From an uncultured Treponema sp. (GTDB lineage: Bacteria > Spirochaetota > Spirochaetia > Treponematales > Treponemataceae): a stretch of DNA of 64,000 bases. Of this stretch, positions 1-64,000 are shown one piece after another (positions within the stretch are counted from its first letter, which is position 1; every line of letters starts with the position of its first letter). The stretch is from positions 1 to 64,000 of the forward strand of contig CAMOIE010000004.1 of assembly GCA_946615905.1 (NCBI GenBank), written 5' to 3'. The position numbers were made by a program, and so were the translations under genes. The notes below the pieces were generated by a model. That model was not told the origin of the DNA and made no database searches. It saw only the letters and a program-made list of their open reading frames with translations.

Positions 1-240
1 TGCCGCCCTTAACACCGTGGAGCTCACATGGAGCGTATCCGATGATGAGTGACGGACCGTTGTAAGCTTCTGCTTCCTGGATGACTTTGAGAGCCTGTGC
101 TGGGTTTGCACCGAGAGCGATCTGTCCGACATAAACATAACCGTAGCTCATTGCAATCTCAGAGAGTGATTTTTTGCCCATCTCTTTACCAGCTGTTGCG
201 AACTGACAAACTTCACCGATGTTAGAAGCTTTTGATGCCG
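1..240 (-). pseudogene. C-terminal fragment of a second pyruvate:ferredoxin oxidoreductase (nifJ-like)
   Basis: The minus strand reads a protein segment matching roughly residues 1005-1085 of the intact NifJ at 4356-7886, from ASKASNIGEVCQF to CELHGVKGG, and it continues off the left edge. By eye the DNA is about 80% identical to the intact copy, so this is a diverged paralogue and not a recent duplication. Homology stops abruptly near 240. Upstream in the same frame a TAG is met after about 14 codons inside unrelated repeat DNA, so no start codon serves the fragment. The N-terminal pyruvate-binding and ferredoxin-like domains are absent. I read it as a decayed relic whose front was removed at a hairpin-rich repeat. 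A rearranged or misassembled junction is the alternative. Confidence 0.8.
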
Positions 241-387
241 TCGCAATCCGCTTCGCGTCTTGCTTAACGAGTTTTGCCTAAAGTCAAAACTCGTGTCCGA
301 TTCTCTTGCTGTATTAAGGCGTTCCCCTTCGGGTCAGGCTGCTACACGAGCACTCTCGTTGTCGTAGTCGCTTGCTTCCACATTGGC
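241..387 (-). repeat. hairpin-rich intergenic repeat next to the nifJ stub
   Basis: No gene is visible here. Read on the minus strand, 317-387 has the layout of the GC-rich repeats at 18815-18943, 26797-26927 and 48509-48609: a CAATGTGGAAG-like start and a TGACCCG hairpin ending near GAACGCC. Between 266 and 295 lies an inverted repeat, ACGAGTTTTG facing CAAAACTCGT. Its position exactly at the truncation point of the nifJ fragment suggests the repeat took part in the rearrangement. Confidence 0.5.
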
Positions 388-391
388 TTAC

Positions 392-424
392 AAAAAAAGC
401 CGTACCAATTGCTGATACGGCTTT
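392..424 (-). terminator. rho-independent terminator of the 105-aa gene operon
   Basis: Perfect 9-bp arms AAAGCCGTA/TACGGCTTT (396-404 and 416-424) are followed on the minus strand by seven T (392-398). It lies 57 bp after the stop of the 105-aa gene and ends the minus-strand operon that begins at 3835. Confidence 0.85.
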
Positions 425-481
425 GAAGAATACGGCAGCTGTTCCTTGTGGGAATGACTGCCGGTATCATGTATTTGAAAG

Positions 482-799
482 TTATTCAAAAAAGTGTAGG
501 AACCAATTTAAAAATGGCTCCGAATTCTCATCGAACCAGTGATTGCAAAGGTAGAGGTTGTTTTCAAAAAATGTCTCCTGTGCATAGTAGCGAGAATGTG
601 ATTCGTCAGTACGGAATGCTGCAAAATCGCTTGAAAGCAATGGATAATGCAAATTAAAAGTTTGTCTGCAATAGTCACTGTCTTGCAGGTGAGTCATTTC
701 ATCTGCTGAAATGGCATTTGCCCGCATAAGTAATTTCATTGCGTGTATAACAAAGTTCTGCAACTGATGTTGTTGCCCATTTATTGTAATCTGAGCCAT
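482..799 (-). CDS. hypothetical protein, 105 aa
   Basis: I chose the start MAQITINGQQHQLQ at 799 because AGGAG lies 7 nt before this ATG; a longer frame to 826 has no ribosome site. The product is a soluble acidic protein rich in His, Asn, Phe and Tyr, with no signal peptide, membrane segment or cofactor motif. The C-terminus is aromatic (HWFDENSEPFLNWFLHFFE). I do not recognise the family. It is the last gene of the operon 3835-482, 60 bp after the exported 704-aa protein, and is followed by a strong terminator. The good SD and operon position support a real gene; function is unknown. Confidence 0.6.
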   Translation of the reverse strand: MAQITINGQQHQLQNFVIHAMKLLMRANAISADEMTHLQDSDYCRQTFNLHYPLLSSDFAAFRTDESHSRYYAQETFFENNLYLCNHWFDENSEPFLNWFLHFFE

Positions 800-859
800 A
801 AAATATCTCCTAAAAATTTCCCGCACCGCATTTCGCTACGGCACGGAGAAAATGAAAAC

Positions 860-2974
860 TTACTTTTTCTTTGCTACACGGAAAGAACAGTTAGCCATCT
901 TTTTAAAGAGAAAATTATAATCATGTCTGTCCCAATAATCATAGAGCCCCGCAAGACCAAAATCATCTAATTTTGTAATTTTATAACATTCACTTGAACC
1001 ATCGTCATGCTTACAAATACTGTATCCGTCTGCCTTTTTGTTTTCCTTATATTTTTCCCACTTTTTGTCTTTTTCAGTCGGAATAGCACCCCAGTCATCG
1101 GGATTTGCTGATTTATTTATGATGTACACAGGAGTAAGACCTGCGGCAATACTAAGACGGTTGCAGAACACCATTATTTCATAAAAATTTATGTTATTAA
1201 CAGGCAGCAAAGGATTTTTGATAGTACTTGGATTATAGCCCACAAGTTTTTCAAACAAATACTGCGTTACTTCGTAGTTGCCGATTTTATAATCCAAGTA
1301 ATACGGGGATTCACTATCAACCAGTATGGAAGCATAGTCCTTTGGCTCAGGGCTGATTTTTGCGAGCACTTCAGCCTGTGCCTTTGCCTCGGCATCAGCC
1401 TTTGCTTTTGCCTCGGCGGCAAGTTTTTCGGCAAGGGCTGTTTTTTCGGCTTCGGTTACAGGCCGGTAGAAACAAGGTTTTGTATAATCAGAAATTTCGC
1501 TATGATTTTGTTTGCATCGTCCTTCTTTGAAGTCTGTTCCTTCAATTTTTGAAAGTATTTTTATGAAGTCTACACAGTCATTAAAGTATTGGCGTTCAAT
1601 GGGCACTGGTATTTTGTAGATATTTTTATTATTCGCTTCCCAGCTGCTAACCATATCTTGCACTTCCAATTCTTCTTTTAAAATACAGAATTCTTCGGTG
1701 TTATCTACAATTCCTATAAAACCTTTTTCCCTAAAACAATTCATTACAGCTGTTTCTATGACAACATCATTCGGAGTGTAACTTTCGTTGAAGATTTTTG
1801 CTAAATTATCTCGTAGAGCGTTAAAATCATCCATTACCTTATAAGCTTTTGTTTTAGAACTTGGTTTAAGATTAAAAGCAGACAATTCAGCCGTAATTTT
1901 TGCTTTAGTATCAGAATCTATTTTTTTTCTGTTTTGATTATACTCCGTTTGTGCTGAATTTGGACTGAGTGTAAATGTATCGATTATGATGCTGAATTTT
2001 CCCTCATCCATTATCTTTACATCGGATGCTGCAATGCCAGATATTTTTTGATGACAACTAACACTGAAACCTGTATTTCCATATTTTTTTATATCTGGAT
2101 ACATGTAGCTCGCCTTATCCATCTTGCCGATTGTTCTTCCGTTTTCATCATCGATATGGAACTGAATGTTGATAGCTGATTTCCATTCTATGTTGCTAAA
2201 ATTGCCTCCAAAGCCATTTTTACCTTCTTCAAGAACGGCTTTGTTTAAAACGCTCCATGCAGGCATTGTAACTGTTGATATCTTCCCTTGTGGAGTATCT
2301 ACTCTAAAACTTTGTATTTGAAAAATCGAAGGTTTCTCTAATTCTACCTTATCATGATATATTACTTCATAGGGGTTATCTCTTTTATCTTTAGAATAAT
2401 CCCATGTGTAAGTAACTACAGGAATGGTAGAAGAATCTTTGAAGATAGATTCTGTAGGCCACTTTTTAGGTATTTCTTCCCAGTCTTTTCTTCGTGATTT
2501 ATAAAGTCCTGCAACAGCTGCATATATATATTCAAATTTTGGTGTTGTCCTTTGAATTACACCAAAATCATAGCTTGCAGTGCGGGTCTTCATATCAAGA
2601 GCATCTTTTTTATAAGTGAATGAAAGTACATAAATTTCGCTTACATGTTCGTTCCAGTAGATTTCATAATCCTTGCAGAGTGAAACCCAACCGTCATAAA
2701 GAGAAAAATCATCGAAAGTTCCAATTCCAGGTTTTCCTTCTTGCAATGCTTTTGTGATTTTTAAAAATGCTTCATAAGCTTCCGTACCGTTTCGTTTTTC
2801 TTCGGCTTCCATAGCATCCCAGTAAGTGCCCATTGCGTGAACCCACTGACCTTTTTCCTCATACTGCTTGCCCTCTGCGAGCAGCTTCTTGTATTCTGCC
2901 TCGTCCGCAAATGCGAGCGACGCTCCCAGAACCAGCACTGCAAAAGCCGCAGCTGCCTTCAAAATTCGCTTCAT
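860..2974 (-). CDS. exported protein with TPR-like N-terminus and degenerate formylglycine-generating-enzyme-like C-terminus
   Basis: Start chosen at the ATG for MKRILKAAAAFAVLVLGAS, with GGAGG 5 nt upstream. This gives a classical signal peptide ending ASLAFA|DE, so a periplasmic or surface location. Residues about 25-75 look like a helical TPR-like unit. The middle 400 residues are not recognised. An Ala/Lys/Glu-rich helical linker (about 525-555) leads to a C-terminal domain recalling FGE-sulfatase/SUMF1 domains: GNYEVTQYLFEKLVGYNPS, PVNNINFYEIMVFCNRLS, GLTPVY, FGLAGLYD and a terminal CSFRV. The block that normally carries RLPTEAEWEYAARGG is missing, so catalysis is unlikely and a binding or structural role more probable. 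It sits between the HU-like gene (3113) and the 105-aa gene. Confidence 0.7.
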   Translation of the reverse strand: MKRILKAAAAFAVLVLGASLAFADEAEYKKLLAEGKQYEEKGQWVHAMGTYWDAMEAEEKRNGTEAYEAFLKITKALQEGKPGIGTFDDFSLYDGWVSLCKDYEIYWNEHVSEIYVLSFTYKKDALDMKTRTASYDFGVIQRTTPKFEYIYAAVAGLYKSRRKDWEEIPKKWPTESIFKDSSTIPVVTYTWDYSKDKRDNPYEVIYHDKVELEKPSIFQIQSFRVDTPQGKISTVTMPAWSVLNKAVLEEGKNGFGGNFSNIEWKSAINIQFHIDDENGRTIGKMDKASYMYPDIKKYGNTGFSVSCHQKISGIAASDVKIMDEGKFSIIIDTFTLSPNSAQTEYNQNRKKIDSDTKAKITAELSAFNLKPSSKTKAYKVMDDFNALRDNLAKIFNESYTPNDVVIETAVMNCFREKGFIGIVDNTEEFCILKEELEVQDMVSSWEANNKNIYKIPVPIERQYFNDCVDFIKILSKIEGTDFKEGRCKQNHSEISDYTKPCFYRPVTEAEKTALAEKLAAEAKAKADAEAKAQAEVLAKISPEPKDYASILVDSESPYYLDYKIGNYEVTQYLFEKLVGYNPSTIKNPLLPVNNINFYEIMVFCNRLSIAAGLTPVYIINKSANPDDWGAIPTEKDKKWEKYKENKKADGYSICKHDDGSSECYKITKLDDFGLAGLYDYWDRHDYNFLFKKMANCSFRVAKKK

Positions 2975-3021
2975 ATTTTCCTCCAATGAAAATCTTTTCC
3001 TTTCTATTCCATACATTACCG

Positions 3022-3061
3022 TGTATGACCGTCATACAGCGTAGTGCATTGATGTCATACA
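3022..3061. promoter_or_regulatory. operator-like palindrome plus extra half-site
   Basis: 3022-3038 is a perfect 8-bp inverted repeat around one base, TGTATGAC-C-GTCATACA. A third half-site GTCATACA lies at 3054-3061, 23 bp away. The cluster starts 48 bp upstream of the exported-protein start at 2974 and after the HU-like gene stop, where an internal operator would sit. No regulator is identified. Confidence 0.5.
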
Positions 3062-3068
3062 ACAAAAC

Positions 3069-3106
3069 GTATGGGGGCGATATACTCTACTGTATTGCTC
3101 CCATAC
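3069..3106 (-). other. intercistronic hairpin after the HU-like gene
   Basis: GTATGGG (3069-3075) faces CCCATAC (3100-3106), and pairing continues imperfectly inward for about 16 bp in all. There is no T-run, so it is better read as an mRNA-stabilising or attenuating hairpin between the two cistrons than as a terminator. Confidence 0.45.
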
Positions 3107-3112
3107 AGGCGG

Positions 3113-3835
3113 TTATGCGCCGACCGCCGTAAGCGTCTTGTTGTAGCCGCCTTTTTTGAGCGTTTTTCCGCTTGCGCCGCGCGTTCCCGTGAGCTTTGTC
3201 CGCACTTCCACGGTAAAGTCGCCAGAGGCGATGTCGGCAGGGAGCAGAACGAGCAGGCGGGCGGGCTTGTTCTCGATGACGGTCGTGCAGCGGACTTCAC
3301 CCGAAGAAGTGAGCGCGAAAACTCCCTGTTCCTCGTCGGTCGCATCGAACTTGAGGCGGCTTCCTGTAAGCTCCATTACGCTTCCTGCCTTGATTGTGGT
3401 GCTGTCTCCTGTAACCTTGTCGTTAACGCTCGTGATGTACGGGTCGGTCGAAGCAGTCTCAACCTTCTGAGCGGTCGCCTTGCTTGCAGCCTCGCGCAAA
3501 GCCGTTCCCGCGTTCACATTCAGCTTGATTGCGTGGCGGGATTTATCGAAGCTGTCAGTCTGGTTGGTGAACACGCCGGTGATTGAAAAGCTCGTGTTGA
3601 TGAGCGGTGTGGCGATGTTTCCGCCGTTTTCGATGATGTCAGCGTAGACTTCGGCTTCGAGCTTCTGATATGCCGCGATGTCAGCCGCCGTAAGCGAAGA
3701 GCCGCGTTTTATCATCTCGGAAGCGATGTCTTCCTGTGAATAGGTGCGCGCGTCCACAACCTGTGCCATGCAGTCGTCGGGGTCAGCGGTGAGCAAGTTC
3801 TCGCGAAGTCCGTACTTAATGGGGTTAGTTGCCAT
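3113..3835 (-). CDS. HU-like DNA-binding domain / DUF4469 family protein
   Basis: Start at MATNPIKYGLRENLL, with AAAGGAGG 9 nt upstream; length 240 aa. The N-terminus (NPIKYGLRENLLTADPDD, then a helical region to ENGGNIATPLINTSFSI) matches the HU/IHF-superfamily domain common in Bacteroidetes and also present in treponemes. Residues about 150-235 (SGSVMELTGSRLKFDATDEEQG-like, then a beta-rich tail) fit the DUF4469 Ig-like C-terminal domain. It probably binds DNA or a surface polymer; the family has no firm role. It is first in a three-gene operon whose 5' UTR carries an 8-bp tandem array (3988-4090) and an attenuator-like hairpin (3868-3916), so leader control is likely. Confidence 0.75.
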   Translation of the reverse strand: MATNPIKYGLRENLLTADPDDCMAQVVDARTYSQEDIASEMIKRGSSLTAADIAAYQKLEAEVYADIIENGGNIATPLINTSFSITGVFTNQTDSFDKSRHAIKLNVNAGTALREAASKATAQKVETASTDPYITSVNDKVTGDSTTIKAGSVMELTGSRLKFDATDEEQGVFALTSSGEVRCTTVIENKPARLLVLLPADIASGDFTVEVRTKLTGTRGASGKTLKKGGYNKTLTAVGA

Positions 3836-3867
3836 AATTTTGTCCTCCTTTGACAAATTTTATATGC

Positions 3868-3916
3868 AAAAAAAGCCCCTGCTGACGGTACGGGAAAACC
3901 GAACATTGACAGGGGC
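3868..3916 (-). terminator. leader terminator / attenuator before the HU-like gene
   Basis: On the minus strand GCCCCTG (3910-3916) pairs with CAGGGGC (3875-3881), with an inner CGGT/ACCG stem, followed by seven T (3868-3874). It lies between the promoter at 4091-4118 and the SD of the gene at 3835, so transcripts must pass it. No upstream gene needs a terminator here, since nifJ ends 440 bp away, which favours attenuation. Confidence 0.7.
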
Positions 3917-3987
3917 AATTTCTGAGTCTTTGGATGTATTTGTGGATTTAGATTGTGTTAAACAGTTTTGGGTAGAGTTAGGGCTAT

Positions 3988-4090
3988 CTGCGAATCTGCG
4001 AATCTGCGAATCTGCGAATCTGCGAATCTGCGAATCTGCGAATCTGCGAATCTGCGAATCTGCGAATCTGCGAATCTGCGAATCTGCGAA
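3988..4090. repeat. 8-bp tandem repeat array (unit CTGCGAAT, about 12.9 copies)
   Basis: Twelve exact head-to-tail copies of an 8-bp unit plus a final 7-bp partial. There is no spacer variation, so this is a VNTR and not a CRISPR array. Because 8 is not a multiple of 3 and the unit has no stop in any frame, long spurious reading frames run through it on both strands. The right edge abuts the -10 box at 4091-4096, so the minus-strand transcript should start inside the array. Confidence 0.97.
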
Positions 4091-4118
4091 ATTATATGGT
4101 CTGATTGTTCTGTGTCAA
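4091..4118 (-). promoter_or_regulatory. near-consensus sigma70 promoter for the HU-like operon
   Basis: On the minus strand TTGACA (4113-4118), 16-bp spacer, TATAAT (4091-4096). The predicted start falls near 4084, within the first transcribed repeat unit of the 8-bp array. Confidence 0.8.
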
Positions 4119-4355
4119 GAATGTTTTTAAGAAAATGTAAACTTTTTTTAATTATGCATTGCATGGGGAATATTATAATATTTTTTGACATATTTGCATA
4201 TAACAAACAAAACAACGCCCCCTGCAAGGAAATGGAGAAGCAAGCTTCTCTACCTCACAAGGAGCGTTCGCTTTCAGTTGTTTCAACTACGCTCAACAAC
4301 CCGCACGGTTACTGATCACAACAGCTTTGGTCACTGAGCGAAGTCGAAGTGACAA
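4119..4355. other. non-coding stretch downstream of nifJ
   Basis: AT-rich to about 4210, then a short GC-richer patch. I see no gene. A 6-bp inverted repeat GTCACT/AGTGAC (4330-4353) directly follows the nifJ stop at 4356. It could be a weak transcript end, but it lacks a T-run. Confidence 0.4.
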
Positions 4356-7300
4356 TTATTTATACAATTCCACCAACTTCTGCAAGTGAACAAATCTGTC
4401 TTTTGCAGCCTGTTCATTTCTGTCGAACAAGACTTTTGCGCGTTCGGGGAACTTGCGTGTCAGTGAAGAGTAGCGTGTCTCGTTGTTCAAGAATGCCTGG
4501 TAAGTTCCGTCGCCTTCTTTTGAAGTCAAAGTGAACGGATTCTTGCCTTCTGCCTTGAGTGCAGGGTTGAAGCTGAAGAGGTTCCAGTAACCGGCCTTTA
4601 CAGCAGCCTTCATCTCGTCCTGACAGTGGTTCATGCCGCCCTTAACTCCGTGGAGTTCACAAGGAGCATAACCGATAATCAGAGACGGTCCCTTGTAGGC
4701 TTCTGCTTCGCGGATGGCTTTGAGTGCCTGAGCAGGGTTTGCACCGAGAGCAATCTGGGCAACGTAAACGTAGCCGTAGCTCATAGCGATCTCTGCGAGG
4801 GACTTTTTGCCCATTTCCTTACCAGCAGCTGCGAACTGGCAGACTTCACCGATGTTAGAAGCCTTAGATGCCTGTCCACCTGTATTTGAGTACATTTCTG
4901 TATCGAATACCATAACGTTGATGTCTTCTCCAGAAGCAAGGACGTGGTCCAAACCGCCGAATCCGATATCATAGGCCCATCCGTCACCGCCCATAATCCA
5001 GACTGACTTCTTAGAGAGGTAGTCTTTCTTGGCGAGGATTTCTTTGGCTTCTTTTGAACCGTCTTTTTCGAGAGCGGCAATCAAAGCCTTTGCGGGTTCA
5101 ACGTTGTCGAGAGTTGAATCCTTTGTCTCCATGAACTTGTCGATTGCAGCCTTGAGGTCGCCAGAAGCGTTCATTGCGTTGAGCTTTTCAATCAAGCTCT
5201 CGCGGATGAACTTCTGTCCGTTGTACATACCAAAGCCGTGCTCAGCGTTGTCCTCGAACAAAGAGTTAGCCCAAGCCGGACCTTTCTTTGAAACTTTGTT
5301 GATTGTGTACGGAGCTGTAGCAGCCGGGCCGCCCCAGATTGAAGAACAACCTGTAGCGTTAGAGATGTACATGTGTTCGCCGAAGCACTGAGTAATCAGG
5401 CGGGCATAAGAAGACTCTGCACAACCTGCGCAAGAACCTGAGAACTCAAGGAGCGGCTGGTTGAACTGTGAGCCTTTAACAGTGTCATCTTTGAAGCCGG
5501 AATCTTCCTTCTTCGTAACATTGTCAACGAGGTAGTTCCAAGCGGGCTGTTCAGCAAGGCGTGATTCCTGCGGAACCATCTTGAGAGCCTGTACCGGACA
5601 TACTGTTGTACACTCACCACATCCCATACAATCAAGCGGAGATACAGCGATTGTGAACTTGTATTTGCCAGCCTTGGGTTTGAGGTCAACAGCTTTTCCA
5701 CCGTTCTTCTCAACTTCAGCAGCTTCTGCGTCTGTGAGGAGGTAGGGGCGGATTGTAGCGTGAGAACAAACGAATGCACAGTTGTTACACTGGATACATT
5801 TTGCAGAATCCCATTCAGGAACCATAACGGCTGTACCGCGTTTTTCGTAAGCAGTAGCGCCGAGTTCCCACTGACCGTCTGCGTTTGCTGTGAATGCAGA
5901 AACGGGGAGGCTGTCGCCGTCCATAAGAGAAACAGGGTTCATGATCTTCTCGACCATTTCGACTGTCTTCTTTTCGCCCTTGAGTGCGGGTTTAGCGGCA
6001 TCAGGAGCAGGATTTGCCCAGCTTTCTGGGATTTTGACCTCATGCAAAGCACCGGCACCCTGGTCGATGGCTGCATGGTTCATGTCTACGATGTCCTGAC
6101 CTTTCTTTGAGAATTTGGCAGTTGCCTTCTCTTTCATGTACTTGATTGCTTCCTCAGCAGGGAGTACGTTGGCCAGTTTGAAGAATGCTGACTGGAGAAC
6201 GGTTGATGTGCGTTTGCCCAAACCGATTTTTCCAGCGATGTCAACAGCGTCAACTGTGTAGACCTTAATCTTGTTGTCGTAGATGTATTTCTTTGAAGCA
6301 GCCGGGAGGTGCTTGTCGAGTTCTTCATCAGACCACTGGCAGTTAATAAGGAATGTACCTCCCTTCTTAACGTCCTGAACCATCTTGTAGCCCTTAACGA
6401 TGTATGACTGGTTGTGGCAAGCTACGAGGTCAGCCTGGTTGATGTAGTAAGGAGACTTAATCGGTTTGTCGCCGAAGCGGAGGTGAGAAATTGTGATACC
6501 ACCGGTCTTCTTTGAGTCGTACTGGAAGTAAGCCTGAATGTACTTGTCAGTGTGGTCTCCGATGATTTTTGTAGAGTCTTTGTTTGCACCGACTGTACCG
6601 TCACCACCGATTCCCCAGAATTTGCACTCGATTGTGCCTTCTGCGGCTGTGTTCGGAGCAGGTTTAACTTCGGGCAATGAAAGATTTGTAACATCGTCAA
6701 CGATTCCGACTGTAAAGCGTGATTTCGGCTCTGCTTTTGCAAGCTCTGTGTAGATTGCGAATACTGAGCTAGGCGGTGTGTCTTTTGAACCAAGTCCGTA
6801 GCGTCCGCCGCAGAGTTTGACATCGTTCATGCCAGCTTCGCGGAGAGTTGAGGCAACGTCGAGGTAAAGGGGTTCGCCGAGAGAGCCGGGTTCCTTTGTG
6901 CGGTCGAGAACAGCGACTTTCTTTGCTGTCTTCGGGAGTTTCTCAAGGAATTTAGCTGAAACCCACGGGCGGTAGAGGTGTACTTTAACAAGACCGACTT
7001 TCTCGCCCTGTTTTGTAAGGTAGTCAATAACTTCTTCTGCAACGTCACAGATTGAGCCCATTGCTACGATTACGCGGTCAGCGTCTTTTGCGCCGTAGTA
7101 GTCAAAGAGACCGTAGTTTGTTCCGAGCTTTTTGTTGATTTTCTCGATGTATTTCTCAACAACAGCGGGGAGTGCTTCGTAAACAGAGTTGCAAGCTTCG
7201 CGGTGCTGGAAGAAGATGTCTCCGTTTTCGTGTGAACCGCGCATTGCCGGATGCTCCGGGTTCAAAGCGTGGGCGCGGAAAGCTTCGACAGACTTTGTGT

Positions 7301-7886
7301 CAACCATTTCTTTGAGGTCAGCATAGTCCCAAAGCTCGATTTTCTGGATTTCGTGTGATGTGCGGAAACCATCGAAGAAGTTGATGAAAGGAACGTGTCC
7401 TTCGATTGCAGAAAGATGGGCGACAGGAGCCAAGTCCATGATTTCCTGCGGGTTTGATTCTGCCAACATTGCAAAACCAGTCTGGCGGCAGGCGTAAACG
7501 TCTGAGTGGTCGCCGAAGATGTTCAATGACTGAGTGGCAACACAGCGGGCAGCAACATGAATAACACAAGGAAGCTGTTCAGCAGCAATCTTGTACATAT
7601 TCGGGATCATCAAAAGAAGACCCTGTGAAGCTGTAAATGTTGTTGTCAAGGCACCTGATGCGAGTGAACCGTGAACTGTACCTGCGGCACCGGCTTCAGA
7701 TTCCATTTCGATGACTCTTACTTTTTCATCGAAAACGTTCTTGAGGCCGTTTGCAGACCACTGGTCAACGAAGTCCGCCATAGGTGATGACGGAGTGATA
7801 GGATAGATACCGGCAACTTCTGTAAAAGCGTAAGCTACGTGAGCTGCTGCCTGGTTTCCGTCCATTGACTGTTTCTTTCTGGACAT
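4356..7886 (-). CDS. nifJ: pyruvate:ferredoxin (flavodoxin) oxidoreductase
   Basis: Oxidative decarboxylation of pyruvate to acetyl-CoA and CO2 with reduction of ferredoxin, in the cytoplasm; the central fermentative step. At 1176 aa it is a full single-chain PFOR. Visible in order: N-terminal pyruvate domain (YPITPSSPMADFVDQW, residue about 30), the gamma-type domain (FWGIGGDGTVGANK, about 425), two 4Fe-4S clusters (CIQCNNCAFVC near 696 and CMGCGECTTVC near 751), the third cluster start (GSCAGC, about 812) and the TPP site (GGDGWAYDIGFGG, about 964). Start ATG has AGGAGG 6 nt upstream. Its 156-bp leader carries a 20-codon ORF and a shared divergent promoter with pfk. A decayed C-terminal copy lies at 1-240. 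Confidence 0.97.
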   Translation of the reverse strand: MSRKKQSMDGNQAAAHVAYAFTEVAGIYPITPSSPMADFVDQWSANGLKNVFDEKVRVIEMESEAGAAGTVHGSLASGALTTTFTASQGLLLMIPNMYKIAAEQLPCVIHVAARCVATQSLNIFGDHSDVYACRQTGFAMLAESNPQEIMDLAPVAHLSAIEGHVPFINFFDGFRTSHEIQKIELWDYADLKEMVDTKSVEAFRAHALNPEHPAMRGSHENGDIFFQHREACNSVYEALPAVVEKYIEKINKKLGTNYGLFDYYGAKDADRVIVAMGSICDVAEEVIDYLTKQGEKVGLVKVHLYRPWVSAKFLEKLPKTAKKVAVLDRTKEPGSLGEPLYLDVASTLREAGMNDVKLCGGRYGLGSKDTPPSSVFAIYTELAKAEPKSRFTVGIVDDVTNLSLPEVKPAPNTAAEGTIECKFWGIGGDGTVGANKDSTKIIGDHTDKYIQAYFQYDSKKTGGITISHLRFGDKPIKSPYYINQADLVACHNQSYIVKGYKMVQDVKKGGTFLINCQWSDEELDKHLPAASKKYIYDNKIKVYTVDAVDIAGKIGLGKRTSTVLQSAFFKLANVLPAEEAIKYMKEKATAKFSKKGQDIVDMNHAAIDQGAGALHEVKIPESWANPAPDAAKPALKGEKKTVEMVEKIMNPVSLMDGDSLPVSAFTANADGQWELGATAYEKRGTAVMVPEWDSAKCIQCNNCAFVCSHATIRPYLLTDAEAAEVEKNGGKAVDLKPKAGKYKFTIAVSPLDCMGCGECTTVCPVQALKMVPQESRLAEQPAWNYLVDNVTKKEDSGFKDDTVKGSQFNQPLLEFSGSCAGCAESSYARLITQCFGEHMYISNATGCSSIWGGPAATAPYTINKVSKKGPAWANSLFEDNAEHGFGMYNGQKFIRESLIEKLNAMNASGDLKAAIDKFMETKDSTLDNVEPAKALIAALEKDGSKEAKEILAKKDYLSKKSVWIMGGDGWAYDIGFGGLDHVLASGEDINVMVFDTEMYSNTGGQASKASNIGEVCQFAAAGKEMGKKSLAEIAMSYGYVYVAQIALGANPAQALKAIREAEAYKGPSLIIGYAPCELHGVKGGMNHCQDEMKAAVKAGYWNLFSFNPALKAEGKNPFTLTSKEGDGTYQAFLNNETRYSSLTRKFPERAKVLFDRNEQAAKDRFVHLQKLVELYK

Positions 7887-7983
7887 AAGTCCTCCTGTAA
7901 AGAATAGAAAAAAATTCGGGAGTATTGTGCGAAGACAATTTCCCTACAAAGTAAAATTTAAATTAGCGATTAATAGAATAAAC

Positions 7984-8046
7984 CTAAAAGTCGAATCTAG
8001 CAAGGGTAGTAATAAAAAACAAAGCGTAATTAGCCAAAGCAAACAT
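7984..8046 (-). CDS. possible 20-aa leader peptide / small protein upstream of nifJ
   Basis: An ATG at 8046 is preceded by GCGGAGG at ideal spacing and opens a 20-codon frame (MFALANYALFFITTLARFDF) ending TAG at 7984. It is hydrophobic in the middle. It lies in the nifJ leader, about 40 nt after the predicted minus-strand start and 97 bp before the nifJ ATG. The strong SD is the main support; it may be a leader peptide, a small membrane protein or chance. Confidence 0.4.
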   Translation of the reverse strand: MFALANYALFFITTLARFDF

Positions 8047-8072
8047 ATTTCGACCTCCGCAAGAATTTTTGA

Positions 8073-8125
8073 TTGTATTAAAGCAAAAATATCCATTATA
8101 ATTTGAGCATGAGTCATGGAGTCAA
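8073..8125. promoter_or_regulatory. back-to-back promoters of pfk (+) and nifJ (-) sharing a palindromic -10
   Basis: Plus strand: TTGTAT (8073-8078), 18 bp, TATAAT (8097-8102), then six bases to the pfk ATG at 8109. Minus strand: TTGACT (8120-8125, inside the first pfk codons), 19 bp, TATAAT (8095-8100). Both -10 boxes come from one palindrome ATTATAAT. The plus promoter implies a leaderless pfk mRNA. Confidence 0.65.
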
Positions 8126-9191
8126 AAGATTCGGCATTTTAACTTCCGGCGGAGATGCGCCCGGTCTTAACGCAGCAATTCGCGGGATATGCAGGACCGC
8201 CCTTTTAAAATACGGAATGCAGGCGATTGGAATTCAAAACGGCTACCGGGGCTTGATTGAAGGCACATGCTTCGAGCTTACGCCTGAAAATTTCTCAGGG
8301 ATTTTGACCCGCGGCGGAACAATTTTGGGAACTTCCCGCGAAAAGCCTTTTAAAAATCCAGAGGCCGACCCAAAAACGGGACTTCTGCCTGTTGACGCAA
8401 TCAAAAAGACCTACAAAAAATTCAAAATGGATGCCCTTGTAGTCCTCGGCGGGAACGGAACCAACACTACCGCATCATATCTTGCTGATGAAGGACTGAA
8501 CGTAATCGGACTGCCAAAGACAATTGACAACGACATCGTAAAAACAGACGTGACTTTCGGCTTTCACACGGCGATGGACGTAGCGACTGAGGCAATCGAC
8601 AGAATCCACACAACTGCCCACAGCCACTCAAGAATCATGGTGATTGAGGTAATGGGTCACAAGGCCGGATGGCTTGGCCTGTACTCAGGAATCGCAGGCG
8701 GCGCAGATGTAATCCTCCTGCCTGAAATTCCATACGACATCGATTCAGTCGCCCATTATATAGAAAAAAGACGCGATGCAGGAAAGGAATTTTCAATCGT
8801 AGTCGTTGCGGAAGGTGCGCTCTCTAAGGACGAAGCCCTGCTCAGCAAGAAGGAACTCAAAAAACGGCGGGCAGCCATGACATACTCCATCGCCTACCGG
8901 GTCGCCCACGAGCTTGAGTCAGCGACAGGACTTGAATCCCGCGTGACCGTTTTGGGCTACTTGCAGCGCGGCGGAACTCCTTCCCCCTACGACAGACTTT
9001 TGGCAACCCAGTTCGGAGTTGCAGGAGCCAGATTTTTAGCGGAAGAAAGATTCGGAAATCTAGTCGCCATGCAAAATAATGAAATAGTTCCCGTTCCATT
9101 GAGCGAAATCGCGGGAAAAATCAAGAGAATTTCCTATGACGATGAAATGCTTTTAGCCGGACGCGGACTTGGAACATGTTTTGGGGATTAA
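8109..9191 (+). CDS. pfk: 6-phosphofructokinase, PKTIDND type
   Basis: Phosphorylates fructose 6-phosphate in glycolysis. 360 aa, with GGDAPGLNAAIRG at the N-terminus, GGNGT near residue 118, PKTIDND near 140, and the substrate loop MGHKAGWLG. The Lys in PKTIDND marks PPi-type and atypical ATP enzymes; the Gly after the phosphate loop (GGNGT, not GGDDS) argues for ATP use. The usually invariant Asp (E. coli Asp103) is Asn here. ATG 8109 is preferred over TTG 8103: the -10 TATAAT ends at 8102, the ATG sits at the expected transcription start and no SD exists. It is followed 3 bp later by the FMN gene, so the two form an operon. Confidence 0.93.
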   Translation: MSHGVKRFGILTSGGDAPGLNAAIRGICRTALLKYGMQAIGIQNGYRGLIEGTCFELTPENFSGILTRGGTILGTSREKPFKNPEADPKTGLLPVDAIKKTYKKFKMDALVVLGGNGTNTTASYLADEGLNVIGLPKTIDNDIVKTDVTFGFHTAMDVATEAIDRIHTTAHSHSRIMVIEVMGHKAGWLGLYSGIAGGADVILLPEIPYDIDSVAHYIEKRRDAGKEFSIVVVAEGALSKDEALLSKKELKKRRAAMTYSIAYRVAHELESATGLESRVTVLGYLQRGGTPSPYDRLLATQFGVAGARFLAEERFGNLVAMQNNEIVPVPLSEIAGKIKRISYDDEMLLAGRGLGTCFGD

Positions 9192-9194
9192 AAA

Positions 9195-10103
9195 TTGAAT
9201 TCGCATTTTAAATGTCATTTTTGCCCTGTCTGCAACGGAACGGGCTGCATAGGCCAGCTGCCTGGAATGGGCGGAGTACGGAACAACCAGAATTTCCGCC
9301 TGAATTTTGACGGCTGGGAAGTCTGCCGGAAAATCCTCGGAATAAAATTCAACCTTTTTTTGATAAACGGAAGCTCCCTCCAAAATGCAAGAATCGCCCT
9401 TGCTCCGATGACCGGTGCCGTTGAAAATATGGGTTTTCCTGACGAAGAATCCTATTACCCGCAGATGATGAGGGCCGCATTTAACGCAGGACTAGGACTT
9501 TCCATCGGTGACGGAACTCCAGACATAAAATTAAAGTCTGGAATCGCCGCGATTGAGGAACTTCAAAAAGAAGACAAAAATGTAAAAGCATCTGTATTCA
9601 TAAAACCCTACTCCGATGAAAAAATCCTTGAGCGGGCAGAGTGGGCGGGCAAAATCGCAGAAAGAATCGGAATCGACATCGACGCTTACAAAATAAAGAC
9701 CATGAAAGGAAAATCCAGCCTTGAAAAAAAGACCGCAGAACAATTGCTCAAAATAAAAAAAGAAGTGAAAGCCCCATTTGTCATCAAGGGAATTTTCCGC
9801 AAAAAAGACATAGATCTTGTAAAAGAAGTCCGGCCGGATGTCGCATACATTTCAAATCACGGCGGAAGAATCGAAACGGAAACCGGCTCCACGGCGGAAT
9901 TCTTGCTTAAATATGCAAAAGAATTAAAAAAATACTGCGGTCAGCTCTGGGTCGACGGAGGAATCCGAAGCCCCTTGGACGTTGCGACGGCAAGTTTTCT
10001 AGGCGCAGACCAAATCCTAATCGGCAGACCATTTGTCACCGCATTGTGCAAAGGCGGTGCCGAAGCCGTAAAAAACAAGGCAATCCAGTTACGAAGTTTA
10101 TAA
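9195..10103 (+). CDS. FMN-dependent alpha-hydroxy-acid oxidising family protein
   Basis: A TIM-barrel flavoprotein of the FMN_dh / lactate-oxidase-like type: APMTGAVENMG near residue 70, FVIKGIF with the catalytic-region Lys near 195, YISNHGGR near 217, and the phosphate-binding end WVDGGIRSPLDVATASFLGADQ with IGRPF. The substrate cannot be named. The N-terminus carries CHFCPVCNGTGC, a compact Cys cluster that could hold zinc or an Fe-S centre. The TTG start at 9195 has GGGGA 7 nt upstream, overlapping the pfk stop, so translation is probably coupled. It is 302 aa, about 50 shorter than classic lactate oxidases. Confidence 0.75.
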   Translation: MNSHFKCHFCPVCNGTGCIGQLPGMGGVRNNQNFRLNFDGWEVCRKILGIKFNLFLINGSSLQNARIALAPMTGAVENMGFPDEESYYPQMMRAAFNAGLGLSIGDGTPDIKLKSGIAAIEELQKEDKNVKASVFIKPYSDEKILERAEWAGKIAERIGIDIDAYKIKTMKGKSSLEKKTAEQLLKIKKEVKAPFVIKGIFRKKDIDLVKEVRPDVAYISNHGGRIETETGSTAEFLLKYAKELKKYCGQLWVDGGIRSPLDVATASFLGADQILIGRPFVTALCKGGAEAVKNKAIQLRSL

Positions 10104-10146
10104 GCAACAAAAAAATAGCCGACAAGTATGCCGGCATAATGTATAG

Positions 10147-10170
10147 ACAGAAGCCGATATCGGCTTCTGT
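10147..10170. terminator. 24-bp perfect palindrome between convergent genes
   Basis: ACAGAAGCCGAT and its exact complement form a palindrome 44 bp after the FMN gene stop. As RNA it is a strong hairpin on either strand, but the T-run is poor. It probably ends or stabilises the pfk operon mRNA. Confidence 0.55.
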
Positions 10171-10172
10171 TA

Positions 10173-10205
10173 AAGTTCTAAACGACCTACGGTCGTTTAG
10201 AACTT
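10173..10205. terminator. 15-bp inverted repeat overlapping the pheS 3' end
   Basis: AAGTTCTAAACGACC and its exact complement are separated by TAC. The final pheS codons and TAA (10197-10199) are inside the right arm. The structure would fold in both converging transcripts. It has no long T-run, so termination is plausible but unproven. Confidence 0.5.
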
Positions 10206-11753
10206 AGCCTTTCTCAAGCGAACTTCCTCAATGTTTTCGCTGAAGAGTTCACGCAGGTCATTGAGGCCGAGAGCCATCAAAGCCATGCGGTCAATTCCCA
10301 TACCCCAGGCAAGAACCGGAACGTCTACGCCCATTGTCTTTGAGACTTCAGGACGGAAGATTCCCGCGCCGCCAAGCTCGAACCACCCCAAAACCGGGTG
10401 CTTAATGTGAACTTCGACAGACGGCTCTGTAAATGGGAAGTAGCCGGGAACATATTTAACTTCTGTAGCTCCAGCGATTTCCTTTGCGAACATCTCAAGG
10501 AAGCCCAAAAGAGTGCGCAAGTTTACGTCGTTTCCGAGAACGATTCCCTCGGTCTGATAGAAGTCGGACAAGTGTGTCGCGTCAACTTTGTCATAGCGGA
10601 AGCAGCGGACAATTCCAAAGTATTTGCCAGGAACTTTTGCCTTGTGCAACTGATGTGCGGAAAGAACCGTTCCCTGTGAGCGGAGAACAAGTCTTCTAGT
10701 AAATTCTGTGTCGAATTTGTAATTCCAACCGCGTGAACCTGTGTTTCCGCCGTTTTCGTGGGTGTTGCGTACCGCAGACAGATAAGGCTCTTCAATTTCC
10801 TTTGCGTGTGTCGGATTTTTGATGCGGTAAACATCGTGAATGTCGCGGGCTGCGTGGAACTGGGGCATGAAAAGTGCGTCACCGTTCCAGAATTCAGTCT
10901 CAACGAGCGGACCGTCAAATTCTTCAAATCCAAGAGAGCAGAGTTTGTCTTTTACTGACTCAAGGAACTGAACATAAGGGTTTGTGCGGCCGGGGATAAT
11001 GCGTGCCGGAGGAATCGCAATGTTGTAGCCGCGGAAAGTTCCGTTTTTCCATTCGCCAGAGGCCAGCATTTTCGGAGTGACTTCACCGATTTCGTTTCCT
11101 GTGATTCCAGCGGCCTTGAGGGCTGCAACAACATCAACGGAAGCGGGAGTAAGCTTGTAGACAACAGTCTCGCGCTCGATGATTTTAAAAGGTGAGTCAG
11201 CGGCACCGCGTTTTTTTGCGTAGCCCGCGATTGCCTTCTGCTCTTCATAAGAAAGTTTTGCGTTGTCAATCTGACCGTTCTCAGCGGACGCTGCCTTTTC
11301 AAAAAGTTTTTTTGCCAGACAGATATTTTCCGGAAGGGCGGCTCCTGTATACTCAGCCTTTTTCTCCGCGTTCATTTTAAGAACGCCGGTCTTTGAAAGT
11401 CCGCCGAAAGCAGAGCCGACATCCTTCTGTTCAAGTCCAAGTCCGCTTGCGATTTCCGGGAGAAGTTTCGCGCCGTTCGCCTTTACAAACTCAACAATGC
11501 GCTCTTCCGGCAGACCGTTTTTGGCGTATTCGCGTCCCAAGTCAGTGATTTCAAAATATGTGTGGGGAGTGCGGCTTACGACAGAGAGCAGGTCTTTTCC
11601 ACCAAGCCAGGAGAAAGCCTGATTCGCATGACCCTCTTTGTATTCAAGTTCTTTGATAAGTTTTTCTGAAGTCAGTTCGTCTTTTTGTGAATATGAAAGG
11701 AGCACCTTGATTTCGAGGGGGTGCAAATTTTTAATGATATTCTGGACATCCAT
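10197..11753 (-). CDS. pheS: phenylalanyl-tRNA synthetase alpha subunit, archaeal/eukaryotic type
   Basis: Charges tRNA-Phe together with PheT, which is not in this window. 518 aa is longer than the roughly 340-aa bacterial PheS and fits the archaeal/cytosolic eukaryotic architecture: an N-terminal winged-helix region (residues 1-170, with SQKDELTSEKLIKELEYKEG) and the class II core. Core motifs are FDGPLVETEFWNGDALFMPQ (about 280), HAARDIHD, a motif 2 region FDTEFTRRLVLRSQGT (about 350) and motif 3 GMGIDRMAL (about 485). Spirochaetes are known to carry this type, an old lateral acquisition. The terminal codons lie in an inverted repeat. Confidence 0.95.
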   Translation of the reverse strand: MDVQNIIKNLHPLEIKVLLSYSQKDELTSEKLIKELEYKEGHANQAFSWLGGKDLLSVVSRTPHTYFEITDLGREYAKNGLPEERIVEFVKANGAKLLPEIASGLGLEQKDVGSAFGGLSKTGVLKMNAEKKAEYTGAALPENICLAKKLFEKAASAENGQIDNAKLSYEEQKAIAGYAKKRGAADSPFKIIERETVVYKLTPASVDVVAALKAAGITGNEIGEVTPKMLASGEWKNGTFRGYNIAIPPARIIPGRTNPYVQFLESVKDKLCSLGFEEFDGPLVETEFWNGDALFMPQFHAARDIHDVYRIKNPTHAKEIEEPYLSAVRNTHENGGNTGSRGWNYKFDTEFTRRLVLRSQGTVLSAHQLHKAKVPGKYFGIVRCFRYDKVDATHLSDFYQTEGIVLGNDVNLRTLLGFLEMFAKEIAGATEVKYVPGYFPFTEPSVEVHIKHPVLGWFELGGAGIFRPEVSKTMGVDVPVLAWGMGIDRMALMALGLNDLRELFSENIEEVRLRKAKF

Positions 11754-11876
11754 TTAGGAAACGCTCCGTCAAAAATTAATAATAATAGAATATTTTATTG
11801 AAATATGGCAAAAGAATCAACATTTTCGGATTGCGGCAGGAACTGCCGGTGACTGCTTGCAGGCAGCCGTCAAAAA

Positions 11877-11909
11877 AAAATCCCGTCCTAAGATTCCGGA
11901 CGGGATTTT
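11877..11909 (-). terminator. terminator of the 134-aa exported protein gene
   Basis: AAAATCCCGTCC (11877-11888) and GGACGGGATTTT (11898-11909) form a 12-bp stem. On the minus strand it is followed by a T-run of eight or more. It lies 17 bp after the stop at 11926 and may also work on the plus strand. Confidence 0.9.
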
Positions 11910-11925
11910 GCAAAAAGCCAAAAGA

Positions 11926-12330
11926 CTAGCGGCTGAAAATCAAGTAAGCTGAATATTCGCCCATTTTAAGACCTTTTTCGTCCTTGTAGTAGCGAATCTT
12001 GTGGCTGCGCATATATTTGTAGTGTTTGTACTGATTTTCCTCAGCAAAGTCATCGAGACAAGCTGCTGTTGTGTTCATTGCCTCGCCCTGGTCAAAAGAA
12101 ACTGCCAAGCAAGAATAGAAAATGCGGACTTCATCAGTCATCGGAGTGTATTCAATTCTGATATTTGCAGTCTTTGTCGTCGGATGCAAATCCTCATGCA
12201 TGTTTGACGGAGTTAAAATTTTTGTGCTGCTGTCTGCATAGGGTTCTTTGAGCAAGTCTGAAATTTCATCTGCAAAGGCGACCCCCATCACACAAAACAT
12301 TGCTGCTACGATTGCCAAGAATTTCTTCAT
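11926..12330 (-). CDS. small exported hypothetical protein, 134 aa
   Basis: Signal peptide MKKFLAIVAAMFCVMGVAFA with cleavage before DE, so the mature protein of about 114 aa is periplasmic or outer-membrane associated. It has two Cys (in FYSCLAV and TTAACLDD) that could form a disulfide, and a Tyr/Lys-rich C-terminal half ending in a beta-like strand YSAYLIFSR. AAGGAG lies 7 nt before the ATG. I recognise no family. It stands alone between two terminator/promoter gaps. Confidence 0.7.
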   Translation of the reverse strand: MKKFLAIVAAMFCVMGVAFADEISDLLKEPYADSSTKILTPSNMHEDLHPTTKTANIRIEYTPMTDEVRIFYSCLAVSFDQGEAMNTTAACLDDFAEENQYKHYKYMRSHKIRYYKDEKGLKMGEYSAYLIFSR

Positions 12331-12400
12331 ATTAATCTCCTTGTATTTCTCCAGTATAGGGCAAACCCAGAATCCATCATTTATAAAATGAACTTTAAAT

Positions 12401-13096
12401 TCAGAAGGTTTGATACACTTTAATTTTATCCGTTTCTATGAAAAAATCAAGTGTAACTTTATAACGGCCTGAATCTATGCCGATTTTCGGCGGTTCAACC
12501 ATCAAAACAGTTCCGCTGATTTCCTTCGGTTTGTTTTTAAGCTGCGTCCTCCAGTATTCGCGCACTGCATTCTTAACCGCTTCTTTGCAGGCTTCTTTTA
12601 TTCCATCAAAGCCACGGGAAAGTGGAGCCATCCCTGTGCCCTTGCCATGCGGATATCCGATTGAATTCCACGTCCGGTAAAGAAACAACTGACTTTCCGT
12701 TCGGTTAAACTCAATCCAACAATTTAGACGGTCATCTTCGACCCAGGGCTTTTTATAACCGATTTTTATTAAATCTTCCTGGGTCAATTCCTGAACAGGA
12801 GAAAAATCAAAATACTCCGCCACGCTGCGAGCCTTGTCATAAGGAGTGTATTCAAATTTCCAGCCGTAAAGCATTCCGTCGATGATAAAAGGGGCAAGGT
12901 CCTTAATCCGCGAAACAGGAAGGTCTAAAAAATCATCTCCGCTCTGCTCGATGCCAGGATAAGCGTCAGTCTGCGCCCAAAGGAAAAATCTGAGCTGCTT
13001 TTCCTGCGAGACATGCTGGGAAAAAGTCGGCAGGCAAAAAATCAGGCTTAAAATGAGGATTATGGATTTTTTTAACGGCGGTAAGAGTCTTTCCAT
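12401..13096 (-). CDS. exported hypothetical protein, 231 aa
   Basis: Start placed at MERLLPPLKKSIILILSLIF, giving a signal peptide ending near FCLPTFSQ. The start overlaps the 3' end of the rhomboid gene by 25 bp, typical of coupled translation. An upstream in-frame start is also possible. The mature protein is mixed alpha/beta with a central SPVQELTQEDLIKIGYKKPWV and a C-terminal helix-strand pattern (GFDGIKEACKEAVKNAVREY). No catalytic motif is recognised. It is the last gene of the DUF5312 / diguanylate cyclase / rhomboid operon. Confidence 0.65.
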   Translation of the reverse strand: MERLLPPLKKSIILILSLIFCLPTFSQHVSQEKQLRFFLWAQTDAYPGIEQSGDDFLDLPVSRIKDLAPFIIDGMLYGWKFEYTPYDKARSVAEYFDFSPVQELTQEDLIKIGYKKPWVEDDRLNCWIEFNRTESQLFLYRTWNSIGYPHGKGTGMAPLSRGFDGIKEACKEAVKNAVREYWRTQLKNKPKEISGTVLMVEPPKIGIDSGRYKVTLDFFIETDKIKVYQTF

Positions 13097-13713
13097 ACTC
13101 GTAAAGGGTGAACTCCCATTCTGATTACAAAATACAGCCAAGTGAACACAAGACCCGACACATGAGCCAAATGGGCAACACCGTCAAAGGCCGTGAACTG
13201 ACTGAAAAATTCAATCGCACCATATAAACAAACTAAAAGGGGCGCGGGTACAGGAATAATTCCCCAAATAAAGATTTTAGATTTGGGAAAAATCACGGCG
13301 TAGGCCAGCAAAAGGCCGTAAACAGCCCCGGAAGCCCCCATCAAAAAGACTCTGTAATAGCCTAAGAAAAAGTAAACCGCCCCGTAAAAAATTCCGCACA
13401 AAATTCCGGTGACAAAATACATCAGCAGGAATTCTTTTGAGCCGATTGCCCTCTCTACAGCCAGCCCGAAGAATAAAAGACCAAGCATGTTAAAAAAAAG
13501 ATGGTTAAAGCCACCGTGAACGAACATATAAGTCACCGGCTGCCAGAACATTTTGCCTTCGAGAGCCAAAAATGGATTCAAGGCTAAAAGAACCCGCGAA
13601 TTCGGCCAGACGAAAGTCAAAAAATACACCGAAAGATTCAAAACAATCAAAAGCAGGGTCGCGTTAAAAAAACTGTAGCGAAATGGATGCCTCAAGGGCG
13701 AAAGAAGACTCAT
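13072..13713 (-). CDS. rhomboid family intramembrane serine protease
   Basis: Integral membrane protease with six or seven hydrophobic helices. Hallmarks: HGGFNHLFFNMLGLLFFG (the loop-1/TM2 HxxxN motif), the catalytic Ser in GASGAVYGLL and the catalytic His in HLAHVSG. The start at MSLLSPLRHPF is chosen because the GGAG that encodes the end of the preceding protein serves as its SD and the upstream stop and this ATG are one base apart. 213 aa is normal for a minimal bacterial rhomboid. Its substrate is unknown; the adjacent exported protein is a candidate only by position. Confidence 0.9.
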   Translation of the reverse strand: MSLLSPLRHPFRYSFFNATLLLIVLNLSVYFLTFVWPNSRVLLALNPFLALEGKMFWQPVTYMFVHGGFNHLFFNMLGLLFFGLAVERAIGSKEFLLMYFVTGILCGIFYGAVYFFLGYYRVFLMGASGAVYGLLLAYAVIFPKSKIFIWGIIPVPAPLLVCLYGAIEFFSQFTAFDGVAHLAHVSGLVFTWLYFVIRMGVHPLRVWKDSYRR

Positions 13714-13714
13714 A

Positions 13715-14797
13715 TTACTCCGGAACTTCAATTTCTGAGATAATTTTTTTGTCAGCGAAAGTCACGCGGTTGCGACCGCTCCGCTTTGAAAAGTAGAGGG
13801 CTTTGTCCGCCTGGTCAACAAGCTCTTTTGGCGAAGCGACAGGATTCGACACTGAATCAAATTCCGCGACTCCGACGGAAATCGTGACCTGAACGTGCTG
13901 ACCTTCATAAACAAAGTCAAACTGCTCGATTTTGCTGCGGATTCTGTCTGCGACAATCATGGCGTCACTTTTGCCGGTATTATTCAATAAAAGGGTGAAT
14001 TCCTCTCCGCCGTAACGGGCTGCCAAATCCTGAGACCGGATATTCGACATCAACAATTTTGCAACAGTCTGCAAAACGTAGTCCCCGCAGGCGTGTCCAT
14101 AAGTGTCGTTGAAACGCTTGAAATAGTCAATGTCAAACATGACGACGGCAAGCGGGGTTCCCTGACTTAAAGCCGTATCCAACTTATCCGTAAGTATGTT
14201 GAAGAAAAAATACTTTAGCTTTAAATGAGTCATCATGTCGGTGGAAGAACGCTCAAGCAAAACCGCATTGGAAATTGCGATTGCCGCCAAAGACGCGATT
14301 CCAAGGACAAGCTCCTGCTCGTATTCAGAATAGGCGTCATCCTCCTGAAAAGAAATGCGCTCACCTAGCACCAAAATTCCGTTCAGGTGGTTTTTATTTA
14401 AAAGCGGAACAATCAGCGATGGATGCAACGATTCAATCGCTGAAATATTCGTTTCTGGAGGAACCGCCCCTTTTAATTCAGCAATGGTCATTGTGGTTTC
14501 AGCCTTGTTAAGGACTTCCACCAAAGGATTTCGCATGTCGATTTTATAAGAAACATTCGGATTCAAGTCGATCCCAAAATAATTTGAACCCAAAACAAAC
14601 AAGTCGGAATCAATCGCCTCAAGAACAAAAATACCAGCCCCCAAAGTTCTGAGCTGCCCCATGCAAATATAGAGAATTGATTCAATTAGTTTAGAAAATT
14701 CAATTGTTGAACAAAGCGAACGGGAAATTTCCAAAAGCTGCTGGAGGTCATAAATCTTCTTTTCATATTTTTCCTGAAGTTGACTTTCATCGTTCAT
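13715..14797 (-). CDS. GAF-like sensor with GGDEF diguanylate cyclase domain
   Basis: Makes cyclic di-GMP. Residues 1-40 are a coiled coil (QEKYEKKIYDLQQLLEISRSLC), about 40-190 look like a GAF-type sensory domain, and about 195-350 are GGDEF, with DIDYFKRFNDTYGH and an intact YGGEEF active site. An RxxD inhibitory-site motif (RSQD) stands five residues before it, so product inhibition is expected. No membrane segment, so cytoplasmic. The start overlaps the stop of the DUF5312 gene as ATGA, implying coupling. Spirochaetes use c-di-GMP in motility and host adaptation; the signal sensed here is unknown. Confidence 0.93.
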   Translation of the reverse strand: MNDESQLQEKYEKKIYDLQQLLEISRSLCSTIEFSKLIESILYICMGQLRTLGAGIFVLEAIDSDLFVLGSNYFGIDLNPNVSYKIDMRNPLVEVLNKAETTMTIAELKGAVPPETNISAIESLHPSLIVPLLNKNHLNGILVLGERISFQEDDAYSEYEQELVLGIASLAAIAISNAVLLERSSTDMMTHLKLKYFFFNILTDKLDTALSQGTPLAVVMFDIDYFKRFNDTYGHACGDYVLQTVAKLLMSNIRSQDLAARYGGEEFTLLLNNTGKSDAMIVADRIRSKIEQFDFVYEGQHVQVTISVGVAEFDSVSNPVASPKELVDQADKALYFSKRSGRNRVTFADKKIISEIEVPE

Positions 14798-16380
14798 GAC
14801 TTGTTCTCAATCGCACCCAGGATTACGTAATTTTTCATAATCTCCAAGAATTTACTCCATTTGCCGAAATTCTGCTCCAACAGGTTTGCAACCTCCGCAT
14901 GACGGGTTGCCGTAAGCAGGGTTTTGATGTTCGTAATCGTGTCTGGCTTTGCTTTTTTAGAATCGTTTAAAATCTCTTTCACTTCGTTGTAAAGCTGGTA
15001 GATTACGCCTGCTTCTTTTTTGACGAGTTCGTGCGCCTGACTATTAATACTTTCGACAGACGCTTCCAATCTTTTTATAAAATCTACGTTTTTATGACCG
15101 TCTTTTATATAGCCCTCAAGAACAGCCGTATCATTTCTGCCGTTGCGGTCAAACGATTTTTCAAATTTTTCAATGTCGGTCATACATTCATCAGCGGCAA
15201 AAACGGTAGAAGAAAATTCGCTCTTATAGTTGTTATTATTGAAGAATCCTTCTATTACAATATCGTTGATTAACCCCCTGACAGACTCCGGGTAACAATC
15301 CAAGAGGAAGGTCTTTACAATCTGCACTGGCACAATCCAACTGAATGAGGAACCTGAATTTTTACGAATCTTTTCATCCATTTCCGCATTGTAGCCCTCG
15401 ACTTTTTCAAGTTGGCGATTGGCAAAAAGCTCCTTCAAGTCAGCGGAAATCTTACGGTCCTTGACTTCAATTTTGATTCGTTTTTCTTCTGACTCAAAAC
15501 GACCATGTAAGTATTCGGCAAATTTTCTGCGGGCATTCACTGTATAAGTTGCAACCTGCGGAGTAAATTCAGGATCGCCTTTTGAGAATGCAATCATCTT
15601 TTTAAGTATATCTGGATTCAGGATTTTTACGAGAACGGTATTGATTTTACCGATGCTTCTGACAATTTCTCCGTTTCCTAACGCCGATTCTTTTTTACCG
15701 GTTTTTAGCTGCTCAAGGGCTTCAACCGCACGGGCGACAGCAAGGGAAAGCTTTATTTTTGCGGACAGATAATACAAGTCCTGCAAGTGGCTCCCCATAT
15801 CCCGGATGGCGACAGACTTAAAATCCGGCCTGTAATTTGGATCCAATCCCGTATAATTTGAATCAAAAGCATGAACGACATTCATATAATTGAATTTACA
15901 GATGTCATTCAACTGATGAAGTTCCGCAATTACTTCCTCGATTTTTATGAATTCTGGCGTGTTCAAATCTTTTGAGAGCCCTTCCATCTGATGGCGCTGG
16001 CTATCAAGTTCCCGCTGCATAGAATATTTTGACTCTTCAATCGCCCTGATTCTATTTTCATAAGAAAGATTTTCAAGCGTTTCCTGCGCCTGTTGGGAAA
16101 GTCCTGTAATAAAAAGCTGCATCTCGTACTTTCCGCTAGTTCTGATATCTTCGCTGCAAACCGTCTCTGACAAAATCTCATGGATAGGCTTAGTGTTTTC
16201 GTAGAGGATTCGGAAAAGCTCCCCCATATTCGGCAAAAACATTCCGTTCTTATATAAGCTCGGCTGATAGGACTTTAATTCTCCTTCCAATTTACGAAGA
16301 GCCTGCTTTTTACGGACTGCCGGAGATGAGGACATAAAAATTGATTCAAAAATATCAGTAAATATTTGGAACAATCCCAT
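14794..16380 (-). CDS. spirochaete-type protein, probable DUF5312 family
   Basis: 528 aa, largely helical and charged, with no membrane span except a hydrophobic N-terminal stretch (MGLFQIFTDIFESIF). Coiled coils are likely around residues 95-140 (QQAQETLENLSYENRIRAIEE). I associate it with the DUF5312 proteins found in treponemes; this is recall, not a search. No enzyme motif is visible. It heads the operon with the diguanylate cyclase and rhomboid. The ATG has no SD and lies 8 nt after a TAAAAT -10 box, so the mRNA may be almost leaderless. Confidence 0.7.
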   Translation of the reverse strand: MGLFQIFTDIFESIFMSSSPAVRKKQALRKLEGELKSYQPSLYKNGMFLPNMGELFRILYENTKPIHEILSETVCSEDIRTSGKYEMQLFITGLSQQAQETLENLSYENRIRAIEESKYSMQRELDSQRHQMEGLSKDLNTPEFIKIEEVIAELHQLNDICKFNYMNVVHAFDSNYTGLDPNYRPDFKSVAIRDMGSHLQDLYYLSAKIKLSLAVARAVEALEQLKTGKKESALGNGEIVRSIGKINTVLVKILNPDILKKMIAFSKGDPEFTPQVATYTVNARRKFAEYLHGRFESEEKRIKIEVKDRKISADLKELFANRQLEKVEGYNAEMDEKIRKNSGSSFSWIVPVQIVKTFLLDCYPESVRGLINDIVIEGFFNNNNYKSEFSSTVFAADECMTDIEKFEKSFDRNGRNDTAVLEGYIKDGHKNVDFIKRLEASVESINSQAHELVKKEAGVIYQLYNEVKEILNDSKKAKPDTITNIKTLLTATRHAEVANLLEQNFGKWSKFLEIMKNYVILGAIENKS

Positions 16381-16388
16381 GATTTTAT

Positions 16389-16417
16389 ATTTTACTTTAA
16401 GTATCTGGATTTTACAA
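16389..16417 (-). promoter_or_regulatory. promoter of the DUF5312 operon, nearly leaderless
   Basis: Minus strand TTGTAA (16412-16417), 17 bp, TAAAAT (16389-16394), then 8 nt to the ATG at 16380. No SD lies in between. Confidence 0.5.
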
Positions 16418-16439
16418 GGATTGAATCAAAAGGAAGATT

Positions 16440-17432
16440 CTAAATACTTGCGAAAATCTTTTTGTAATCCCCAACGGTTGATGCCGCAATGATTTCTTTG
16501 CGCAGTGCAGCCCCGCCTTCGATTCCCTTTGAGTAGGCACAGAATCTTTTTCGCATTTCAAGACATGCTGACTTTTCTCCGCGAGACTGAACCAAAAGCT
16601 CCAGCTCGGCAAATCCTGCCGCGATTTTGTCTTTTACGCTGACTTCTGAATATTTTCCAGTCGTCAAATAGTCGCGGATCTTTTTGAACAAAAAGGGATT
16701 TCCCATGGCTCCTCGGGCAATCATGATTCCATCACAATTTGTCTTTTCAAAAAGGGCTTTTGCGTCTTCCGGGCTGAAAACATCGCCGTTGCCGAAAACG
16801 GGAATTCTCCCGCCGACAAACTGAACCAATTCCGCGATTGCATCCCAGTCAGCCTTGCCCTCATAGCCCTGGGCACGGGTGCGGCCGTGCATTGCGATTG
16901 CCGAGACTCCTGCGTCAAGGGCGGCTTGGGCGGCTTCTTTCCATGTGATTGATGAGTCGTCCCAGCCTTTGCGGATTTTTACCGTTACGGGAACTTTTCT
17001 GCTGCTAGAAGACTCGACGGCTTTTACCACAGAAGAGGCGATTTCAAAAAGTTTTTTAGGCTCCCTAGTCAACGCTGAGCCAGCCCCGCCCTTTATGATT
17101 TTTGGAACCGGGCAGCCGCAGTTTATGTCGATGCACTCGCATGTCGTTTTTTCAAGGACAAGACGGGCGCAGTCAGACATTCTTGCAGAGTCTCCACCGA
17201 AAATCTGAACAGCGTAGGCCTTTTCGTTGGGGGCGCGGGTCATCAAAATCTCAGTTTTTTCAGAGCCACGGGTCAATGCCTCGGAAGAAACCATTTCCGT
17301 ATATGCGAAGTCAGCCCCATACTGGCGGCAAACAGAGCGGAATGATGCGTCCGAATAGCCCGCCACTGGGGCAAGGAAAATATTTCCGTCAAGAGAGAGG
17401 GAACCGATTTTTACCGGGTGATAAAGAGACAT
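16440..17432 (-). CDS. dus: tRNA-dihydrouridine synthase
   Basis: FMN enzyme that reduces uridine to dihydrouridine in tRNA D-loops. 330 aa, TIM barrel: FLAPVAGYSDASFRSVC at the N-terminus, the signature MVSSEALTRG and IDINCGCPVPKIIKGGAGSAL with the catalytic Cys, VTVKIRKGWDD, AMHGRTRAQGYEGKADWD and GNGDVFSPEDA. It most resembles DusB. ATG 17432 is preferred over a TTG at 17441. It follows rlmB by 20 bp in the ychJ-rlmB-dus operon, so all three relate to RNA or translation quality. Confidence 0.92.
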   Translation of the reverse strand: MSLYHPVKIGSLSLDGNIFLAPVAGYSDASFRSVCRQYGADFAYTEMVSSEALTRGSEKTEILMTRAPNEKAYAVQIFGGDSARMSDCARLVLEKTTCECIDINCGCPVPKIIKGGAGSALTREPKKLFEIASSVVKAVESSSSRKVPVTVKIRKGWDDSSITWKEAAQAALDAGVSAIAMHGRTRAQGYEGKADWDAIAELVQFVGGRIPVFGNGDVFSPEDAKALFEKTNCDGIMIARGAMGNPFLFKKIRDYLTTGKYSEVSVKDKIAAGFAELELLVQSRGEKSACLEMRKRFCAYSKGIEGGAALRKEIIAASTVGDYKKIFASI

Positions 17433-17452
17433 TAACTTCAACCTTTTTAGCT

Positions 17453-18232
17453 TTACAGCGTTCTTCTATACATTTCGTAAAGTAGGACTCCGGCGGCGAC
17501 AGAAACGTTAAGACTGTCGATTTTTCCGCAGGTCGGAATTGAAATGATTTCATCGCAGTCTTCTTTGATGATTCTGCTCATTCCAGTTCCCTCGCTGCCC
17601 ATGATTACCGCTGATTTTGCTGCGAAATTCACCTTTTGGATTGAAGTTCCTCCAGCGTCAGCCCCGTAGACCCAAAATCCAGCGGCCTTGAGCTGCTTTA
17701 CCGCACGACTCAAATTCGTGACGACTGTAGCGGGAACCCAGGCGGAAGAACCCGCGCTGGACCTTGCGATTATCTCGTTGTCGCTGAAATCGTTTGCAGA
17801 CCGGCGGGAAGGCATCACTACCAAATCCGCACCGAACTGGTCACAAGAGCGGAAAATCGCGCCGACATTGTGGGGGTCAGTCACGGAATCCAAAATAATG
17901 ACTCTGGCAGGCTTTTCAGAGACAGAATGCTCGGCGACCCATGAGTCAAAATCCACGGAATTCTGAGCTTCCTCTTTGCCGCCTTCGATTGCCAGAACAA
18001 GACCACGGTGGTCACGGGCAGTCTGTGGCAGATTCTGCACAAGAGAATCCAGCGACTTTTCATCAACCTGACTTGCGTTGATTCCGGCCTCTTTTGCCAA
18101 CTGGAGGATTTTTTTTACGCGGGGACCGGCCTTGCTGTAAGAAAGAGAGTAGCCGCTCGCATCGGAATTTTCCAAAGCACGGCGAACTCTTTCTTCGATT
18201 GCATGAAAGCCGGTAATTATATTTCTTGCCAC
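17453..18232 (-). CDS. rlmB: SpoU/TrmH-family 23S rRNA 2'-O-methyltransferase
   Basis: Transfers methyl from SAM to a ribose 2'-OH in rRNA, likely G2251 of 23S. All three SPOUT motifs are present: LDSVTDPHNVGAIFRSCDQF, IMGSEGTGMSRI and IPTCGKIDSLNVSVAAGVLLYE. The N-terminal NIITGFHAIEERVR is the L30e-like substrate domain. 259 aa. GTG start with GGAAGA upstream, overlapping the end of ychJ; the start and the ychJ stop are 3 bp apart, so translation is coupled. A sister enzyme (TrmJ-like) lies at 36263. Confidence 0.92.
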   Translation of the reverse strand: MARNIITGFHAIEERVRRALENSDASGYSLSYSKAGPRVKKILQLAKEAGINASQVDEKSLDSLVQNLPQTARDHRGLVLAIEGGKEEAQNSVDFDSWVAEHSVSEKPARVIILDSVTDPHNVGAIFRSCDQFGADLVVMPSRRSANDFSDNEIIARSSAGSSAWVPATVVTNLSRAVKQLKAAGFWVYGADAGGTSIQKVNFAAKSAVIMGSEGTGMSRIIKEDCDEIISIPTCGKIDSLNVSVAAGVLLYEMYRRTL

Positions 18233-18235
18233 TGA

Positions 18236-18733
18236 TTATCTTCCGCAGCAGTTCTTGTATTTTTTGCCAGAACCGCAGGGGCAAGGCTCGTTGCGGCCGA
18301 TTTTGCGTCCCTCGCGGACTACTGTCATCGGTTTTACCTGACCGACTGAATAGAACCATTTGCCGTCGATTTTCTTGAAATATCCGGTCTCGTGGTGGAT
18401 GTCGCGGATTCCGTGCTGAGTGTAGACAGCCTCGAATTCAACAAGACCTTCCTCGTCTTTCTCTGTGCCTTTTTCTGTGCGGAGGATTTTAAGTCCGTGC
18501 CACTCTGATTTTTTTGACCAGTCTTCTGTGGCCTTGCGGTCAATTTCCGCAATTTTCTCGCCTTCTTCGCATGAGTCGATGATAAAGTTGATTTCCTGCT
18601 TTACGTATGAAGTGTAGCGCGCTCTCATCAATGCTTCCGCAGTCGGAGCCGCAACAGTTCCCTTGATAATAGGCTCGCAGCACTCGCCGTATTTTTTTCC
18701 TGAGCCGCAAGGGCACAAATCTTTTTCCGCCAT
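18236..18733 (-). CDS. YchJ-like protein with two SEC-C zinc motifs
   Basis: 165 aa with a SEC-C zinc motif at each end ([13 protein letters not shown] at 7-19, [13 protein letters not shown] at the C-terminus) around an NTF2-like YchJ core ([22 protein letters not shown], then [29 protein letters not shown]). Zinc-binding cytoplasmic protein; YchJ has no settled biochemical role. First gene of the operon with rlmB and dus; AGGAAG precedes the ATG and a clear promoter lies at 18779-18808. Confidence 0.88.
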
Positions 18734-18778
18734 GATAAAAACTTCCTGTTCGTAGTTAAAATTTGAGAAATATAGAAG

Positions 18779-18808
18779 ATTATAATGGAAACAAGGCAGT
18801 TAATTCAA
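18779..18808 (-). promoter_or_regulatory. sigma70 promoter of ychJ-rlmB-dus
   Basis: Minus strand TTGAAT (18803-18808), 18 bp, TATAAT (18779-18784), 45 bp before the ychJ ATG. Confidence 0.7.
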
Positions 18809-18814
18809 TCGGAA

Positions 18815-18943
18815 ATGCGCCAACGATTGGAAGTGCGCCGCAGGCGTTCGCGGTGCTTGAGCTTGTCGAAAGCATCCGCGAATGGAGCGCGTAAGACGCG
18901 GAACACTGGAAAGCGTGACCCGCCGAATGGCGGGTGGCGCCCA
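18815..18943 (+). repeat. modular GC-rich intergenic repeat, copy 1
   Basis: Shares an ordered set of blocks with 26797-26927: GCNCAACGATTG, a GTTCGCG...CGCGAATG frame around a variable hairpin, GCGCGTAAGACGCGGAA, TGGAAAGCGTGACCCG, a hairpin, and a closing GCGCCCA. The variable arm here contains GCTTGAGCTTGTCGAAAGC. Together with the ychJ and ptsI promoters it fills the 336-bp gap; I see no gene in it. Confidence 0.75.
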
Positions 18944-18988
18944 GATGCGTGACAAAAAGTTAAAATTTGTCTATTCCGTGTAAAAATT

Positions 18989-19017
18989 TGACTAAAAACG
19001 AATCAACTGTTATATTA
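18989..19017 (+). promoter_or_regulatory. sigma70 promoter of ptsI-rex
   Basis: TTGACT (18989-18994), 17 bp, TATATT (19012-19017), predicting a leader of about 46 nt before the ptsI ATG. Confidence 0.8.
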
Positions 19018-19069
19018 TTTACGAGAGTGGGCGATTTTTAAGAAAAATTTCATTATTTTCAGGTGAGCA

Positions 19070-20779
19070 ATGGATACATTTTTGGGTGCATCCGCTTCTG
19101 GCGGAATCAGCATCGGCAAAGCGTTCGTAATTCCAGACGTTGTAAAAAGAATTATTCCCCAGTCATTGATTAAGACTGGAGACCACGAAAAAGAGTGGAA
19201 AAGACTTGAAAAATCCCTGAAAATTGTTTCTGACCAAGTTGCAAAAGACTTGGATTCCGTAAAAGACGATAAAGTCCAGTCCGAAATTTTCCAGACTTAT
19301 TTTATGATGCTTCAGGACGTTGAATTCCTGAAGGATTTGCGAAAATCTTTTGAGGCCGACAACCACAAAATCGAATATGCGCTTGACCTAAAAGCCGAAG
19401 AGTATGCTGACAAGCTTCGCAAGACCGGAAACGAGTACCTGGCCCAGCGCGCGCAGGACATAATCGACATTTTTGGCCGGGTTCTTGACGATCTTCTTGA
19501 CTACCATCCATTCAACATCGATTCAGTGCCAGACGGAGTTGTAATCGTTGCAAAGTCGATGAACCCTAGCGACACGATTATCCTTTCAAAGCGAAACATA
19601 ATCGGACTTGCCCTGACCGAAGGCGGAGTCTCAAGTCACGTTGGCATTCTAGCCCGCAACTACGGGATTCCGGCGGTTTTTGCCCTCCACAGAATCACGG
19701 AACACGCAAAAAGCGGCTGCACAATCATTGTTGACGGAGACGCGGGCGAGACAATCATAAACCCCGACTCCGAGACGACAATTTACTACAATGAAAAAAT
19801 CGAAAAGCAAAAAGCCCACAGGCTGGAGCTTGAGCAGTGGCGCGGGAAACCGGCTCTTTCAAAAGACGGGCATAAATTCCAGATTCTGGCAAACATCGGT
19901 ACTGTTGAGGAAGCAAAGATGGCCCTTGAGGAAGGGGCTGACGGAATCGGACTTTTCCGCACGGAATTCCTCTTTATGAGCGAATCCGACGAGAAAAATC
20001 CTGTGAAAAAACATCTTGGAGCTTTCAGCGAGGACAGCCAGTTCGAGGCATACCGCAGCGTCCTTGAGACAATGGGCGACCGCCCCGTCACAATCCGCAC
20101 GCTCGATGCAGGAGGCGACAAGGCACTGAACATCCCGGACATGCAGCTGCACGAGGAGAAAAACCCACTTATGGGTCTGAGGGCAATCCGCCTGAGCCTT
20201 TCAAACGAACGCCAGCTTAAAACCCAGTTCCGCGCCCTTTACAGGGCTTCCGCTTATGGAAATTTGAAAATCATGCTGCCTCTGATTACGGACGTTGAGC
20301 AGGTGAAAAAATCCAAGGAGCTTGCCGCCCAAGTCCGTGAAGAGTTGGCATCAGAAAATATCCCCTTTAACCCTGACGTTCCGATTGGAATCATGGTGGA
20401 AACCGCCGCCGCCGCCCTGACCGCAGACTGTCTCGCCGCCCAAAGTGACTTTTTCTCAATCGGCACTAACGACTTGACCCAGTACACAATCGGCGTTGAC
20501 CGCGAGAATGCCGCAGTCGCCCCGCTTTACGATGAATTTCACCTTGCTGTTTTGCGTCTGATTGACAACACGATTAAGGAAAGCAAAAAGGCAAAGATTC
20601 CGCTTTCAGTTTGCGGTGAGATGGCCAGCCGCACGAACTCAGTCCTCGTGCTTGCGGGAATGGGGGTCCGCCAGCTTTCGATGAGTCCAATGCAGATTAC
20701 GGAAATCAAAAAATTGCTCTCCCGCTTTACAATTGAAGAATTGCAGGGGATTTCCTCAAAGCGGCTTAATTCCCTCTGA
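19070..20779 (+). CDS. ptsI: phosphoenolpyruvate-protein phosphotransferase (PTS Enzyme I)
   Basis: Takes phosphate from PEP and passes it to HPr. 569 aa, full length: N-terminal GASASGGISIGKAF, phosphorylated His at residue 190 in GGVSSHVGILARNYGIPAV, PEP-binding barrel with GADGIGLFRTEFLFM, and GTNDLTQYTIGVDREN followed by the catalytic-Cys region SVCGEMASR. No sugar-specific PTS permease is nearby; treponemes often keep only the regulatory EI/HPr branch, which may apply. Starts in an AGGTGAG SD context. Transcribed with rex 16 bp downstream, which ties PEP status to redox control. Confidence 0.96.
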   Translation: MDTFLGASASGGISIGKAFVIPDVVKRIIPQSLIKTGDHEKEWKRLEKSLKIVSDQVAKDLDSVKDDKVQSEIFQTYFMMLQDVEFLKDLRKSFEADNHKIEYALDLKAEEYADKLRKTGNEYLAQRAQDIIDIFGRVLDDLLDYHPFNIDSVPDGVVIVAKSMNPSDTIILSKRNIIGLALTEGGVSSHVGILARNYGIPAVFALHRITEHAKSGCTIIVDGDAGETIINPDSETTIYYNEKIEKQKAHRLELEQWRGKPALSKDGHKFQILANIGTVEEAKMALEEGADGIGLFRTEFLFMSESDEKNPVKKHLGAFSEDSQFEAYRSVLETMGDRPVTIRTLDAGGDKALNIPDMQLHEEKNPLMGLRAIRLSLSNERQLKTQFRALYRASAYGNLKIMLPLITDVEQVKKSKELAAQVREELASENIPFNPDVPIGIMVETAAAALTADCLAAQSDFFSIGTNDLTQYTIGVDRENAAVAPLYDEFHLAVLRLIDNTIKESKKAKIPLSVCGEMASRTNSVLVLAGMGVRQLSMSPMQITEIKKLLSRFTIEELQGISSKRLNSL

Positions 20780-20795
20780 CTTTAGGCACGTGCAG

Positions 20796-21416
20796 ATGAA
20801 AGAAATTCCCGAACGCACAAGAAGCCGTCTGGTGACGCTGGCCCGTCTTTTGGGGCAAATAAAGGAAGAAAGGGTAACTTCCGCAAAAATTTCGCTTTTA
20901 ACCGGCTGGTCAGAATCGCTGATTCGGCGGGATATTTCCGTTTTGGAAGTAAACTGCGGCTCTTCAAACGGCTACCGCATAGAAGAATTAAGGAAAGCCA
21001 TTTGCAAAAATCTAGGAATCGAATGCGGTCAAAAAGAAATAAAATGCTGCATCGTTGGTCTTGGAAGGTTAGGAGCCGCCCTGCTGGAAAATTCTATTTT
21101 TGAAGGCAGCCCTTTTAAAATCATCGCAGGCTTTGACTCCAACGTAAACCGCACTGAAGTCTTAAGATCCTCCTTTCCACTGCACCCGGCAAGTATGCTT
21201 GAGTCAGTCATTCAAAAGGAAGGGATTGAATACGCAATTCTGGCAGTTCCCGATACAGCCGCCCAAGATATGGCCGCCCGGCTTGCAAAAACAGGCATTA
21301 AGGGAATTGCAAATTACACGGGAGCCGTCCTAACCTTACAGGAAGAAATTCCCGTGCAAAACGTTTCCCCTGTTACCGCCCTGACGAATCTGCTGGCGGA
21401 ACAGAGGAAAAACTGA
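20796..21416 (+). CDS. rex: redox-sensing transcriptional repressor Rex
   Basis: Senses NADH/NAD+ and represses fermentative or respiratory genes when NADH is low. 206 aa: N-terminal winged helix (ERTRSRLVTLARLLGQIKEERVTSAKIS) then a Rossmann domain with IVGLGRLGAAL (GxGxxG) and a swapped C-terminal helix ending VTALTNLLAEQRKN. The start MKEIPERTRSRL lies 16 bp after ptsI. No convincing Rex operator was found in the nifJ, pfk or gdhA upstream regions, so targets are unresolved. Converges with the next gene, 3 bp between stops. Confidence 0.93.
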   Translation: MKEIPERTRSRLVTLARLLGQIKEERVTSAKISLLTGWSESLIRRDISVLEVNCGSSNGYRIEELRKAICKNLGIECGQKEIKCCIVGLGRLGAALLENSIFEGSPFKIIAGFDSNVNRTEVLRSSFPLHPASMLESVIQKEGIEYAILAVPDTAAQDMAARLAKTGIKGIANYTGAVLTLQEEIPVQNVSPVTALTNLLAEQRKN

Positions 21417-21419
21417 GTT

Positions 21420-22112
21420 CTAGTCAGTGAATCCTGGCAAGCCCTCGATGGCATAGGCGCGAACCGGAGAAGAATCCAAATCCTTAATCGGCAGCGGAGA
21501 ATATGACATAAAGAAGACTTTGCTCTTCAAAAGCTCCAAGTTCTGCAAGACTTCCAAAAAGACAACATTTTCAGCCATCAGAATATCGTGGAAAGGCTTT
21601 ACGTCCTCGTTGCGATTCTCAATCGAGACTCCCTCGCCAAATCCGACGCATTTTGCCTTGTGGTCTTTGAACCAAGTTGCGGTCTCTCCGTTCACGAGCA
21701 GGCGCTTGTCCTTGTCAGTGTTGGTCAGCGAAGTAAAAGGCGTAATCCTGTAGTCAGAATCATCGAGAATTACGATAGTTCCGTCCTTCATAAAAGGCTT
21801 GCACCATTTGTCCAAAATATCGGCCGTAATGTAAGTGCGTGGTGGCAGCCCCGTAATATTGATATAAATCGCCCTGCCCATAAAGGTCGACAGCGGCAAG
21901 TCAGCGACAGAAGGCCACTTGTTGTCGTGGTGGTAGGGGCACTCGCAGTGGGTTCCCAGATGGCTCATCAAGTCCATGTTCGTGTGATAGTCCGGGATTG
22001 CCCCGCCGGTGTTAAAGCGGTAAAGCTTGCAGCGGCGAGTCTCTGTGGCCGGGTCAAGAATCTTGCTCAAGTCAATCATCCTGTAGCCGTTCAAATCATA
22101 AACCTTGTCCAT
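21420..22112 (-). CDS. cyclase-family metal-dependent hydrolase (kynurenine formamidase-like)
   Basis: 230 aa with the family signature HLGTHCECPYHHD (residues about 72-84), the metal-ligand motif HxGTHxxxPxHH, plus GFGEGVSIENRN and a C-terminal YSPLPIKDLDSSPVRAYA. Members hydrolyse amides or lactones such as N-formylkynurenine; the substrate here cannot be assigned. Start at 22112 because AAGGAG precedes MDKVYDLNGY; a longer start at 22139 has no SD. Monocistronic, convergent with rex. Confidence 0.85.
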   Translation of the reverse strand: MDKVYDLNGYRMIDLSKILDPATETRRCKLYRFNTGGAIPDYHTNMDLMSHLGTHCECPYHHDNKWPSVADLPLSTFMGRAIYINITGLPPRTYITADILDKWCKPFMKDGTIVILDDSDYRITPFTSLTNTDKDKRLLVNGETATWFKDHKAKCVGFGEGVSIENRNEDVKPFHDILMAENVVFLEVLQNLELLKSKVFFMSYSPLPIKDLDSSPVRAYAIEGLPGFTD

Positions 22113-22146
22113 AAAAATCTCCTTACTATTAATTAACAATTATCTC

Positions 22147-22247
22147 TTTGGCATTCCCGCTGTCGCGGTCGCTATGTCCGTGGTTTCGCTTCGCTCCATT
22201 CGTCAGCAAGCTGCCGAACTTGCGCCACTACCAGCGCTAATGCTCTG
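22147..22247 (-). repeat. intergenic repeat related to 30343-30445
   Basis: Read on the minus strand it shares GCRTTAG, GTAGTGG, CGCA, AAGTKCGGYAGC, a GGAGCG block and CCACGRAYAGC in the same order with the copy upstream of purH. Gaps between blocks differ. It fills the space between panE and the cyclase-family gene; no coding potential. Confidence 0.5.
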
Positions 22248-22254
22248 CAGACAT

Positions 22255-23181
22255 TTATTTGCCTTCCAATGCGTGAATTATTCTAACCGCCATCTCCGTT
22301 CTGGGAACAGGAATTCCAAGCTCCATGCCCTTTTTAAGCGCGAAGCCGGAAATCGCGTCGACTTCAGTTTTGCGCCCGAATTTTATGTCAGAATAAATAG
22401 AAGTAAGTCCGCCTACAGACTTTTCGCAGGTTCCCCTGACTTCCGCAGTGATTTTTGCCAGGTCAAAATTGCAGCCGTCTGCGTTGGCAACCGCCACAAG
22501 CTCCGCGACCAAATCCGCAACGATTTTCCAGGCGTTCTCGTCTTTTGCAAGAAAATCCATCGGAACCTGCAAAATCGCCGTTGTAATTGAAGCCGAGGCA
22601 TTGGTAAAGAGTTTGTGCCAAATCACTTCCTTTATATTGCCGCAGACTTCGCTCTCAAATCCGCAGGAGACGAAATTTTCCGCAAGACCTTCCAAAAATC
22701 CAGAATCCTGGCCGCAGTCAAAAGCCCATCCGAATCTTGTAGCCCCCCGCCCGGTGTGGTTGATTTTTCCAATTTCTGGCGAGGAAGCCCCGTGCTGGGT
22801 CGTTCCGACAATGATTTTTTCCTTTTGGACAAACCCGCTGATTACAGAATCATGCCCTGCCCCGTTTTGCAGACACATCACATAGGTTTCCGGCCCGATT
22901 TTATCTCTATTAGCCTCAAGGACAGACTTTACCGCATATGATTTTACAAAAAGAATCAGAATGTCGAATTTAATTGAAAGATTTTCACCGGCAATCGCGG
23001 CATCTGGGGAGAATTTCGTCTCTTTTCCGTTTGCTCCGCCCTCATTAACGCAGATTCCAATTTTTTTGAGTTGCTCAGACTTTTCTTTATTCCGCCCGAT
23101 TAGGACAACATTATTCTTTTGGCTCAAAAAAGCCCCGTAAAGGCAGGCCATAGCCCCATCGCCCAAAATTCCAATATTCAT
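22255..23181 (-). CDS. panE: 2-dehydropantoate 2-reductase (ketopantoate reductase)
   Basis: NADPH-dependent reduction of ketopantoate to pantoate in CoA synthesis, cytoplasmic. 308 aa: dinucleotide site GILGDGAMACLYGAFLS at the N-terminus, NGAGHDSVISGF, and the catalytic-Lys region EVIWHKLFTNASAS near 187. The family also contains paralogues acting on other 2-keto acids, so panE is probable and not certain. The ATG at 23181 has no SD and sits six bases after a -10 box, so its mRNA is likely leaderless. No other pantothenate gene is nearby. Confidence 0.85.
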   Translation of the reverse strand: MNIGILGDGAMACLYGAFLSQKNNVVLIGRNKEKSEQLKKIGICVNEGGANGKETKFSPDAAIAGENLSIKFDILILFVKSYAVKSVLEANRDKIGPETYVMCLQNGAGHDSVISGFVQKEKIIVGTTQHGASSPEIGKINHTGRGATRFGWAFDCGQDSGFLEGLAENFVSCGFESEVCGNIKEVIWHKLFTNASASITTAILQVPMDFLAKDENAWKIVADLVAELVAVANADGCNFDLAKITAEVRGTCEKSVGGLTSIYSDIKFGRKTEVDAISGFALKKGMELGIPVPRTEMAVRIIHALEGK

Positions 23182-23187
23182 AGAAAA

Positions 23188-23216
23188 AGTTTAAGGCAGA
23201 AATCTTGCGCGGTCAA
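23188..23216 (-). promoter_or_regulatory. leaderless promoter of panE
   Basis: Minus strand TTGACC (23211-23216), 17 bp, TAAACT (23188-23193), six bases, ATG 23181. The predicted transcription start coincides with the ATG. Confidence 0.7.
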
Positions 23217-23335
23217 ACCTTTACTAAAATGTTAACAAATTTTTAACAAAAAAGAGAAAATGGCAATATTTTAAACTTTTTTTACGCAATTTTATAAAAA
23301 ACAGCGTGAATATGAATTTTCCGCGTTTTTTTTAC

Positions 23336-23364
23336 TTGACATGTCACTTTTTCATGCTGATAAT
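23336..23364 (+). promoter_or_regulatory. TRAP operon promoter with overlapping palindrome
   Basis: TTGACA (23336-23341), 17 bp, GATAAT (23359-23364). TGACATGTCA (23337-23346) is a perfect 10-bp palindrome over the -35, a plausible operator. About 70 nt of T-rich leader separate the start from dctP. Confidence 0.75.
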
Positions 23365-23443
23365 TATTTGAGATTTTTTTGCTTTTGCATCAAATCCCAA
23401 AAATTATTTTATTTATTAAAAAGAAAGTTTTTTTGGAGGTTAT

Positions 23444-24445
23444 ATGAAAAAACTTTTAACTGCATCAGTTGCTCTTCTTGCCGCAGCTTCAATGCTTACA
23501 AGCTGCTCAAAAAAAGAGGCTGCAAAATCTATTACTTTGAATCTTTCAGAAGTTCACGCTGAAGGCTATCCGACATCACTCGCTGACCAGGAATTCGCCC
23601 GCCTCGTTGAAGAAAAAACAAACGGCCGCATCAAGATTGAAGTCTACACAGGCGGAACTCTTTACGGTGAAGAGACAGGTGCTATCGAAGCTATGCAGAA
23701 CGGAGACTTGGCATTCAGCCGCGTTTCAGCTTCTCCGGTCGCTTCTTACGTTCCCAAAATCAACGCAATCCAGATGCCCTACCTCTACCGCGACTCAGCT
23801 CACGAGTGGGCAGTTTTGAACTCAGAAATCGGACAGAACTTCCTCAATGACATCGAAGCCTCTGGCTCTGGTCTTGTCGGTCTCTGCTACTACGACTCAG
23901 GTTCACGCTGCTTCTACACAAACAAAGAAGTTCACTCTGTCGCCGACATGGCAGGTCTTAAAATCCGTATGCAGAACAACCCGATGATGGTTCGCCTCGT
24001 CCAGTTGCTCGGAGCTACAGGTGTTACAGGTATCGGCCCGAACGATGTTTACTCAGCAATCACACAGGGAACTGTTGACGGCGCTGAGAACAACTGGCCT
24101 ACATACCAGAACATGGGTGACTATCAGGCTGCTAAATACTACATCCTCGACCAGCACACACGCGTTCCTGAAATCCTTCTCGCTTCAAAAGCCGCTCTCG
24201 ACAAACTTGACCCTGCTGACGTAGCAATCATCAAGTCCGTTGCAAAAGAGACACAGGCTTATGAAATCCAGAAATGGGCAGAGAAAGAAGCCGCTTCAGA
24301 AAAAATCGTTCGCGATGCCGGAACAATGGTTATCGATCTTACACCTGAAGCACGCAAAGAATTTGAGGATGCTATGGCTCCTTTGTATGATGAATACGCA
24401 AAGGACTACATGGACCTCATCAACGCAATCAGGGCTGTAAAATAA
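23444..24445 (+). CDS. dctP: TRAP transporter solute-binding lipoprotein (DctP family)
   Basis: Captures an organic acid outside the inner membrane and delivers it to DctQM. 333 aa: lipoprotein signal with lipobox LTSC (Cys at 21), then a DctP fold with SGSRCFYTNKEVHSVADMAGLKIRMQNNPM, carrying the Arg that usually contacts the substrate carboxylate, and GPNDVYSAITQGTVDGAENNW. Substrate unknown (dicarboxylate, sialate, uronate and others all occur in the family). GGAGG 5 nt before the ATG. A strong terminator follows dctP, so the binding protein should be made in excess over the permease. Confidence 0.92.
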   Translation: MKKLLTASVALLAAASMLTSCSKKEAAKSITLNLSEVHAEGYPTSLADQEFARLVEEKTNGRIKIEVYTGGTLYGEETGAIEAMQNGDLAFSRVSASPVASYVPKINAIQMPYLYRDSAHEWAVLNSEIGQNFLNDIEASGSGLVGLCYYDSGSRCFYTNKEVHSVADMAGLKIRMQNNPMMVRLVQLLGATGVTGIGPNDVYSAITQGTVDGAENNWPTYQNMGDYQAAKYYILDQHTRVPEILLASKAALDKLDPADVAIIKSVAKETQAYEIQKWAEKEAASEKIVRDAGTMVIDLTPEARKEFEDAMAPLYDEYAKDYMDLINAIRAVK

Positions 24446-24504
24446 GACAGGCCTAAAAGCCTTTTCCGGTGCGGCCAAGAGAGAGTGGGACCGTGCCGGA
24501 TAAT

Positions 24505-24550
24505 AAAAAACCATGGACGGGAGAGTTTAGTTTCGTTCATGGTTTTTTTT
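24505..24550 (+). terminator. intra-operon terminator between dctP and dctQ
   Basis: AACCATGGACG pairs with CGTTCATGGTT and is followed by eight T. A further GC-rich hairpin (24465-24500) stands just before it. Partial read-through would give excess dctP mRNA. Confidence 0.85.
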
Positions 24551-24616
24551 AGCATCTTGCTGTAACATGTTACAATCCTCTGAAAATACAGAATTATTTT
24601 ATTTAAGGGAGGTCTT

Positions 24617-25276
24617 ATGACCGCGAATTTGCTGAAGCCTATAATTTACGGCATAGCGGCAGTCTTCTATTTGGCAGTGCTGGTGCTCTGCTTTGCTTCT
24701 CCGGCAACAGTCAAAAAAATCAACACGGGTGTCCATAAAGTCATGCTCGTGCTGTCCGAAATCGCTCTCGCTTTGATGATTGTCATCGTCTTTATCACAG
24801 TTGTCTTGCGCTATTGCTTCAATACAGGAATCGGCTGGGCAGAGGAAGTCCCCCGCCTGCTCGTAAACTTCTTTGCATTCTGCGCGTGTGCCATCGGTGT
24901 GCGTGACCATTTGCATATCTCCGTCAACATCTTCTACAACCTCTTTGCAAAAGACGGTATCGTAAGAAAATGCCTCGACGTTCTATATAATGTTGCCATA
25001 CTCGCTTGTTCAGTATTTATGTTCGTCTACGGAACCCAGTATTCCGTCAACCAGTTCTTCCAGGGAGGACAGCTTCCGATGACAGGTTGGGGAACATTCA
25101 TCCGCTATATTCCTGCCGCAATCGCAGGATTCGTGATGATTTTTGACACAATCCTCTTCCTAACTCGCACTCTCACAATCGATGACCTTCTCTACTCAGA
25201 AAAAGAAGTCGACTACACAGAAATGGTAAAACAGAACAAGGCTGAAGCCGCCTTGCAGACTTCTGACGCTAACTAA
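24617..25276 (+). CDS. dctQ: TRAP transporter small membrane subunit
   Basis: 219 aa with four predicted membrane helices (residues about 10-30, 48-70, 92-112 region and 140-180) and the conserved central VVLRYCFNTGIGWAEEVPRLLVNFFAFCACAIGVRD-type segment, typical of DctQ. It pairs with DctM in the sodium-driven permease. GGGAGG precedes the ATG. The hydrophilic tail is longer than usual (SEKEVDYTEMVKQNKAEAALQ). It lies 10 bp before dctM. Confidence 0.9.
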   Translation: MTANLLKPIIYGIAAVFYLAVLVLCFASPATVKKINTGVHKVMLVLSEIALALMIVIVFITVVLRYCFNTGIGWAEEVPRLLVNFFAFCACAIGVRDHLHISVNIFYNLFAKDGIVRKCLDVLYNVAILACSVFMFVYGTQYSVNQFFQGGQLPMTGWGTFIRYIPAAIAGFVMIFDTILFLTRTLTIDDLLYSEKEVDYTEMVKQNKAEAALQTSDAN

Positions 25277-25286
25277 GGAGAAAGAA

Positions 25287-26732
25287 ATGGACACAAATAC
25301 ACTTGCTACTATTGCTCTCTTGGGCGGATTTTTCCTTCTTCTTTTGTTGCGCATTCCCGTCACATTCTCACTGTTGATTGCGACTCTCACAGCGGCATTG
25401 ATTAAAGGCACAGCTTTCACCGTCATGGTTCGCATGATGATTGACGGCGTTGACAACTTCACGCTTTTGGCGATTCCCTTCTTCATTTTGATGGGTGAAA
25501 TCATGTCAGCCGGCGGTATTTCCGACAAACTGATTGACCTTGCAAACCTGATTATAGGACGCTTCCGTGGCGGTTTTGCATACGTAAACTGCCTTGCCTC
25601 AATGATGTTCGGCGGAATCTCCGGTTCTGCAGTCGCTGACGTTTCTTCTTTGGGAACTGTTGAAATCCCGATGATGGAAAAACAGGGCTACGAGAGGGAA
25701 TTCGCGGTCGGACTGACAGTAACAACCTCTTGTCAGGGTGTTTTGGTTCCTCCCAGCCACAACATGGTTATCTACGCACTTTCAGCTGGAACCGGCGTAA
25801 CTGTAGCTGGAATGTTCATGGGCGGAATCATCCCTGGAATTTTGCTAGGCTTAAGCCTTATGGTCTACTGCTTTATCAAGGGAATCATCAACCCCAAGAG
25901 TATGCCTGTCGGTGATAAAGTCGGCGCAAATGACCCTGTTCGCTGGGTACGCATGGTTGGCAGCAACGTCTCAAACATTCCCCAGAAAAAGTTCGGAGTC
26001 ACATATAAAGAGGACTCTTGGCTGATTCTTCACCTGCCGTTCGGCGCATTTGAAATCGGAAAGTGCCTCAAGACAATTATTCAGGCAATTTTCCCGCTTT
26101 TCACTTTCGTAATCATCTTGGGAGGCGTTTCAGCCGGTATCTTTACGGCAACAGAGTCTGCGGCAATCGCAGCAGTCTACACATTCTTGCTGACCTACGT
26201 TGTATTCCGGTCAGCAAAGCTCAAGGACTTCCCCCACGTTCTCAAGAACTGCCTCAAAACCCTCTGTGTTGTAATGACACTGCTTGCATGTGCAAAAGCA
26301 TTCGCCTACATGATGACTCTGCTCCGCATTCCGGCTCAGATTACAACGGCGCTGCTTTCTGTCTCAAACAACAAGTACGTGCTTTTGCTGATTATCAACC
26401 TGCTCTTGATTTTGTTGGGCTGCTTTATGGATATGGCTCCGCTCATCATGATTATGACACCGATTCTACTTCCGGTCGTAACAAGCCCGGTCATCGGAAT
26501 GAACCCGATTCACTTCGGAATTATGCTGATTTTCAACTTGGCTGTAGGTCTCTGTACGCCACCGGTAGGAACGGCACTCTTCGTAGGATGCGCAATCGGA
26601 AAGACCTCGCTTGAGAAAACCGCTGTAAAGACATTCCCGATGTTCGCTGTAATGTTCATCGGCTTGATGCTCGTTACTTACATTCCATTCTTCTCAATGT
26701 GGATTCCGACAATTCTCGGTTTGGTAGGCTAA
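25287..26732 (+). CDS. dctM: TRAP transporter large permease
   Basis: 481 aa, about 12 membrane helices, the sodium-coupled translocation subunit. Family features: IPFFILMGEIMSAGGIS, MMFGGISGSAVADVSSLGTVEIPMM, and the C-terminal MTPILLPVVTSPVIGMNPIHFG and GLCTPPVGTALFVG. A soluble insertion of about 50 residues near 205-250 (MPVGDKVGANDPVRWVRMVGSN) is longer than in many DctM proteins. SD AAGGAG. Ends in a clear terminator. Confidence 0.95.
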   Translation: MDTNTLATIALLGGFFLLLLLRIPVTFSLLIATLTAALIKGTAFTVMVRMMIDGVDNFTLLAIPFFILMGEIMSAGGISDKLIDLANLIIGRFRGGFAYVNCLASMMFGGISGSAVADVSSLGTVEIPMMEKQGYEREFAVGLTVTTSCQGVLVPPSHNMVIYALSAGTGVTVAGMFMGGIIPGILLGLSLMVYCFIKGIINPKSMPVGDKVGANDPVRWVRMVGSNVSNIPQKKFGVTYKEDSWLILHLPFGAFEIGKCLKTIIQAIFPLFTFVIILGGVSAGIFTATESAAIAAVYTFLLTYVVFRSAKLKDFPHVLKNCLKTLCVVMTLLACAKAFAYMMTLLRIPAQITTALLSVSNNKYVLLLIINLLLILLGCFMDMAPLIMIMTPILLPVVTSPVIGMNPIHFGIMLIFNLAVGLCTPPVGTALFVGCAIGKTSLEKTAVKTFPMFAVMFIGLMLVTYIPFFSMWIPTILGLVG

Positions 26733-26749
26733 TTTCTAGCAATCGGATT

Positions 26750-26784
26750 AAAAAGCTCCTGTCACACGGCAGGAGCTTTTTTTT
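26750..26784 (+). terminator. terminator of the TRAP operon
   Basis: AAAAAGCTCCTG/CAGGAGCTTTTT stem with a run of eight T, 18 bp after the dctM stop. Confidence 0.93.
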
Positions 26785-26796
26785 GTTCTCTCACAT

Positions 26797-26927
26797 GCGG
26801 CAACGATTGTAAAGGCGGCGTAGCCGTTCGCAATAAAAAAGTCCCGGAGACTTTTTTGTCGCGAATGAAGCGCGGTTAGCGCGGAACCTTGGAAAGCGTG
26901 ACCCGAACGGAGCGAGGGGGCCGCCCA
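26797..26927 (+). repeat. modular GC-rich intergenic repeat, copy 2
   Basis: Same block order as 18815-18943: CAACGATTG, a GTTCGC...GCGAATG frame, GCGCGGTTAGCGCGGAA, TGGAAAGCGTGACCCG and a closing CCGCCCA. The variable arm carries a different hairpin, AAAAAAGTC/GACTTTTTT, which resembles a terminator. Framework constant, insert variable. Confidence 0.75.
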
Positions 26928-26942
26928 ATTTAATTTAAAAAG

Positions 26943-26970
26943 AAAAAAGCCCCGGTTTACACCGAAGCTT
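26943..26970 (-). terminator. terminator after tRNA-Ile
   Basis: On the minus strand AAGC..CGGT pairs with ACCG..GCTT and is followed by six T, immediately after the tRNA 3' end. Confidence 0.75.
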
Positions 26971-26973
26971 TTC

Positions 26974-27047
26974 TGGGCCAACAGGGACTTGAACCCCGGA
27001 CAGGCGCCTTATAAGAGCGCAGCTCTAACCAACTGAGCTATTGGCCC
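26974..27047 (-). tRNA. tRNA-Ile, anticodon UAU
   Basis: 74 nt with a complete cloverleaf: acceptor GGGCCAA/TTGGCCC, D stem GCTC/GAGC, anticodon stem GCGCT/GGCGC around the loop CTTATAA, T arm CGGGG-TTCAAGT-CCCTG, discriminator A. CCA is not encoded. The anticodon reads 5'-UAU-3', so it decodes AUA directly. Most bacteria instead use a CAU anticodon modified to lysidine, so this isoacceptor is uncommon. Confidence 0.93.
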
Positions 27048-27056
27048 GTGGCTCTA

Positions 27057-27086
27057 ACTTTAACAGAAAAAAGCCTTTCGGGTCAA
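27057..27086 (-). promoter_or_regulatory. promoter of tRNA-Ile
   Basis: Minus strand TTGACC (27081-27086), 18 bp, TAAAGT (27057-27062), about 9 bp before the tRNA. The -35 overlaps a weak hairpin/T-run that may end the upstream gene. Confidence 0.6.
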
Positions 27087-27100
27087 TAAGCTAAAATCAA

Positions 27101-28306
27101 CTAAATATCAATTCTCAAGCTGACAGCTCCGCCGTAAACTTTAGTCTTAAAGTCATAGCTGGCACTTGCTTGCACATTGACTTTGAAGAAATCCAAGCCT
27201 AAACCACCATAAATCTGCGGTCGGACTTCCCAATTGCTGCTGGAACCACCAGAAAAATCGCTCGGCAGGATTCCCCAAGAAATTACATTCTTCATTTCAG
27301 TGCTGGAATCTGACAAAATCGAAGTCCAGTCAGCATGGATTTTCCAGTCGACATTGGTTTTTGTATAGAGGGCACGGCCTCCGATAAAGGGCACCAAGAA
27401 GAAAACTTTTGCAGAGGCCTGGGCTCCGGCAAAAAGAGTCGTGGCATCAAAATTCAGTTTGGCACTGGTCGGCGTTGAAGAACCAGATGAAGTCTCATTT
27501 TTTTTGCTGTCCTCAAAATAGACTTCACCCTTTGTGTAATATCCACCGCCAGTCAATGAAACAATCGTCTTTAATGGACCAAATCCCTTGTCAAAAATCC
27601 TATAACGCAAGTCTCCGCCAACAGAAAAATAGTCTACGGTAACAGGGTCAATCTTTTTATCCAAGGCATCGATTTTAGTAGTGTCAAAAGACATACATGT
27701 AAAACCAACATCAAAAGGAAGGAGAAAGCCGCCAACCCTGATGTCAGCAGTTGCAGTTGGGAAAGCAAGAGTGTCGTTCAAGCCCTTAGTGTCAATCGAC
27801 AGGGCATCAGCAGCAGACTTAAGATTTTTAATGTCTAAACTGGCAGCCCCGGCATTGATTCCAAAACCGAAATTCAAATTCGGAATAAAGTAACCAATCC
27901 AAGACTCGGCCCAAATATTCTGCAAGGCCTGGGCGTTGGGAATCGCATCTTCTAGACTTTCGCAAAAATCATTGATTCCATCGACTGCGGTCGTGTACGG
28001 ATTCGAGATGTGGTTCTTAGTCATAAAATCATCGTACTGGTTGTCCACGACAGTCTGGGCATCATTCAGAAGATTTTGAATATCAGACTGTGACTTGCCG
28101 TTGTTTGTCATGTAAGTCGACAAGGCTGATTCGATTTGGCTCTTGTTCTCGCTTACAATTGAAACCAAGTCGTTAGGAACATTAAAAGTGACCGTGCCAC
28201 CGGGTACAGTAAACGACATAGTTGTTGTGGATACCGCTGAAAGGGGCAAAGCGACAAGGGCAAAAAGTGTACTGGCAGAAATTAAAATCCTAAAAAAATT
28301 TCTCAT
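27101..28306 (-). CDS. putative outer-membrane beta-barrel protein
   Basis: 401 aa with a signal peptide (MRNFFRILISASTLFALVALPLSA). The N-terminal 100 residues are helical and Asn/Asp/Gln-rich; the rest alternates hydrophobic and polar residues in short strands with Gly and aromatic belts (WIGYFIPNLNFGFGINAGAASLD, FLLPFDVGFTCMSFD, YFSVGGDLRYRIFD, IYGGLGLDFFKVNVQASASYDF) and ends in a strand, GAVSLRIDI. This is the look of a treponemal outer-membrane barrel; no specific family is recognised and the ligand is unknown. GGAGG before the ATG. Monocistronic. Confidence 0.65.
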   Translation of the reverse strand: MRNFFRILISASTLFALVALPLSAVSTTTMSFTVPGGTVTFNVPNDLVSIVSENKSQIESALSTYMTNNGKSQSDIQNLLNDAQTVVDNQYDDFMTKNHISNPYTTAVDGINDFCESLEDAIPNAQALQNIWAESWIGYFIPNLNFGFGINAGAASLDIKNLKSAADALSIDTKGLNDTLAFPTATADIRVGGFLLPFDVGFTCMSFDTTKIDALDKKIDPVTVDYFSVGGDLRYRIFDKGFGPLKTIVSLTGGGYYTKGEVYFEDSKKNETSSGSSTPTSAKLNFDATTLFAGAQASAKVFFLVPFIGGRALYTKTNVDWKIHADWTSILSDSSTEMKNVISWGILPSDFSGGSSSNWEVRPQIYGGLGLDFFKVNVQASASYDFKTKVYGGAVSLRIDI

Positions 28307-28415
28307 AACTATCCTCCGTGTCTACGTTTTCTCCAAAACCCTCCGACTTAATTTTAAAGCAGAAATTTCGCAAACACAAGAGAATAAATAATTATTTCTT
28401 AAAATCTAATGATTT

Positions 28416-30152
28416 CTAATTTTTGTAAGCCTGCTCATGGACTCCTGCGACTGCCCGGCCGCTTGGCTCGTTGGCGTTTTTCCAGGCTTCATCCCACTCA
28501 AGGGCTTTTGCTGTTGAGCAGGCGACGCTTGCCTCGTGCGGAACGGTCTTTGCGGCAGTCTCGCTTGGAAACAAGGAGGCGAAAATCTCGCGGTAATAGT
28601 ATTCTTCCTTGGTTGACGGCGTGTTCAGCGGAAAGCGGCGGGAACGGCTTGCAAACTGCGCGTCTGACACCCGGCTTTCGGCAAGTTTTTTGAGGGAGTC
28701 AATCCAGTCATAGCCAACTCCGTCTGAGAACTGCTCCTTTTGCCGCCAGCAGATTTCTTTTGGCAGGTAGTCCTTGAAAGCCTCGCGCAAAATCCATTTT
28801 TCAATTCTCTGACTTCCATCTGCCTGTTTTGAACACATTTTGTCGGCGGGATTTATGTTCATCGCAATATCGATAAATTCCTTGTCCAAAAATGGAACCC
28901 GTCCCTCGACTCCCCATGCGGCCAGCGACTTGTTCGCGCGAAGACAGTCGTACAAATGCAGCTTGCTGATTTTTCTGACCAGCTCCTCGTGAAATTCCCG
29001 GGCGTTCGGAGCCTTGTGGAAATACAAGTAGCCGCCGAAAAGCTCGTCGCTGCCTTCCCCGGAAAGAACCATTTTTATTCCCATCGATTTTATCACTCTG
29101 GCAAGAAGGTACATGGGGGTTGAAGCTCGGACTGTCGTGATGTCGTAGGTCTCGATGTGGTAAATCACGTCTGGCAGGGCGTCGAGTGCCTCCTGTACTG
29201 TAAAGTGGACTTCGTGGTGAACAGTTCCGATTGCCTTTGCGGCAAGACGGGCGGCCTTTAAGTCCGGGGAACCTTCAAGACCGATTGCAAAAGAATGCAG
29301 ACGCGGCCACCAAGCTCCTTCCGTGTCCTTGGATTCCACCCGCTTTGAGGCGAATTTCTGGGTGACTGCGGCGATTATCGAAGAATCCAAACCTCCGGAA
29401 AGAAGGACTCCATAGGGAACATCGCTCATAAGCTGTTTTTTGACAGCATCCTCAAGACCTGTGCGGAGCTTTTCTATTGAAGAAAGATTGTCCTTCACAT
29501 TCTCAAACGACTCCCATGAACGGTGATACCATTTTTCAGGCTTTTCCATATTGAATCCAGCTGCCTTGGCTCCCTTGCCTGAGACAAAATAAGAGCCGTT
29601 GGGGAACTCCTCAATTGAGACACAAACTCCTTCAAGAGCTTTCAACTCCGAGGCGACATAATAGCGGCCTTCACCGTCCCAGCCCTGATAGAGAGGAATC
29701 ACGCCGATTTCGTCACGGCCGATCACGTACAAGTCTTTTTTGGAGTCGTAGAGGGCGAATGCGAAAATACCGGAAAGTTCCTCAAGAAAATCCGCGCCTT
29801 TTTCCAAGTAAAGGGGAATAATCACTTCGCAGTCGGACTGTGTTTTAAAATCATATTTGCCCGCATATTCCGCCCTGATTTGCTGGTGATTGTAAATCTC
29901 TCCGTTGACGGCAAGAATTATCGTGCCATCGGAAGAGACGAGCGGCTGCTTGCCGGAAAGAGGGTCGACAATCGCAAGACGTTCATGGCTCAAAATCGCG
30001 TTTTCTCCGGTGTAAACGCCGCTCCAGTCCGGCCCCCGGTGACGGATTTTACGGGACATGTCCAAAACTTGAGTCCGCAGCTGAGTCCTCAAACCCACGT
30101 CAATCGGCTGAGAGCCGGAAGTCAAATCAAAAGCACCAACAAAACCGCACAT
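28416..30152 (-). CDS. asnB: glutamine-hydrolysing asparagine synthetase
   Basis: Makes asparagine from aspartate, ATP and glutamine. 578 aa: the N-terminal Ntn glutaminase begins at the nucleophile Cys2 (MCGFVGAFDL), with HERLAIVDPLSGKQPL and the NGEIYNH loop; the synthetase domain has the pyrophosphate loop LLSGGLDSSIIAAV (about 250) and LSGEGSDELFGGY (about 360). GGAGG precedes the ATG. The only promoter seen is 115 bp upstream and is followed by a 72-nt structured element ending in a terminator, so expression is expected to be set by read-through of that leader. Confidence 0.96.
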   Translation of the reverse strand: MCGFVGAFDLTSGSQPIDVGLRTQLRTQVLDMSRKIRHRGPDWSGVYTGENAILSHERLAIVDPLSGKQPLVSSDGTIILAVNGEIYNHQQIRAEYAGKYDFKTQSDCEVIIPLYLEKGADFLEELSGIFAFALYDSKKDLYVIGRDEIGVIPLYQGWDGEGRYYVASELKALEGVCVSIEEFPNGSYFVSGKGAKAAGFNMEKPEKWYHRSWESFENVKDNLSSIEKLRTGLEDAVKKQLMSDVPYGVLLSGGLDSSIIAAVTQKFASKRVESKDTEGAWWPRLHSFAIGLEGSPDLKAARLAAKAIGTVHHEVHFTVQEALDALPDVIYHIETYDITTVRASTPMYLLARVIKSMGIKMVLSGEGSDELFGGYLYFHKAPNAREFHEELVRKISKLHLYDCLRANKSLAAWGVEGRVPFLDKEFIDIAMNINPADKMCSKQADGSQRIEKWILREAFKDYLPKEICWRQKEQFSDGVGYDWIDSLKKLAESRVSDAQFASRSRRFPLNTPSTKEEYYYREIFASLFPSETAAKTVPHEASVACSTAKALEWDEAWKNANEPSGRAVAGVHEQAYKN

Positions 30153-30188
30153 ATATTTCCTCCAGAAAAAGCAAAAATTTTTAAAAAC

Positions 30189-30260
30189 AAAAAAGGCGCC
30201 TGCTTAGGGCAACTTATGCAAGAATGCATAAAAATTGCGCTAAACAGACACCTTTGTCTT
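30189..30260 (-). ncRNA. 72-nt structured leader RNA / attenuator upstream of asnB (copy A)
   Basis: Predicted transcript starts AAGACAAAGG at 30260. Outer helix GGUGUCUGUUUAG (30252-30240) pairs with CUAAGCAGGCGCC (30207-30195) and is followed by six U. Inside are UAGCGCAA and AAGUUGCCCU around an apical stem AUGCA/UGCAU. The copy at 48211-48282 has the same length and core but different helix bases that still pair. The T-run ends 36 bp before the asnB ATG with no room for a second promoter. It could be a riboswitch, attenuator or processed sRNA. The ligand is unknown. Confidence 0.75.
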
Positions 30261-30266
30261 GAAAAC

Positions 30267-30295
30267 AGATTAACGAAATGCAAAAAACTCGTCAA
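30267..30295 (-). promoter_or_regulatory. promoter of the asnB leader RNA
   Basis: Minus strand TTGACG (30290-30295), 17 bp, TAATCT (30267-30272). The predicted start, 7 nt downstream, is the first A of AAGACAAAGG. Confidence 0.8.
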
Positions 30296-30325
30296 TGATA
30301 AAAATTCTGAAGAAGCACACGGCTT

Positions 30326-30457
30326 GTACGCGTTAGGGATAGTAGTGGTTGCGCAGCAAGTGCGGTAGCACCGGAGGCGCGGTTAGACGCCGGAGCCACG
30401 AATAGCCCGCCGTCGCGATGGTTGAGCTTGTCGAAACCTGCGACGAACGCCCAAAAA
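30326..30457 (+). repeat. intergenic repeat between asnB and purH
   Basis: GC-rich hairpin DNA with GCGTTAGGGATAGTAGTGG, GGAGGCGCGGTTAGACGCC and the stem GGTTGAGCTTGTCGAAACC, closing with GAACGCCC. Its first part matches 22147-22247; the GAGC-N3-GTCGAA stem and GCCC end recall 18815-18943 and 50094-50137. With the two promoters and the ncRNA it accounts for the 351-bp gap; I see no gene in it. Confidence 0.6.
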
Positions 30458-30468
30458 AAACATTTATC

Positions 30469-30497
30469 TTCACTAAAAAAACGAATTTCGCTAATAT
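30469..30497 (+). promoter_or_regulatory. leaderless promoter of purH
   Basis: TTCACT (30469-30474), 17 bp, TAATAT (30492-30497), six bases, ATG 30504. No SD. Confidence 0.65.
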
Positions 30498-30503
30498 CTA
30501 GTT

Positions 30504-31679
30504 ATGAAAGAGCTTCAACTTAAATACGGATGCAACCCGAACCAAAAGCCGGCGAGGGTTTACATGGAAAGCGGAGACCTGCCAATCACAGTGGTGAACG
30601 GCAAGCCTGGGTATATCAATTTGCTTGACGCTTTGAACGGCTGGCAGCTTGTGAAGGAACTCAAGGAGGCTACAGGACTTCCCGCGGCGACTTCTTTTAA
30701 GCACGTCTCTCCGGCCGGAGCCGCAATCGGAAAGCCTCTGAGCGACACTTTGAAAAAAGTCTACTTTGTTCCCGAAAACTTGGAACTCACTCCTCTTGCC
30801 TGTGCTTATGCCCGCGCTCGTGGAGCTGACAGAATGTCTTCTTTCGGTGACTTTATTTCCTTGAGCGACAAGTGTGACAAGGCCACAGCGACATTGATTT
30901 CCAAGGAAGTCTCAGACGGAATAATCGCACCCGGATACGATGACGATGCGTTGGAGCTTTTGAAGGCCAAGAAAAAGGGCAACTACTGCGTGATTCAGAT
31001 TGACCCGGACTATGTTCCCGCCGACTTGGAGAAAAAACAGGTTTTCGGCGTGACTTTTGAGCAGGGACACAACTTTATAAAGCTCGACGAGTCAACTTTG
31101 TCAAACATCGTGACAGAAAAAAAAGAGCTGACCGAGGACGAAAAGCACAATTTGCTGATTGCCCAGATTGTCTTAAAATACACACAGTCAAATTCAGTCT
31201 GCTACGTTAAGGACGGACAGGCGATTGGAATTGGAGCAGGCCAGCAGTCAAGAATCCACTGTACGAGACTGGCCGGAGACAAGGCTGACAAGTGGTGGCT
31301 GCGTCAAAGCCCCAAAGTCCTTGGACTTAAATTTGTTGACGGAATCAAGCGTGCCGACCGCGACAATGCGATTGACGTTTACACCGGTGACGAATACGAG
31401 GACGTTCTTGCAGAAGGCAAATGGCAGACGATTTTCGCCGAAAAGCCGACAGTTTTCACACGCGAGGAACGCAAGGAGTGGATTTCAAAGAACACTGACG
31501 TTGCCCTCGGAAGCGACGCATTCTTCCCATTCGGTGACAACATCGAGAGGGCGAGAAAGTCCGGTGTCTCTGTAATCGCCCAGCCGGGCGGCTCTGTCCG
31601 TGACGACAACGTGATTGAAACTTGCAATAAATACGGAATCGTCATGGCATTCACAGGAATCAGGCTTTTCCACCACTAA
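30504..31679 (+). CDS. purH: stand-alone AICAR transformylase, eukaryote-like PurH domain
   Basis: Formylates AICAR with 10-formyl-THF in purine synthesis. 391 aa, only the transformylase half; the N-terminal IMP cyclohydrolase domain (about 150-200 aa) of ordinary PurH is absent. Motifs are KHVSPAGAAIG (canonical Lys-His), ARGADRMSSFGDF, EVSDGIIAPGY, TQSNSVCY, GIGAGQQSRIHCTRLAGDKA, SDAFFPF and a C-terminal RLFHH. From memory these match animal/fungal ATIC far better than E. coli PurH. The cyclohydrolase step must be encoded elsewhere. No SD; -10 six bases from the ATG. First of purH-yggT-recG with 18-19 bp gaps. Confidence 0.9.
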   Translation: MKELQLKYGCNPNQKPARVYMESGDLPITVVNGKPGYINLLDALNGWQLVKELKEATGLPAATSFKHVSPAGAAIGKPLSDTLKKVYFVPENLELTPLACAYARARGADRMSSFGDFISLSDKCDKATATLISKEVSDGIIAPGYDDDALELLKAKKKGNYCVIQIDPDYVPADLEKKQVFGVTFEQGHNFIKLDESTLSNIVTEKKELTEDEKHNLLIAQIVLKYTQSNSVCYVKDGQAIGIGAGQQSRIHCTRLAGDKADKWWLRQSPKVLGLKFVDGIKRADRDNAIDVYTGDEYEDVLAEGKWQTIFAEKPTVFTREERKEWISKNTDVALGSDAFFPFGDNIERARKSGVSVIAQPGGSVRDDNVIETCNKYGIVMAFTGIRLFHH

Positions 31680-31697
31680 ACCAAAAAAGGGGGCATT

Positions 31698-32288
31698 ATG
31701 TTTTCAATTTTCAGACTTCTTGCCGGAGTAATTTCAATTTACACGCTGCTTTGCTTTATCCGCATAATGCTCACCTGGTTTCCAGGGGCACAATATTCAA
31801 CTTTCGGAAGGATTCTCTGCCAGCTTTGCGACCCCTATTTAAATCTTTTCCGCAATTTGACCTGGTTCCGCTTTTCAATGTTTGACTTTACGCCGGCAAT
31901 AGCCCTCTGTGTCTTAATGGCTGCTTCTACAGTGTGCTCAAGTCTTGCGGCTACCGGCAGATTTTCTATAGGCGGACTTTTATCACTGGCTATCACGATG
32001 ATTTGGTCAGTCATTTCTTCACTGATTTTCTTTGCAATAATTCTCTTAGTCGTCCGTCTTGTAGTTTTGCTCACCCGTCGCGACCAAGGAACTTACGGCG
32101 GAATTTGGGAGCAACTCGACAGGTCTATTTCCCACATTATTTTTGGAATCTCTGGATTTTTTTCCAAACGCCCAATGCCATACAAAAACGCCCTGATAAT
32201 CTCAACGGTGACTTTAATCGTAATTTGGGTTGCGGGTCGCTATTTAATCGCAATGCTAGCGACAATTTTAAACTCGCTCGGAATATAA
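31698..32288 (+). CDS. YggT family membrane protein
   Basis: 196 aa inner-membrane protein with two YGGT repeats: the first has CFIRIMLTWFPGAQYSTFGRILCQLCDPYLNLFRNL, the classical RxxxxWxP...DPyLnlfR pattern; the second half (LIFFAIILLVVRLVVLLTRR onward) is more diverged. Four to five membrane helices. Members are linked to osmotic tolerance or to division-protein positioning in other bacteria; the role here is unknown. GGGGG SD 6 nt before the ATG. Between purH and recG in one operon. Confidence 0.85.
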   Translation: MFSIFRLLAGVISIYTLLCFIRIMLTWFPGAQYSTFGRILCQLCDPYLNLFRNLTWFRFSMFDFTPAIALCVLMAASTVCSSLAATGRFSIGGLLSLAITMIWSVISSLIFFAIILLVVRLVVLLTRRDQGTYGGIWEQLDRSISHIIFGISGFFSKRPMPYKNALIISTVTLIVIWVAGRYLIAMLATILNSLGI

Positions 32289-32307
32289 AAACGCAGTAAA
32301 CTAAGGC

Positions 32308-34455
32308 ATGCTCGTTTCTGAGATTAAAAACTCAATTTCTTCTCTTCCTGGAGTCGGACCGGCGACTGCAACTCTTTTTGCAAATTTGAACATTTTTACA
32401 GTCGGCGACCTGCTCACTTTTTACCCGCGTGACTACGAGGACCGGACCCATAAAATCACAATTCTTGATGGCATGAAGGCAAACTCAAAAGCCCATACGA
32501 TTGCAGTCGTCACCGGACACGAGTATTTTGGCTTTGGCCGCATGAAAACCCTCAAAATCCTGATTCGGGACTCCTCAACCGCAGCAGAACTTGTAGCCTT
32601 CAACCGCCCCTTTTTGGAAAAATCCCTGCCAGTCGGAACAATAATCGCTGTGACGGCGCAATTTTCAGTAAAATATGGCCGAGTACAGGCCAGTCAGTTT
32701 GACTACGAGAAAATCTCCCAGGAAGGAAATATAGAAGACTTCCAAAATGCCCCTGTTCCGAATTCAAGAATTTTTCCGGTCTATCATCTGACGGAGGGCT
32801 TGAGCCGCAAAATCGTGGAAAAGGCCGTCAATTCTGCCATAAAAGCCTATTCAGCCGGAATCGACACGGAGCTTCCAAAAGACTTAATCGAGAAATACAG
32901 ACTTTTACCCAAAAACGAGGCTATAAGAAAAATCCACAATCCGCTGACCTTGGACGAGGCGAATTCTGCCCGCCGGACGCTGATTTTTGAAGAACTCTAC
33001 AATTTTCAGCTGACTCTGGCCCGCAGAGCAATCGCCCACAGGGGAAAACTCCCGGACGAAAAAGCTTCCTCACAAAACGAGGCCCCGGTCAGCCAGCAGG
33101 ACTTTGAAAAATCCCTTTCGCCCAGACAAAAAAATCTGCTGGCCAGACTTTCATTTGAGCTGACCCCTGACCAAAAGACCGTGATTTTCAAAATGAACGA
33201 GGACATCGATTCAGCATATCACGCCGCCTCCATGAACCGCGAAAAGCCATTTTCCATGCGGACGCTGCTTCAAGGCGATGTTGGCTCCGGAAAAACTTTA
33301 ACCGCATTTTTCGCCTGCCTCCGCTGCATAGACTACGGAAGCCAATGTGCATTTATGGCTCCCACAGAGCTTCTTGCCCGCCAGCACGCTGAGAACGCCG
33401 CAAAACAACTGCAAATTTTAAATGTCAACGTGGCGTATTTGACCGGCAATATAAAGGCCTCCGGCAGGGCAGAGCTGCTTAAAGCATTAAAAAACGGCGA
33501 GATTGACCTTGTAATCGGAACCCACGCGCTTTTTTCAAAGAATGTCGTCTATAAGGACTTGGCTTTGGCCGTAATTGACGAGCAGCACAGATTCGGGGTC
33601 ATGCAGCGGGAGTCAATCGTCCAAAAAGGCAGGGATTCCGCCGACGGCAAAGTCCCTGAGCCAAATCTTCTGATGATGAGCGCGACCCCGATTCCTCAGA
33701 CTCTGGCACTGACAGTTTTCGGGGATTTAGACGTTCGGACGATTCACACAATGCCGGGCGGAAGAAAGCCCGTCATCACATATTTGACGCGGCAGGGAAA
33801 CGAGCGCAACGCCTACGAGGCAGTCCGCAAAGAGCTGATGGCAGGCCGTCAGGCATATTTTGTCTACCCCGCGATTGAAGCCGGAGAATCGTCCTATTCT
33901 GAGAGTGAGAGCGGAGAAGGCAAAAAGGCTTTGAAAGCCGCCGAGGAAATGTTTGAATTTCTGACAAAGCAGGTTTACCCCGGATTTTCCGCCGCCCTAA
34001 TTCACAGTCAGGTTGACGAAGAAAAACAAAATCAAATTCTCTCGGATTTTTCAGCCGGTAAAATTCAGATTCTTGTCGCAACCACAGTTGTAGAAGTAGG
34101 AGTGGACGTGGCGAATGCGACCTGTATGGTCATTGAGCAGGCAGACAGATTCGGACTTGCAGCCCTCCACCAGCTGAGAGGCCGTGTAGGCCGAGGAAAT
34201 TTACAGTCTTACTGCTTTTTGATTTATTCAAAAAATCTTTCCGAAAACGGAATCGAGCGCATGAAAATTCTGCACGAAACGACTGACGGATTTAAAATCG
34301 CCGAAGAAGACTTGAAGTTGCGGGGGCCGGGAGAAATCACAGGAACTGCCCAGTCCGGTGAACTGACTTTTGCCCTCGCCGACCCTGTACGCGATTCAAA
34401 AATCATGGAAGCAGCCCGCAAGTGCGCCTTTGAAAAAGCCGCAGGTGACTTATGA
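32308..34455 (+). CDS. recG: ATP-dependent DNA helicase RecG
   Basis: Remodels stalled forks and Holliday junctions. 715 aa: N-terminal wedge/OB fold (LPGVGPATATLFANLNIFTVGDLLTFYPRDYEDR), Walker A GDVGSGKT near 326, DEQH box (VIDEQHRFG) near 423, SAT-like MSATPIPQTLAL, and C-terminal helicase lobe with QLRGRVGRG near 615 and the TRG-like segment LKLRGPGEITGTAQSG. AAGG close to the ATG; 19 bp after yggT. An internal Ser/Glu-rich insertion (SSYSESESGEGKKALK, about 530) is unusual but lies in a known variable loop. Confidence 0.96.
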   Translation: MLVSEIKNSISSLPGVGPATATLFANLNIFTVGDLLTFYPRDYEDRTHKITILDGMKANSKAHTIAVVTGHEYFGFGRMKTLKILIRDSSTAAELVAFNRPFLEKSLPVGTIIAVTAQFSVKYGRVQASQFDYEKISQEGNIEDFQNAPVPNSRIFPVYHLTEGLSRKIVEKAVNSAIKAYSAGIDTELPKDLIEKYRLLPKNEAIRKIHNPLTLDEANSARRTLIFEELYNFQLTLARRAIAHRGKLPDEKASSQNEAPVSQQDFEKSLSPRQKNLLARLSFELTPDQKTVIFKMNEDIDSAYHAASMNREKPFSMRTLLQGDVGSGKTLTAFFACLRCIDYGSQCAFMAPTELLARQHAENAAKQLQILNVNVAYLTGNIKASGRAELLKALKNGEIDLVIGTHALFSKNVVYKDLALAVIDEQHRFGVMQRESIVQKGRDSADGKVPEPNLLMMSATPIPQTLALTVFGDLDVRTIHTMPGGRKPVITYLTRQGNERNAYEAVRKELMAGRQAYFVYPAIEAGESSYSESESGEGKKALKAAEEMFEFLTKQVYPGFSAALIHSQVDEEKQNQILSDFSAGKIQILVATTVVEVGVDVANATCMVIEQADRFGLAALHQLRGRVGRGNLQSYCFLIYSKNLSENGIERMKILHETTDGFKIAEEDLKLRGPGEITGTAQSGELTFALADPVRDSKIMEAARKCAFEKAAGDL

Positions 34456-34746
34456 ACTTTTTAATCACAAGTTTTCCACAGAATGCCCACAAAAAAAATC
34501 CCAAAAAAAATCAAAATTCCTATTGACATACTTTTTGCCTTTTATAAAAGTTGTATAGTCAAAAAAACGTTTCTAACAAATATTTCCTTATAATACAAAG
34601 AATTAAGCAATTTATAACAAAGGTTCACCAAAAAATTACAGGTAACATTTATTATAATTTAAGATAGTAAGTCGCAAGTAAGTAACAACCTACCAACAAG
34701 TTATCCACAGATTATTCACAAATGATTCTTTGTGCAGTTTTTAAAG
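34456..34746. other. AT-rich gap with DnaA-box-like sites between convergent genes
   Basis: No gene is seen. It holds TTAATCACA (34461), TTTTCCACA (34472), a consensus DnaA box TTATCCACA (34701-34709) and TTATTCACA (34712-34720), the last two in tandem 11 bp apart. Between them are AT-rich DNA, the palindrome CTTTTATAAAAG, and TTGACATAC/GTATAGTCAA arms around it. It could be a replication origin, a DnaA-titrating site, or the promoter region of an undetected RNA. dnaA/dnaN are not in this window. Confidence 0.4.
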
Positions 34747-34748
34747 AT

Positions 34749-34780
34749 AAAAAAAACGGTCCCTGCAAAGGAACCGTTTT
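34749..34780 (-). terminator. terminator of the STAS gene
   Basis: Minus strand AAAACGGTTCC/GGACCGTTTT stem with eight T, 19 bp after the stop at 34800. Confidence 0.9.
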
Positions 34781-34799
34781 CGCTCTCATGTAAAGATAT

Positions 34800-35351
34800 T
34801 TACCCCAAGAATACCTGCCCCTGCTGGTCGATTGCAAGAATTGACTTACATTCAGAACAGCGGAAGCGGCCGCTTCTTGTAGCTTTTAAGCGTTTTGAAC
34901 AAACTGGGCAAGAGAAAATTTTCGGGAAAACAGAACTGACAACAGGAGTTCCCTGCTTAAAGAAAGCAATAGCCTCGCCCATAGAATCTTTGATATTGAA
35001 AAACTGAGAAAATCCCAAAAGCTGGAAAACTTCATAAACTTTCGGCTGGATTTCAAGAAGAACGATATCACCGCCCTTCGGTTTTACCATTTTTAAAAAG
35101 GCTGTAAAAGAGCCAATTCCTGTAGAAGACACGTAGTTCAATGAGGCACAATTAAAAATTAGATTTACGAAACCCGACTCAACAACCTTTGCAATTCTTT
35201 TTTGGAAAAGACTTGAGTTGTATGTATCAATGTAACCGGTCAAATAGAGAGTCAGCCCCTTATCAACATCAGAAATTTTATCCAAAGTAATTTTAAGGCT
35301 GTCGTCTTTTTCGTCGTCAAATCCCGGAACAAGGTTATTGTTATTAGCCAT
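34800..35351 (-). CDS. STAS-domain protein with C-terminal zinc ribbon
   Basis: 183 aa. Residues about 15-115 are a STAS (anti-sigma-factor antagonist) domain: LTLYLTGYIDTYNSSLFQKRI, NLIFNCASLNYVSSTGIGSFTAFLK, where the Ser of SSTGIG is the usual phosphorylation site, and VYEVFQLLGFSQFF. The tail carries CPVC-N14-CSEC, a zinc ribbon, not part of ordinary SpoIIAA-type antagonists. Likely a switch partner for an anti-sigma kinase or serine phosphatase, with the ribbon adding a nucleic-acid or protein contact. AGGAG before the ATG; monocistronic. Confidence 0.85.
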   Translation of the reverse strand: MANNNNLVPGFDDEKDDSLKITLDKISDVDKGLTLYLTGYIDTYNSSLFQKRIAKVVESGFVNLIFNCASLNYVSSTGIGSFTAFLKMVKPKGGDIVLLEIQPKVYEVFQLLGFSQFFNIKDSMGEAIAFFKQGTPVVSSVFPKIFSCPVCSKRLKATRSGRFRCSECKSILAIDQQGQVFLG

Positions 35352-35449
35352 ATTTCTCCTACCGAATTATCAACTTTCTGTGTTTTTAAAACTATTCACA
35401 GAATATGATACATCAAATATCACAATTATGTCAAATTAATAATACACCA

Positions 35450-36205
35450 TTAATAATTCAAAGCCGACATCGGAGACCAACCTCCATCGATTTCAAGCAG
35501 TGAACCATTTATATCTTCATGCGAAAGTAGAAAAAATCCCGCATCCGCAACAGATTCAACAGAAATAGTTTTTCCCAAAGGCATTTTTTTTGCAAAAATG
35601 GAATCAATATCAGAATTATATTCCGTTTTTGTAAAACCCGGCAAAATTCCGTTGCACGTAATTCCGAATTTTGCATAAGCAGCGGCCGTAGATTTTACAA
35701 GCAAGGAGATTCCTGCTTTCGCACCGGCATAAGCGGCATTCGTCAGAAATTCCTGTCTTTTGCAAAGCCCTGTTCCGCCGAAAAGCAAAATTCTCCCGAA
35801 TTTTCTTTCAATCATTCCAGCCAGTGCAACTGAGAGAAAAAAACCTGGTAGGGCGTAGTCATAAAGCGATACGTTTTCCCAGTCGGCAGCCGTCATCAGC
35901 TCCAGTTTTTTTTGCAAAAATGGGCCCCAGCAAATGCACAGAATGTCAGCGGATTTCGCAGCCTGAGCCACAGGAGACTTTTCAATCTCTGCAAAGCTAT
36001 GGGCCGTGAAATCATAAAAAATTTTTTCTACAGGCTGACCAGCCGATTCAGAATGCCTAGAAAGCAAATCATCAAGTTTTTTAGACTCCTGCCTGCCAGT
36101 CACAGTCAGATTTACACCAGAAGAAGCCAAAAGGACAGAAAGTCCAGCCCCGATTCCGCCGCTTCCGCCAATAACAAGGGCAGTTTTGCCTGAAAAAACT
36201 TTCAT
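35450..36205 (-). CDS. short-chain dehydrogenase/reductase
   Basis: 251 aa NAD(P)-dependent oxidoreductase: cofactor loop VIGGSGGIGAGLS (TGxxxGxG variant, GGSGGIG), ILCICWGPF in place of the usual NNAG, and YAGAKAG (YxxxK) near 170, then NGILPGFTKT. The NNAG change is uncommon and may affect cofactor geometry. Substrate unknown. Start MKVFSGKTALVIGG at 36205, not the in-frame start at 36244, because a TATATT box lies six bases before it and no SD exists; a leaderless start. Divergent from trmJ across 57 bp. Confidence 0.82.
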   Translation of the reverse strand: MKVFSGKTALVIGGSGGIGAGLSVLLASSGVNLTVTGRQESKKLDDLLSRHSESAGQPVEKIFYDFTAHSFAEIEKSPVAQAAKSADILCICWGPFLQKKLELMTAADWENVSLYDYALPGFFLSVALAGMIERKFGRILLFGGTGLCKRQEFLTNAAYAGAKAGISLLVKSTAAAYAKFGITCNGILPGFTKTEYNSDIDSIFAKKMPLGKTISVESVADAGFFLLSHEDINGSLLEIDGGWSPMSALNY

Positions 36206-36211
36206 TTTATT

Positions 36212-36238
36212 AATATAACACAAAAACTCGACATTCAA
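36212..36238 (-). promoter_or_regulatory. leaderless promoter of the SDR gene
   Basis: Minus strand TTGAAT (36233-36238), 15 bp, TATATT (36212-36217), six bases, ATG 36205. The short spacer lowers certainty. Confidence 0.5.
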
Positions 36239-36256
36239 AAGCAAAAAAGCTAGACT
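36228..36256 (+). promoter_or_regulatory. leaderless promoter of trmJ
   Basis: TCGACA (36228-36233), 17 bp, TAGACT (36251-36256), six bases, ATG 36263. No SD. Its -35 overlaps the -35 of the divergent SDR promoter. Confidence 0.65.
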
Positions 36257-36262
36257 GTCTGC

Positions 36263-37048
36263 ATGAATCTGGAAAAAATCGTAATTGTACTCGCCCGCCC
36301 CGAAGAAAGCCGGAACGTAGGAGCTGTATGCCGGGCAATGGCCAACAACGGCCTTAAAAATTTAAGAATCGTCGGCAAACGGGAAGATTTTGACGACCAC
36401 AAAGTTCGAATTCTGGCAATTCACGCCGCTTACATTTGGGAAAACTGCACATTTTATGATTCTGTCGACTCCGCCGTGGGCGACTGCGTTTTTTCCGCAG
36501 GAACTACCCGACGCCGTGGAAAAAAGCGTCAGGGAAAACTCCTTTTACCGGAAGAATTCGCAAAACTAGCCTCGCAGACAAGCGGCTCCGCAAAAAGACC
36601 CGATGAGGGCGGAAAAGTCGCCGTAGTGTTCGGAAACGAGCGCACTGGTTTGACGGACGAAGAGCTTGCCTCCTGCACGATGGGCGTTACGATTCCTTCT
36701 GACGAGAATTTCGCCTCACTGAACCTTTCGCACGCGGTTCAGGTGATTTCCTACCATATTTTCCGTGAGCAGAGCGACATTTCGCCGGGATATACACCGC
36801 TGACCTCTGAGAGAATCGCAAAAACATCGACGATTATCGCGGACAACCTTCAAAAAATCGGATTTTTTTCTGTCACCGGACGGCCGGACATGGAAGCCTT
36901 TTGGAAAAAAATACTGAGCCGGGCAGCCCTGAGCGAAAGCGAAGCTGTCTATATCGAAAAGACTTTTACAAAAGCAGCGGGTTTAGCCTGCAAAAAACGA
37001 GGTCCAGGACACGAAAAATCGGCAGAAAATTCAGAAAATCTCGATTAA
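36263..37048 (+). CDS. trmJ: TrmJ-like tRNA 2'-O-methyltransferase
   Basis: SPOUT methyltransferase acting on a ribose 2'-OH, probably position 32 of tRNA. 261 aa: motif 1 ARPEESRNVGAVCRAMANNGLKNLRIVG, motif 2 VVFGNERTGLTDEELASC, motif 3 ASLNLSHAVQVISYHIFRE, and a C-terminal helical extension typical of TrmJ. The N-terminal substrate domain of RlmB-type enzymes is absent. The last 18 bp overlap the convergent sigma54-activator gene. No SD; leaderless architecture. Confidence 0.87.
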   Translation: MNLEKIVIVLARPEESRNVGAVCRAMANNGLKNLRIVGKREDFDDHKVRILAIHAAYIWENCTFYDSVDSAVGDCVFSAGTTRRRGKKRQGKLLLPEEFAKLASQTSGSAKRPDEGGKVAVVFGNERTGLTDEELASCTMGVTIPSDENFASLNLSHAVQVISYHIFREQSDISPGYTPLTSERIAKTSTIIADNLQKIGFFSVTGRPDMEAFWKKILSRAALSESEAVYIEKTFTKAAGLACKKRGPGHEKSAENSENLD

Positions 37049-38128
37049 ATCCGGCGTAAGCAAATTGCCGCCGGAAAGTTTGAGACTGTTGACCGCTCTT
37101 TTAATCGTGTTTTCTAGCTGACGGACATTTCCCGGCCAGTCAAAAGATTTTAGCAAGAGGCTTGATTCATCAGAAAGAATTACATTCGGTGCGATTTCTT
37201 CCAAAAGATTTTTCACCAAAAATGGAATGTCTTCCTTGCGGTCTTTGAGGGACGGTAAAATCAGCAGATTGTTTGCAATCCGATAAAATAAATCTTCCCT
37301 GAATTCTCCGAGCGCTATTTTCTTTTTCAAGTCAGAATTAGTCGCAAAAATCAGCCTTGCATTCGTTGTCAATTCAACATCAGAGCCTACCGCCTCAAAT
37401 TTTTTACTTGAGAGAACTGACAAAAGTTTTTGCTGAACATCCAAGGTCATATTTCCGATTTCATCGATAAAAAGACTGGAATCCTGGGCCAAAAGAAATT
37501 TTCCCTTGCGGAATCTGTCGGCACCAGTGAATGCACCTTTTATATGGCCAAAAAGTTCTGACTCCGCCAAATCCCCAGAAAGTCTTCCGCCGTCAACTTG
37601 AACTAAAGCCTTATTTTTTCGCCATGAAAGTTTGTGGACAGCCTCAGCGGCCTTGCTTTTTCCGCTACCGTTCGGCCCAAGAATCAAAAGAGTGTCGTCA
37701 TTTTTGGCACAGGCGAGGATTTCAGAACGAATTTTCTTTGCGGCCGACGAATTTCCTGCAAAAAGTAAAAGTTCAGGAGGAATTTTCTCAGTAGAATCAA
37801 AAATATAATTTTGCCCAGCTGATTTTTTTAGAAAATCGACAAGACCATCCAAATCATCAGGAAATGAAAAAGATTTTTCTGCGAAATCTGGGCAATTTCT
37901 ATACTTTCCGAAATTCAAAAAAATAATTTTTCGAGGTCGCTTTTCAAAAAGATATCCAGCAAACCTCCTTTCCAAATCAGAATCAAGAAGAATAAAATCT
38001 GGCGAGAATTTTCTGCTTTCATTCACGAATTCCAAAAGCTCAGCAACAAGAATAATATGCCAATTCGGGAATTCTCCCTCGATATTTGAAAGAAGACTCT
38101 GATTCTCAGAAAGAAGAAAAACTGTCAT
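37031..38128 (-). CDS. sigma54-interacting AAA+ activator lacking a DNA-binding domain
   Basis: 365 aa. Residues 1-115 resemble a response-regulator receiver (FILLDSDL has an acceptor-like Asp, but the acidic pocket near the N-terminus is not evident). The AAA+ domain has Walker A GPNGSGKSKAAEAVH, the sigma54 loop GAFTGA, Walker B LFIDEIG, and FREDLFYRI and WPGNVRQLENTIKRAV. It ends about 20 residues later, with no Fis-type helix-turn-helix. Such activators can work from solution or with a partner. Last gene of ctp-rsmE-wecG-like-EBP; ATG directly abuts the preceding TAG. Confidence 0.87.
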   Translation of the reverse strand: MTVFLLSENQSLLSNIEGEFPNWHIILVAELLEFVNESRKFSPDFILLDSDLERRFAGYLFEKRPRKIIFLNFGKYRNCPDFAEKSFSFPDDLDGLVDFLKKSAGQNYIFDSTEKIPPELLLFAGNSSAAKKIRSEILACAKNDDTLLILGPNGSGKSKAAEAVHKLSWRKNKALVQVDGGRLSGDLAESELFGHIKGAFTGADRFRKGKFLLAQDSSLFIDEIGNMTLDVQQKLLSVLSSKKFEAVGSDVELTTNARLIFATNSDLKKKIALGEFREDLFYRIANNLLILPSLKDRKEDIPFLVKNLLEEIAPNVILSDESSLLLKSFDWPGNVRQLENTIKRAVNSLKLSGGNLLTPDLIEIF

Positions 38129-38869
38129 CTATTTTTTGAAAAGTCTGTTCCAAATCAAGGAGATTTTGTAGCCCATGAAGGGGAAAATCAAAAAGATTTT
38201 AAATGGGTTATGGAGGATTTCACTCCAGATTTCAAGTCCCCGTTCAAAAGTCTTTTCGCTCACACGGCGGATTCGCTCGGAAAAAATTCCAAGGGCGTCA
38301 TTGTAAAAGAGAAAAATGCTTGAAGAAAAAGCGTTGCGCCGGTGGTATGACCAGAGGTCTTTTTCCTTGATTCCCTCGCTCAAAAGTGCCAGCGACGGCG
38401 AAGACTTGTAAATCGCGGAAACTATATCCGCCTCCGCATTTTTTGAGTAATATCCAGCGCAGCGGCCGACAATCTGCAAATTCGGGAAGGTCTCATGAAC
38501 ATTGCGCTCAGCCTGCATCAAAGTTTTTGGATGGCTTCCGAACAGGTAAAGAGACTTGTAATGGGTGTCCAGCACGGAAAGAATGCTGATTACAGCCGTA
38601 AAAGGATTGTAGCGGATAGGCTGGGTCAATTTTAAAAATTTCGCGCCCTTTATTATGCTTTTTGAAATCGGCAAAATTAAGTCGCTGGATTTTAAGCACT
38701 CCAAAAGCTCTGAGTGCTTGCGGCGGGCTTTTAATAACTTCCAAATCGAAAGAAAAACAATCTGTTTTGTTCCGGGCTTTGCCAGCATTTCCAAAATCGC
38801 ATTTTCCAAGTCCTCTGGAGGACAGACATCGACAGGAACACCCAACAATTCAATTCTTTCCACAGACAT
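38129..38869 (-). CDS. WecG/TagA/CpsF-family protein, probably divergent in its active site
   Basis: 246 aa with family architecture (LGVPVDVCPPEDLENAILEML; SSDLILPISKSIIKGAKFL; SLYLFGSHPKTLMQAERNVHETFPNLQIVGRCAGYYSK). Usual members add ManNAc(A) or GlcNAc to lipid-linked sugars and keep an Asp-Gly in the LPDG segment; here that segment reads LPIS. The C-terminal GxPxQE-like segment is SEGIKEKD. So sugar transfer cannot be assumed. The tail is basic and aromatic (FKIFLIFPFMGYKISLIWNRLFKK), suggesting membrane association. GGAGAAG before the ATG; 2 bp after rsmE. Confidence 0.75.
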   Translation of the reverse strand: MSVERIELLGVPVDVCPPEDLENAILEMLAKPGTKQIVFLSIWKLLKARRKHSELLECLKSSDLILPISKSIIKGAKFLKLTQPIRYNPFTAVISILSVLDTHYKSLYLFGSHPKTLMQAERNVHETFPNLQIVGRCAGYYSKNAEADIVSAIYKSSPSLALLSEGIKEKDLWSYHRRNAFSSSIFLFYNDALGIFSERIRRVSEKTFERGLEIWSEILHNPFKIFLIFPFMGYKISLIWNRLFKK

Positions 38870-38871
38870 TT

Positions 38872-39684
38872 TTAACTTCTCCCTCTCTCTCTTGCGGCCG
38901 TTACCGCAGTCTGCAAAGCCGCAATACCGTATAAAGCGGCGGTTTCACAGCGTAAAATATTTGTCTCAAAATGCAGGGGAACAACCCCCGCCTTTGCAAG
39001 TTTTTCTATTTCATCAGGACTGATTCCACCTTCCGCCCCGCAAACGAGAGCCATTTTTTTAACTCCGGCGGATTTTTCAATTTCCAAAATTGAAGGCTGC
39101 AAGGCTTTTGTCAATTCAGTGCGCTCATACAAAACGCAGGCGAACGAGGATTTTTCAAGTCCGCTTGCATAGTTTTTCCAAAAATCAATTGCCTTGTCAA
39201 CAGACATCGCTTCAGTGATTTTTGTCGCAACAGGAGAGCCGGACTGCTGCCGCGCTTCCCGGATGATTTTCTCAAGGCGGTCATTTTTTGAAAGTTTTTC
39301 CGCATTAAAAGCCTGACAGTATTGGCCGACAACCGGAATAATTTGCGAAACCCCGCATTCAGTCGCCTGCCGAACAATCAGCTCGAATTTCTGCATTTTC
39401 GGGACGAACTGAAAAAGCAAAGTCTCAGGCAAAGTGAATTCTCCGGGCTGATTCTCAGTTTTTTCATCGGGAGGAATGTCCGCGCAAACTTGAAGGATGA
39501 TTTTTTTTGCCGCAGAATCCACAGAGCAGACAGTCATATTGCGCAAATCCCCGGAAGGAAAGCGGACTTGAATCATGTCACCTGAAACAAGACGCAAAAC
39601 CTGCGCCATATAGCGGAAATTCTTTCCGCTGACGGAGAGCAGGCCTTTTTTGTCCAATTCACAATCAGCTAAAAACTGACGCAT
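38872..39684 (-). CDS. rsmE: 16S rRNA m3U1498 methyltransferase
   Basis: SAM-dependent base methylation in 16S rRNA. 270 aa: N-terminal PUA-like domain (MRQFLADCELDKKGLLSVSGKNFRYMAQVLRL region), then SPOUT knot with LFQFVPKMQKFELIVRQATECGVSQIIPV, a GAEGGISPDEIEKLAKAG loop and the signature ILRCETAALYGIAALQ. The start codon follows the ctp stop with no gap. The domain order and length fit the family well. Confidence 0.92.
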   Translation of the reverse strand: MRQFLADCELDKKGLLSVSGKNFRYMAQVLRLVSGDMIQVRFPSGDLRNMTVCSVDSAAKKIILQVCADIPPDEKTENQPGEFTLPETLLFQFVPKMQKFELIVRQATECGVSQIIPVVGQYCQAFNAEKLSKNDRLEKIIREARQQSGSPVATKITEAMSVDKAIDFWKNYASGLEKSSFACVLYERTELTKALQPSILEIEKSAGVKKMALVCGAEGGISPDEIEKLAKAGVVPLHFETNILRCETAALYGIAALQTAVTAARERGRS

Positions 39685-41190
39685 TTATTTTTTACTTTCC
39701 GTTTTCTTTTCGTTCGCAGAAACTTCGTCCTGAAGCTCTTTCAAAGTTTTTGTGCTTTTCAAAAGCTTCTGGAATTCATCGCTGTTCTTTCTGATGATTG
39801 AAAGAGCCTCATTAAGCTGGATGTCGTAGTCCAAATCGTAAATCGGGGCGACCTTTGTGCGGTTCACCTGATTGCGAATCAACTTGCGGAAAGAACGCTC
39901 GTCAACGGCCTTGTATTTTTTGCTCAAAGTCTTTGCATAGGCAGAGATGTCTTTTTCACTCATTTTCGGATGAGCCTCAACATATTTGCCGATTTCGTCA
40001 GCCTTGAGGAAAGTCTCGTACTCTTTTTCAGCCTCTTCTGTAAGCTCCGGGAAAAGAACTTCCTTGTCCGGCGGAATTCCGATTTTGTCGATGTTGCAGT
40101 CGCTCGGAGAATAATAGCGGGCCATCGTGATTTTGATTCCGTCGGTCGCCGACATCGGGAAGACTTTCTGGACAGAGCCTTTTCCATAAGTCCTCTGACC
40201 GACAAGGTATGCCAGGTGATTGTCCTTCAATGCCCCGGAAAGAATCTCAGAGGCTGAGGCGGAGCCTTTGTTAATCAGGACGACAATCGGCTTGCCTTTC
40301 GGGAAGGTAGTTTTTCTCGGAGAAGCCGTGTACATTGAATTCTCATAGGCAAGACGGCTTTTAGTGGAGACAATCGGCCCATTGTCAATAAATTTGTCAG
40401 CGACCTCCACCGCGGAAGTGATGAGTCCGCCCGGATTGTTGCGCAAGTCTATAATCAGGCCTGTGTAATTATTTTTCTCAAATTCATCGAGAGCCTGCTG
40501 AACACGTTCCGGCAGCTGGGGGGTGAATTCAATCAGCCTTACATATCCGATTGTGCCAATCATCGCGTGTTTTTCGCAGGGCACTTCGATTAAGGCGCGG
40601 GTCAAAGTCACCGGGAATTCCATGGACTTTCCACGACGGATTACCAAGTCAACTTTCTCACCGACTTTTCCACGGAGCTTGCTCAAAACTTCTTCCATAG
40701 TGATTGTGGAAGTGTCAGTTCCGTCAACAGAAATAATCAAGTCTCCGGCCTGGATGCCAGCACGGAATCCGGGGGTGTCCTCAATCGGAGAGGCGACCTC
40801 GACATAAGCAGGCTTGTCGTCAGTTGACTCATAAGGCTTTGAAATTGAAAGTCCGACTCCGCCGAAGGCTCCTTCCGTCGTGTCGCTCAAAGACCTGAAA
40901 GACGAAGTGTCCAGATAGAGGGTATAGGGGTCTCCGACAGACTCAAGCATTCCCTTGATTGCCCCCTTGTAAAGAACCTCAGGGTCAACCTCGTCTACGT
41001 AATTGCGGGCCATAAAATCCAGAACAGACCCCATCATCTCCATGTAGCGGCGGTTTTCGGCTGTAGAGCTTGTAGATGTTGAAGACTGGGCAAAACACTG
41101 GGAAGCAAAAATAGAAAGGATGAATACAGATAAAACAACTCTTACTTTATGGGCAAAGCTCGTTTTGAGCGAATTTTCAATTTGTTCCAT
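39685..41190 (-). CDS. ctp: C-terminal processing peptidase, S41 family
   Basis: Periplasmic PDZ protease. 501 aa: N-terminal membrane anchor or signal (VRVVLSVFILSIFASQCFA), substrate-entry region MLESVGDPYTLYL, PDZ (GVGLSISKP...GDLIISVDG, about 100-190), and catalytic core with LRNNPGGLITSAVEVA, catalytic Ser in INKGSASASEILSG near 312 and Lys in GQRTYGKGSVQ near 337. A Lys/Glu-rich C-terminal tail follows. First in a four-gene operon with rsmE. The ATG has no SD and lies six bases after a -10 box. Divergent from the minD-like gene. Confidence 0.94.
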   Translation of the reverse strand: MEQIENSLKTSFAHKVRVVLSVFILSIFASQCFAQSSTSTSSTAENRRYMEMMGSVLDFMARNYVDEVDPEVLYKGAIKGMLESVGDPYTLYLDTSSFRSLSDTTEGAFGGVGLSISKPYESTDDKPAYVEVASPIEDTPGFRAGIQAGDLIISVDGTDTSTITMEEVLSKLRGKVGEKVDLVIRRGKSMEFPVTLTRALIEVPCEKHAMIGTIGYVRLIEFTPQLPERVQQALDEFEKNNYTGLIIDLRNNPGGLITSAVEVADKFIDNGPIVSTKSRLAYENSMYTASPRKTTFPKGKPIVVLINKGSASASEILSGALKDNHLAYLVGQRTYGKGSVQKVFPMSATDGIKITMARYYSPSDCNIDKIGIPPDKEVLFPELTEEAEKEYETFLKADEIGKYVEAHPKMSEKDISAYAKTLSKKYKAVDERSFRKLIRNQVNRTKVAPIYDLDYDIQLNEALSIIRKNSDEFQKLLKSTKTLKELQDEVSANEKKTESKK

Positions 41191-41196
41191 ATAAAT

Positions 41197-41224
41197 ATTT
41201 TACTTTCCAGAATAAAAAAGTCAA
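41197..41224 (-). promoter_or_regulatory. leaderless promoter of the ctp operon
   Basis: Minus strand TTGACT (41219-41224), 16 bp, TAAAAT (41197-41202), six bases, ATG 41190. Confidence 0.7.
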
Positions 41225-41277
41225 TCTTTAAGGGGCTTTCAAAATTCCAGCAACTACTGTTATTTTACCCTTAAATG

Positions 41278-41286
41278 TGATATATT
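41278..41286 (+). promoter_or_regulatory. leaderless extended -10 promoter of the minD-like gene
   Basis: TGA-TATATT is an extended -10 (TATATT 41281-41286), six bases before ATG 41293. No good -35 is seen, which an extended -10 can tolerate. Confidence 0.6.
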
Positions 41287-41292
41287 ACGAAT

Positions 41293-42417
41293 ATGCAAAT
41301 AATTCCAGTTGCCAGCGGAAAAGGCGGAGTTGGAAAAAGCCTCCTTTCTGCAAATTTAGCAATCGCCCTCGGACAAGCGGGCAAAAAAGTCATTCTTGCC
41401 GACCTAGACCTAGGAGCGTCAAATCTTCACTTGGTCATAGGACAAACACAGGCTCGTGCCAGCTTGGGAACATTTTTGACTGGTGGAACAGAATTTGAAG
41501 ACATCATTACACCAACAGACTACGCAAATGTCTCTTTTATTCCCGGGGATGCTGAAATTCCCGGTCTGACAGCCTTAAAGACTGCACAAAAAAGTGCCCT
41601 AATCAAAAACTTCAAGAAACTTGACTGCGACTACCTGATTATCGACTTGGGAGCCGGAACCCACCTTACGATTCTGGACCTCTTTCTTCTTTCCCCACAG
41701 GGAATCGTTATCACAGCCCCGACTGTTACCGCGACCCTCAACGGATATCTTTTTTTGAAGAACGCCGTATTCCGTATGCTGAATGCGACTTTCAAAAAAG
41801 GCTCAAAGGCCGCAAATTACATGGCAAAACTCCGCAAGGATCCATCCGCCATGCAAAGAATTTATATTCCAAAACTTATTGAAAGCATCCGCATGATTGA
41901 CTTGGACAGTGCCAGCAAAATTGCCGAACGTCTACGCGAATTCCGCCCCCGCCTGATTATGAACATGATTGACGAGCCGAAGGACGCTGACAAAGCCTTG
42001 AGAATCAAACGGTCTTGTCAGCAGTATCTTGGAGTGAACATCGAGTCACTTGGCATTATTTACAAGGACAGCTTGCAGGACCGGGCACTTGCCTCACGAC
42101 TGCCAGTCACAGTCTATAAGCCAAATGCAGTGATTTCCCAAGCCATCTACCGAATTGCAGAAAAAATCATCCAAAGCGAAACCCTTTCATTCAGTGGCGG
42201 AAGCGACACATTCGACATCGCGAACGAAGAGGCAACAGACGATTTTTCAGCAAAACTTTCCTATTTGGAAGATTTGATTGGAACGGGAGCTTTGAGCATG
42301 GGTGAGCTGACAGAAACAATCAAAAGTCAGGCTTACGAGCTTGAAGAACTCCGAAAGGAAAATCTTCTTTTAAAATCAAAATTGGTTAAAGCCGCGAATC
42401 AAGGCTTTAAAATTTGA
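41293..42417 (+). CDS. MinD/ParA-type ATPase
   Basis: 374 aa P-loop ATPase with the deviant Walker A GKGGVGKSLLSANLAIALGQ near residue 10, ADLDLGASNLHLVIG, and switch II YLIIDLGAGTH. Similar to MinD/FlhG/Mrp-like proteins that position cell structures. A C-terminal extension of about 90 residues ends in a coiled coil (ELEELRKENLLLKSKLVKAA) instead of the MinD amphipathic membrane helix, so it may act through a protein partner. Start at the ATG six bases from the -10; no SD. Followed by lgt 11 bp downstream. Confidence 0.88.
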   Translation: MQIIPVASGKGGVGKSLLSANLAIALGQAGKKVILADLDLGASNLHLVIGQTQARASLGTFLTGGTEFEDIITPTDYANVSFIPGDAEIPGLTALKTAQKSALIKNFKKLDCDYLIIDLGAGTHLTILDLFLLSPQGIVITAPTVTATLNGYLFLKNAVFRMLNATFKKGSKAANYMAKLRKDPSAMQRIYIPKLIESIRMIDLDSASKIAERLREFRPRLIMNMIDEPKDADKALRIKRSCQQYLGVNIESLGIIYKDSLQDRALASRLPVTVYKPNAVISQAIYRIAEKIIQSETLSFSGGSDTFDIANEEATDDFSAKLSYLEDLIGTGALSMGELTETIKSQAYELEELRKENLLLKSKLVKAANQGFKI

Positions 42418-42428
42418 GGAATTGAAAA

Positions 42429-43421
42429 ATGTTTTTGTATTTAAATTATCCGTCATGGATTCACCCGGAAATTTTCCCCGGACTTCCTCTTTTGGGCTTA
42501 ATCCGCTGGTACGGACTTATGTATATTTTTGCCTTCGGAACGGCATTTTTGGTTTTGAAAAAGCTGCTTAAAGAAGGCGCATTGGATTCTCCGACCTACA
42601 AAGCGACAGAAGACGACATTTTCTCCTTTATTGGGACTGGAATCGTATTTTTACTGATTGGTGCCCGAGTTTTTTCAGCTTTTGTTTATGACACCTCTGG
42701 AATTTATCGCGCAAAACCTTGGTTGATTTTCTGGCCTTTCAGTTCCGATGGAAGATTTACGGGGCTTGCCGGAATGTCTTACCACGGGGGCTTTATCGGC
42801 GGACTCCTCGGAATGATTTTCTGGTGCTGGCGCCACAAACAGCCTTTCTTCAAATGGGCGGACGCAATGTGTACGGCGATTCCGCTAGGCTACACTTTTG
42901 GCCGACTGGGAAATTTTTTGAACGGAGAGCTTTACGGCAGAATCACTACAGCCCCATGGGGAATAGTTTTCCCCGGAGCTGAAAGATTTTCTTCTTCTAT
43001 TGAATGGGTTCAGAATTTTGCGGCAAAATGCGGTATGCAGATTTCCACAGGTTTGGTAAATTTGCCACGTCATCCCAGTCAGCTTTACGAGGCTTTTTTG
43101 GAAGGAATTGTTCTCTTTACGATTATTTGGCTTCTCCACAAAAAAAAGACTTTTGACGGATTCTCTGGTGCCATTTACACGATGGGTTACGGATTTTTCA
43201 GATTCATAATCGAATATTTCCGCGAACCTGACGCAGACATCGGCTACAGAATCGCGGCGGACTCTTCCGCCCCCTTGTACACGAACACATCGCTTTTGAA
43301 TATCTCAACCGGTCAGATTCTGTGCTTTTTGATGATTTTAGGCGGAGTCTGCGTATTTGTTGGAAGCCGTTACTGGTACAACAAAAAATACAAAAATCTT
43401 GAGAATGGAAAAAACGCTTAA
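42429..43421 (+). CDS. lgt: prolipoprotein diacylglyceryl transferase
   Basis: First enzyme of lipoprotein maturation: moves diacylglycerol onto the lipobox Cys. 330 aa, seven membrane helices; IRWYGLMYIFAFGTAF, GMSYHGGFIGGLLG (catalytic-region His) and the Lgt signature GRLGNFLNGELYGRITTAPWG near 158, then HPSQLYEAFLEG and FRFIIEYFREPD. It would act on the DctP and OppA precursors encoded here. GAGG precedes the ATG. Convergent with the zinc-ribbon gene, 3 bp between stops. Confidence 0.96.
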   Translation: MFLYLNYPSWIHPEIFPGLPLLGLIRWYGLMYIFAFGTAFLVLKKLLKEGALDSPTYKATEDDIFSFIGTGIVFLLIGARVFSAFVYDTSGIYRAKPWLIFWPFSSDGRFTGLAGMSYHGGFIGGLLGMIFWCWRHKQPFFKWADAMCTAIPLGYTFGRLGNFLNGELYGRITTAPWGIVFPGAERFSSSIEWVQNFAAKCGMQISTGLVNLPRHPSQLYEAFLEGIVLFTIIWLLHKKKTFDGFSGAIYTMGYGFFRFIIEYFREPDADIGYRIAADSSAPLYTNTSLLNISTGQILCFLMILGGVCVFVGSRYWYNKKYKNLENGKNA

Positions 43422-43424
43422 AAA

Positions 43425-43712
43425 TCAGTTGAAAAGTGAGTTGAAAGCGTTTCTTGCTTCCTGAATTTTAGATGCGGCGGAATTTTCTGCCGCATTTTTA
43501 AATTCTGCCCGTGCGGAAAAATAATCGCAGAAATTCGCCCTCTCTTTGTCCGTCACAATCTCATCGACGGACTCATGACAGTCATAATGGCTGCCTGGCG
43601 CGTAGAATTTGCAGTTTTTGCAAGAATGTAAGTCAGCTCCGCAAGTTGGGCAAGTTGAAGTCCGGTAGATTCCGGCAGACAGATCAATGTTTTTTCCGCA
43701 TTTCCAGCACAT
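43425..43712 (-). CDS. small zinc-ribbon protein
   Basis: 95 aa with a CWKCGK...CPTCGADLHSCKNCKFY zinc-binding region and two further Cys (YDCHE, NFCDYF), enough ligands for two zinc sites, then a charged helical tail. Cytoplasmic; function unknown. It follows murI directly, its ATG one base after the murI stop, so it is co-transcribed with tkt and murI. Confidence 0.8.
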   Translation of the reverse strand: MCWKCGKNIDLSAGIYRTSTCPTCGADLHSCKNCKFYAPGSHYDCHESVDEIVTDKERANFCDYFSARAEFKNAAENSAASKIQEARNAFNSLFN

Positions 43713-43713
43713 T

Positions 43714-44541
43714 TTACGCCTCCAAAAAACCGCCGTAAGGAATTCTCACGTTTTTGCAAAGTGACTCGTATTCTGATTGCTGAATTTTTGAAGGTCTCGC
43801 GGTGACAAAGAAAGTCATGTCGGCCGGAAGATTTTCAATTTCTCCTTCCTGACCATTTTGAATTGAATTTTCTTCAACTTTCAAAGCCTGCTTTACAACT
43901 CCGTCCCGACTGTCAATCACTTTGACGGAAGGGCCGGCCGCCTTTTCAACTTCTTTCGCTATGTGGGTAAAATGTGTGCAGCCTAAAATTATCGTGTCAC
44001 AGGCATTTTTCGCAAAAAAATCCACCGCAGGCCGGGCAGCCGCGATTCTCTCTTCTTCAGATGAGTCAAAATAGCGGCTTTCGATAAATGAAACCAAATC
44101 CGGGTCGCCACGGCTGAAAACCTGACAGTCAGAGGCAAAATCTTCAATCAATCTTTTACAATACGGATGATTTACAGTCGCATTTGTCGCCAAAAGGCCG
44201 ATTTTTTTATTTTTCGTGACTTTTGCGGCAAGTTTTATCGCGGGGACAGTTCCCACAATCGGAAGATTCGGAAAAAGTTCCCGCAATTTCGGCAGTGCCG
44301 TCACAGAAATAGTATTGCAAGCTACGACAATCGCCTTTGGCGCCCATTTTTTTTGAATCAGGCTTACGGCTTCGGAGGCACAACGGGTCACTTCTTCTGG
44401 AGATTTTTCCCCATATGGAAAGTGAAGTGTGTCACCGAGGTAAAGGCATGATTTTTGAGGGCATTTTTCCTTGAGCGCAAGCATGTAGGGAATTCCCCCA
44501 GTGCCTGAGTCAAGGAAAGCAAAGTCGATTCCGCCTGACAT
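43714..44541 (-). CDS. murI: glutamate racemase
   Basis: Makes D-glutamate for peptidoglycan. 275 aa: N-terminal FLDSGTGGIPYMLAL (Asp-Ser catalytic region), GDTLHFPYGEKS, first catalytic Cys in VVACNTIS near 75 and second in ILGCTHFTH near 183. Complete. Its ATG is 2 bp after the tkt stop, placing it in the tkt-murI-zinc-ribbon operon. Confidence 0.94.
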   Translation of the reverse strand: MSGGIDFAFLDSGTGGIPYMLALKEKCPQKSCLYLGDTLHFPYGEKSPEEVTRCASEAVSLIQKKWAPKAIVVACNTISVTALPKLRELFPNLPIVGTVPAIKLAAKVTKNKKIGLLATNATVNHPYCKRLIEDFASDCQVFSRGDPDLVSFIESRYFDSSEEERIAAARPAVDFFAKNACDTIILGCTHFTHIAKEVEKAAGPSVKVIDSRDGVVKQALKVEENSIQNGQEGEIENLPADMTFFVTARPSKIQQSEYESLCKNVRIPYGGFLEA

Positions 44542-44543
44542 CT

Positions 44544-46511
44544 TTATTTTTCGTCAATCAGAGCCGCGAGTTTTTCCGCAGTGAATCCAAGGCTTTCGGC
44601 AACTTTCTTAGCCGGCCCGGACTCGCCAAAGCGGTCGATTGTAAAGCAGTCAGCACGGCTTGTGGCAATTTCTTCCCAGCCCTGACGTACTCCGGCTTCC
44701 GCAACGATTACGCGTTTTGCCCCGCCAAGAATCTCACTTTTGAAAGAGTCAGCCTGATTTTCAAAAAGATTTTTGTCCATCATTGAGACAACGCGGACTT
44801 TCTTTCCTGACACTTTTGCAGCGTCTAGAGCCATCGCAACCTCAGAACCCGTCGCAACAACTGTGACATCTGGATTCGCCTCGTTTTTAACGATATAGGC
44901 ACCTTTTTTGATGTTCTCACGCCAGTTTTTGTCGTCTTTTGCGTACACCGGAACATTCTGCCTTGTCAGTGCAAAGAGAACCGGGTGGTCTTTTGCGGCC
45001 ATCGCCATGTGCCAAGCCTCGACAGTTTCCTCAGCATCGCCTGGGCGGAGAACCTGAAGGTTTGGAATAGCACGCAAGGCTGCCAAATGCTCGATCGGCT
45101 GGTGGGTCGGGCCGTCCTCGCCAACGAAGATTGAATCGTGGGTTAAGTCGTAAATCACAGGTGCGCCCATAATAGCGGCCAAACGGATTGAAGGTCTCAT
45201 ATAGTCAGAGAAGACAAGGTATGTCGCGACATAGGGGCGGATTCCGCCGTGAAGGCTCATTCCAGCGGCAACAGAGGCCATTCCGAATTCACGGATTCCA
45301 AACTCAATTGAACGTCCCTTGCGGTTTTCGGGCGTATAAGTTCCGCCGTCACACTTCATGCCGGACTTGTTGGAGCCTTTAAGGTCAGCAGAACCGCCGA
45401 CCAAGTATGAGTAGCGCAAGCCCATCGCAGAAATCATGTCACCGGAGGCTGTGCGGGTTGCAACAGATTTTCCGACCTCATAAACAGGATCGTCAGAACT
45501 TCCATCAGAAGTCAGCTCATAAGAGGCTTTCCACTGCTTTGCAAGCTCCGGATTCTCTTTTGCCCATGCTTCAAATTCAGAGTTCCAGTCGGCCTCGCGT
45601 TTTGCAAAGTCAGCTTTTTTGCCCTCAAAGAATTTGTAGGCCTCTTCATCAACCTGGAAGAATTTCTCAGGGTCAAGGCCAAGATTTTTCTTTGTCTGGG
45701 CTACATCGGCTTCTCCAAGCGGCTCTCCGTGGACTTTGGCGGTTCCCTGAGCCGGGGCGAATTTACCGATTGTGGACTTGAGCATGATCAAAGTCGGTTT
45801 GTTTTCTTCTTTTTTGGCCTCTTCAACGAGTTTCACGAGATTCTGGACATCGTACATGTCGCCTTTCAAAACCTGCCAGCCGTAGGCCTCGTAGCGTTTG
45901 CCGATGTCCTCGGTGAATGTGATGTCAGTAGAGCCGTCAATTGAAATTTTATTCTGGTCGTAGAATACGATGAGTTTGCCAAGCTGCAAGTGTCCTGCCA
46001 AAGATGAAGCTTCAGAAGAAACACCCTCTTCCAGACAGCCCTCACCGACCAAAGCATAAGTATAGTGGTCTACGATTTTGTGGGCGGGAGTGTTGTATTT
46101 TGCGGCAAGGTGACTTTCAGCCAGAGCCATTCCGACAGCAAGGGCGATTCCCTGACCAAGGGGGCCGGAAGTGTTCTCAACGCCGTCAGTCCAACCGTAT
46201 TCCGGGTGACCGGGACATTTAGAGCCTACCTGACGGAAATTCTTTATGTCCTCAAGGGAGACTTTGTAACCTGCAAGATGGAGGATTGAGTAAAGGAGCA
46301 TGGAGCCGTGCCCTGCGGAAAGGACGAAGCGGTCGCGGTCAGCCCATTTTGAATTGGCCGGATTGTGTTTTAAGATTTCGCCGTAAAGAGTTGCTGCAAG
46401 TTCTGCGCAACCAAGCGGGAGTCCGGGATGACCGGAATTTGCTTTTTGGATGGCGTCAATTGAAAGGCTTCTGATTGACTTGGCGACAGCGGCAATTGCT
46501 TTTTCGTTCAT
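44544..46511 (-). CDS. tkt: transketolase
   Basis: TPP enzyme of the non-oxidative pentose phosphate pathway. 655 aa, full length: ANSGHPGLPLGCAELAATLY, SAGHGSMLLYSILHLAGY, GPLGQGIALAVGMALAE, the TPP motif VGEGCLEEGVSSEASSLAG, and FVGEDGPTHQPIEHLAALRAIP with MTHD-like catalytic residues. Start MNEKAIAAVAKS with GGAGC 7 nt upstream; a longer frame lacks an SD. Lies 72 bp after the unknown 483-aa gene; probably its own promoter in that gap. Confidence 0.96.
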   Translation of the reverse strand: MNEKAIAAVAKSIRSLSIDAIQKANSGHPGLPLGCAELAATLYGEILKHNPANSKWADRDRFVLSAGHGSMLLYSILHLAGYKVSLEDIKNFRQVGSKCPGHPEYGWTDGVENTSGPLGQGIALAVGMALAESHLAAKYNTPAHKIVDHYTYALVGEGCLEEGVSSEASSLAGHLQLGKLIVFYDQNKISIDGSTDITFTEDIGKRYEAYGWQVLKGDMYDVQNLVKLVEEAKKEENKPTLIMLKSTIGKFAPAQGTAKVHGEPLGEADVAQTKKNLGLDPEKFFQVDEEAYKFFEGKKADFAKREADWNSEFEAWAKENPELAKQWKASYELTSDGSSDDPVYEVGKSVATRTASGDMISAMGLRYSYLVGGSADLKGSNKSGMKCDGGTYTPENRKGRSIEFGIREFGMASVAAGMSLHGGIRPYVATYLVFSDYMRPSIRLAAIMGAPVIYDLTHDSIFVGEDGPTHQPIEHLAALRAIPNLQVLRPGDAEETVEAWHMAMAAKDHPVLFALTRQNVPVYAKDDKNWRENIKKGAYIVKNEANPDVTVVATGSEVAMALDAAKVSGKKVRVVSMMDKNLFENQADSFKSEILGGAKRVIVAEAGVRQGWEEIATSRADCFTIDRFGESGPAKKVAESLGFTAEKLAALIDEK

Positions 46512-46583
46512 AAAATGCTCCTTCCATTTTGCGTGCATTCCTTCAGCGGAAGGGGTGAATTGAACGAAATTAAGTTTCCAAGA

Positions 46584-48035
46584 TCAGATGACTTTGAACT
46601 GCTTTTCTCTGAAAGCTTCGACGGCCCAGACAAGCTGCATTCTGATGTCCTCAAAGTTGTTTTCCATTCCTTCGAGGGAAACTTGAATCGCGTCGGTGTC
46701 CTCGCCTTCACAATGGGCTGAATCCGAAAGCATCTCAAGAATTCTTGAGATGTGGGTATAGAGCTGTGAAAGCGTCACGAGTTCCTGCTGCGGAAACTGC
46801 TCCATATCATCACCGGCCAGGTCTACATCGTAAACCAGAGAGCCGACCGCTGAGTAAAGCTCCAAAGCCCTGTGCCTCAGCGAACCGATGGAAAAATCCG
46901 CAAAATAGTTGTAATGTTTTCTAAGTATATCATTGCGGTGCATTATTTGCAACGCAAATACTTGTCTCTCCTCAGGGGTGACATCCATGGACTTTGGCAG
47001 AAGGGTCTTCATCACGGAAGAGACATCGAGTTTTTGCTTGAAAAGCTGGTCTTTTATGCAGCAGTCGATTACATATTCTGGAAGTGCGAAAATCGGGATT
47101 CCACAGTCAGACCCATTGCCGTAGTCATTTTTATTCCATTCGCCGACGGCGGGAACGTCCTGACCGCGATACCAAAGTCGGGTTTCAACTCCGAAATATT
47201 CCAAGCCGACTTTTTTTGAGGAATCGATGAATTCGTGAATCGACGAGCAGTTCTCAACGCAAAGGGTATTTGAGAATTCATAAAAAACGTTGGCAAGCTG
47301 CTCCTCAATGCATGAACAAGGCCCCATCCGATTAAAAGAAAGCAAAAGTGACTTTTCAAGCTCCTCCTTCCATTTTTGCCGGAAAAAATCTCCCGAACTC
47401 ATTTCGAGCCGGTTCTTTTTGCGGCTGACAATCGGGAAAATCTCGACAATTCCCTTGTCCCAGTCCCGGACGCGGCAAAGGATTCTGTCGCCGTAGTGAA
47501 AGTCGAAGTCATGGAAGATTCTTTCCATAGATTTGCCGGTCAGGGAAACCTGCGGGGGCAGTTCAAAATCTGTTTCCGCAAGGCGAAGACCGTTATTGAC
47601 AGGATCGGCGGCGATGTACTGGGAGGCGTATTCAGTGCCGTAGAAGATAAAAAGGTCTTCCGCACCGATTGCTGTCGTGTGGAAAATCTTGTCCTCCAAA
47701 ATATGGCCGTTGTATTCAAAATTGATTGCACATGAGAGGATTTCGCTGTCGACAAAGGGCATACAGCGGTCGCCGGGGACTAACACGCCCTGACGGACTT
47801 CTTCTTCGGTCGGGAGAAATGAGAAAAACTTTCCGGTAAAGGCTCCTGCATGAGTCAGATAGAAATTTTTTTCCAAGGGAAAAACCCGCATGTCCATGTC
47901 GAGGAATTCAGTGACTTCTTCTACGCTTGCCCGGATTTTGAAATTTGCCAACAATTTCACCACGTCCTTGGCCGTAAATGGCGAAGGGTATGTACGGAGA
48001 AATTGCGTCATAATCTCTTGAAGCGAGCGTCCCAT
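46584..48035 (-). CDS. large hypothetical protein, about 483 aa
   Basis: Soluble mixed alpha/beta protein without signal peptide or membrane helix. The N-terminal 80 residues (LQEIMTQFLRTYPSPFTAKDVVKLLANFKIRASVEEV) look like a small helical, possibly winged-helix domain. The middle (YGDRILCRVRDWDKGIVEIFPIVSRKK) is beta-rich and could be an OB- or S1-like fold. I do not recognise the family. Start ambiguous: MGRSLQEI (48035) fits a -10 box six bases upstream, while MNMGRSL (48041) has AGGAG 13 nt away. Monocistronic, upstream of tkt. Confidence 0.65.
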   Translation of the reverse strand: MGRSLQEIMTQFLRTYPSPFTAKDVVKLLANFKIRASVEEVTEFLDMDMRVFPLEKNFYLTHAGAFTGKFFSFLPTEEEVRQGVLVPGDRCMPFVDSEILSCAINFEYNGHILEDKIFHTTAIGAEDLFIFYGTEYASQYIAADPVNNGLRLAETDFELPPQVSLTGKSMERIFHDFDFHYGDRILCRVRDWDKGIVEIFPIVSRKKNRLEMSSGDFFRQKWKEELEKSLLLSFNRMGPCSCIEEQLANVFYEFSNTLCVENCSSIHEFIDSSKKVGLEYFGVETRLWYRGQDVPAVGEWNKNDYGNGSDCGIPIFALPEYVIDCCIKDQLFKQKLDVSSVMKTLLPKSMDVTPEERQVFALQIMHRNDILRKHYNYFADFSIGSLRHRALELYSAVGSLVYDVDLAGDDMEQFPQQELVTLSQLYTHISRILEMLSDSAHCEGEDTDAIQVSLEGMENNFEDIRMQLVWAVEAFREKQFKVI

Positions 48036-48041
48036 GTTCAT

Positions 48042-48071
48042 AAAATAATAAATTCTCCTGCGAATCGTCAA
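48042..48071 (-). promoter_or_regulatory. possible leaderless promoter of the 483-aa gene
   Basis: Minus strand TTGACG (48066-48071), 18 bp, TATTTT (48042-48047), six bases, ATG 48035. A competing reading uses ATG 48041 with a distant AGGAG. Confidence 0.4.
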
Positions 48072-48175
48072 TTTTCAGTTTAACAGAAGAAGCATTAACT
48101 ACGCTTTAATTTTCTCTCATTTTTACCCAGATTTCAATTTTAGAACGAAAAATTCCTAAAAAAAATCTATTTCTA

Positions 48176-48204
48176 TTGACCTTTTTTACCGAAGTTGGTA
48201 GATT
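48176..48204 (+). promoter_or_regulatory. promoter of the 72-nt RNA, copy B
   Basis: TTGACC (48176-48181), 17 bp, TAGATT (48199-48204). The predicted start is the first A of AAGACAAAGG at 48211, exactly as in copy A. Confidence 0.8.
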
Positions 48205-48210
48205 TTATTT

Positions 48211-48282
48211 AAGACAAAGGCGTCTACTTAGCGCAATAATTGTGTCCAAAACACAAGTTGCCCTGAGTAGACGCCTTTTTTT
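48211..48282 (+). ncRNA. 72-nt structured RNA upstream of gdhA (copy B)
   Basis: Starts AAGACAAAGG. GGCGUCUACUUAG (48219-48231) pairs with CUGAGUAGACGCC (48263-48275), then seven U. The inner core UAGCGCAA...AAGUUGCCCU matches copy A at 30189-30260; the apical stem GUGU/ACAC and several outer pairs differ but stay paired. Between it and gdhA (48729) lie repeats and a separate -10 box, so here it may be a free small RNA as well as a distal leader. Confidence 0.75.
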
Positions 48283-48289
48283 GTGCGCC

Positions 48290-48388
48290 AGATAGGGAGC
48301 GACGGCGCGGGCTTTGCCCAAGCCGGAAAATCGCGAATAAACGAGCGATTTTAGCGAGTCTCGGTCTTGCCCCTGCAAGACCGCAAAA
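48290..48388 (+). repeat. structured 98-99-bp intergenic repeat, copy 1
   Basis: From AGATAGGGAGCGACGG to GACCGCAAAA, matching the minus strand of 62914-63011 at roughly 80% by eye. Three hairpins are conserved in position. Arms differ as pairs: AAATCGC/GCGATTT here against AAATTGC/GCAATTT there, and GGTCTTGC/GCAAGACC against GGCCCTGC/GCAGGACC. Confidence 0.8.
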
Positions 48389-48609
48389 GCGGCGACACTG
48401 GCTTTGCCCAAGCGCTAGGTAGCGAACGGCGGCGGAAGCCGCAAAATTGCGTGAGACGCAATTTTAGTGAGTCTCGCCAAAATCTGCGATTTTGGCGCGG
48501 TTGCGCTAGTGCGCTAGGCAATGGAAGCCCGGAGTTGCCGGGAAAACTTTCCCGGCAATGAGCGTTAGCGAAGGCTGGAACTGCCGACCCGCTTTGCGGG
48601 GAGCGCCCA
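48389..48609 (+). repeat. further hairpin repeat modules before gdhA
   Basis: 48389-48508 holds more inverted repeats (GCAAAATTGCG...CGCAATTTTAG, CCAAAATCTGCGATTTTGG). 48509-48609 has the TGACCCG-family plan: CAATGGAAG, the stem TTGCCGGGAAA/TTTCCCGGCAA, GAGCGTTAGCGAAGG, CTGGAACTGCCGACCCG and a closing GAGCGCCCA. No gene is seen. Confidence 0.6.
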
Positions 48610-48634
48610 AAAATTTATATTATTTTGGATTAAG

Positions 48635-48690
48635 GCATTCTCATTTAAAATGAAATGCGTTAATATATACTAAAGTGACTGAAGTATAAT
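48635..48690 (+). promoter_or_regulatory. gdhA promoter region with palindrome
   Basis: A 24-bp near-perfect palindrome (48635-48658, GCATTCTCATTT facing AAATGAAATGC) lies upstream of TATAAT (48685-48690). The -35 is weak (about 48660), which fits an activator- or repressor-dependent promoter. The predicted leader is about 30 nt. Confidence 0.5.
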
Positions 48691-48728
48691 TAAAAATGTA
48701 AAGCTACTTTGGTCGACAGGGGTTTTTT

Positions 48729-50090
48729 ATGTCTTTCAATTTCACTATCAAGAACGCTTATTGCAAGCGCGTATGGGATGACCTTCAGGCCCGCTATGCA
48801 GACCAGGATCATTTTCTTCAGGCTGCCGGATTGGTTCTCGAAACAATTTCTCCGGTTGTTGACACTATGCCGGAGCTTGAGAACACAGCCGTTCTCGAAC
48901 GCTTTGTAGAGCCTGAGCGCGTAATTATGTTCCGCGTTCCGTGGACTGATGACCAGGGCAAGGCTCATGTAAACCGTGGCTTCCGCGTTCAGTTCAACTC
49001 AGCAATCGGCCCCTACAAAGGAGGACTCCGCTTCTCTCCCGAAGTTTCTCTCGATGTTTTGAAATTCTTGGGCTTTGAACAGGTTCTTAAAAATTCTTTG
49101 ACAACATTGCCGATGGGCGGCGGAAAGGGCGGCTCAGACTTTGACCCCCACGGAAAATCAGACGCTGAAGTTATGCGCTTCTGCCAGTCTTTCATGACAG
49201 AACTCTACCGCCATATCGGAGCTGACACAGACGTTCCTGCCGGTGACAAGGGCGTTGGTGGACGCGAGGTCGCATACATGTTCGGCCAGTACAAGAGAAT
49301 CACAAACCAGTTCACAGGCGTTTTGACAGGAAAGGGCTTGGATTTCGGCGGCTCTTTGATTCGCCCGGAAGCAACTGGCTACGGCTTGATTTACTTCGCA
49401 GAATGTATGCTCAAAAAAGCAGGAACAGACTTCAAGGGCAAAACCTGCATCATCTCTGGTGACGGAAACGTTGCCCAGTACGCTTGCCAGAAAGTCACAC
49501 AGCTGGGCGGAAAAGTCATCACACTTTCTGACTCAACAGGCTACATCCTCGATGAGGACGGAATCGATGCTGAGAAATTGGCTTACGTCATGGAATTCCG
49601 CGCCGCACATAAAAAGATTGACGAGTACGTCAAAAAATACTCAAAGGCAAAATTCTTCAAGGGCGAGAAACCCTGGGGAGTCAAGGCCGACTGTGCATTC
49701 CCCTGTGCAACACAGGACGAAATTTACATGGATGACGCTAAAAAACTCGTTGCAAACGGCGTAAAACTCGTTGCAGAGGGTGCAAACATGCCGACCCGTG
49801 CAGACGCAATCGAATTCTTGCAGCAGAACAAAGTTTTGTTCGCACCTGGAAAAGCGTCAAACGCCGGTGGTGTTGCAGTCTCAGGACTTGAGATGAGCCA
49901 GAACTCAGAGCGCCTCTCTTGGAGCCGCGAAGAAGTCGACGCAAAACTCAAGCAGATTATGACCACAATCCACGACAACGCCTACGAGACAGCGGAAAAG
50001 TTCGCCACAAAGGCCGACTACGTTTCCGGTGCCAACATCTACGGCTTCTTGAAAGTAGCAAGAGCTATGATGGCACAAGGTTTGGTGTAA
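48729..50090 (+). CDS. gdhA: glutamate dehydrogenase, hexameric NADP type
   Basis: Reversible amination of 2-oxoglutarate; main ammonium entry with asnB downstream of glutamine. 453 aa, the length of the small-subunit bacterial family: GPYKGGLRFSPEVSLDVLKFLGFEQ, catalytic-Lys motif LPMGGGKGGSDFDPHGKSD near 130, DVPAGDKGVGGREVAYMFGQYK and a Rossmann domain with CIISGDGNVAQYACQK. AGGGG 8 nt before the ATG. NADP preference is inferred from family resemblance only. Ends in a terminator; a 72-nt RNA element shared with asnB lies 446 bp upstream. Confidence 0.95.
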   Translation: MSFNFTIKNAYCKRVWDDLQARYADQDHFLQAAGLVLETISPVVDTMPELENTAVLERFVEPERVIMFRVPWTDDQGKAHVNRGFRVQFNSAIGPYKGGLRFSPEVSLDVLKFLGFEQVLKNSLTTLPMGGGKGGSDFDPHGKSDAEVMRFCQSFMTELYRHIGADTDVPAGDKGVGGREVAYMFGQYKRITNQFTGVLTGKGLDFGGSLIRPEATGYGLIYFAECMLKKAGTDFKGKTCIISGDGNVAQYACQKVTQLGGKVITLSDSTGYILDEDGIDAEKLAYVMEFRAAHKKIDEYVKKYSKAKFFKGEKPWGVKADCAFPCATQDEIYMDDAKKLVANGVKLVAEGANMPTRADAIEFLQQNKVLFAPGKASNAGGVAVSGLEMSQNSERLSWSREEVDAKLKQIMTTIHDNAYETAEKFATKADYVSGANIYGFLKVARAMMAQGLV

Positions 50091-50093
50091 TAA

Positions 50094-50137
50094 GACCGAA
50101 AGTCGGTGGTTGAGCATAGTCGAAACCATCGACAAAC
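50094..50137 (+). repeat. minimal copy of the GAGC-GTCGAA hairpin repeat
   Basis: ACCGAAAGTCGGT hairpin, then GGTGGTTGAGCATAGTCGAAACC and GACAAACGCCC. The stem and GCCC end match elements at 30420-30455 and, in part, 18855-18880. Confidence 0.55.
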
Positions 50138-50171
50138 GCCCGCCTTTTCTTTGGAATGGGCGGGATTTTTT
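50138..50171 (+). terminator. terminator of gdhA
   Basis: CCCGCC/GGGCGGG stem followed by a run of seven T. It reaches the stop codon of the convergent GGDEF gene. Confidence 0.85.
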
Positions 50172-51550
50172 TATTCCCTGCGTTTGCGTTCTGCGTGCTC
50201 GCGGTAGAATCTGTCTTTGTCCTGATACATTGCTTCGTCGGCTAGGTGCATGGAAAGCCGCAGGTCTTTGCCGTCAGAGTTCCAATACGCACCTACGGCA
50301 AGGCAAACGTCCGAATTCACCCCAGTGTGCAACTTTAGGTCGGAGACGCTTTTTTCAAACTCGTCTTTTTGGCAGGCTGGGACGATGACTACAAACTCGT
50401 CTCCACCCGCGCGGTACCATTCTGCAGTAGGAAAGGCCTCTTTTAAAACCTGCGCACCTTTTTTGATGAGTTCGTCACCAGCTTCATGTCCGTTTGCGTC
50501 ATTCATCGTTTTGAGTCCGTTCAAGTCTGCAAAGACAACTCCGAATGGAGAAGGAATCGTTTTTTCGCCACTTACGAATCCATCGACCCGGTTGTTCATT
50601 GCGTTGCGGTTTTTGATCCCTGTCAAAAAGTCCACGCTGCTCATGTATTCGAGTTTTTCCAAGAGCATGTGGGAAGTCATTTCGGTGGAAAGAAAAAAGG
50701 CGGTCAATTCGATGGTCTCTTTTAGCGTAACAAGGTTTTGCGTGTTAAAGTTTGTGATGAAAAGATAGCCGAATTGTTTTGTTCCCTGCATGAGGGGGTA
50801 GAGAATCAGGCTTTTTACTTCTCCTGCCACAAGGCTGTCAGCCCATTCGGGATTGCTCTCCCTTACTACGGCCAGGTCGTGCTCGTCTTTTATGATGACG
50901 CAGTTGCTAGTTCCGATTGATTTTTCCCAAGATTTTACAATTGAATAGGTGATTTTTGACGAAAAACGTTTATAGTCAATTGAGTCATCGTTGAATTTCG
51001 CGCAGAGGACGCTGTATGTTTTGTTGATGTCGTCACGAAGGATTATCCAGCTTGAAAATGCTTCCGTCCGCTTCTGAATGTCGCTTACGACAGCTTCGAC
51101 CCCGGCATTAAAATCAGGGTTGTTTCGCAAAATGATGGAATTTTTGATGACGAAAGCAGCAGTTTCCGGGTGGACGTGAGACATCGATTCTGGAACAAGG
51201 CCTTGCGAAGTCTGAAGGGTAAAAGCGCAGTAGCCGACTTCTTCAGTGCCGCCCGCAAGAGGCAAAATTGTAAAGTCTGTCCAGACATCAAACGCACGAG
51301 TTTCGACATAGGCCTGCATTTTTTGCTTTAGGATTGCCGCCCGGTAGCAGAAGTCTTCAAATCGCATTTCGCGTGGCATCAATTCGGTATAGTGGATGCC
51401 GTCATGATAAATATTTGGGTCGATGGTTTGCTTGTATCCATCGTTTGAGCTTATGATGCGGATGTCGTCATAATAGCCTGTGTCGCTTTTTTTTACGGCA
51501 AGGACAGCGCAGGGAAGAGAGAATGTATTTACAAAAGATTGAAAATCCAT
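50171..51550 (-). CDS. diguanylate cyclase with N-terminal sensory region
   Basis: 459 aa. Residues 1-130 look PAS-like (CAVLAVKKSDTGYYDDIRIISSNDGY), about 140-290 GAF-like (helical ELTAFFLSTEMTSHMLLEKLEYM linker), and about 295-455 are GGDEF with FADLNGLKTMNDANGHEAGDELI and an intact RAGGDEF. No RxxD inhibitory site stands five residues before the motif (FPTAEWYRAGGDEF), unlike the cyclase at 13715. Cytoplasmic. The ATG lacks an SD and sits six bases from a TAAAAT box, so leaderless. Confidence 0.9.
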   Translation of the reverse strand: MDFQSFVNTFSLPCAVLAVKKSDTGYYDDIRIISSNDGYKQTIDPNIYHDGIHYTELMPREMRFEDFCYRAAILKQKMQAYVETRAFDVWTDFTILPLAGGTEEVGYCAFTLQTSQGLVPESMSHVHPETAAFVIKNSIILRNNPDFNAGVEAVVSDIQKRTEAFSSWIILRDDINKTYSVLCAKFNDDSIDYKRFSSKITYSIVKSWEKSIGTSNCVIIKDEHDLAVVRESNPEWADSLVAGEVKSLILYPLMQGTKQFGYLFITNFNTQNLVTLKETIELTAFFLSTEMTSHMLLEKLEYMSSVDFLTGIKNRNAMNNRVDGFVSGEKTIPSPFGVVFADLNGLKTMNDANGHEAGDELIKKGAQVLKEAFPTAEWYRAGGDEFVVIVPACQKDEFEKSVSDLKLHTGVNSDVCLAVGAYWNSDGKDLRLSMHLADEAMYQDKDRFYREHAERKRRE

Positions 51551-51556
51551 TCTTCA

Positions 51557-51584
51557 ATTTTAAAAGAAAAATACAAATTTACAA
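51557..51584 (-). promoter_or_regulatory. leaderless promoter of the second GGDEF gene
   Basis: Minus strand TTGTAA (51579-51584), 16 bp, TAAAAT (51557-51562), six bases, ATG 51550. Confidence 0.65.
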
Positions 51585-51662
51585 GATTTTTTTCTTGAAA
51601 CTTTTATGCAAGTTTCATTGCAAATTTTTTTTGAAAGGTAAGCCTGTAACCTCGATACGCAC

Positions 51663-51700
51663 AAAAAGCCCGCCTTTTCATCGGAAAGGGCGGGCTTTTT
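51663..51700 (-). terminator. terminator of the tctBA genes
   Basis: AAAAAGCCCGCC/GGGCGGGCTTTTT stem, 22 bp after the tctA stop. T-runs lie on both sides, so it could work on either strand. Confidence 0.9.
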
Positions 51701-51722
51701 ATTTTGCAGATGCTTTTTCTAA

Positions 51723-53279
51723 TTAGTCAGAAGTTCTTACCGGGTCATCGCCAGTCTCGTTGGGAATGTCGCCACCGGCTTTTTCAAGGGATTTCTTTTC
51801 CATCTTGTTCATGAGAATCGGAGAGAGAATTCCGAAAACACAGAGAAGAATCAAAACCCAGCAGACGGGCGTTGAAAAGAGAATTCCCGGATTTCCGTCA
51901 GAAAGTGCGAGCGAGCGGCGCAAGCCTCTTTCTCCAATCGGTCCCAAAATAAGGGCCAGAACAATCGCGGCATTATTTAAGTCCAACTTGCGGGCAAGGT
52001 AGCCGATTATTCCGAAAATCATCATGATTACAACGTCAACGAAATTCTTGTGGATTGCAAAAGAACCGACAACACAGAGAACCGTTACCGCAGGAATCAA
52101 AATCGCATCGCTCAAGCGGGAGATGTTTGCAAATCCACGGCAGCCCAAAAGTCCGATTCCGAGCATACAGAATTGAATCAAAACAAAGCCCGCAAAGAAG
52201 GTATACGTCATTCTTGCAGTCTCACCGATGAAGAGGTCTGGGCCAGGTGTAAGTCCCTGGATGATAAGTCCGCCCATCAAAACCGCAGTGACCGATTCAC
52301 CAGGAATTCCAAGCGTCAGCATAGGAATCAAGGAGCCACCAGTAACGGCGTTGTTTGCAGCCTCGGAACCAGCGACACCTTCAATAGAGCCACGTCCGAA
52401 CAATTCCTTGTGCTTTGAGAACTGGCGTGCTGAGTTATAGCCCATAAAACATGCGATTGAAGCACCAGCGCCGGGAAGAATTCCGACGAGGTTTCCGATA
52501 ATCCATGAGCGTCCGATTGTCGGGGCAAGCATTTTCATTTCAGAGGCGGACAATGACATTTTGTCTTTAAATTTTGTCGCCCTTGCTCTTTCCTTGATTT
52601 TTTTCTCCGCGAGAATCAATACCTGACTCATTGAGAAAAGTCCAATCAATGCGCAGGTCACGTTAATTCCGTCATACAAGGAAGACTGGCCGAACATAAA
52701 GCGTTTTACGCCTTCCATCGGATCCATTCCGATTGTTGAAAGCAAAAGACCCAAGGCACCGGACATAAGTCCCTTAAGCATTGATTTTGATGAAACTCCG
52801 GCGATAATCGTCAGACCAAAGATTGAGAGCCAGAAATATTCTGGTGATCCGAATTTCATTGCCAGCGAGGCCAAAACAGGCGAGAAAAAGTAAAGCGAAA
52901 TGCAGGAAAGAAGTCCTCCGAAGAAGGATGCTATACAGGCTGTTCCCAAAGCTTTTCCGGCTTTTCCCTGTAATGTCATCTGGTAGCCTTCGATTGCCGT
53001 AGCGGCAGAGGCTGGAGTTCCGGGAGTGTGAATCAAAATTGCGGAAATAGAGCCGCCGAAAATCGCTCCGCAGTAAATCGCACCCAAAACGATAAGGCCG
53101 GTTGAAGCCTGCATTGAGAATGTAAGGGGCAAAAGCAGGGCGACACCCATTGCAGCAGAAAGGCCTGGCAGACAGCCGATTACGATACCGATTGTCGTTC
53201 CAGCTATCATTGCAAGAATATTTATAGGAGTAAGCGCATTCAAAAATCCCGCGCCCATCAAAGCTAAAGTATCAAGCAT
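51723..53279 (-). CDS. tctA: tripartite tricarboxylate transporter large permease
   Basis: 518 aa, about 12 membrane helices. Family hallmarks: GTTIGIVIGCLPGLSAAMGVALLLP, GAIYCGAIFGGSISAILIHTPGTPASAATAIEGY, NLVGILPGAGASIACFMGYNSAR and a second GVAGSEAANNAVTGGSLIPMLTLGIPGE. Cation-driven uptake of citrate-like or other carboxylates with TctB and the TctC binding protein; the actual substrate cannot be told. GGAGG before the ATG; 12 bp after tctB. Confidence 0.94.
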   Translation of the reverse strand: MLDTLALMGAGFLNALTPINILAMIAGTTIGIVIGCLPGLSAAMGVALLLPLTFSMQASTGLIVLGAIYCGAIFGGSISAILIHTPGTPASAATAIEGYQMTLQGKAGKALGTACIASFFGGLLSCISLYFFSPVLASLAMKFGSPEYFWLSIFGLTIIAGVSSKSMLKGLMSGALGLLLSTIGMDPMEGVKRFMFGQSSLYDGINVTCALIGLFSMSQVLILAEKKIKERARATKFKDKMSLSASEMKMLAPTIGRSWIIGNLVGILPGAGASIACFMGYNSARQFSKHKELFGRGSIEGVAGSEAANNAVTGGSLIPMLTLGIPGESVTAVLMGGLIIQGLTPGPDLFIGETARMTYTFFAGFVLIQFCMLGIGLLGCRGFANISRLSDAILIPAVTVLCVVGSFAIHKNFVDVVIMMIFGIIGYLARKLDLNNAAIVLALILGPIGERGLRRSLALSDGNPGILFSTPVCWVLILLCVFGILSPILMNKMEKKSLEKAGGDIPNETGDDPVRTSD

Positions 53280-53291
53280 TTTTTGCCTCCA

Positions 53292-53735
53292 TTATTTGAA
53301 AAGCAGGCCCACAGGCAGGCGCACTTGCAGGAAGAGACGGAACGCGCAGTAAACCAGCGCAACAACGGCAACGACAGAAATAACGCTGTAAAGCGGCTTG
53401 ACTTTTAGGAAAAAAAGGCAGGCCAACATAAAAAGCACTGTTGAAATATAAAAGCCGATGAAATACATCAAAACCAAGTAGCAAATGATGCAGGCTAGAA
53501 TCACAAAAAACTGTTTTGCCTGAAAGCCTTCAAAATCTTCAGAACCGCTTGTAACTCCTGCTTTTTTTGCGCTGACAATCATTTTCACAAGGTAGGCAGT
53601 TGTCAGAAGGCCGAGCAAAACGATTATGAAAGTCGGATAAATCTGCGCGGCTTTTGGGAGTTTTAAGGTCATGGACAAAAAGAGGGCACAAACAGCATAC
53701 ATAAAGCCAACAACGGCTATGTCTGTTTTTTTCAT
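53292..53735 (-). CDS. tctB: tripartite tricarboxylate transporter small subunit
   Basis: 147 aa with four hydrophobic helices, the TctB pattern (VGFMYAVCALFLSMTLKLPKAAQIYPTFIIVLLGLLTTAYL at the N-terminus, then two close helices with YFIGFYISTVLFMLACLFFLKVKP). Poorly conserved family; identity is supported by its place between tctC and tctA. GGAGG before the ATG. Confidence 0.88.
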   Translation of the reverse strand: MKKTDIAVVGFMYAVCALFLSMTLKLPKAAQIYPTFIIVLLGLLTTAYLVKMIVSAKKAGVTSGSEDFEGFQAKQFFVILACIICYLVLMYFIGFYISTVLFMLACLFFLKVKPLYSVISVVAVVALVYCAFRLFLQVRLPVGLLFK

Positions 53736-53756
53736 AGAATCCTCCGGAAAAAACGA

Positions 53757-53804
53757 AAAAAAAATGCGGAATCTCCTAATTTAAAATGAAGATTCCGCAT
53801 TTTT
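53757..53804 (-). terminator. intra-operon terminator between tctC and tctB
   Basis: AAAATGCGGAATC/GATTCCGCATTTT stem with eight T on the minus strand, 12 bp after tctC. It should favour tctC over tctBA expression. Confidence 0.88.
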
Positions 53805-53815
53805 ACAGGTAAAGA

Positions 53816-54787
53816 TTACCAGAGAGTTGCGACTGTCTTGCTGCAGAAATCAGACTGATCGTTCAAGAGATCCTTTGTCTCTGTCTGGTTCAAGAAGTAT
53901 GTAGTAACCTTGGCCTTCTGTGCGGCCGCAACATATTCTGTATCCTCCATCGCATCCCTGAAAGCTTTTTCATAGAAGTCGATGATTGCCTTTGGAGTTC
54001 CCTTTGGAGCGACGATTGCGCGGGCAGAACCGTACCATTTGTCATAGTAGCCAAGTTCTTTCAGAGTCGGAACATCTGGCAATGTGTCGATACGGGTAGG
54101 ATTGTAAACGCCCAAAATCTTCAATTCAGAGACCATTGATGCGATGTCAGCCTCTTTTGCAACAGAGAAATCAACTTCGCCCTGGCGAAGAGCGAGCAGC
54201 TGGTCGGCAGTTCCACCGTAAGGAATCGCAGAGTATTCAAAACCAGCGGTTTTTGCCAAAAGCTGTGCGCCGATGTGGTTTGAAGCCTTGTTTCCGTTTG
54301 TAGAAGCCTTGAGCTTTGACGGATTTGCCTTTGCATAGTCAACGAGTTCCTGCAATGTGTTGAACGGAGAATTCTTAGAAACAAGAACCAGAGAAGTTTC
54401 GTTTACGTGGTTGCAAATCGGAACGAAGTCGTCCATTGTGTAGTCGCCCAAACCTTCAACGATGTTTGATGCCAAAGTCGGAAGATTTACGAATCCGATA
54501 GTGTAGCCGTCAGGGTCAGCGTGGGCCAAAGCTGTCCAACCGATAGAACCTGAGCCACCAGCCTGATTGTCGATTACGACAGTCTGTCCGATATATTTGG
54601 TTGCAAACTGGCTCAAAACGCGGGCTGTATTGTCTGTTCCAGAACCAGCCTTGTAAGCGACGATTACATTTACGGGCTGAGTCGGCTTCCAGTCAGCGGC
54701 GACTTCAGCAGATTTTTTTTCTTTATTGCAAGATGCAAGAGAGAAGAGCATTGCAACAGCTGCAAATACAAGAATCGTTTTCTTCAT
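53816..54787 (-). CDS. tctC: tripartite tricarboxylate transporter binding lipoprotein
   Basis: 323 aa Bug/TctC-family binding protein. Start MKKTILVFAAVAMLFSLASC chosen because GAGGGG precedes it; lipobox SLASC with Cys at 20. Mature features: PVNVIVAYKAGSGTDNTAR (ligand loop), VIDNQAGGSGSIGW, DPDGYTIGFVNLPTLA, SNHIGAQLLAKTAG. Substrate unknown. Its leader holds a 13-bp hairpin just before the SD, and a terminator follows the gene. Confidence 0.92.
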   Translation of the reverse strand: MKKTILVFAAVAMLFSLASCNKEKKSAEVAADWKPTQPVNVIVAYKAGSGTDNTARVLSQFATKYIGQTVVIDNQAGGSGSIGWTALAHADPDGYTIGFVNLPTLASNIVEGLGDYTMDDFVPICNHVNETSLVLVSKNSPFNTLQELVDYAKANPSKLKASTNGNKASNHIGAQLLAKTAGFEYSAIPYGGTADQLLALRQGEVDFSVAKEADIASMVSELKILGVYNPTRIDTLPDVPTLKELGYYDKWYGSARAIVAPKGTPKAIIDFYEKAFRDAMEDTEYVAAAQKAKVTTYFLNQTETKDLLNDQSDFCSKTVATLW

Positions 54788-54799
54788 TATTAACCCCTC

Positions 54800-54870
54800 G
54801 AAATTGTAAAAATATAACATTTTTTACAATTTCCAATTTAACAGTATAATTTGAAAAATATCTTTGTCAA
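54800..54870 (-). promoter_or_regulatory. tctC promoter and leader hairpin
   Basis: Minus strand TTGACA (54865-54870), 16 bp, TATACT (54843-54848). The leader then forms a perfect 13-bp inverted repeat (GAAATTGTAAAAA at 54800-54812, complement at 54821-54833, 8-nt loop) ending beside the SD GAGGGG. It may be an operator or may limit translation. Confidence 0.7.
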
Positions 54871-54896
54871 ATTCTTTAAAATCACAAACGAAAAAA

Positions 54897-55535
54897 TTAT
54901 GCGCCGAATTCCCGCTGACAGGCTCCGGTTCCGATTCTTTTTGCAGTTTCCTCCCCGCACAAAGTCCGCACAAATTCCATGGCGAATTGCTCGGCAGTTC
55001 CTGGACCTCGGCCAGTCAAAAGATTCCCGTCATGAACAAAGGGCACGTTGCGAATTAGAGAAGAGCCTTTCATGAGTTCCTGCATTTTCGCATGACTTCC
55101 GCAGTAATTTTCAAGACCTTCTTCCATTCCGGGGTAGCATGTGTATTTTTTTCCGGCAAGGATTCCTGTCTTTGCAAGTACAACAACCGGGGCTGCACAA
55201 ATTGCGGCAATCATTTTTCCCGCATCGTTCATTTTTTTGAGAAAGTCAATTGCAGGGTCACAGGCGCCGATATTTCCAGCACCTGGCATTCCGCCTGGAC
55301 AATAGACGGCATCAGGAAGAGAGTCTTTTAGTGAATAAAGGTAAGCGTTAAGTTGCATGTCCGTGACGACCGCAATCGCGTGAGAGCCTTCGACAAGCGG
55401 GGTGGACTCAACGGTGTTGCGTTCCGGTATGGCGATTGTGGTCACATCAACTTCTGCTCGACGGAGATAGTCAACGACAGTTCCTGCCTCAATCTCTTCA
55501 AAACCGCGGGCAATAAAAACGGCTACTTTTTTCAT
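54897..55535 (-). CDS. DJ-1/PfpI family protein
   Basis: 212 aa, flavodoxin-like fold: KKVAVFIARGFEEIEAGTVVDYLRRA with the conserved Glu near 15, and the nucleophile elbow MIAAICAAPVVVLAKTGILAGKK with Cys near 110. Members act as glyoxalase/deglycase-like enzymes or chaperones; the exact activity is not readable. The C-terminus (GTGACQREFGA) runs about 20 residues past the usual length. AGGAGG precedes the ATG. Separate from tctC, which has its own promoter. Confidence 0.88.
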   Translation of the reverse strand: MKKVAVFIARGFEEIEAGTVVDYLRRAEVDVTTIAIPERNTVESTPLVEGSHAIAVVTDMQLNAYLYSLKDSLPDAVYCPGGMPGAGNIGACDPAIDFLKKMNDAGKMIAAICAAPVVVLAKTGILAGKKYTCYPGMEEGLENYCGSHAKMQELMKGSSLIRNVPFVHDGNLLTGRGPGTAEQFAMEFVRTLCGEETAKRIGTGACQREFGA

Positions 55536-55568
55536 AAAAACAAAACCTCCTGATAAATTTTATGTTTT

Positions 55569-55619
55569 ATTGTAGCATGAAATCCGTTACTTGTAAAAAA
55601 AAGCTATCTATTGTAATTT
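55569..55619. promoter_or_regulatory. divergent promoters of the DJ-1 and ArsB/SLC13-type genes
   Basis: Plus: TTGTAA (55591-55596), 17 bp, TAATTT (55614-55619). Minus: a TACAAT -10 (55569-55574) with a weak TTACAA-like -35 about 16 bp away. Both genes have good SD sites, so these are leadered mRNAs. Confidence 0.5.
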
Positions 55620-55662
55620 TCAAAAGCAATATCAACATATAGGAAGAATTTAGGAGAATCTG

Positions 55663-57003
55663 ATGGAATTGAAGTGGATTGTCCTTGCGCTGGCTGTTTT
55701 GATGTACGCGCTTGTGATTATTTTTCAGGACAAAAAAGTTTATTTTACCAGTGCGGCGGCGATAATCGCAATTTGTCTGGGTTTTGCCTTTAACGGGCAG
55801 ATTTTTGACGCGACAGAAAGCAACGGAGAGCTTTTCGCCCATATCTTTGGCGGCCTGATTAATTGGAACGTCCTGATGATTTACGTCGGTTCGATGACAA
55901 TCGCGGCTCTCTTTTTGTATTCAAAGGTTCCCGCAAAAATCGCGGACGGAATCGTAGCACTTTCTCCGTCAACAGGAATCGCAATCGTCCTGATTCTGGC
56001 GATGACCGGAATCATCTCGATTTTCGTGGAGAATGTCGCGACTGTTCTGGTCATGGCTCCAATCGCCCTGGCCATGTGCAAAAAACTTAAGATGAATCCG
56101 ACTTCATTTATGGTCGGTCTGGCGGTAATGTCAAACCTTGAGGGAACAGCGACTTTGGTTGGCGACCCGCCGTCAATGATTTTCGCAAGCTACGCTGGCT
56201 ACAACTTCAACGACTTTTTTGTCCACAATGGCCACCTTTCAATCTTCTTTATAATGCAGGCCGGAATGTTGGCGGGCTGTGTGTTTTTTTACGCGATTTT
56301 CTCAAAGCTAAAGGAAAAGCCTGTCAGCGGGGGAGAGCCGGTCATTTCTTATTTGCCGACCGGACTTCTTTTATTGATGATTTTCGGCTTGGCGGGAATT
56401 TCTTTTATCCCGGACTCCGTGACAGAAAATCTCCCGTTCAAAAATTTCATCTCCGGTTCTTTCGTGATGATTTTGGGAATCTTGGGCGTTCTTTGGTACA
56501 TTTGCTCGCAAAAAAAATCAAAGTCTGAGACCTGGGAATTAATCAGCGGGCTTGACTGGGAGACGATTTTATTTTTAATCGGAATTTTCGTGATTGTCGG
56601 CGCATTGAGCGAGACGGGGCTTCTTTCTGACTTCGCGGGATTTTTGGCGAGAATTTCAGGCGGAAGCAAATTCTTAGGCTTTATTTTGATTCTGGCTGTT
56701 TCCGTGATAATCTCCGGCTTTGTGGACAACGTTCCCTACATAATCGTAATGCTGCCTGTCGCCGGAAGTCTTGCAGAGTCAGTCGGTGTCGCAAAGGAAT
56801 TGTACATGTTCGCCCTTTTGGTCGGCTCCTGCCTTGGTGGAAACTTGACTCCGTACGGGGCAAGCGCAAACGTCGTGGCGATGGGTATCGTCAAAAAAGA
56901 GGGCTACCCGATGAACTTCGGCGGCTGGCTCAAACTCGGCGGAACATTCACCGTGATTACGACAGCTGTTGCCGCAATCGTCCTCTGGCTGCTTTGGGCG
57001 TAA
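55663..57003 (+). CDS. ArsB/NhaD/SLC13-superfamily membrane permease
   Basis: 446 aa, about 11-12 membrane helices. Two symmetric signature loops of the ion-transporter superfamily are visible: VENVATVLVMAPIALAM with LEGTATLVGDPPSMIFA near 165, and FVDNVPYIIVMLPVAGSLA with GGNLTPYGASANVVAMGI near 390. Could move an anion (arsenite, citrate, sulfate, tungstate-like) or sodium; no arsenic or citrate genes are adjacent, so the substrate is open. AGGAG before the ATG. Monocistronic; followed by the opp promoter. Confidence 0.87.
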   Translation: MELKWIVLALAVLMYALVIIFQDKKVYFTSAAAIIAICLGFAFNGQIFDATESNGELFAHIFGGLINWNVLMIYVGSMTIAALFLYSKVPAKIADGIVALSPSTGIAIVLILAMTGIISIFVENVATVLVMAPIALAMCKKLKMNPTSFMVGLAVMSNLEGTATLVGDPPSMIFASYAGYNFNDFFVHNGHLSIFFIMQAGMLAGCVFFYAIFSKLKEKPVSGGEPVISYLPTGLLLLMIFGLAGISFIPDSVTENLPFKNFISGSFVMILGILGVLWYICSQKKSKSETWELISGLDWETILFLIGIFVIVGALSETGLLSDFAGFLARISGGSKFLGFILILAVSVIISGFVDNVPYIIVMLPVAGSLAESVGVAKELYMFALLVGSCLGGNLTPYGASANVVAMGIVKKEGYPMNFGGWLKLGGTFTVITTAVAAIVLWLLWA

Positions 57004-57096
57004 GGTGAATCTGAATTAAAAATTGAAAATTCGCAGAAAAAAGTCATTTTTCGCAAAAGAATTTTTGAGAATTTTTTGAATTCCATGATTTTTTTA

Positions 57097-57125
57097 TTGT
57101 CTGCTCTGTATTTTTCATATAAAAT
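57097..57125 (+). promoter_or_regulatory. promoter of the opp operon
   Basis: TTGTCT (57097-57102), 17 bp, TAAAAT (57120-57125), predicting a leader of about 27 nt before oppB. Confidence 0.6.
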
Positions 57126-57158
57126 CGAAAGGATGCTTTTTTTCTAAATAGAGGTACT

Positions 57159-58076
57159 ATGACAAAATACATTATAAAACGTGTGTTGACCGCGATTGTA
57201 ACCGCTTATCTGGTTGCAACGTTGACTTTTTTCATTATGAATATGGTTCCGGGAGGCCCCTTCCTTTCGGAAAAAGCCGTAACCCCGCAGGCTCAGGCTG
57301 CCATGGAAGCTAAGTACGGATTGGACAAACCTCTTTCCAAACAGTACACGACTTACATAAGCGGACTTGCGCGCGGCGATTTGGGTCTTTCGATAAAAAA
57401 AAGAGGCCGCACAGTCTCCCAGATTATCGCGACAAAATTTCCAGTCTCAGCCAGACTCGGCGGAATCGCAATTTTGGTTGCGGTCATGTTCGGCGTTCCG
57501 CTCGGGGCTATTGCTGCCTTTAACCGCGGTAAGGCAATCGACAATACTCTGGTTGTTTTTTCTACGGCGGGAATCGCAATTCCGTCTTTCCTTTCATCAA
57601 CGCTTTTGATGTATATATTTTCCACAAAGCTGAATCTTCTTCCGGCCATCGGGCTGAATTCGTGGAAATGCTACATAATGCCGGTTCTTGCCTTAGCCTT
57701 GTACCCGACATTTTATATAGCCCGCCTTATGAGGTCTTCAATGTTGGACGTTATCGGTCAGGATTACATGCGTACTGCAAGGGCAAAGGGCGTGACTACA
57801 TTCAAAATCATCTTCAAACACGCCTTGCGCAATGCGATTCTTCCGGTTGTCACTTATCTTGGACCTCTATTGGCATCTCTTATGACCGGTTCATTCATTA
57901 TCGAAAAAATCTTCAATATTCCCGGACTCGGCTCCGAATTCGTCTCAGCAATCACATCCCGCGACTATCCAATGATTATGGGTACAACAATCTTCCTTGC
58001 GGTTTTCATCATTTTTATGAACGTGCTTGTTGATATTGCTTACGCCATAGTAGATCCGAGAATCAAACTTAAGTAA
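57159..58076 (+). CDS. oppB: oligopeptide ABC transporter permease
   Basis: 305 aa, six membrane helices; starts YIIKRVLTAIVTAYLVATLTFFIMNMVPGGPF, the DppB/OppB N-terminus, and carries the ABC-contact EAA loop YMRTARAKGVTTFKIIFKHALRNAILPVVTYLG. GAGG before the ATG. First of oppBCDFA. Confidence 0.95.
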   Translation: MTKYIIKRVLTAIVTAYLVATLTFFIMNMVPGGPFLSEKAVTPQAQAAMEAKYGLDKPLSKQYTTYISGLARGDLGLSIKKRGRTVSQIIATKFPVSARLGGIAILVAVMFGVPLGAIAAFNRGKAIDNTLVVFSTAGIAIPSFLSSTLLMYIFSTKLNLLPAIGLNSWKCYIMPVLALALYPTFYIARLMRSSMLDVIGQDYMRTARAKGVTTFKIIFKHALRNAILPVVTYLGPLLASLMTGSFIIEKIFNIPGLGSEFVSAITSRDYPMIMGTTIFLAVFIIFMNVLVDIAYAIVDPRIKLK

Positions 58077-58090
58077 GGAAAGTCACTTTT

Positions 58091-59146
58091 ATGGAAGAAA
58101 CAAAGAAAAAAAATTTTTTAAGTCTTCAGCTGAACGTTGAGGATTTTGTTCTGGCATCCCCGGAAGAAAAAGACTCTCAGACGGTCATGCGCGAATCTGT
58201 CGGCTTTTGGAAGGACGGATTCCGCCGTTTTACAAAAAACAAGATTGCGATGGCGGCACTTTTTATCGTCCTTTTCATCGTCTTCCTCTGCTTTATAGTC
58301 CCTGCTTTTTATCCATATCAGTATGAGCAGCAGATAAAAGGCTCTGAGCGCTTAAGTCCATTTGAATTCTCAAAGGCAGAACTTCAAATGAAAGCGGCAG
58401 GACAATTTGTCTTTCCCCACCTGCTAGGAACTGACCAGAACGGACGTGACTACGCAATCCGTGTTATGGTCGGTGGCAGGGTCTCTATGCTGGTCGGAAT
58501 CATCGCTTCCGTGCTGATTTTGATGATCGGCTCCCTTTACGGTGCGATTGCCGGTTACTTTGGCGGAACGATTGACCTTGTGATGATGCGTCTTGTCGAC
58601 ATCATTTATACGGTTCCTGACGTTTTGATTATCATTCTTTTGGCGCAGACTTTAAAATTCCCGCTGGAAAAGCTCGGAGAACTTGCAGGCTTTCACTGGA
58701 TTCAAAAACTCGGCCCCAACATGGTCTCCATGTTTATCGTTTTCGCCCTTTTGTACTGGGTCGGAATGGCCCGTATCGTCCGCTCACAGATTATGATTCT
58801 CAAGCAGAATGAATATGTCACGGCGGCAAAAGCCCTTGGCGCAAGCAACAAGAGAATCATAAGCAAACACTTGATTACAAACTGTATCGGAACTTTGATT
58901 GTCACGACGACACTGCAGATTCCTTCATCGATTTTCACGGAATCATTCCTGTCATTCTTGGGAATCGGTGTTCAGGCTCCGATGCCATCTCTCGGCTCTC
59001 TTGCCTCAGCGGCTTTGAACGGCTTCCAGTCTTTCCCGGAAAAACTCTTTGCCCCGGCTTTTTTGATTTTTATCATCATTTTGAGTTTCAACTTGCTGGG
59101 TGACGGTCTTCGCGACGCATTTGACCCCAAACTCAAGCAGCAATAA
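58091..59146 (+). CDS. oppC: oligopeptide ABC transporter permease
   Basis: 351 aa, longer than the usual 300 because of a roughly 40-residue hydrophilic N-terminal extension and an insertion after the second helix (LGELAGFHWIQKLGPNM, about 200-215). It has the OppC N-terminal pattern (FTKNKIAMAALFIVLFIVFLC), HLLGTDQNGRD and the EAA loop YVTAAKALGASNKRIISKHLITNCIG. Paired with OppB in the membrane. Spacing 14 bp from oppB. Confidence 0.94.
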   Translation: MEETKKKNFLSLQLNVEDFVLASPEEKDSQTVMRESVGFWKDGFRRFTKNKIAMAALFIVLFIVFLCFIVPAFYPYQYEQQIKGSERLSPFEFSKAELQMKAAGQFVFPHLLGTDQNGRDYAIRVMVGGRVSMLVGIIASVLILMIGSLYGAIAGYFGGTIDLVMMRLVDIIYTVPDVLIIILLAQTLKFPLEKLGELAGFHWIQKLGPNMVSMFIVFALLYWVGMARIVRSQIMILKQNEYVTAAKALGASNKRIISKHLITNCIGTLIVTTTLQIPSSIFTESFLSFLGIGVQAPMPSLGSLASAALNGFQSFPEKLFAPAFLIFIIILSFNLLGDGLRDAFDPKLKQQ

Positions 59147-59158
59147 GGAGGAAAGAAA

Positions 59159-60178
59159 ATGGCGGAAAATGAATTTTTAGTTGACATCCAGCACGAACAG
59201 CTTTCTTTCTTTACTCCGGCGGGTGAAGTCAAAGCTTTGAACGATGTTTCAATCCAGATGAAAGAAGGCGAAGTCCTCGGAATCGTCGGAGAGTCCGGCT
59301 CTGGAAAATCAGTCACGGCATATTCGATTATGGGACTGACAGCTGACAACGGCAAAATCATCGGCGGCTCGGTGACTTTCAACGGTCACAGAATCGACCA
59401 GATGAGCGAAAAAGAGCTTGCCCACATCCGTGGAAAAGAAGTTTCAATTATCTTCCAGGACCCGATGACTTCTCTCAATCCAGTCTGGACAATCGGAAAC
59501 CAAATTCGTGAGGCGATAAAACTTCACACCGGCAAAAAAGGCAAGGAAGCCGACGAGCGCGTAAAAGAGCTTTTGACTTTGGTTGGAATCAACGAGCCTG
59601 AAAAACGCATGAAGCAGTTTCCCCACGAGCTTTCAGGTGGAATGAGGCAGCGAGTCATGATTGCGATTGCCCTTGCATGCGAGCCGAAACTTTTGATTGC
59701 GGACGAACCTACGACAGCCCTTGACGTTACGATTCAAGCCCAGATTCTGGAGCTTATGCAGGATTTGAAAAAGAAACTCGGCATGGGCATCATCATGATT
59801 ACCCACGATTTGGGCGTTGTCGCCTCAATGTGTGACAGAATTGCGGTCATGTATGCCGGAGAGATTATTGAATACGGCACGACCGACGACATTTTCTACA
59901 ATCCGAAGCACGAATATACAAAGGGACTTTTGCGGTCAATCCCCAAATTCCATGAGAAGGCTTACGAGCGTCTTATTCCTATTGAAGGACAGCCGATTGA
60001 CCTTTTGAACCGACCGAAAGGCTGTGCGTTCAGCACTAGATGCGCGAACTGCATGAAAATCTGCCTTGAAAAAGCGCCAGTCCGCACGGATTACGATGAC
60101 ATTCATTTTGCCCGCTGCTGGATGGAACAGAAAGCCATGTTTGAACAAAATCCGCAGGCTTTTAAGGGAGAAAACTAA
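59159..60178 (+). CDS. oppD: oligopeptide ABC transporter ATPase
   Basis: 339 aa: Walker A GESGSGKS near 46, Q-loop [15 protein letters not shown] signature [12 protein letters not shown] near 160, Walker [16 protein letters not shown]-loop ITHDLG, and the C-terminal oligopeptide-transporter domain with [20 protein letters not shown] (Cys-rich, Fe-S-like motif known in OppD/DppD). AGGAGG before the ATG. Its stop overlaps the oppF start (TAATG). Confidence 0.95.
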
Positions 60179-61161
60179 TGTCAGACGAAATCTTATTGAA
60201 TGTTGAACACCTAAAACAATATTTTCCGGTCGCCGGAACAAAAAAATTCGTAAAGGCCGTTGATGACGTTTCACTCTACATAAAAAAAGGTGAGACATTG
60301 GGCCTTGTAGGCGAATCAGGCTGCGGAAAGACCACGACAGGACGCTCAATTTTGCGTCTTACCGAACCGACTTCCGGTAAAATCACCTATGGCGGCCAGG
60401 TCATTTTTGACAGTGAGGCCGGAATAAAAGCCGATATGCTTCCCTACCGCCAGAAAATGCAGATTGTTTTTCAGGATCCTTATGCGTCTCTTGACCCCCG
60501 CATGACAGTCGGTGACATCATCGGGGAAGCCCTGGACATCCACCAGCTCTACTCAAACAGGCAGGAACGCCGCGACCGCATTTTGCAGTTGATGGGCAGG
60601 GTCGGATTGAATTCAGAACACGCGAACCGCTACCCACACGAATTTTCCGGCGGACAGAGGCAGAGAATCGGAATTGCCCGTGCCCTTGCCGTAAAACCGG
60701 AATTCATAGTCTGTGACGAACCGGTTTCAGCCCTGGATGTCTCGATTCAGGCTCAGGTCGTGAACATGTTTGAGGACTTGCAGAAAGAACTCGGTTTGAC
60801 CTATCTCTTTATCGCCCATGACCTTTCCGTTGTAAACCATATTTCAAGCAGAATCGGAGTCATGTACCTTGGTCATCTGGTGGAAATCGCCGACGCTGAC
60901 GAAATAATTTTCCATTCAGCGCACCCGTACACAAAATCTTTGATTTCCGCAGTTCCAATCGCTGACCCGAAAATCGCCCGCGCCTCAAAACGCATCATTT
61001 TGTCAGGTGACGTTCCGTCTCCGCTGAATCCTCCCTCCGGCTGTCCTTTCCGCACCCGCTGTCCTTTTGCGGATGCCCACTGTGCCGAGGAAAAGCCGAA
61101 ATTCAGGGAAATCAGCTCAGGTCACTTTGCGGCCTGCCATAATATTGATAAAGTAAATTAA
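60178..61161 (+). CDS. oppF: oligopeptide ABC transporter ATPase
   Basis: 327 aa: N-terminal LKQYFPVAG typical of OppF, Walker A GESGCGKT near 48, [20 protein letters not shown], signature [16 protein letters not shown] near 160, Walker [26 protein letters not shown], and the C-terminal [24 protein letters not shown]. Forms the ATPase heterodimer with OppD. Translation coupled to oppD. Confidence 0.95.
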
Positions 61162-61181
61162 TAAAAAGGAGTTTTTTCAAA

Positions 61182-62813
61182 ATGAAAAAAATCACTATCG
61201 TTGCCGCGTCAATTCTTGCGGCATCATTGGCTTTTGTTTCTTGCGGAGGCGGAAAAAAGGCTGCGGATGTGGATTCATCAAAAACTATCCACGTTCGTGT
61301 TGGCGGTTCACCGGAGACAATCGACCCGGCATTGAATTCAGCAGTTGACGGCGCAAACATGATTATTCATGCTTTTGAAGGCCTTTTGAAATTCGACAGC
61401 AAAAATGAAGTTGTCGGAGGTCTTGCAGAAAGCTGGGAGCAGTCAAAAGACGGTCTTACATGGACTTTCCACCTGCGCCCCAACCTCAAGTGGTCAGACG
61501 GTTCAGCCCTCACGGCAAAAGATTTCGTCTATTCTTGGAAGCGCGTTGCGGATCCGCTTACAGCCGCTCCATACGGATATGACCTTTTGAATCTCGTTGT
61601 CGGCTACGAAGAGGCTTCTGCAGGAAATACAGACGCTCTCGGAGTTGAGGCTACAGACGACAACACTTTTGTAGTTCATCTTACAAATCCCTGTATTTTC
61701 TTCGATAAAATTGCAGCTTTTGCGGTTTTGGTTCCTGTTCAGCAGGCGACAATCGAGGCAAACGGTGACGGTTGGACGACAAAACCTGCCAGCTACGTAA
61801 CTTCCGGCCCTTACTACATGACAGAATACACAGACGGCTCTCAGATTGTGTTCTTGAAAAACCCGAATTACTGGGATGCCGCAAACGTGACATTTGAAAA
61901 AATCGTGTGGCACTTGATTGAGGACGACAACACTTCATACACGGCTTACAATCAGGACGAAATCCAGTTGATGAAAAATCCGCCGACAGAAGAAATTCCT
62001 GTCCTTCGTGGCGGCAATGAATTCCACCTGGAGCCGATTATGGGAACTTACTACATCACTTTCAACACGGAAAAGGCTCCTTTCAACAACGCAAAAGTCC
62101 GTGAGGCACTTTCTCTTGCAATCGACCGCAAATACGTTGCCAACACAATCATGCAGGGAACTTACTCACCGGCAAAGAACTTTGTAGGCCCTGGAATTTC
62201 TGATGCGACCTCAGGCTCTTCTTTTGAGGAAGTCACAGGAAATACCTACGGAAACCACTTTGACACAGAAAACTACGAGGCTGACCTTGCCAAAGCGAAA
62301 AAACTTCTTGCAGAAGCCGGATATCCTGACGGAAAAGGCTTCCCGCCGTTCGACTATCTGATTAACGATACAGGCTACCACAAGGCTGTCGCAGAATACC
62401 TTCAGTCTGCATGGGCACAGCTCGGACTTAACGTCACTGTGAATATTCAGGAATGGAAGACTCTTACAGCTGACCGCCGCTCAGGAAACTTTGATGTTGC
62501 CCGCAACGGTTGGGTTTATGACTGGGATGATCCTTCAAACATGATTAACCTGCTTGAGACAGGCAACGGCAACAACGATGGAAAGTATTCTTCAAAGGAA
62601 TTTGACAGCTTGGTAAATAAAGCCCGCAACTCTGTGAATGTTGCAGACCACTACAAGTATCTGCACGAAGCAGAGCATGTTCTTTTGCAGGATGCGGCTA
62701 TGGCACCAATCGCCTACTACAATGACTTCTGGATGCAAAAGCCGAACCTGAAAGGCGTATGGCACTCACCATACGGCTACTGGTACTTGATGAACGCTTA
62801 TTTTGCAGAATAG
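61182..62813 (+). CDS. oppA: oligopeptide-binding lipoprotein
   Basis: 543 aa, SBP family 5. Lipoprotein signal with lipobox AFVSC (Cys at 21). Mature motifs: IDPALNSAVDGANMIIHAFEGLL, ESWEQSKDGLTWTFHLRPNLKWSDG, ALTAKDFVYSWKRVADP, and KVREALSLAIDRKYVAN. Exported, lipid-anchored; feeds peptides to OppBC. Being last in the operon with its own SD AAGGAG and no terminator before it, it depends on the oppB promoter unless an internal one exists in the 20-bp gap. Confidence 0.95.
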   Translation: MKKITIVAASILAASLAFVSCGGGKKAADVDSSKTIHVRVGGSPETIDPALNSAVDGANMIIHAFEGLLKFDSKNEVVGGLAESWEQSKDGLTWTFHLRPNLKWSDGSALTAKDFVYSWKRVADPLTAAPYGYDLLNLVVGYEEASAGNTDALGVEATDDNTFVVHLTNPCIFFDKIAAFAVLVPVQQATIEANGDGWTTKPASYVTSGPYYMTEYTDGSQIVFLKNPNYWDAANVTFEKIVWHLIEDDNTSYTAYNQDEIQLMKNPPTEEIPVLRGGNEFHLEPIMGTYYITFNTEKAPFNNAKVREALSLAIDRKYVANTIMQGTYSPAKNFVGPGISDATSGSSFEEVTGNTYGNHFDTENYEADLAKAKKLLAEAGYPDGKGFPPFDYLINDTGYHKAVAEYLQSAWAQLGLNVTVNIQEWKTLTADRRSGNFDVARNGWVYDWDDPSNMINLLETGNGNNDGKYSSKEFDSLVNKARNSVNVADHYKYLHEAEHVLLQDAAMAPIAYYNDFWMQKPNLKGVWHSPYGYWYLMNAYFAE

Positions 62814-62815
62814 TT

Positions 62816-62848
62816 AAAAAACTCCGGGTTTTGCCCGGAGTTTTTTTT
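62816..62848 (+). terminator. terminator of the opp operon
   Basis: AAAAACTCCGGG/CCCGGAGTTTTT stem with eight T, 3 bp after the oppA stop. Confidence 0.95.
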
Positions 62849-62852
62849 ATGA

Positions 62853-62888
62853 CCGCGGCACAAAGCACATCTAAATACCGTTGCTACA
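62853..62888. repeat. direct repeat, left copy
   Basis: CCGCGGCACAAA-GCACATC then TAAATACCGTTGCTAC. It recurs at 63162-63197 with two or fewer differences, 309 bp away, bracketing the GC-rich repeat DNA between oppA and the tRNA genes. Confidence 0.85.
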
Positions 62889-62913
62889 CCGCCTTCGCAG
62901 CACAGCTGCTGGG

Positions 62914-63011
62914 TTCTGCGGTCCTGCGGGGCAGGGCCGAGACTCGCTCAAATTGCTCCCACGGTCGCAATTTGCCGGCTTCGGCAAAGCCTGCACCGTC
63001 GCTCCCTATCT
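62914..63011 (-). repeat. structured 98-99-bp intergenic repeat, copy 2
   Basis: Minus-strand homologue of 48290-48388, with hairpin arms changed in matched pairs. It lies just after the opp terminator and has no coding potential. Confidence 0.8.
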
Positions 63012-63161
63012 GACCGGGTTTGCTTTAAAATCAACAACCCCGGGGCAAGCCCACGGGGTATGTTGGTTCGTAATAGGAATTGCAGTCAGGTTCAATACCC
63101 TTTTTACGCCCCAAGGGGCGGGGTATTAAACCCTCCGCACGAATAAAAAAGCCCGGATAAT
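63012..63161. repeat. GC-rich hairpin DNA between oppA and the tRNA genes
   Basis: No gene. Contains inverted repeats ACCCCGGGGC/GCCCACGGGGT (63038-63060) and GCCCCAAGGGGC (63109-63120), with GGTATTAAACCC beside it. Its relation to the neighbouring repeats is unclear. Confidence 0.45.
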
Positions 63162-63197
63162 CCGCGGCACAAAATACATCTAAATACCGTTGCTACC
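63162..63197. repeat. direct repeat, right copy
   Basis: Second copy of the 36-bp sequence at 62853-62888 (CCGCGGCACAAA-ATACATC then TAAATACCGTTGCTAC). It is followed by about 55 bp without recognisable features up to the tRNA gene. Confidence 0.85.
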
Positions 63198-63252
63198 TTC
63201 CGGTTCTCGCGGGGTTTTCTAGCGTACTTTTGCGCGGCATCCGGGCAAAAAG

Positions 63253-63338
63253 CGGAAAGAGGGGGATTCGAACCCCCGGTACCTTTTGGGTACACACGCT
63301 TTCCAAGCGTGCACCTTAAACCACTCGGACATCTTTCC
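63253..63338 (-). tRNA. tRNA-Ser, anticodon GGA
   Basis: 86 nt class II tRNA: acceptor GGAAAGA/TCTTTCC, anticodon stem CACGC/GCGTG around TTGGAAA, long variable arm (TGTACCCAAAAGGTACC), T loop TTCGAAT, discriminator G. CCA not encoded. Separated from the tRNA-Arg gene by a terminator-like hairpin. Confidence 0.96.
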
Positions 63339-63347
63339 AAAACTATC

Positions 63348-63378
63348 AAAAAAAAGACTGCTGATTAGAGCAGTCTTT
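63348..63378 (-). terminator. terminator-like hairpin between tRNA-Arg and tRNA-Ser(GGA)
   Basis: AAAGACTGCT/AGCAGTCTTT stem with eight T on the minus strand. It may limit expression of the last tRNA of the cluster. Confidence 0.8.
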
Positions 63379-63383
63379 CAATC

Positions 63384-63458
63384 TGAGACTGACACGGTTC
63401 GAACGTGCGACCTCCACCTCCGCAGGGTGGCGCTCTAATCCAACTGAGCTACAATCTC
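63384..63458 (-). tRNA. tRNA-Arg, anticodon GCG
   Basis: 75 nt: acceptor GAGATTG/CAGTCTC with one G-U, D stem GCTC/GAGC, anticodon stem CCACC/GGTGG around CTGCGGA, T arm GCACG-TTCGAAC-CGTGT, discriminator A. The anticodon reads GCG for codon CGC (and CGU by wobble). Bacteria usually use ACG deaminated to ICG, so this is an uncommon form. Confidence 0.9.
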
Positions 63459-63489
63459 ATTCAAATAGAAGCATTCTGGGCTTCATTCA

Positions 63490-63574
63490 CGGAAGCGACA
63501 GGAGTCGAACCTGCCGGGCCCTAATGGAACCCACGGATTAGCAATCCGGCGTATTACCGCTCTACCACGCTTCC
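63490..63574 (-). tRNA. tRNA-Ser, anticodon GCU
   Basis: 85 nt class II tRNA: acceptor GGAAGCG/CGCTTCC, anticodon loop TTGCTAA, long variable arm (GTGGGTTCCATTAGGGCCC), T loop TTCGACT, discriminator G. The outermost anticodon-stem pair is a C/T mismatch. Confidence 0.95.
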
Positions 63575-63583
63575 AAGGTTCTG

Positions 63584-63670
63584 CGGAGCGAGAGGGATTC
63601 GAACCCCCGATACCTATAAGGGTATAACGGTTTTCAAGACCGCCTCCTTCAACCGCTCGGACATCGCTCC
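63584..63670 (-). tRNA. tRNA-Ser, anticodon UGA
   Basis: 87 nt class II tRNA: acceptor GGAGCGA/TCGCTCC, anticodon loop CTTGAAA, long variable arm with TATACCCTTATAGGTAT, T loop TTCGAAT, discriminator G. First gene of the Ser(UGA)-Ser(GCU)-Arg(GCG)-Ser(GGA) cluster. Confidence 0.96.
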
Positions 63671-63686
63671 AAATAATGTAATAAGG

Positions 63687-63715
63687 AATATATATTATTC
63701 TCCAATTTATGTCAA
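63687..63715 (-). promoter_or_regulatory. promoter of the tRNA cluster
   Basis: Minus strand consensus-like TTGACA (63710-63715), 17 bp, TATATT (63687-63692), 16 bp before tRNA-Ser(UGA). Confidence 0.85.
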
Positions 63716-63744
63716 GTGGTAGAACTTTATATTTCAAAATTTAT

Positions 63745-63773
63745 TGGACTTTTTATATCAAGTCGAATATTAT
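63745..63773 (+). promoter_or_regulatory. near-leaderless promoter of the HdeD-like gene
   Basis: TGGACT (63745-63750), 17 bp, TATTAT (63768-63773), then seven bases to ATG 63781. No SD. Confidence 0.5.
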
Positions 63774-63780
63774 TAAACTT

Positions 63781-64000
63781 ATGAATCGAAACAAGTTTTT
63801 TATGGGCATTCTAATCGCCACAATAGGCCTGCTGATGGTTCTTTCGCCGGACTCCTTTATTAAATTCGCAGTAATAATTTTAGGAATCTCCGCAATCATC
63901 GATGGAATTTTTATTTTAGTTACAACCAAAAACCTCATAGTTGACCCCCATTTCAACCTGATGATGGCAATCAGAGGATGGATGAGCATTGCAGTCGGCA
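63781..64000 (+). CDS. HdeD/DUF308-like membrane protein, truncated by the window end
   Basis: First 73 codons only: MNRNKFFMGILIATIGLLMVLSPDSFIKFAVIILGISAIIDGIFILV and on to GWMSIAVG. The short helix pairs, with the G-x-L-x-LSP turn and the AIIDGIF segment, are typical of the HdeD/DUF308 family of small six-helix inner-membrane proteins. Full length and function cannot be judged. The ATG lies seven bases from a TATTAT box and lacks an SD. Confidence 0.65.
   Translation, partial: MNRNKFFMGILIATIGLLMVLSPDSFIKFAVIILGISAIIDGIFILVTTKNLIVDPHFNLMMAIRGWMSIAVG

Follow-up and report, generated by a model that had tools for sequence, protein, structure and literature searches.

Proteins with an ANTAR domain recognize hairpins whose six-base loop is marked by A at the first and G at the fourth position (A1 and G4; Ramesh 2012, PMC3369931). 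For EutV, antitermination requires two such hexaloops at a set distance, and the upstream hairpin, P1, is essential (PMC3369931, PMC8934654). The 2022 structure of EutV shows the protein contacting one hexaloop at a time, and its authors asked to what extent single hexaloops act in nature, supposing that they could do so where the time limit imposed by a transcribing polymerase is absent (PMC8934654). The main text of Ramesh 2012 reports many ANTAR leaders upstream of glutamate/glutamine synthase, Amt and PII genes, for instance in Desulfotomaculum, and names neither spirochaetes nor Treponema (PMC3369931). In Clostridium acetobutylicum, NitR is described as an ANTAR-type antiterminator of ammonia assimilation (PMC4676874). 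Literature searches returned no global nitrogen regulator for gut or rumen treponemes, and nothing relevant on ANTAR in connection with Treponema.

The leaders analyzed here precede asnB and gdhA in a 64,000-nt stretch of DNA from an uncultured Treponema sp. (hereafter, the window). They resemble the eut leaders of Enterococcus faecalis in carrying an A1/G4 hexaloop hairpin that is also part of the terminator stem (PMC3369931, PMC8934654), and the Treponema protein has the ANTAR response-regulator architecture of EutV. Unlike the eut leaders, however, they possess one hexaloop, located at the 5′ end of the transcript, and whereas EutV is activated by phosphorylation, the Treponema receiver is degenerate. 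The targets of NasR, too, differ from the Treponema leaders, in which each terminator is paired with one hexaloop and P1 is lacking upstream; likewise, the nitrogen regulons in the main text of Ramesh 2012 were derived from a dual-hairpin model, in contrast with the single-hexaloop leaders of Treponema. AmiR of Pseudomonas aeruginosa shares with the Treponema protein a pseudo-receiver joined to an ANTAR domain, and both have His where EutV has Tyr164, but AmiR governs one amidase operon only and no nitrogen regulon. NitR, too, is an antiterminator of nitrogen assimilation whose gene lies beside glnA (gene order glnA-nitR in C. acetobutylicum), but its system includes an antisense RNA, and the likeness is one of gene position and role.

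Results

Both leaders (Table 1) open with AAGACAAAGG at the predicted transcription start and close with the U-run of a terminator. Their coordinates, their 72-nt lengths, the spacing of their promoters and their folds are as first proposed from the sequence alone, and NCBIfam identifies asnB and gdhA as the adjoining genes, also as proposed. The folds are near-perfect hairpins (-36.8 kcal/mol for the asnB leader and -37.3 kcal/mol for the gdhA leader, with z-scores of -7.3 and -9.9 against shuffled sequence), and each promoter pair ends 6 nt from the start A. The -10 box of the asnB leader is weak, with three of six consensus bases, and a consensus promoter scan reports only the gdhA pair; the promoter-then-hairpin layout of the asnB leader recurs in most relatives. 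The asnB ATG lies 36 bp past the end of the T-run, and a separate asnB promoter within this gap, which the sequence-only reading had named as an observation against it, was not seen when the gap was scanned for promoter-like pairs. The distance from the leader to gdhA is 37–101 nt in those relatives that have a gdhA leader and 446 nt in the window, where the interval contains one weak promoter-like pair (48644-48671). A repeat-rich intergenic block (48300-48620) also lies between the leader and gdhA; it is possibly an inserted repeat that could uncouple or weaken gdhA control in this genome.

Table 1. Positions of the asnB and gdhA leaders and of the associated features in the window.
Feature	Position	Strand	Remarks
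asnB-side leader	30189..30260	-	72 nt
Predicted asnB promoter	30267..30295	-	TTGACG, 17 bp, TAATCT (weak -10); predicted start A at 30260
ANTAR-type hexaloop hairpin, asnB leader	30246..30259	-	AGAC[AAAGGU]GUCU; covariation in relatives
Intrinsic terminator, asnB leader	30189..30255	-	16-bp outer helix, inner stem, U-run; 5′ arm begins in hexaloop
asnB, glutamine-hydrolysing asparagine synthase, regulated gene	28416..30152	-	NCBIfam NF006949, 877 bits
gdhA-side leader	48211..48282	+	72 nt
Predicted gdhA leader promoter	48176..48204	+	TTGACC, 17 bp, TAGATT; predicted start A at 48211
ANTAR-type hexaloop hairpin, gdhA leader	48212..48225	+	AGAC[AAAGGC]GUCU; covariation in relatives
Intrinsic terminator, gdhA leader	48216..48282	+	5′ arm begins in hexaloop
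gdhA, NADP glutamate dehydrogenase, presumed regulated gene	48729..50090	+	NCBIfam; 446 nt downstream of leader

The leaders are adjoined by reading frames of 495 and 401 aa (46584-48071 and 27101-28306, both on the minus strand), for which searches of Pfam and NCBIfam gave no match. A further hexaloop-terminator candidate at 4680 on the plus strand falls within an opposite-strand reading frame and was judged a chance occurrence. Toward the end of the window, a small SRP RNA and four tRNA genes form a tight cluster (63148-63670, minus strand).

The sequence-only reading had singled out an invariant core, UAGCGCAA...AAGUUGCCCU. A strict pattern of this inner core finds two copies in the genome of the window and none in 58 relatives, and the core was dropped as a functional element. 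Being limited to these two copies, it is a local similarity between them; the widely conserved element is the 5′ hairpin together with the terminator. A covariance model built from the two copies (R1) recovered a single real relative, located directly before asnB in a same-genus genome (G012). In that genome asnB lies downstream of glnA and of a gene for a small ANTAR-domain response regulator, and this neighborhood suggested that the 5′ end be read as an ANTAR hexaloop: in both window copies the 5′ hairpin (AGAC-AAAGGU/C-GUCU) has a loop with A1 and G4. A second, weak R1 match (in G028) is an ordinary terminator outside any nitrogen context. No family of Rfam (release 15) reaches its gathering threshold for the leaders, and the matches listed by E-value (mir-365, U5 and trpB) are mere hairpin matches far under threshold. 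An Rfam match, which the sequence-only reading had named as adverse, was thus not found, but the RNA does not belong to an undescribed class: its design is that of the ANTAR antitermination set out by Ramesh 2012 (PMC3369931).

Conservation of the hairpin was examined in the regions upstream of asnB in 26 same-genus genomes, picked by orthology and not by motif. A hexaloop hairpin with G4 lies shortly past the -10 region in 24 of the 26, with A1 in 20 and G1 in four, and in these 24 the terminator uses the 3′ arm of the hairpin as its own 5′ arm; leaders from closely related genomes do not count as independent observations. All five gdhA genes closest to that of the window (itself included; 90–100% identical) have a hexaloop leader, which is absent from the more distant gdhA genes examined. 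In an alignment of 27 sequences, with slid registers as controls, the covariation score is 0.429 for the small hairpin (slid registers ≤0.187) and 0.566 for the terminator (≤0.152). Since both helices covary, the shared arm has matching partner bases in each of two alternative folds, the signature of a switch. The terminator does not account for the covariation of the small hairpin, because the 5′ arm of that hairpin lies outside the terminator. With an arm in common and both helices covarying, hexaloop hairpin and terminator are mutually exclusive.

A second covariance model, built on these leaders (R2) and combined with a simple scan, yielded about 100 leaders in Treponema (and Sphaerochaeta) ahead of nitrogen genes, named through NCBIfam and Pfam; the scan demanded G4, a C-G closing pair and three base pairs, and these features are thus no independent evidence in its matches. 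The link first proposed from the sequence alone, between an attenuator with a terminator helix and ammonia and glutamine assimilation, is borne out by covarying homologues almost exclusively before nitrogen genes. The genes preceded by leaders comprise asnB, glnA and glnN (glutamine synthetases I and III), gltB and gltD (large and small subunits of glutamate synthase), gdhA, amt (in one case fused to PII), carA, carB, purF, pyrG, dapF and an amino-acid binding protein. The genome of the window has five hexaloops of its own, before asnB and gdhA, as a tandem pair before a type III glutamine synthetase (near 72.9 kb of the same contig) and, near 77.6 kb, before gltB; the tandem pair and the gltB copy lie just beyond the window. 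Among named strains, the system is found in T. bryantii B25 and T. zioleckii kT3, and Sphaerochaeta sp. S2 has leaders before asnB and before genes whose names, read from protein starts only, are GSIII-like and glutamate synthase-like. Together, these ANTAR attenuators probably form a regulon for nitrogen assimilation in Treponema of the gut and rumen.

Some arrangements within this set depart from one leader per gene. Two or three single-hexaloop terminators stand in tandem before some genes (amt in L153, glnN in L166, gltB in L149), an arrangement that would multiply attenuation, and tandem leaders also precede a PII domain fused to an ammonium transporter (L160:3828-5546, plus strand). In L150 and L155, leaders lie ahead of separate frames matching the first or last part of carB, and in G015 the C-terminal half of carB has its own leader.

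The genome of the window encodes a single ANTAR protein (PF03861, over cut-off), immediately after glnA. Leaders at E 0.001 or better occur in each of the 32 same-genus genomes that encode an ANTAR protein and in neither of the two near-complete (96–97%) same-genus genomes that encode none; among 15 genomes of the same order that lack an ANTAR gene, one has a match at E 0.001. Because the genomes are related, the Fisher value of this co-occurrence is descriptive only. Two fragmented ANTAR-less members of the genus (G007 and G013) have leaders nonetheless, and G062 and G065, which lie outside the genus and do have an ANTAR gene, show none at E 0.001. The protein matches Rv1626, AmiR and EutV and, in the alignment, has identical counterparts of EutV Lys143, Lys149, Glu160, Met172, Asn173 and Arg175, with Tyr164 replaced by His and Arg142 by Ile. 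Its receiver is degenerate: with a complete active site defined as acidic pair, Asp, Thr/Ser and Lys, the acidic pair is missing in the protein of the window genome and the catalytic set is incomplete across 29 aligned relatives. Phosphorylation of such a receiver is hence unlikely, and a partner protein or ligand appears more likely.

In folding of the growing chain, the first hairpin is complete once about 15 nt have been made and forms before the terminator. In the asnB leader this hairpin is favored up to about nucleotide 60 and is displaced only once the 3′ arm of the terminator emerges, so that a bound protein would have to hold it only briefly; in the gdhA leader it has a competing local alternative at some lengths. 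With the small hairpin forced, what remains of the terminator stem is no longer next to the U-run.

Discussion

The Treponema leaders combine the testable general features of ANTAR attenuators, namely an A1/G4 hexaloop, an exclusive terminator and an ANTAR gene in the genome, and control of the asnB and gdhA 5′ leaders by ANTAR-protein antitermination is very probable. From the anatomy of the leaders, their mutually exclusive helices, covariation and gene context, the co-occurrence with ANTAR genes and the absence of P1, all read from sequence, we infer binding, read-through, signal and direction of control as follows. Polymerase would start at the AAGAC end, and by default the transcript would fold into the long terminator and stop after about 72 nt. 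When active, the ANTAR protein, the sole one in this genome, would bind the first hairpin by its six-base loop as soon as this hairpin emerges; once held, the hairpin would take away the lower 5′ arm of the terminator, leaving the remaining stem apart from the U-run, and polymerase would continue into asnB or gdhA. The same switch would stand ahead of most genes of the genus for ammonia uptake, glutamine and glutamate synthesis and glutamine-using amidotransferases, defining a nitrogen regulon, and the signal would probably be nitrogen or glutamine status, perceived through the degenerate receiver rather than by phosphorylation. In treponemes of the gut and rumen, such a protein would be a candidate for the role of global nitrogen regulator. 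Several observations count against the ANTAR reading: the leaders of G007 and G013 and their absence from G062 and G065, the His and Ile substitutions, the two-hexaloop need of EutV, the distance of gdhA with its intervening weak promoter-like pair, and the weak -10 box of asnB.

The obligatory role of P1 in EutV-type systems (PMC3369931, PMC8934654) raises the alternative of a conventional dual-hexaloop leader, with the true start further upstream and a recruitment hairpin before the visible one, and a hairpin, UACC[GAAGUU]GGUA, does lie within the promoter spacer of the gdhA copy. Such an arrangement is nonetheless unlikely. Of 106 leaders, 79 have a promoter-like pair that ends 3–14 nt ahead of the hairpin, versus 9.9 in shuffles, and the median gap from the end of the -10 box to the hairpin is 8 nt, so that only about two bases would be transcribed ahead of the hairpin and no room would be left for P1. 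Moreover, with shuffled sequences as the sole baseline, hexaloop hairpins upstream of the leader hairpin are at chance level (13 vs. 9.7 expected), as are those within the linker range that defines P1, a few to 25 nt (7 vs. 8.0), and those downstream (12 vs. 10.2). With counts at chance and promoters abutting the hairpin, the dual-hexaloop motif of the EutV/NasR type was not found in these leaders.

It is likely that ANTAR antitermination in Treponema (and Sphaerochaeta) operates through a single hexaloop at the extreme 5′ end, with no recruitment hairpin, over a dozen or so nitrogen operons and with an unphosphorylated receiver, in which case the two-hexaloop rule of EutV would not be general. 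ANTAR attenuation is a known kind of control, but leaders with one hexaloop fall outside its dual-hexaloop definition. These leaders would be single hexaloops acting within the time limit of the polymerase, and about 100 one-loop leaders, some of them in T. bryantii B25 and T. zioleckii kT3, provide a natural and testable case of single-hexaloop sufficiency.

A covarying fold ahead of nitrogen genes would also suit a riboswitch sensing glutamine, glutamate, ammonium or a similar metabolite on a terminator platform, but this is very improbable and already largely refuted by comparison: length and sequence between the terminator arms vary freely, some leaders consist of nothing more than a hairpin of about 45 nt, Rfam offers no match and the sole near-invariant part is the ANTAR hexaloop. 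The sequence-only reading had left both a ligand and a protein as effector; the protein option is strengthened by the co-occurring ANTAR gene, and the ligand option is weakened by the want of a conserved aptamer-like core. Its further option of a free 72-nt small RNA, titrating the ANTAR protein or acting on other messages with neighboring genes incidental, agrees with the loop-carrying RNAs that terminated leaders would be and with the remote gdhA copy, but has minimal probability given that, in dozens of species, the same nitrogen genes have a leader a short distance ahead of their start codons, although titration of the ANTAR protein could be an added effect.

With regard to the signal, gene order offers only a suggestion that glutamine synthetase is the sensing partner of the ANTAR protein. 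Four same-genus genomes (G001, G010, G028 and G033) have two ANTAR genes each, and the second protein may read other leaders.
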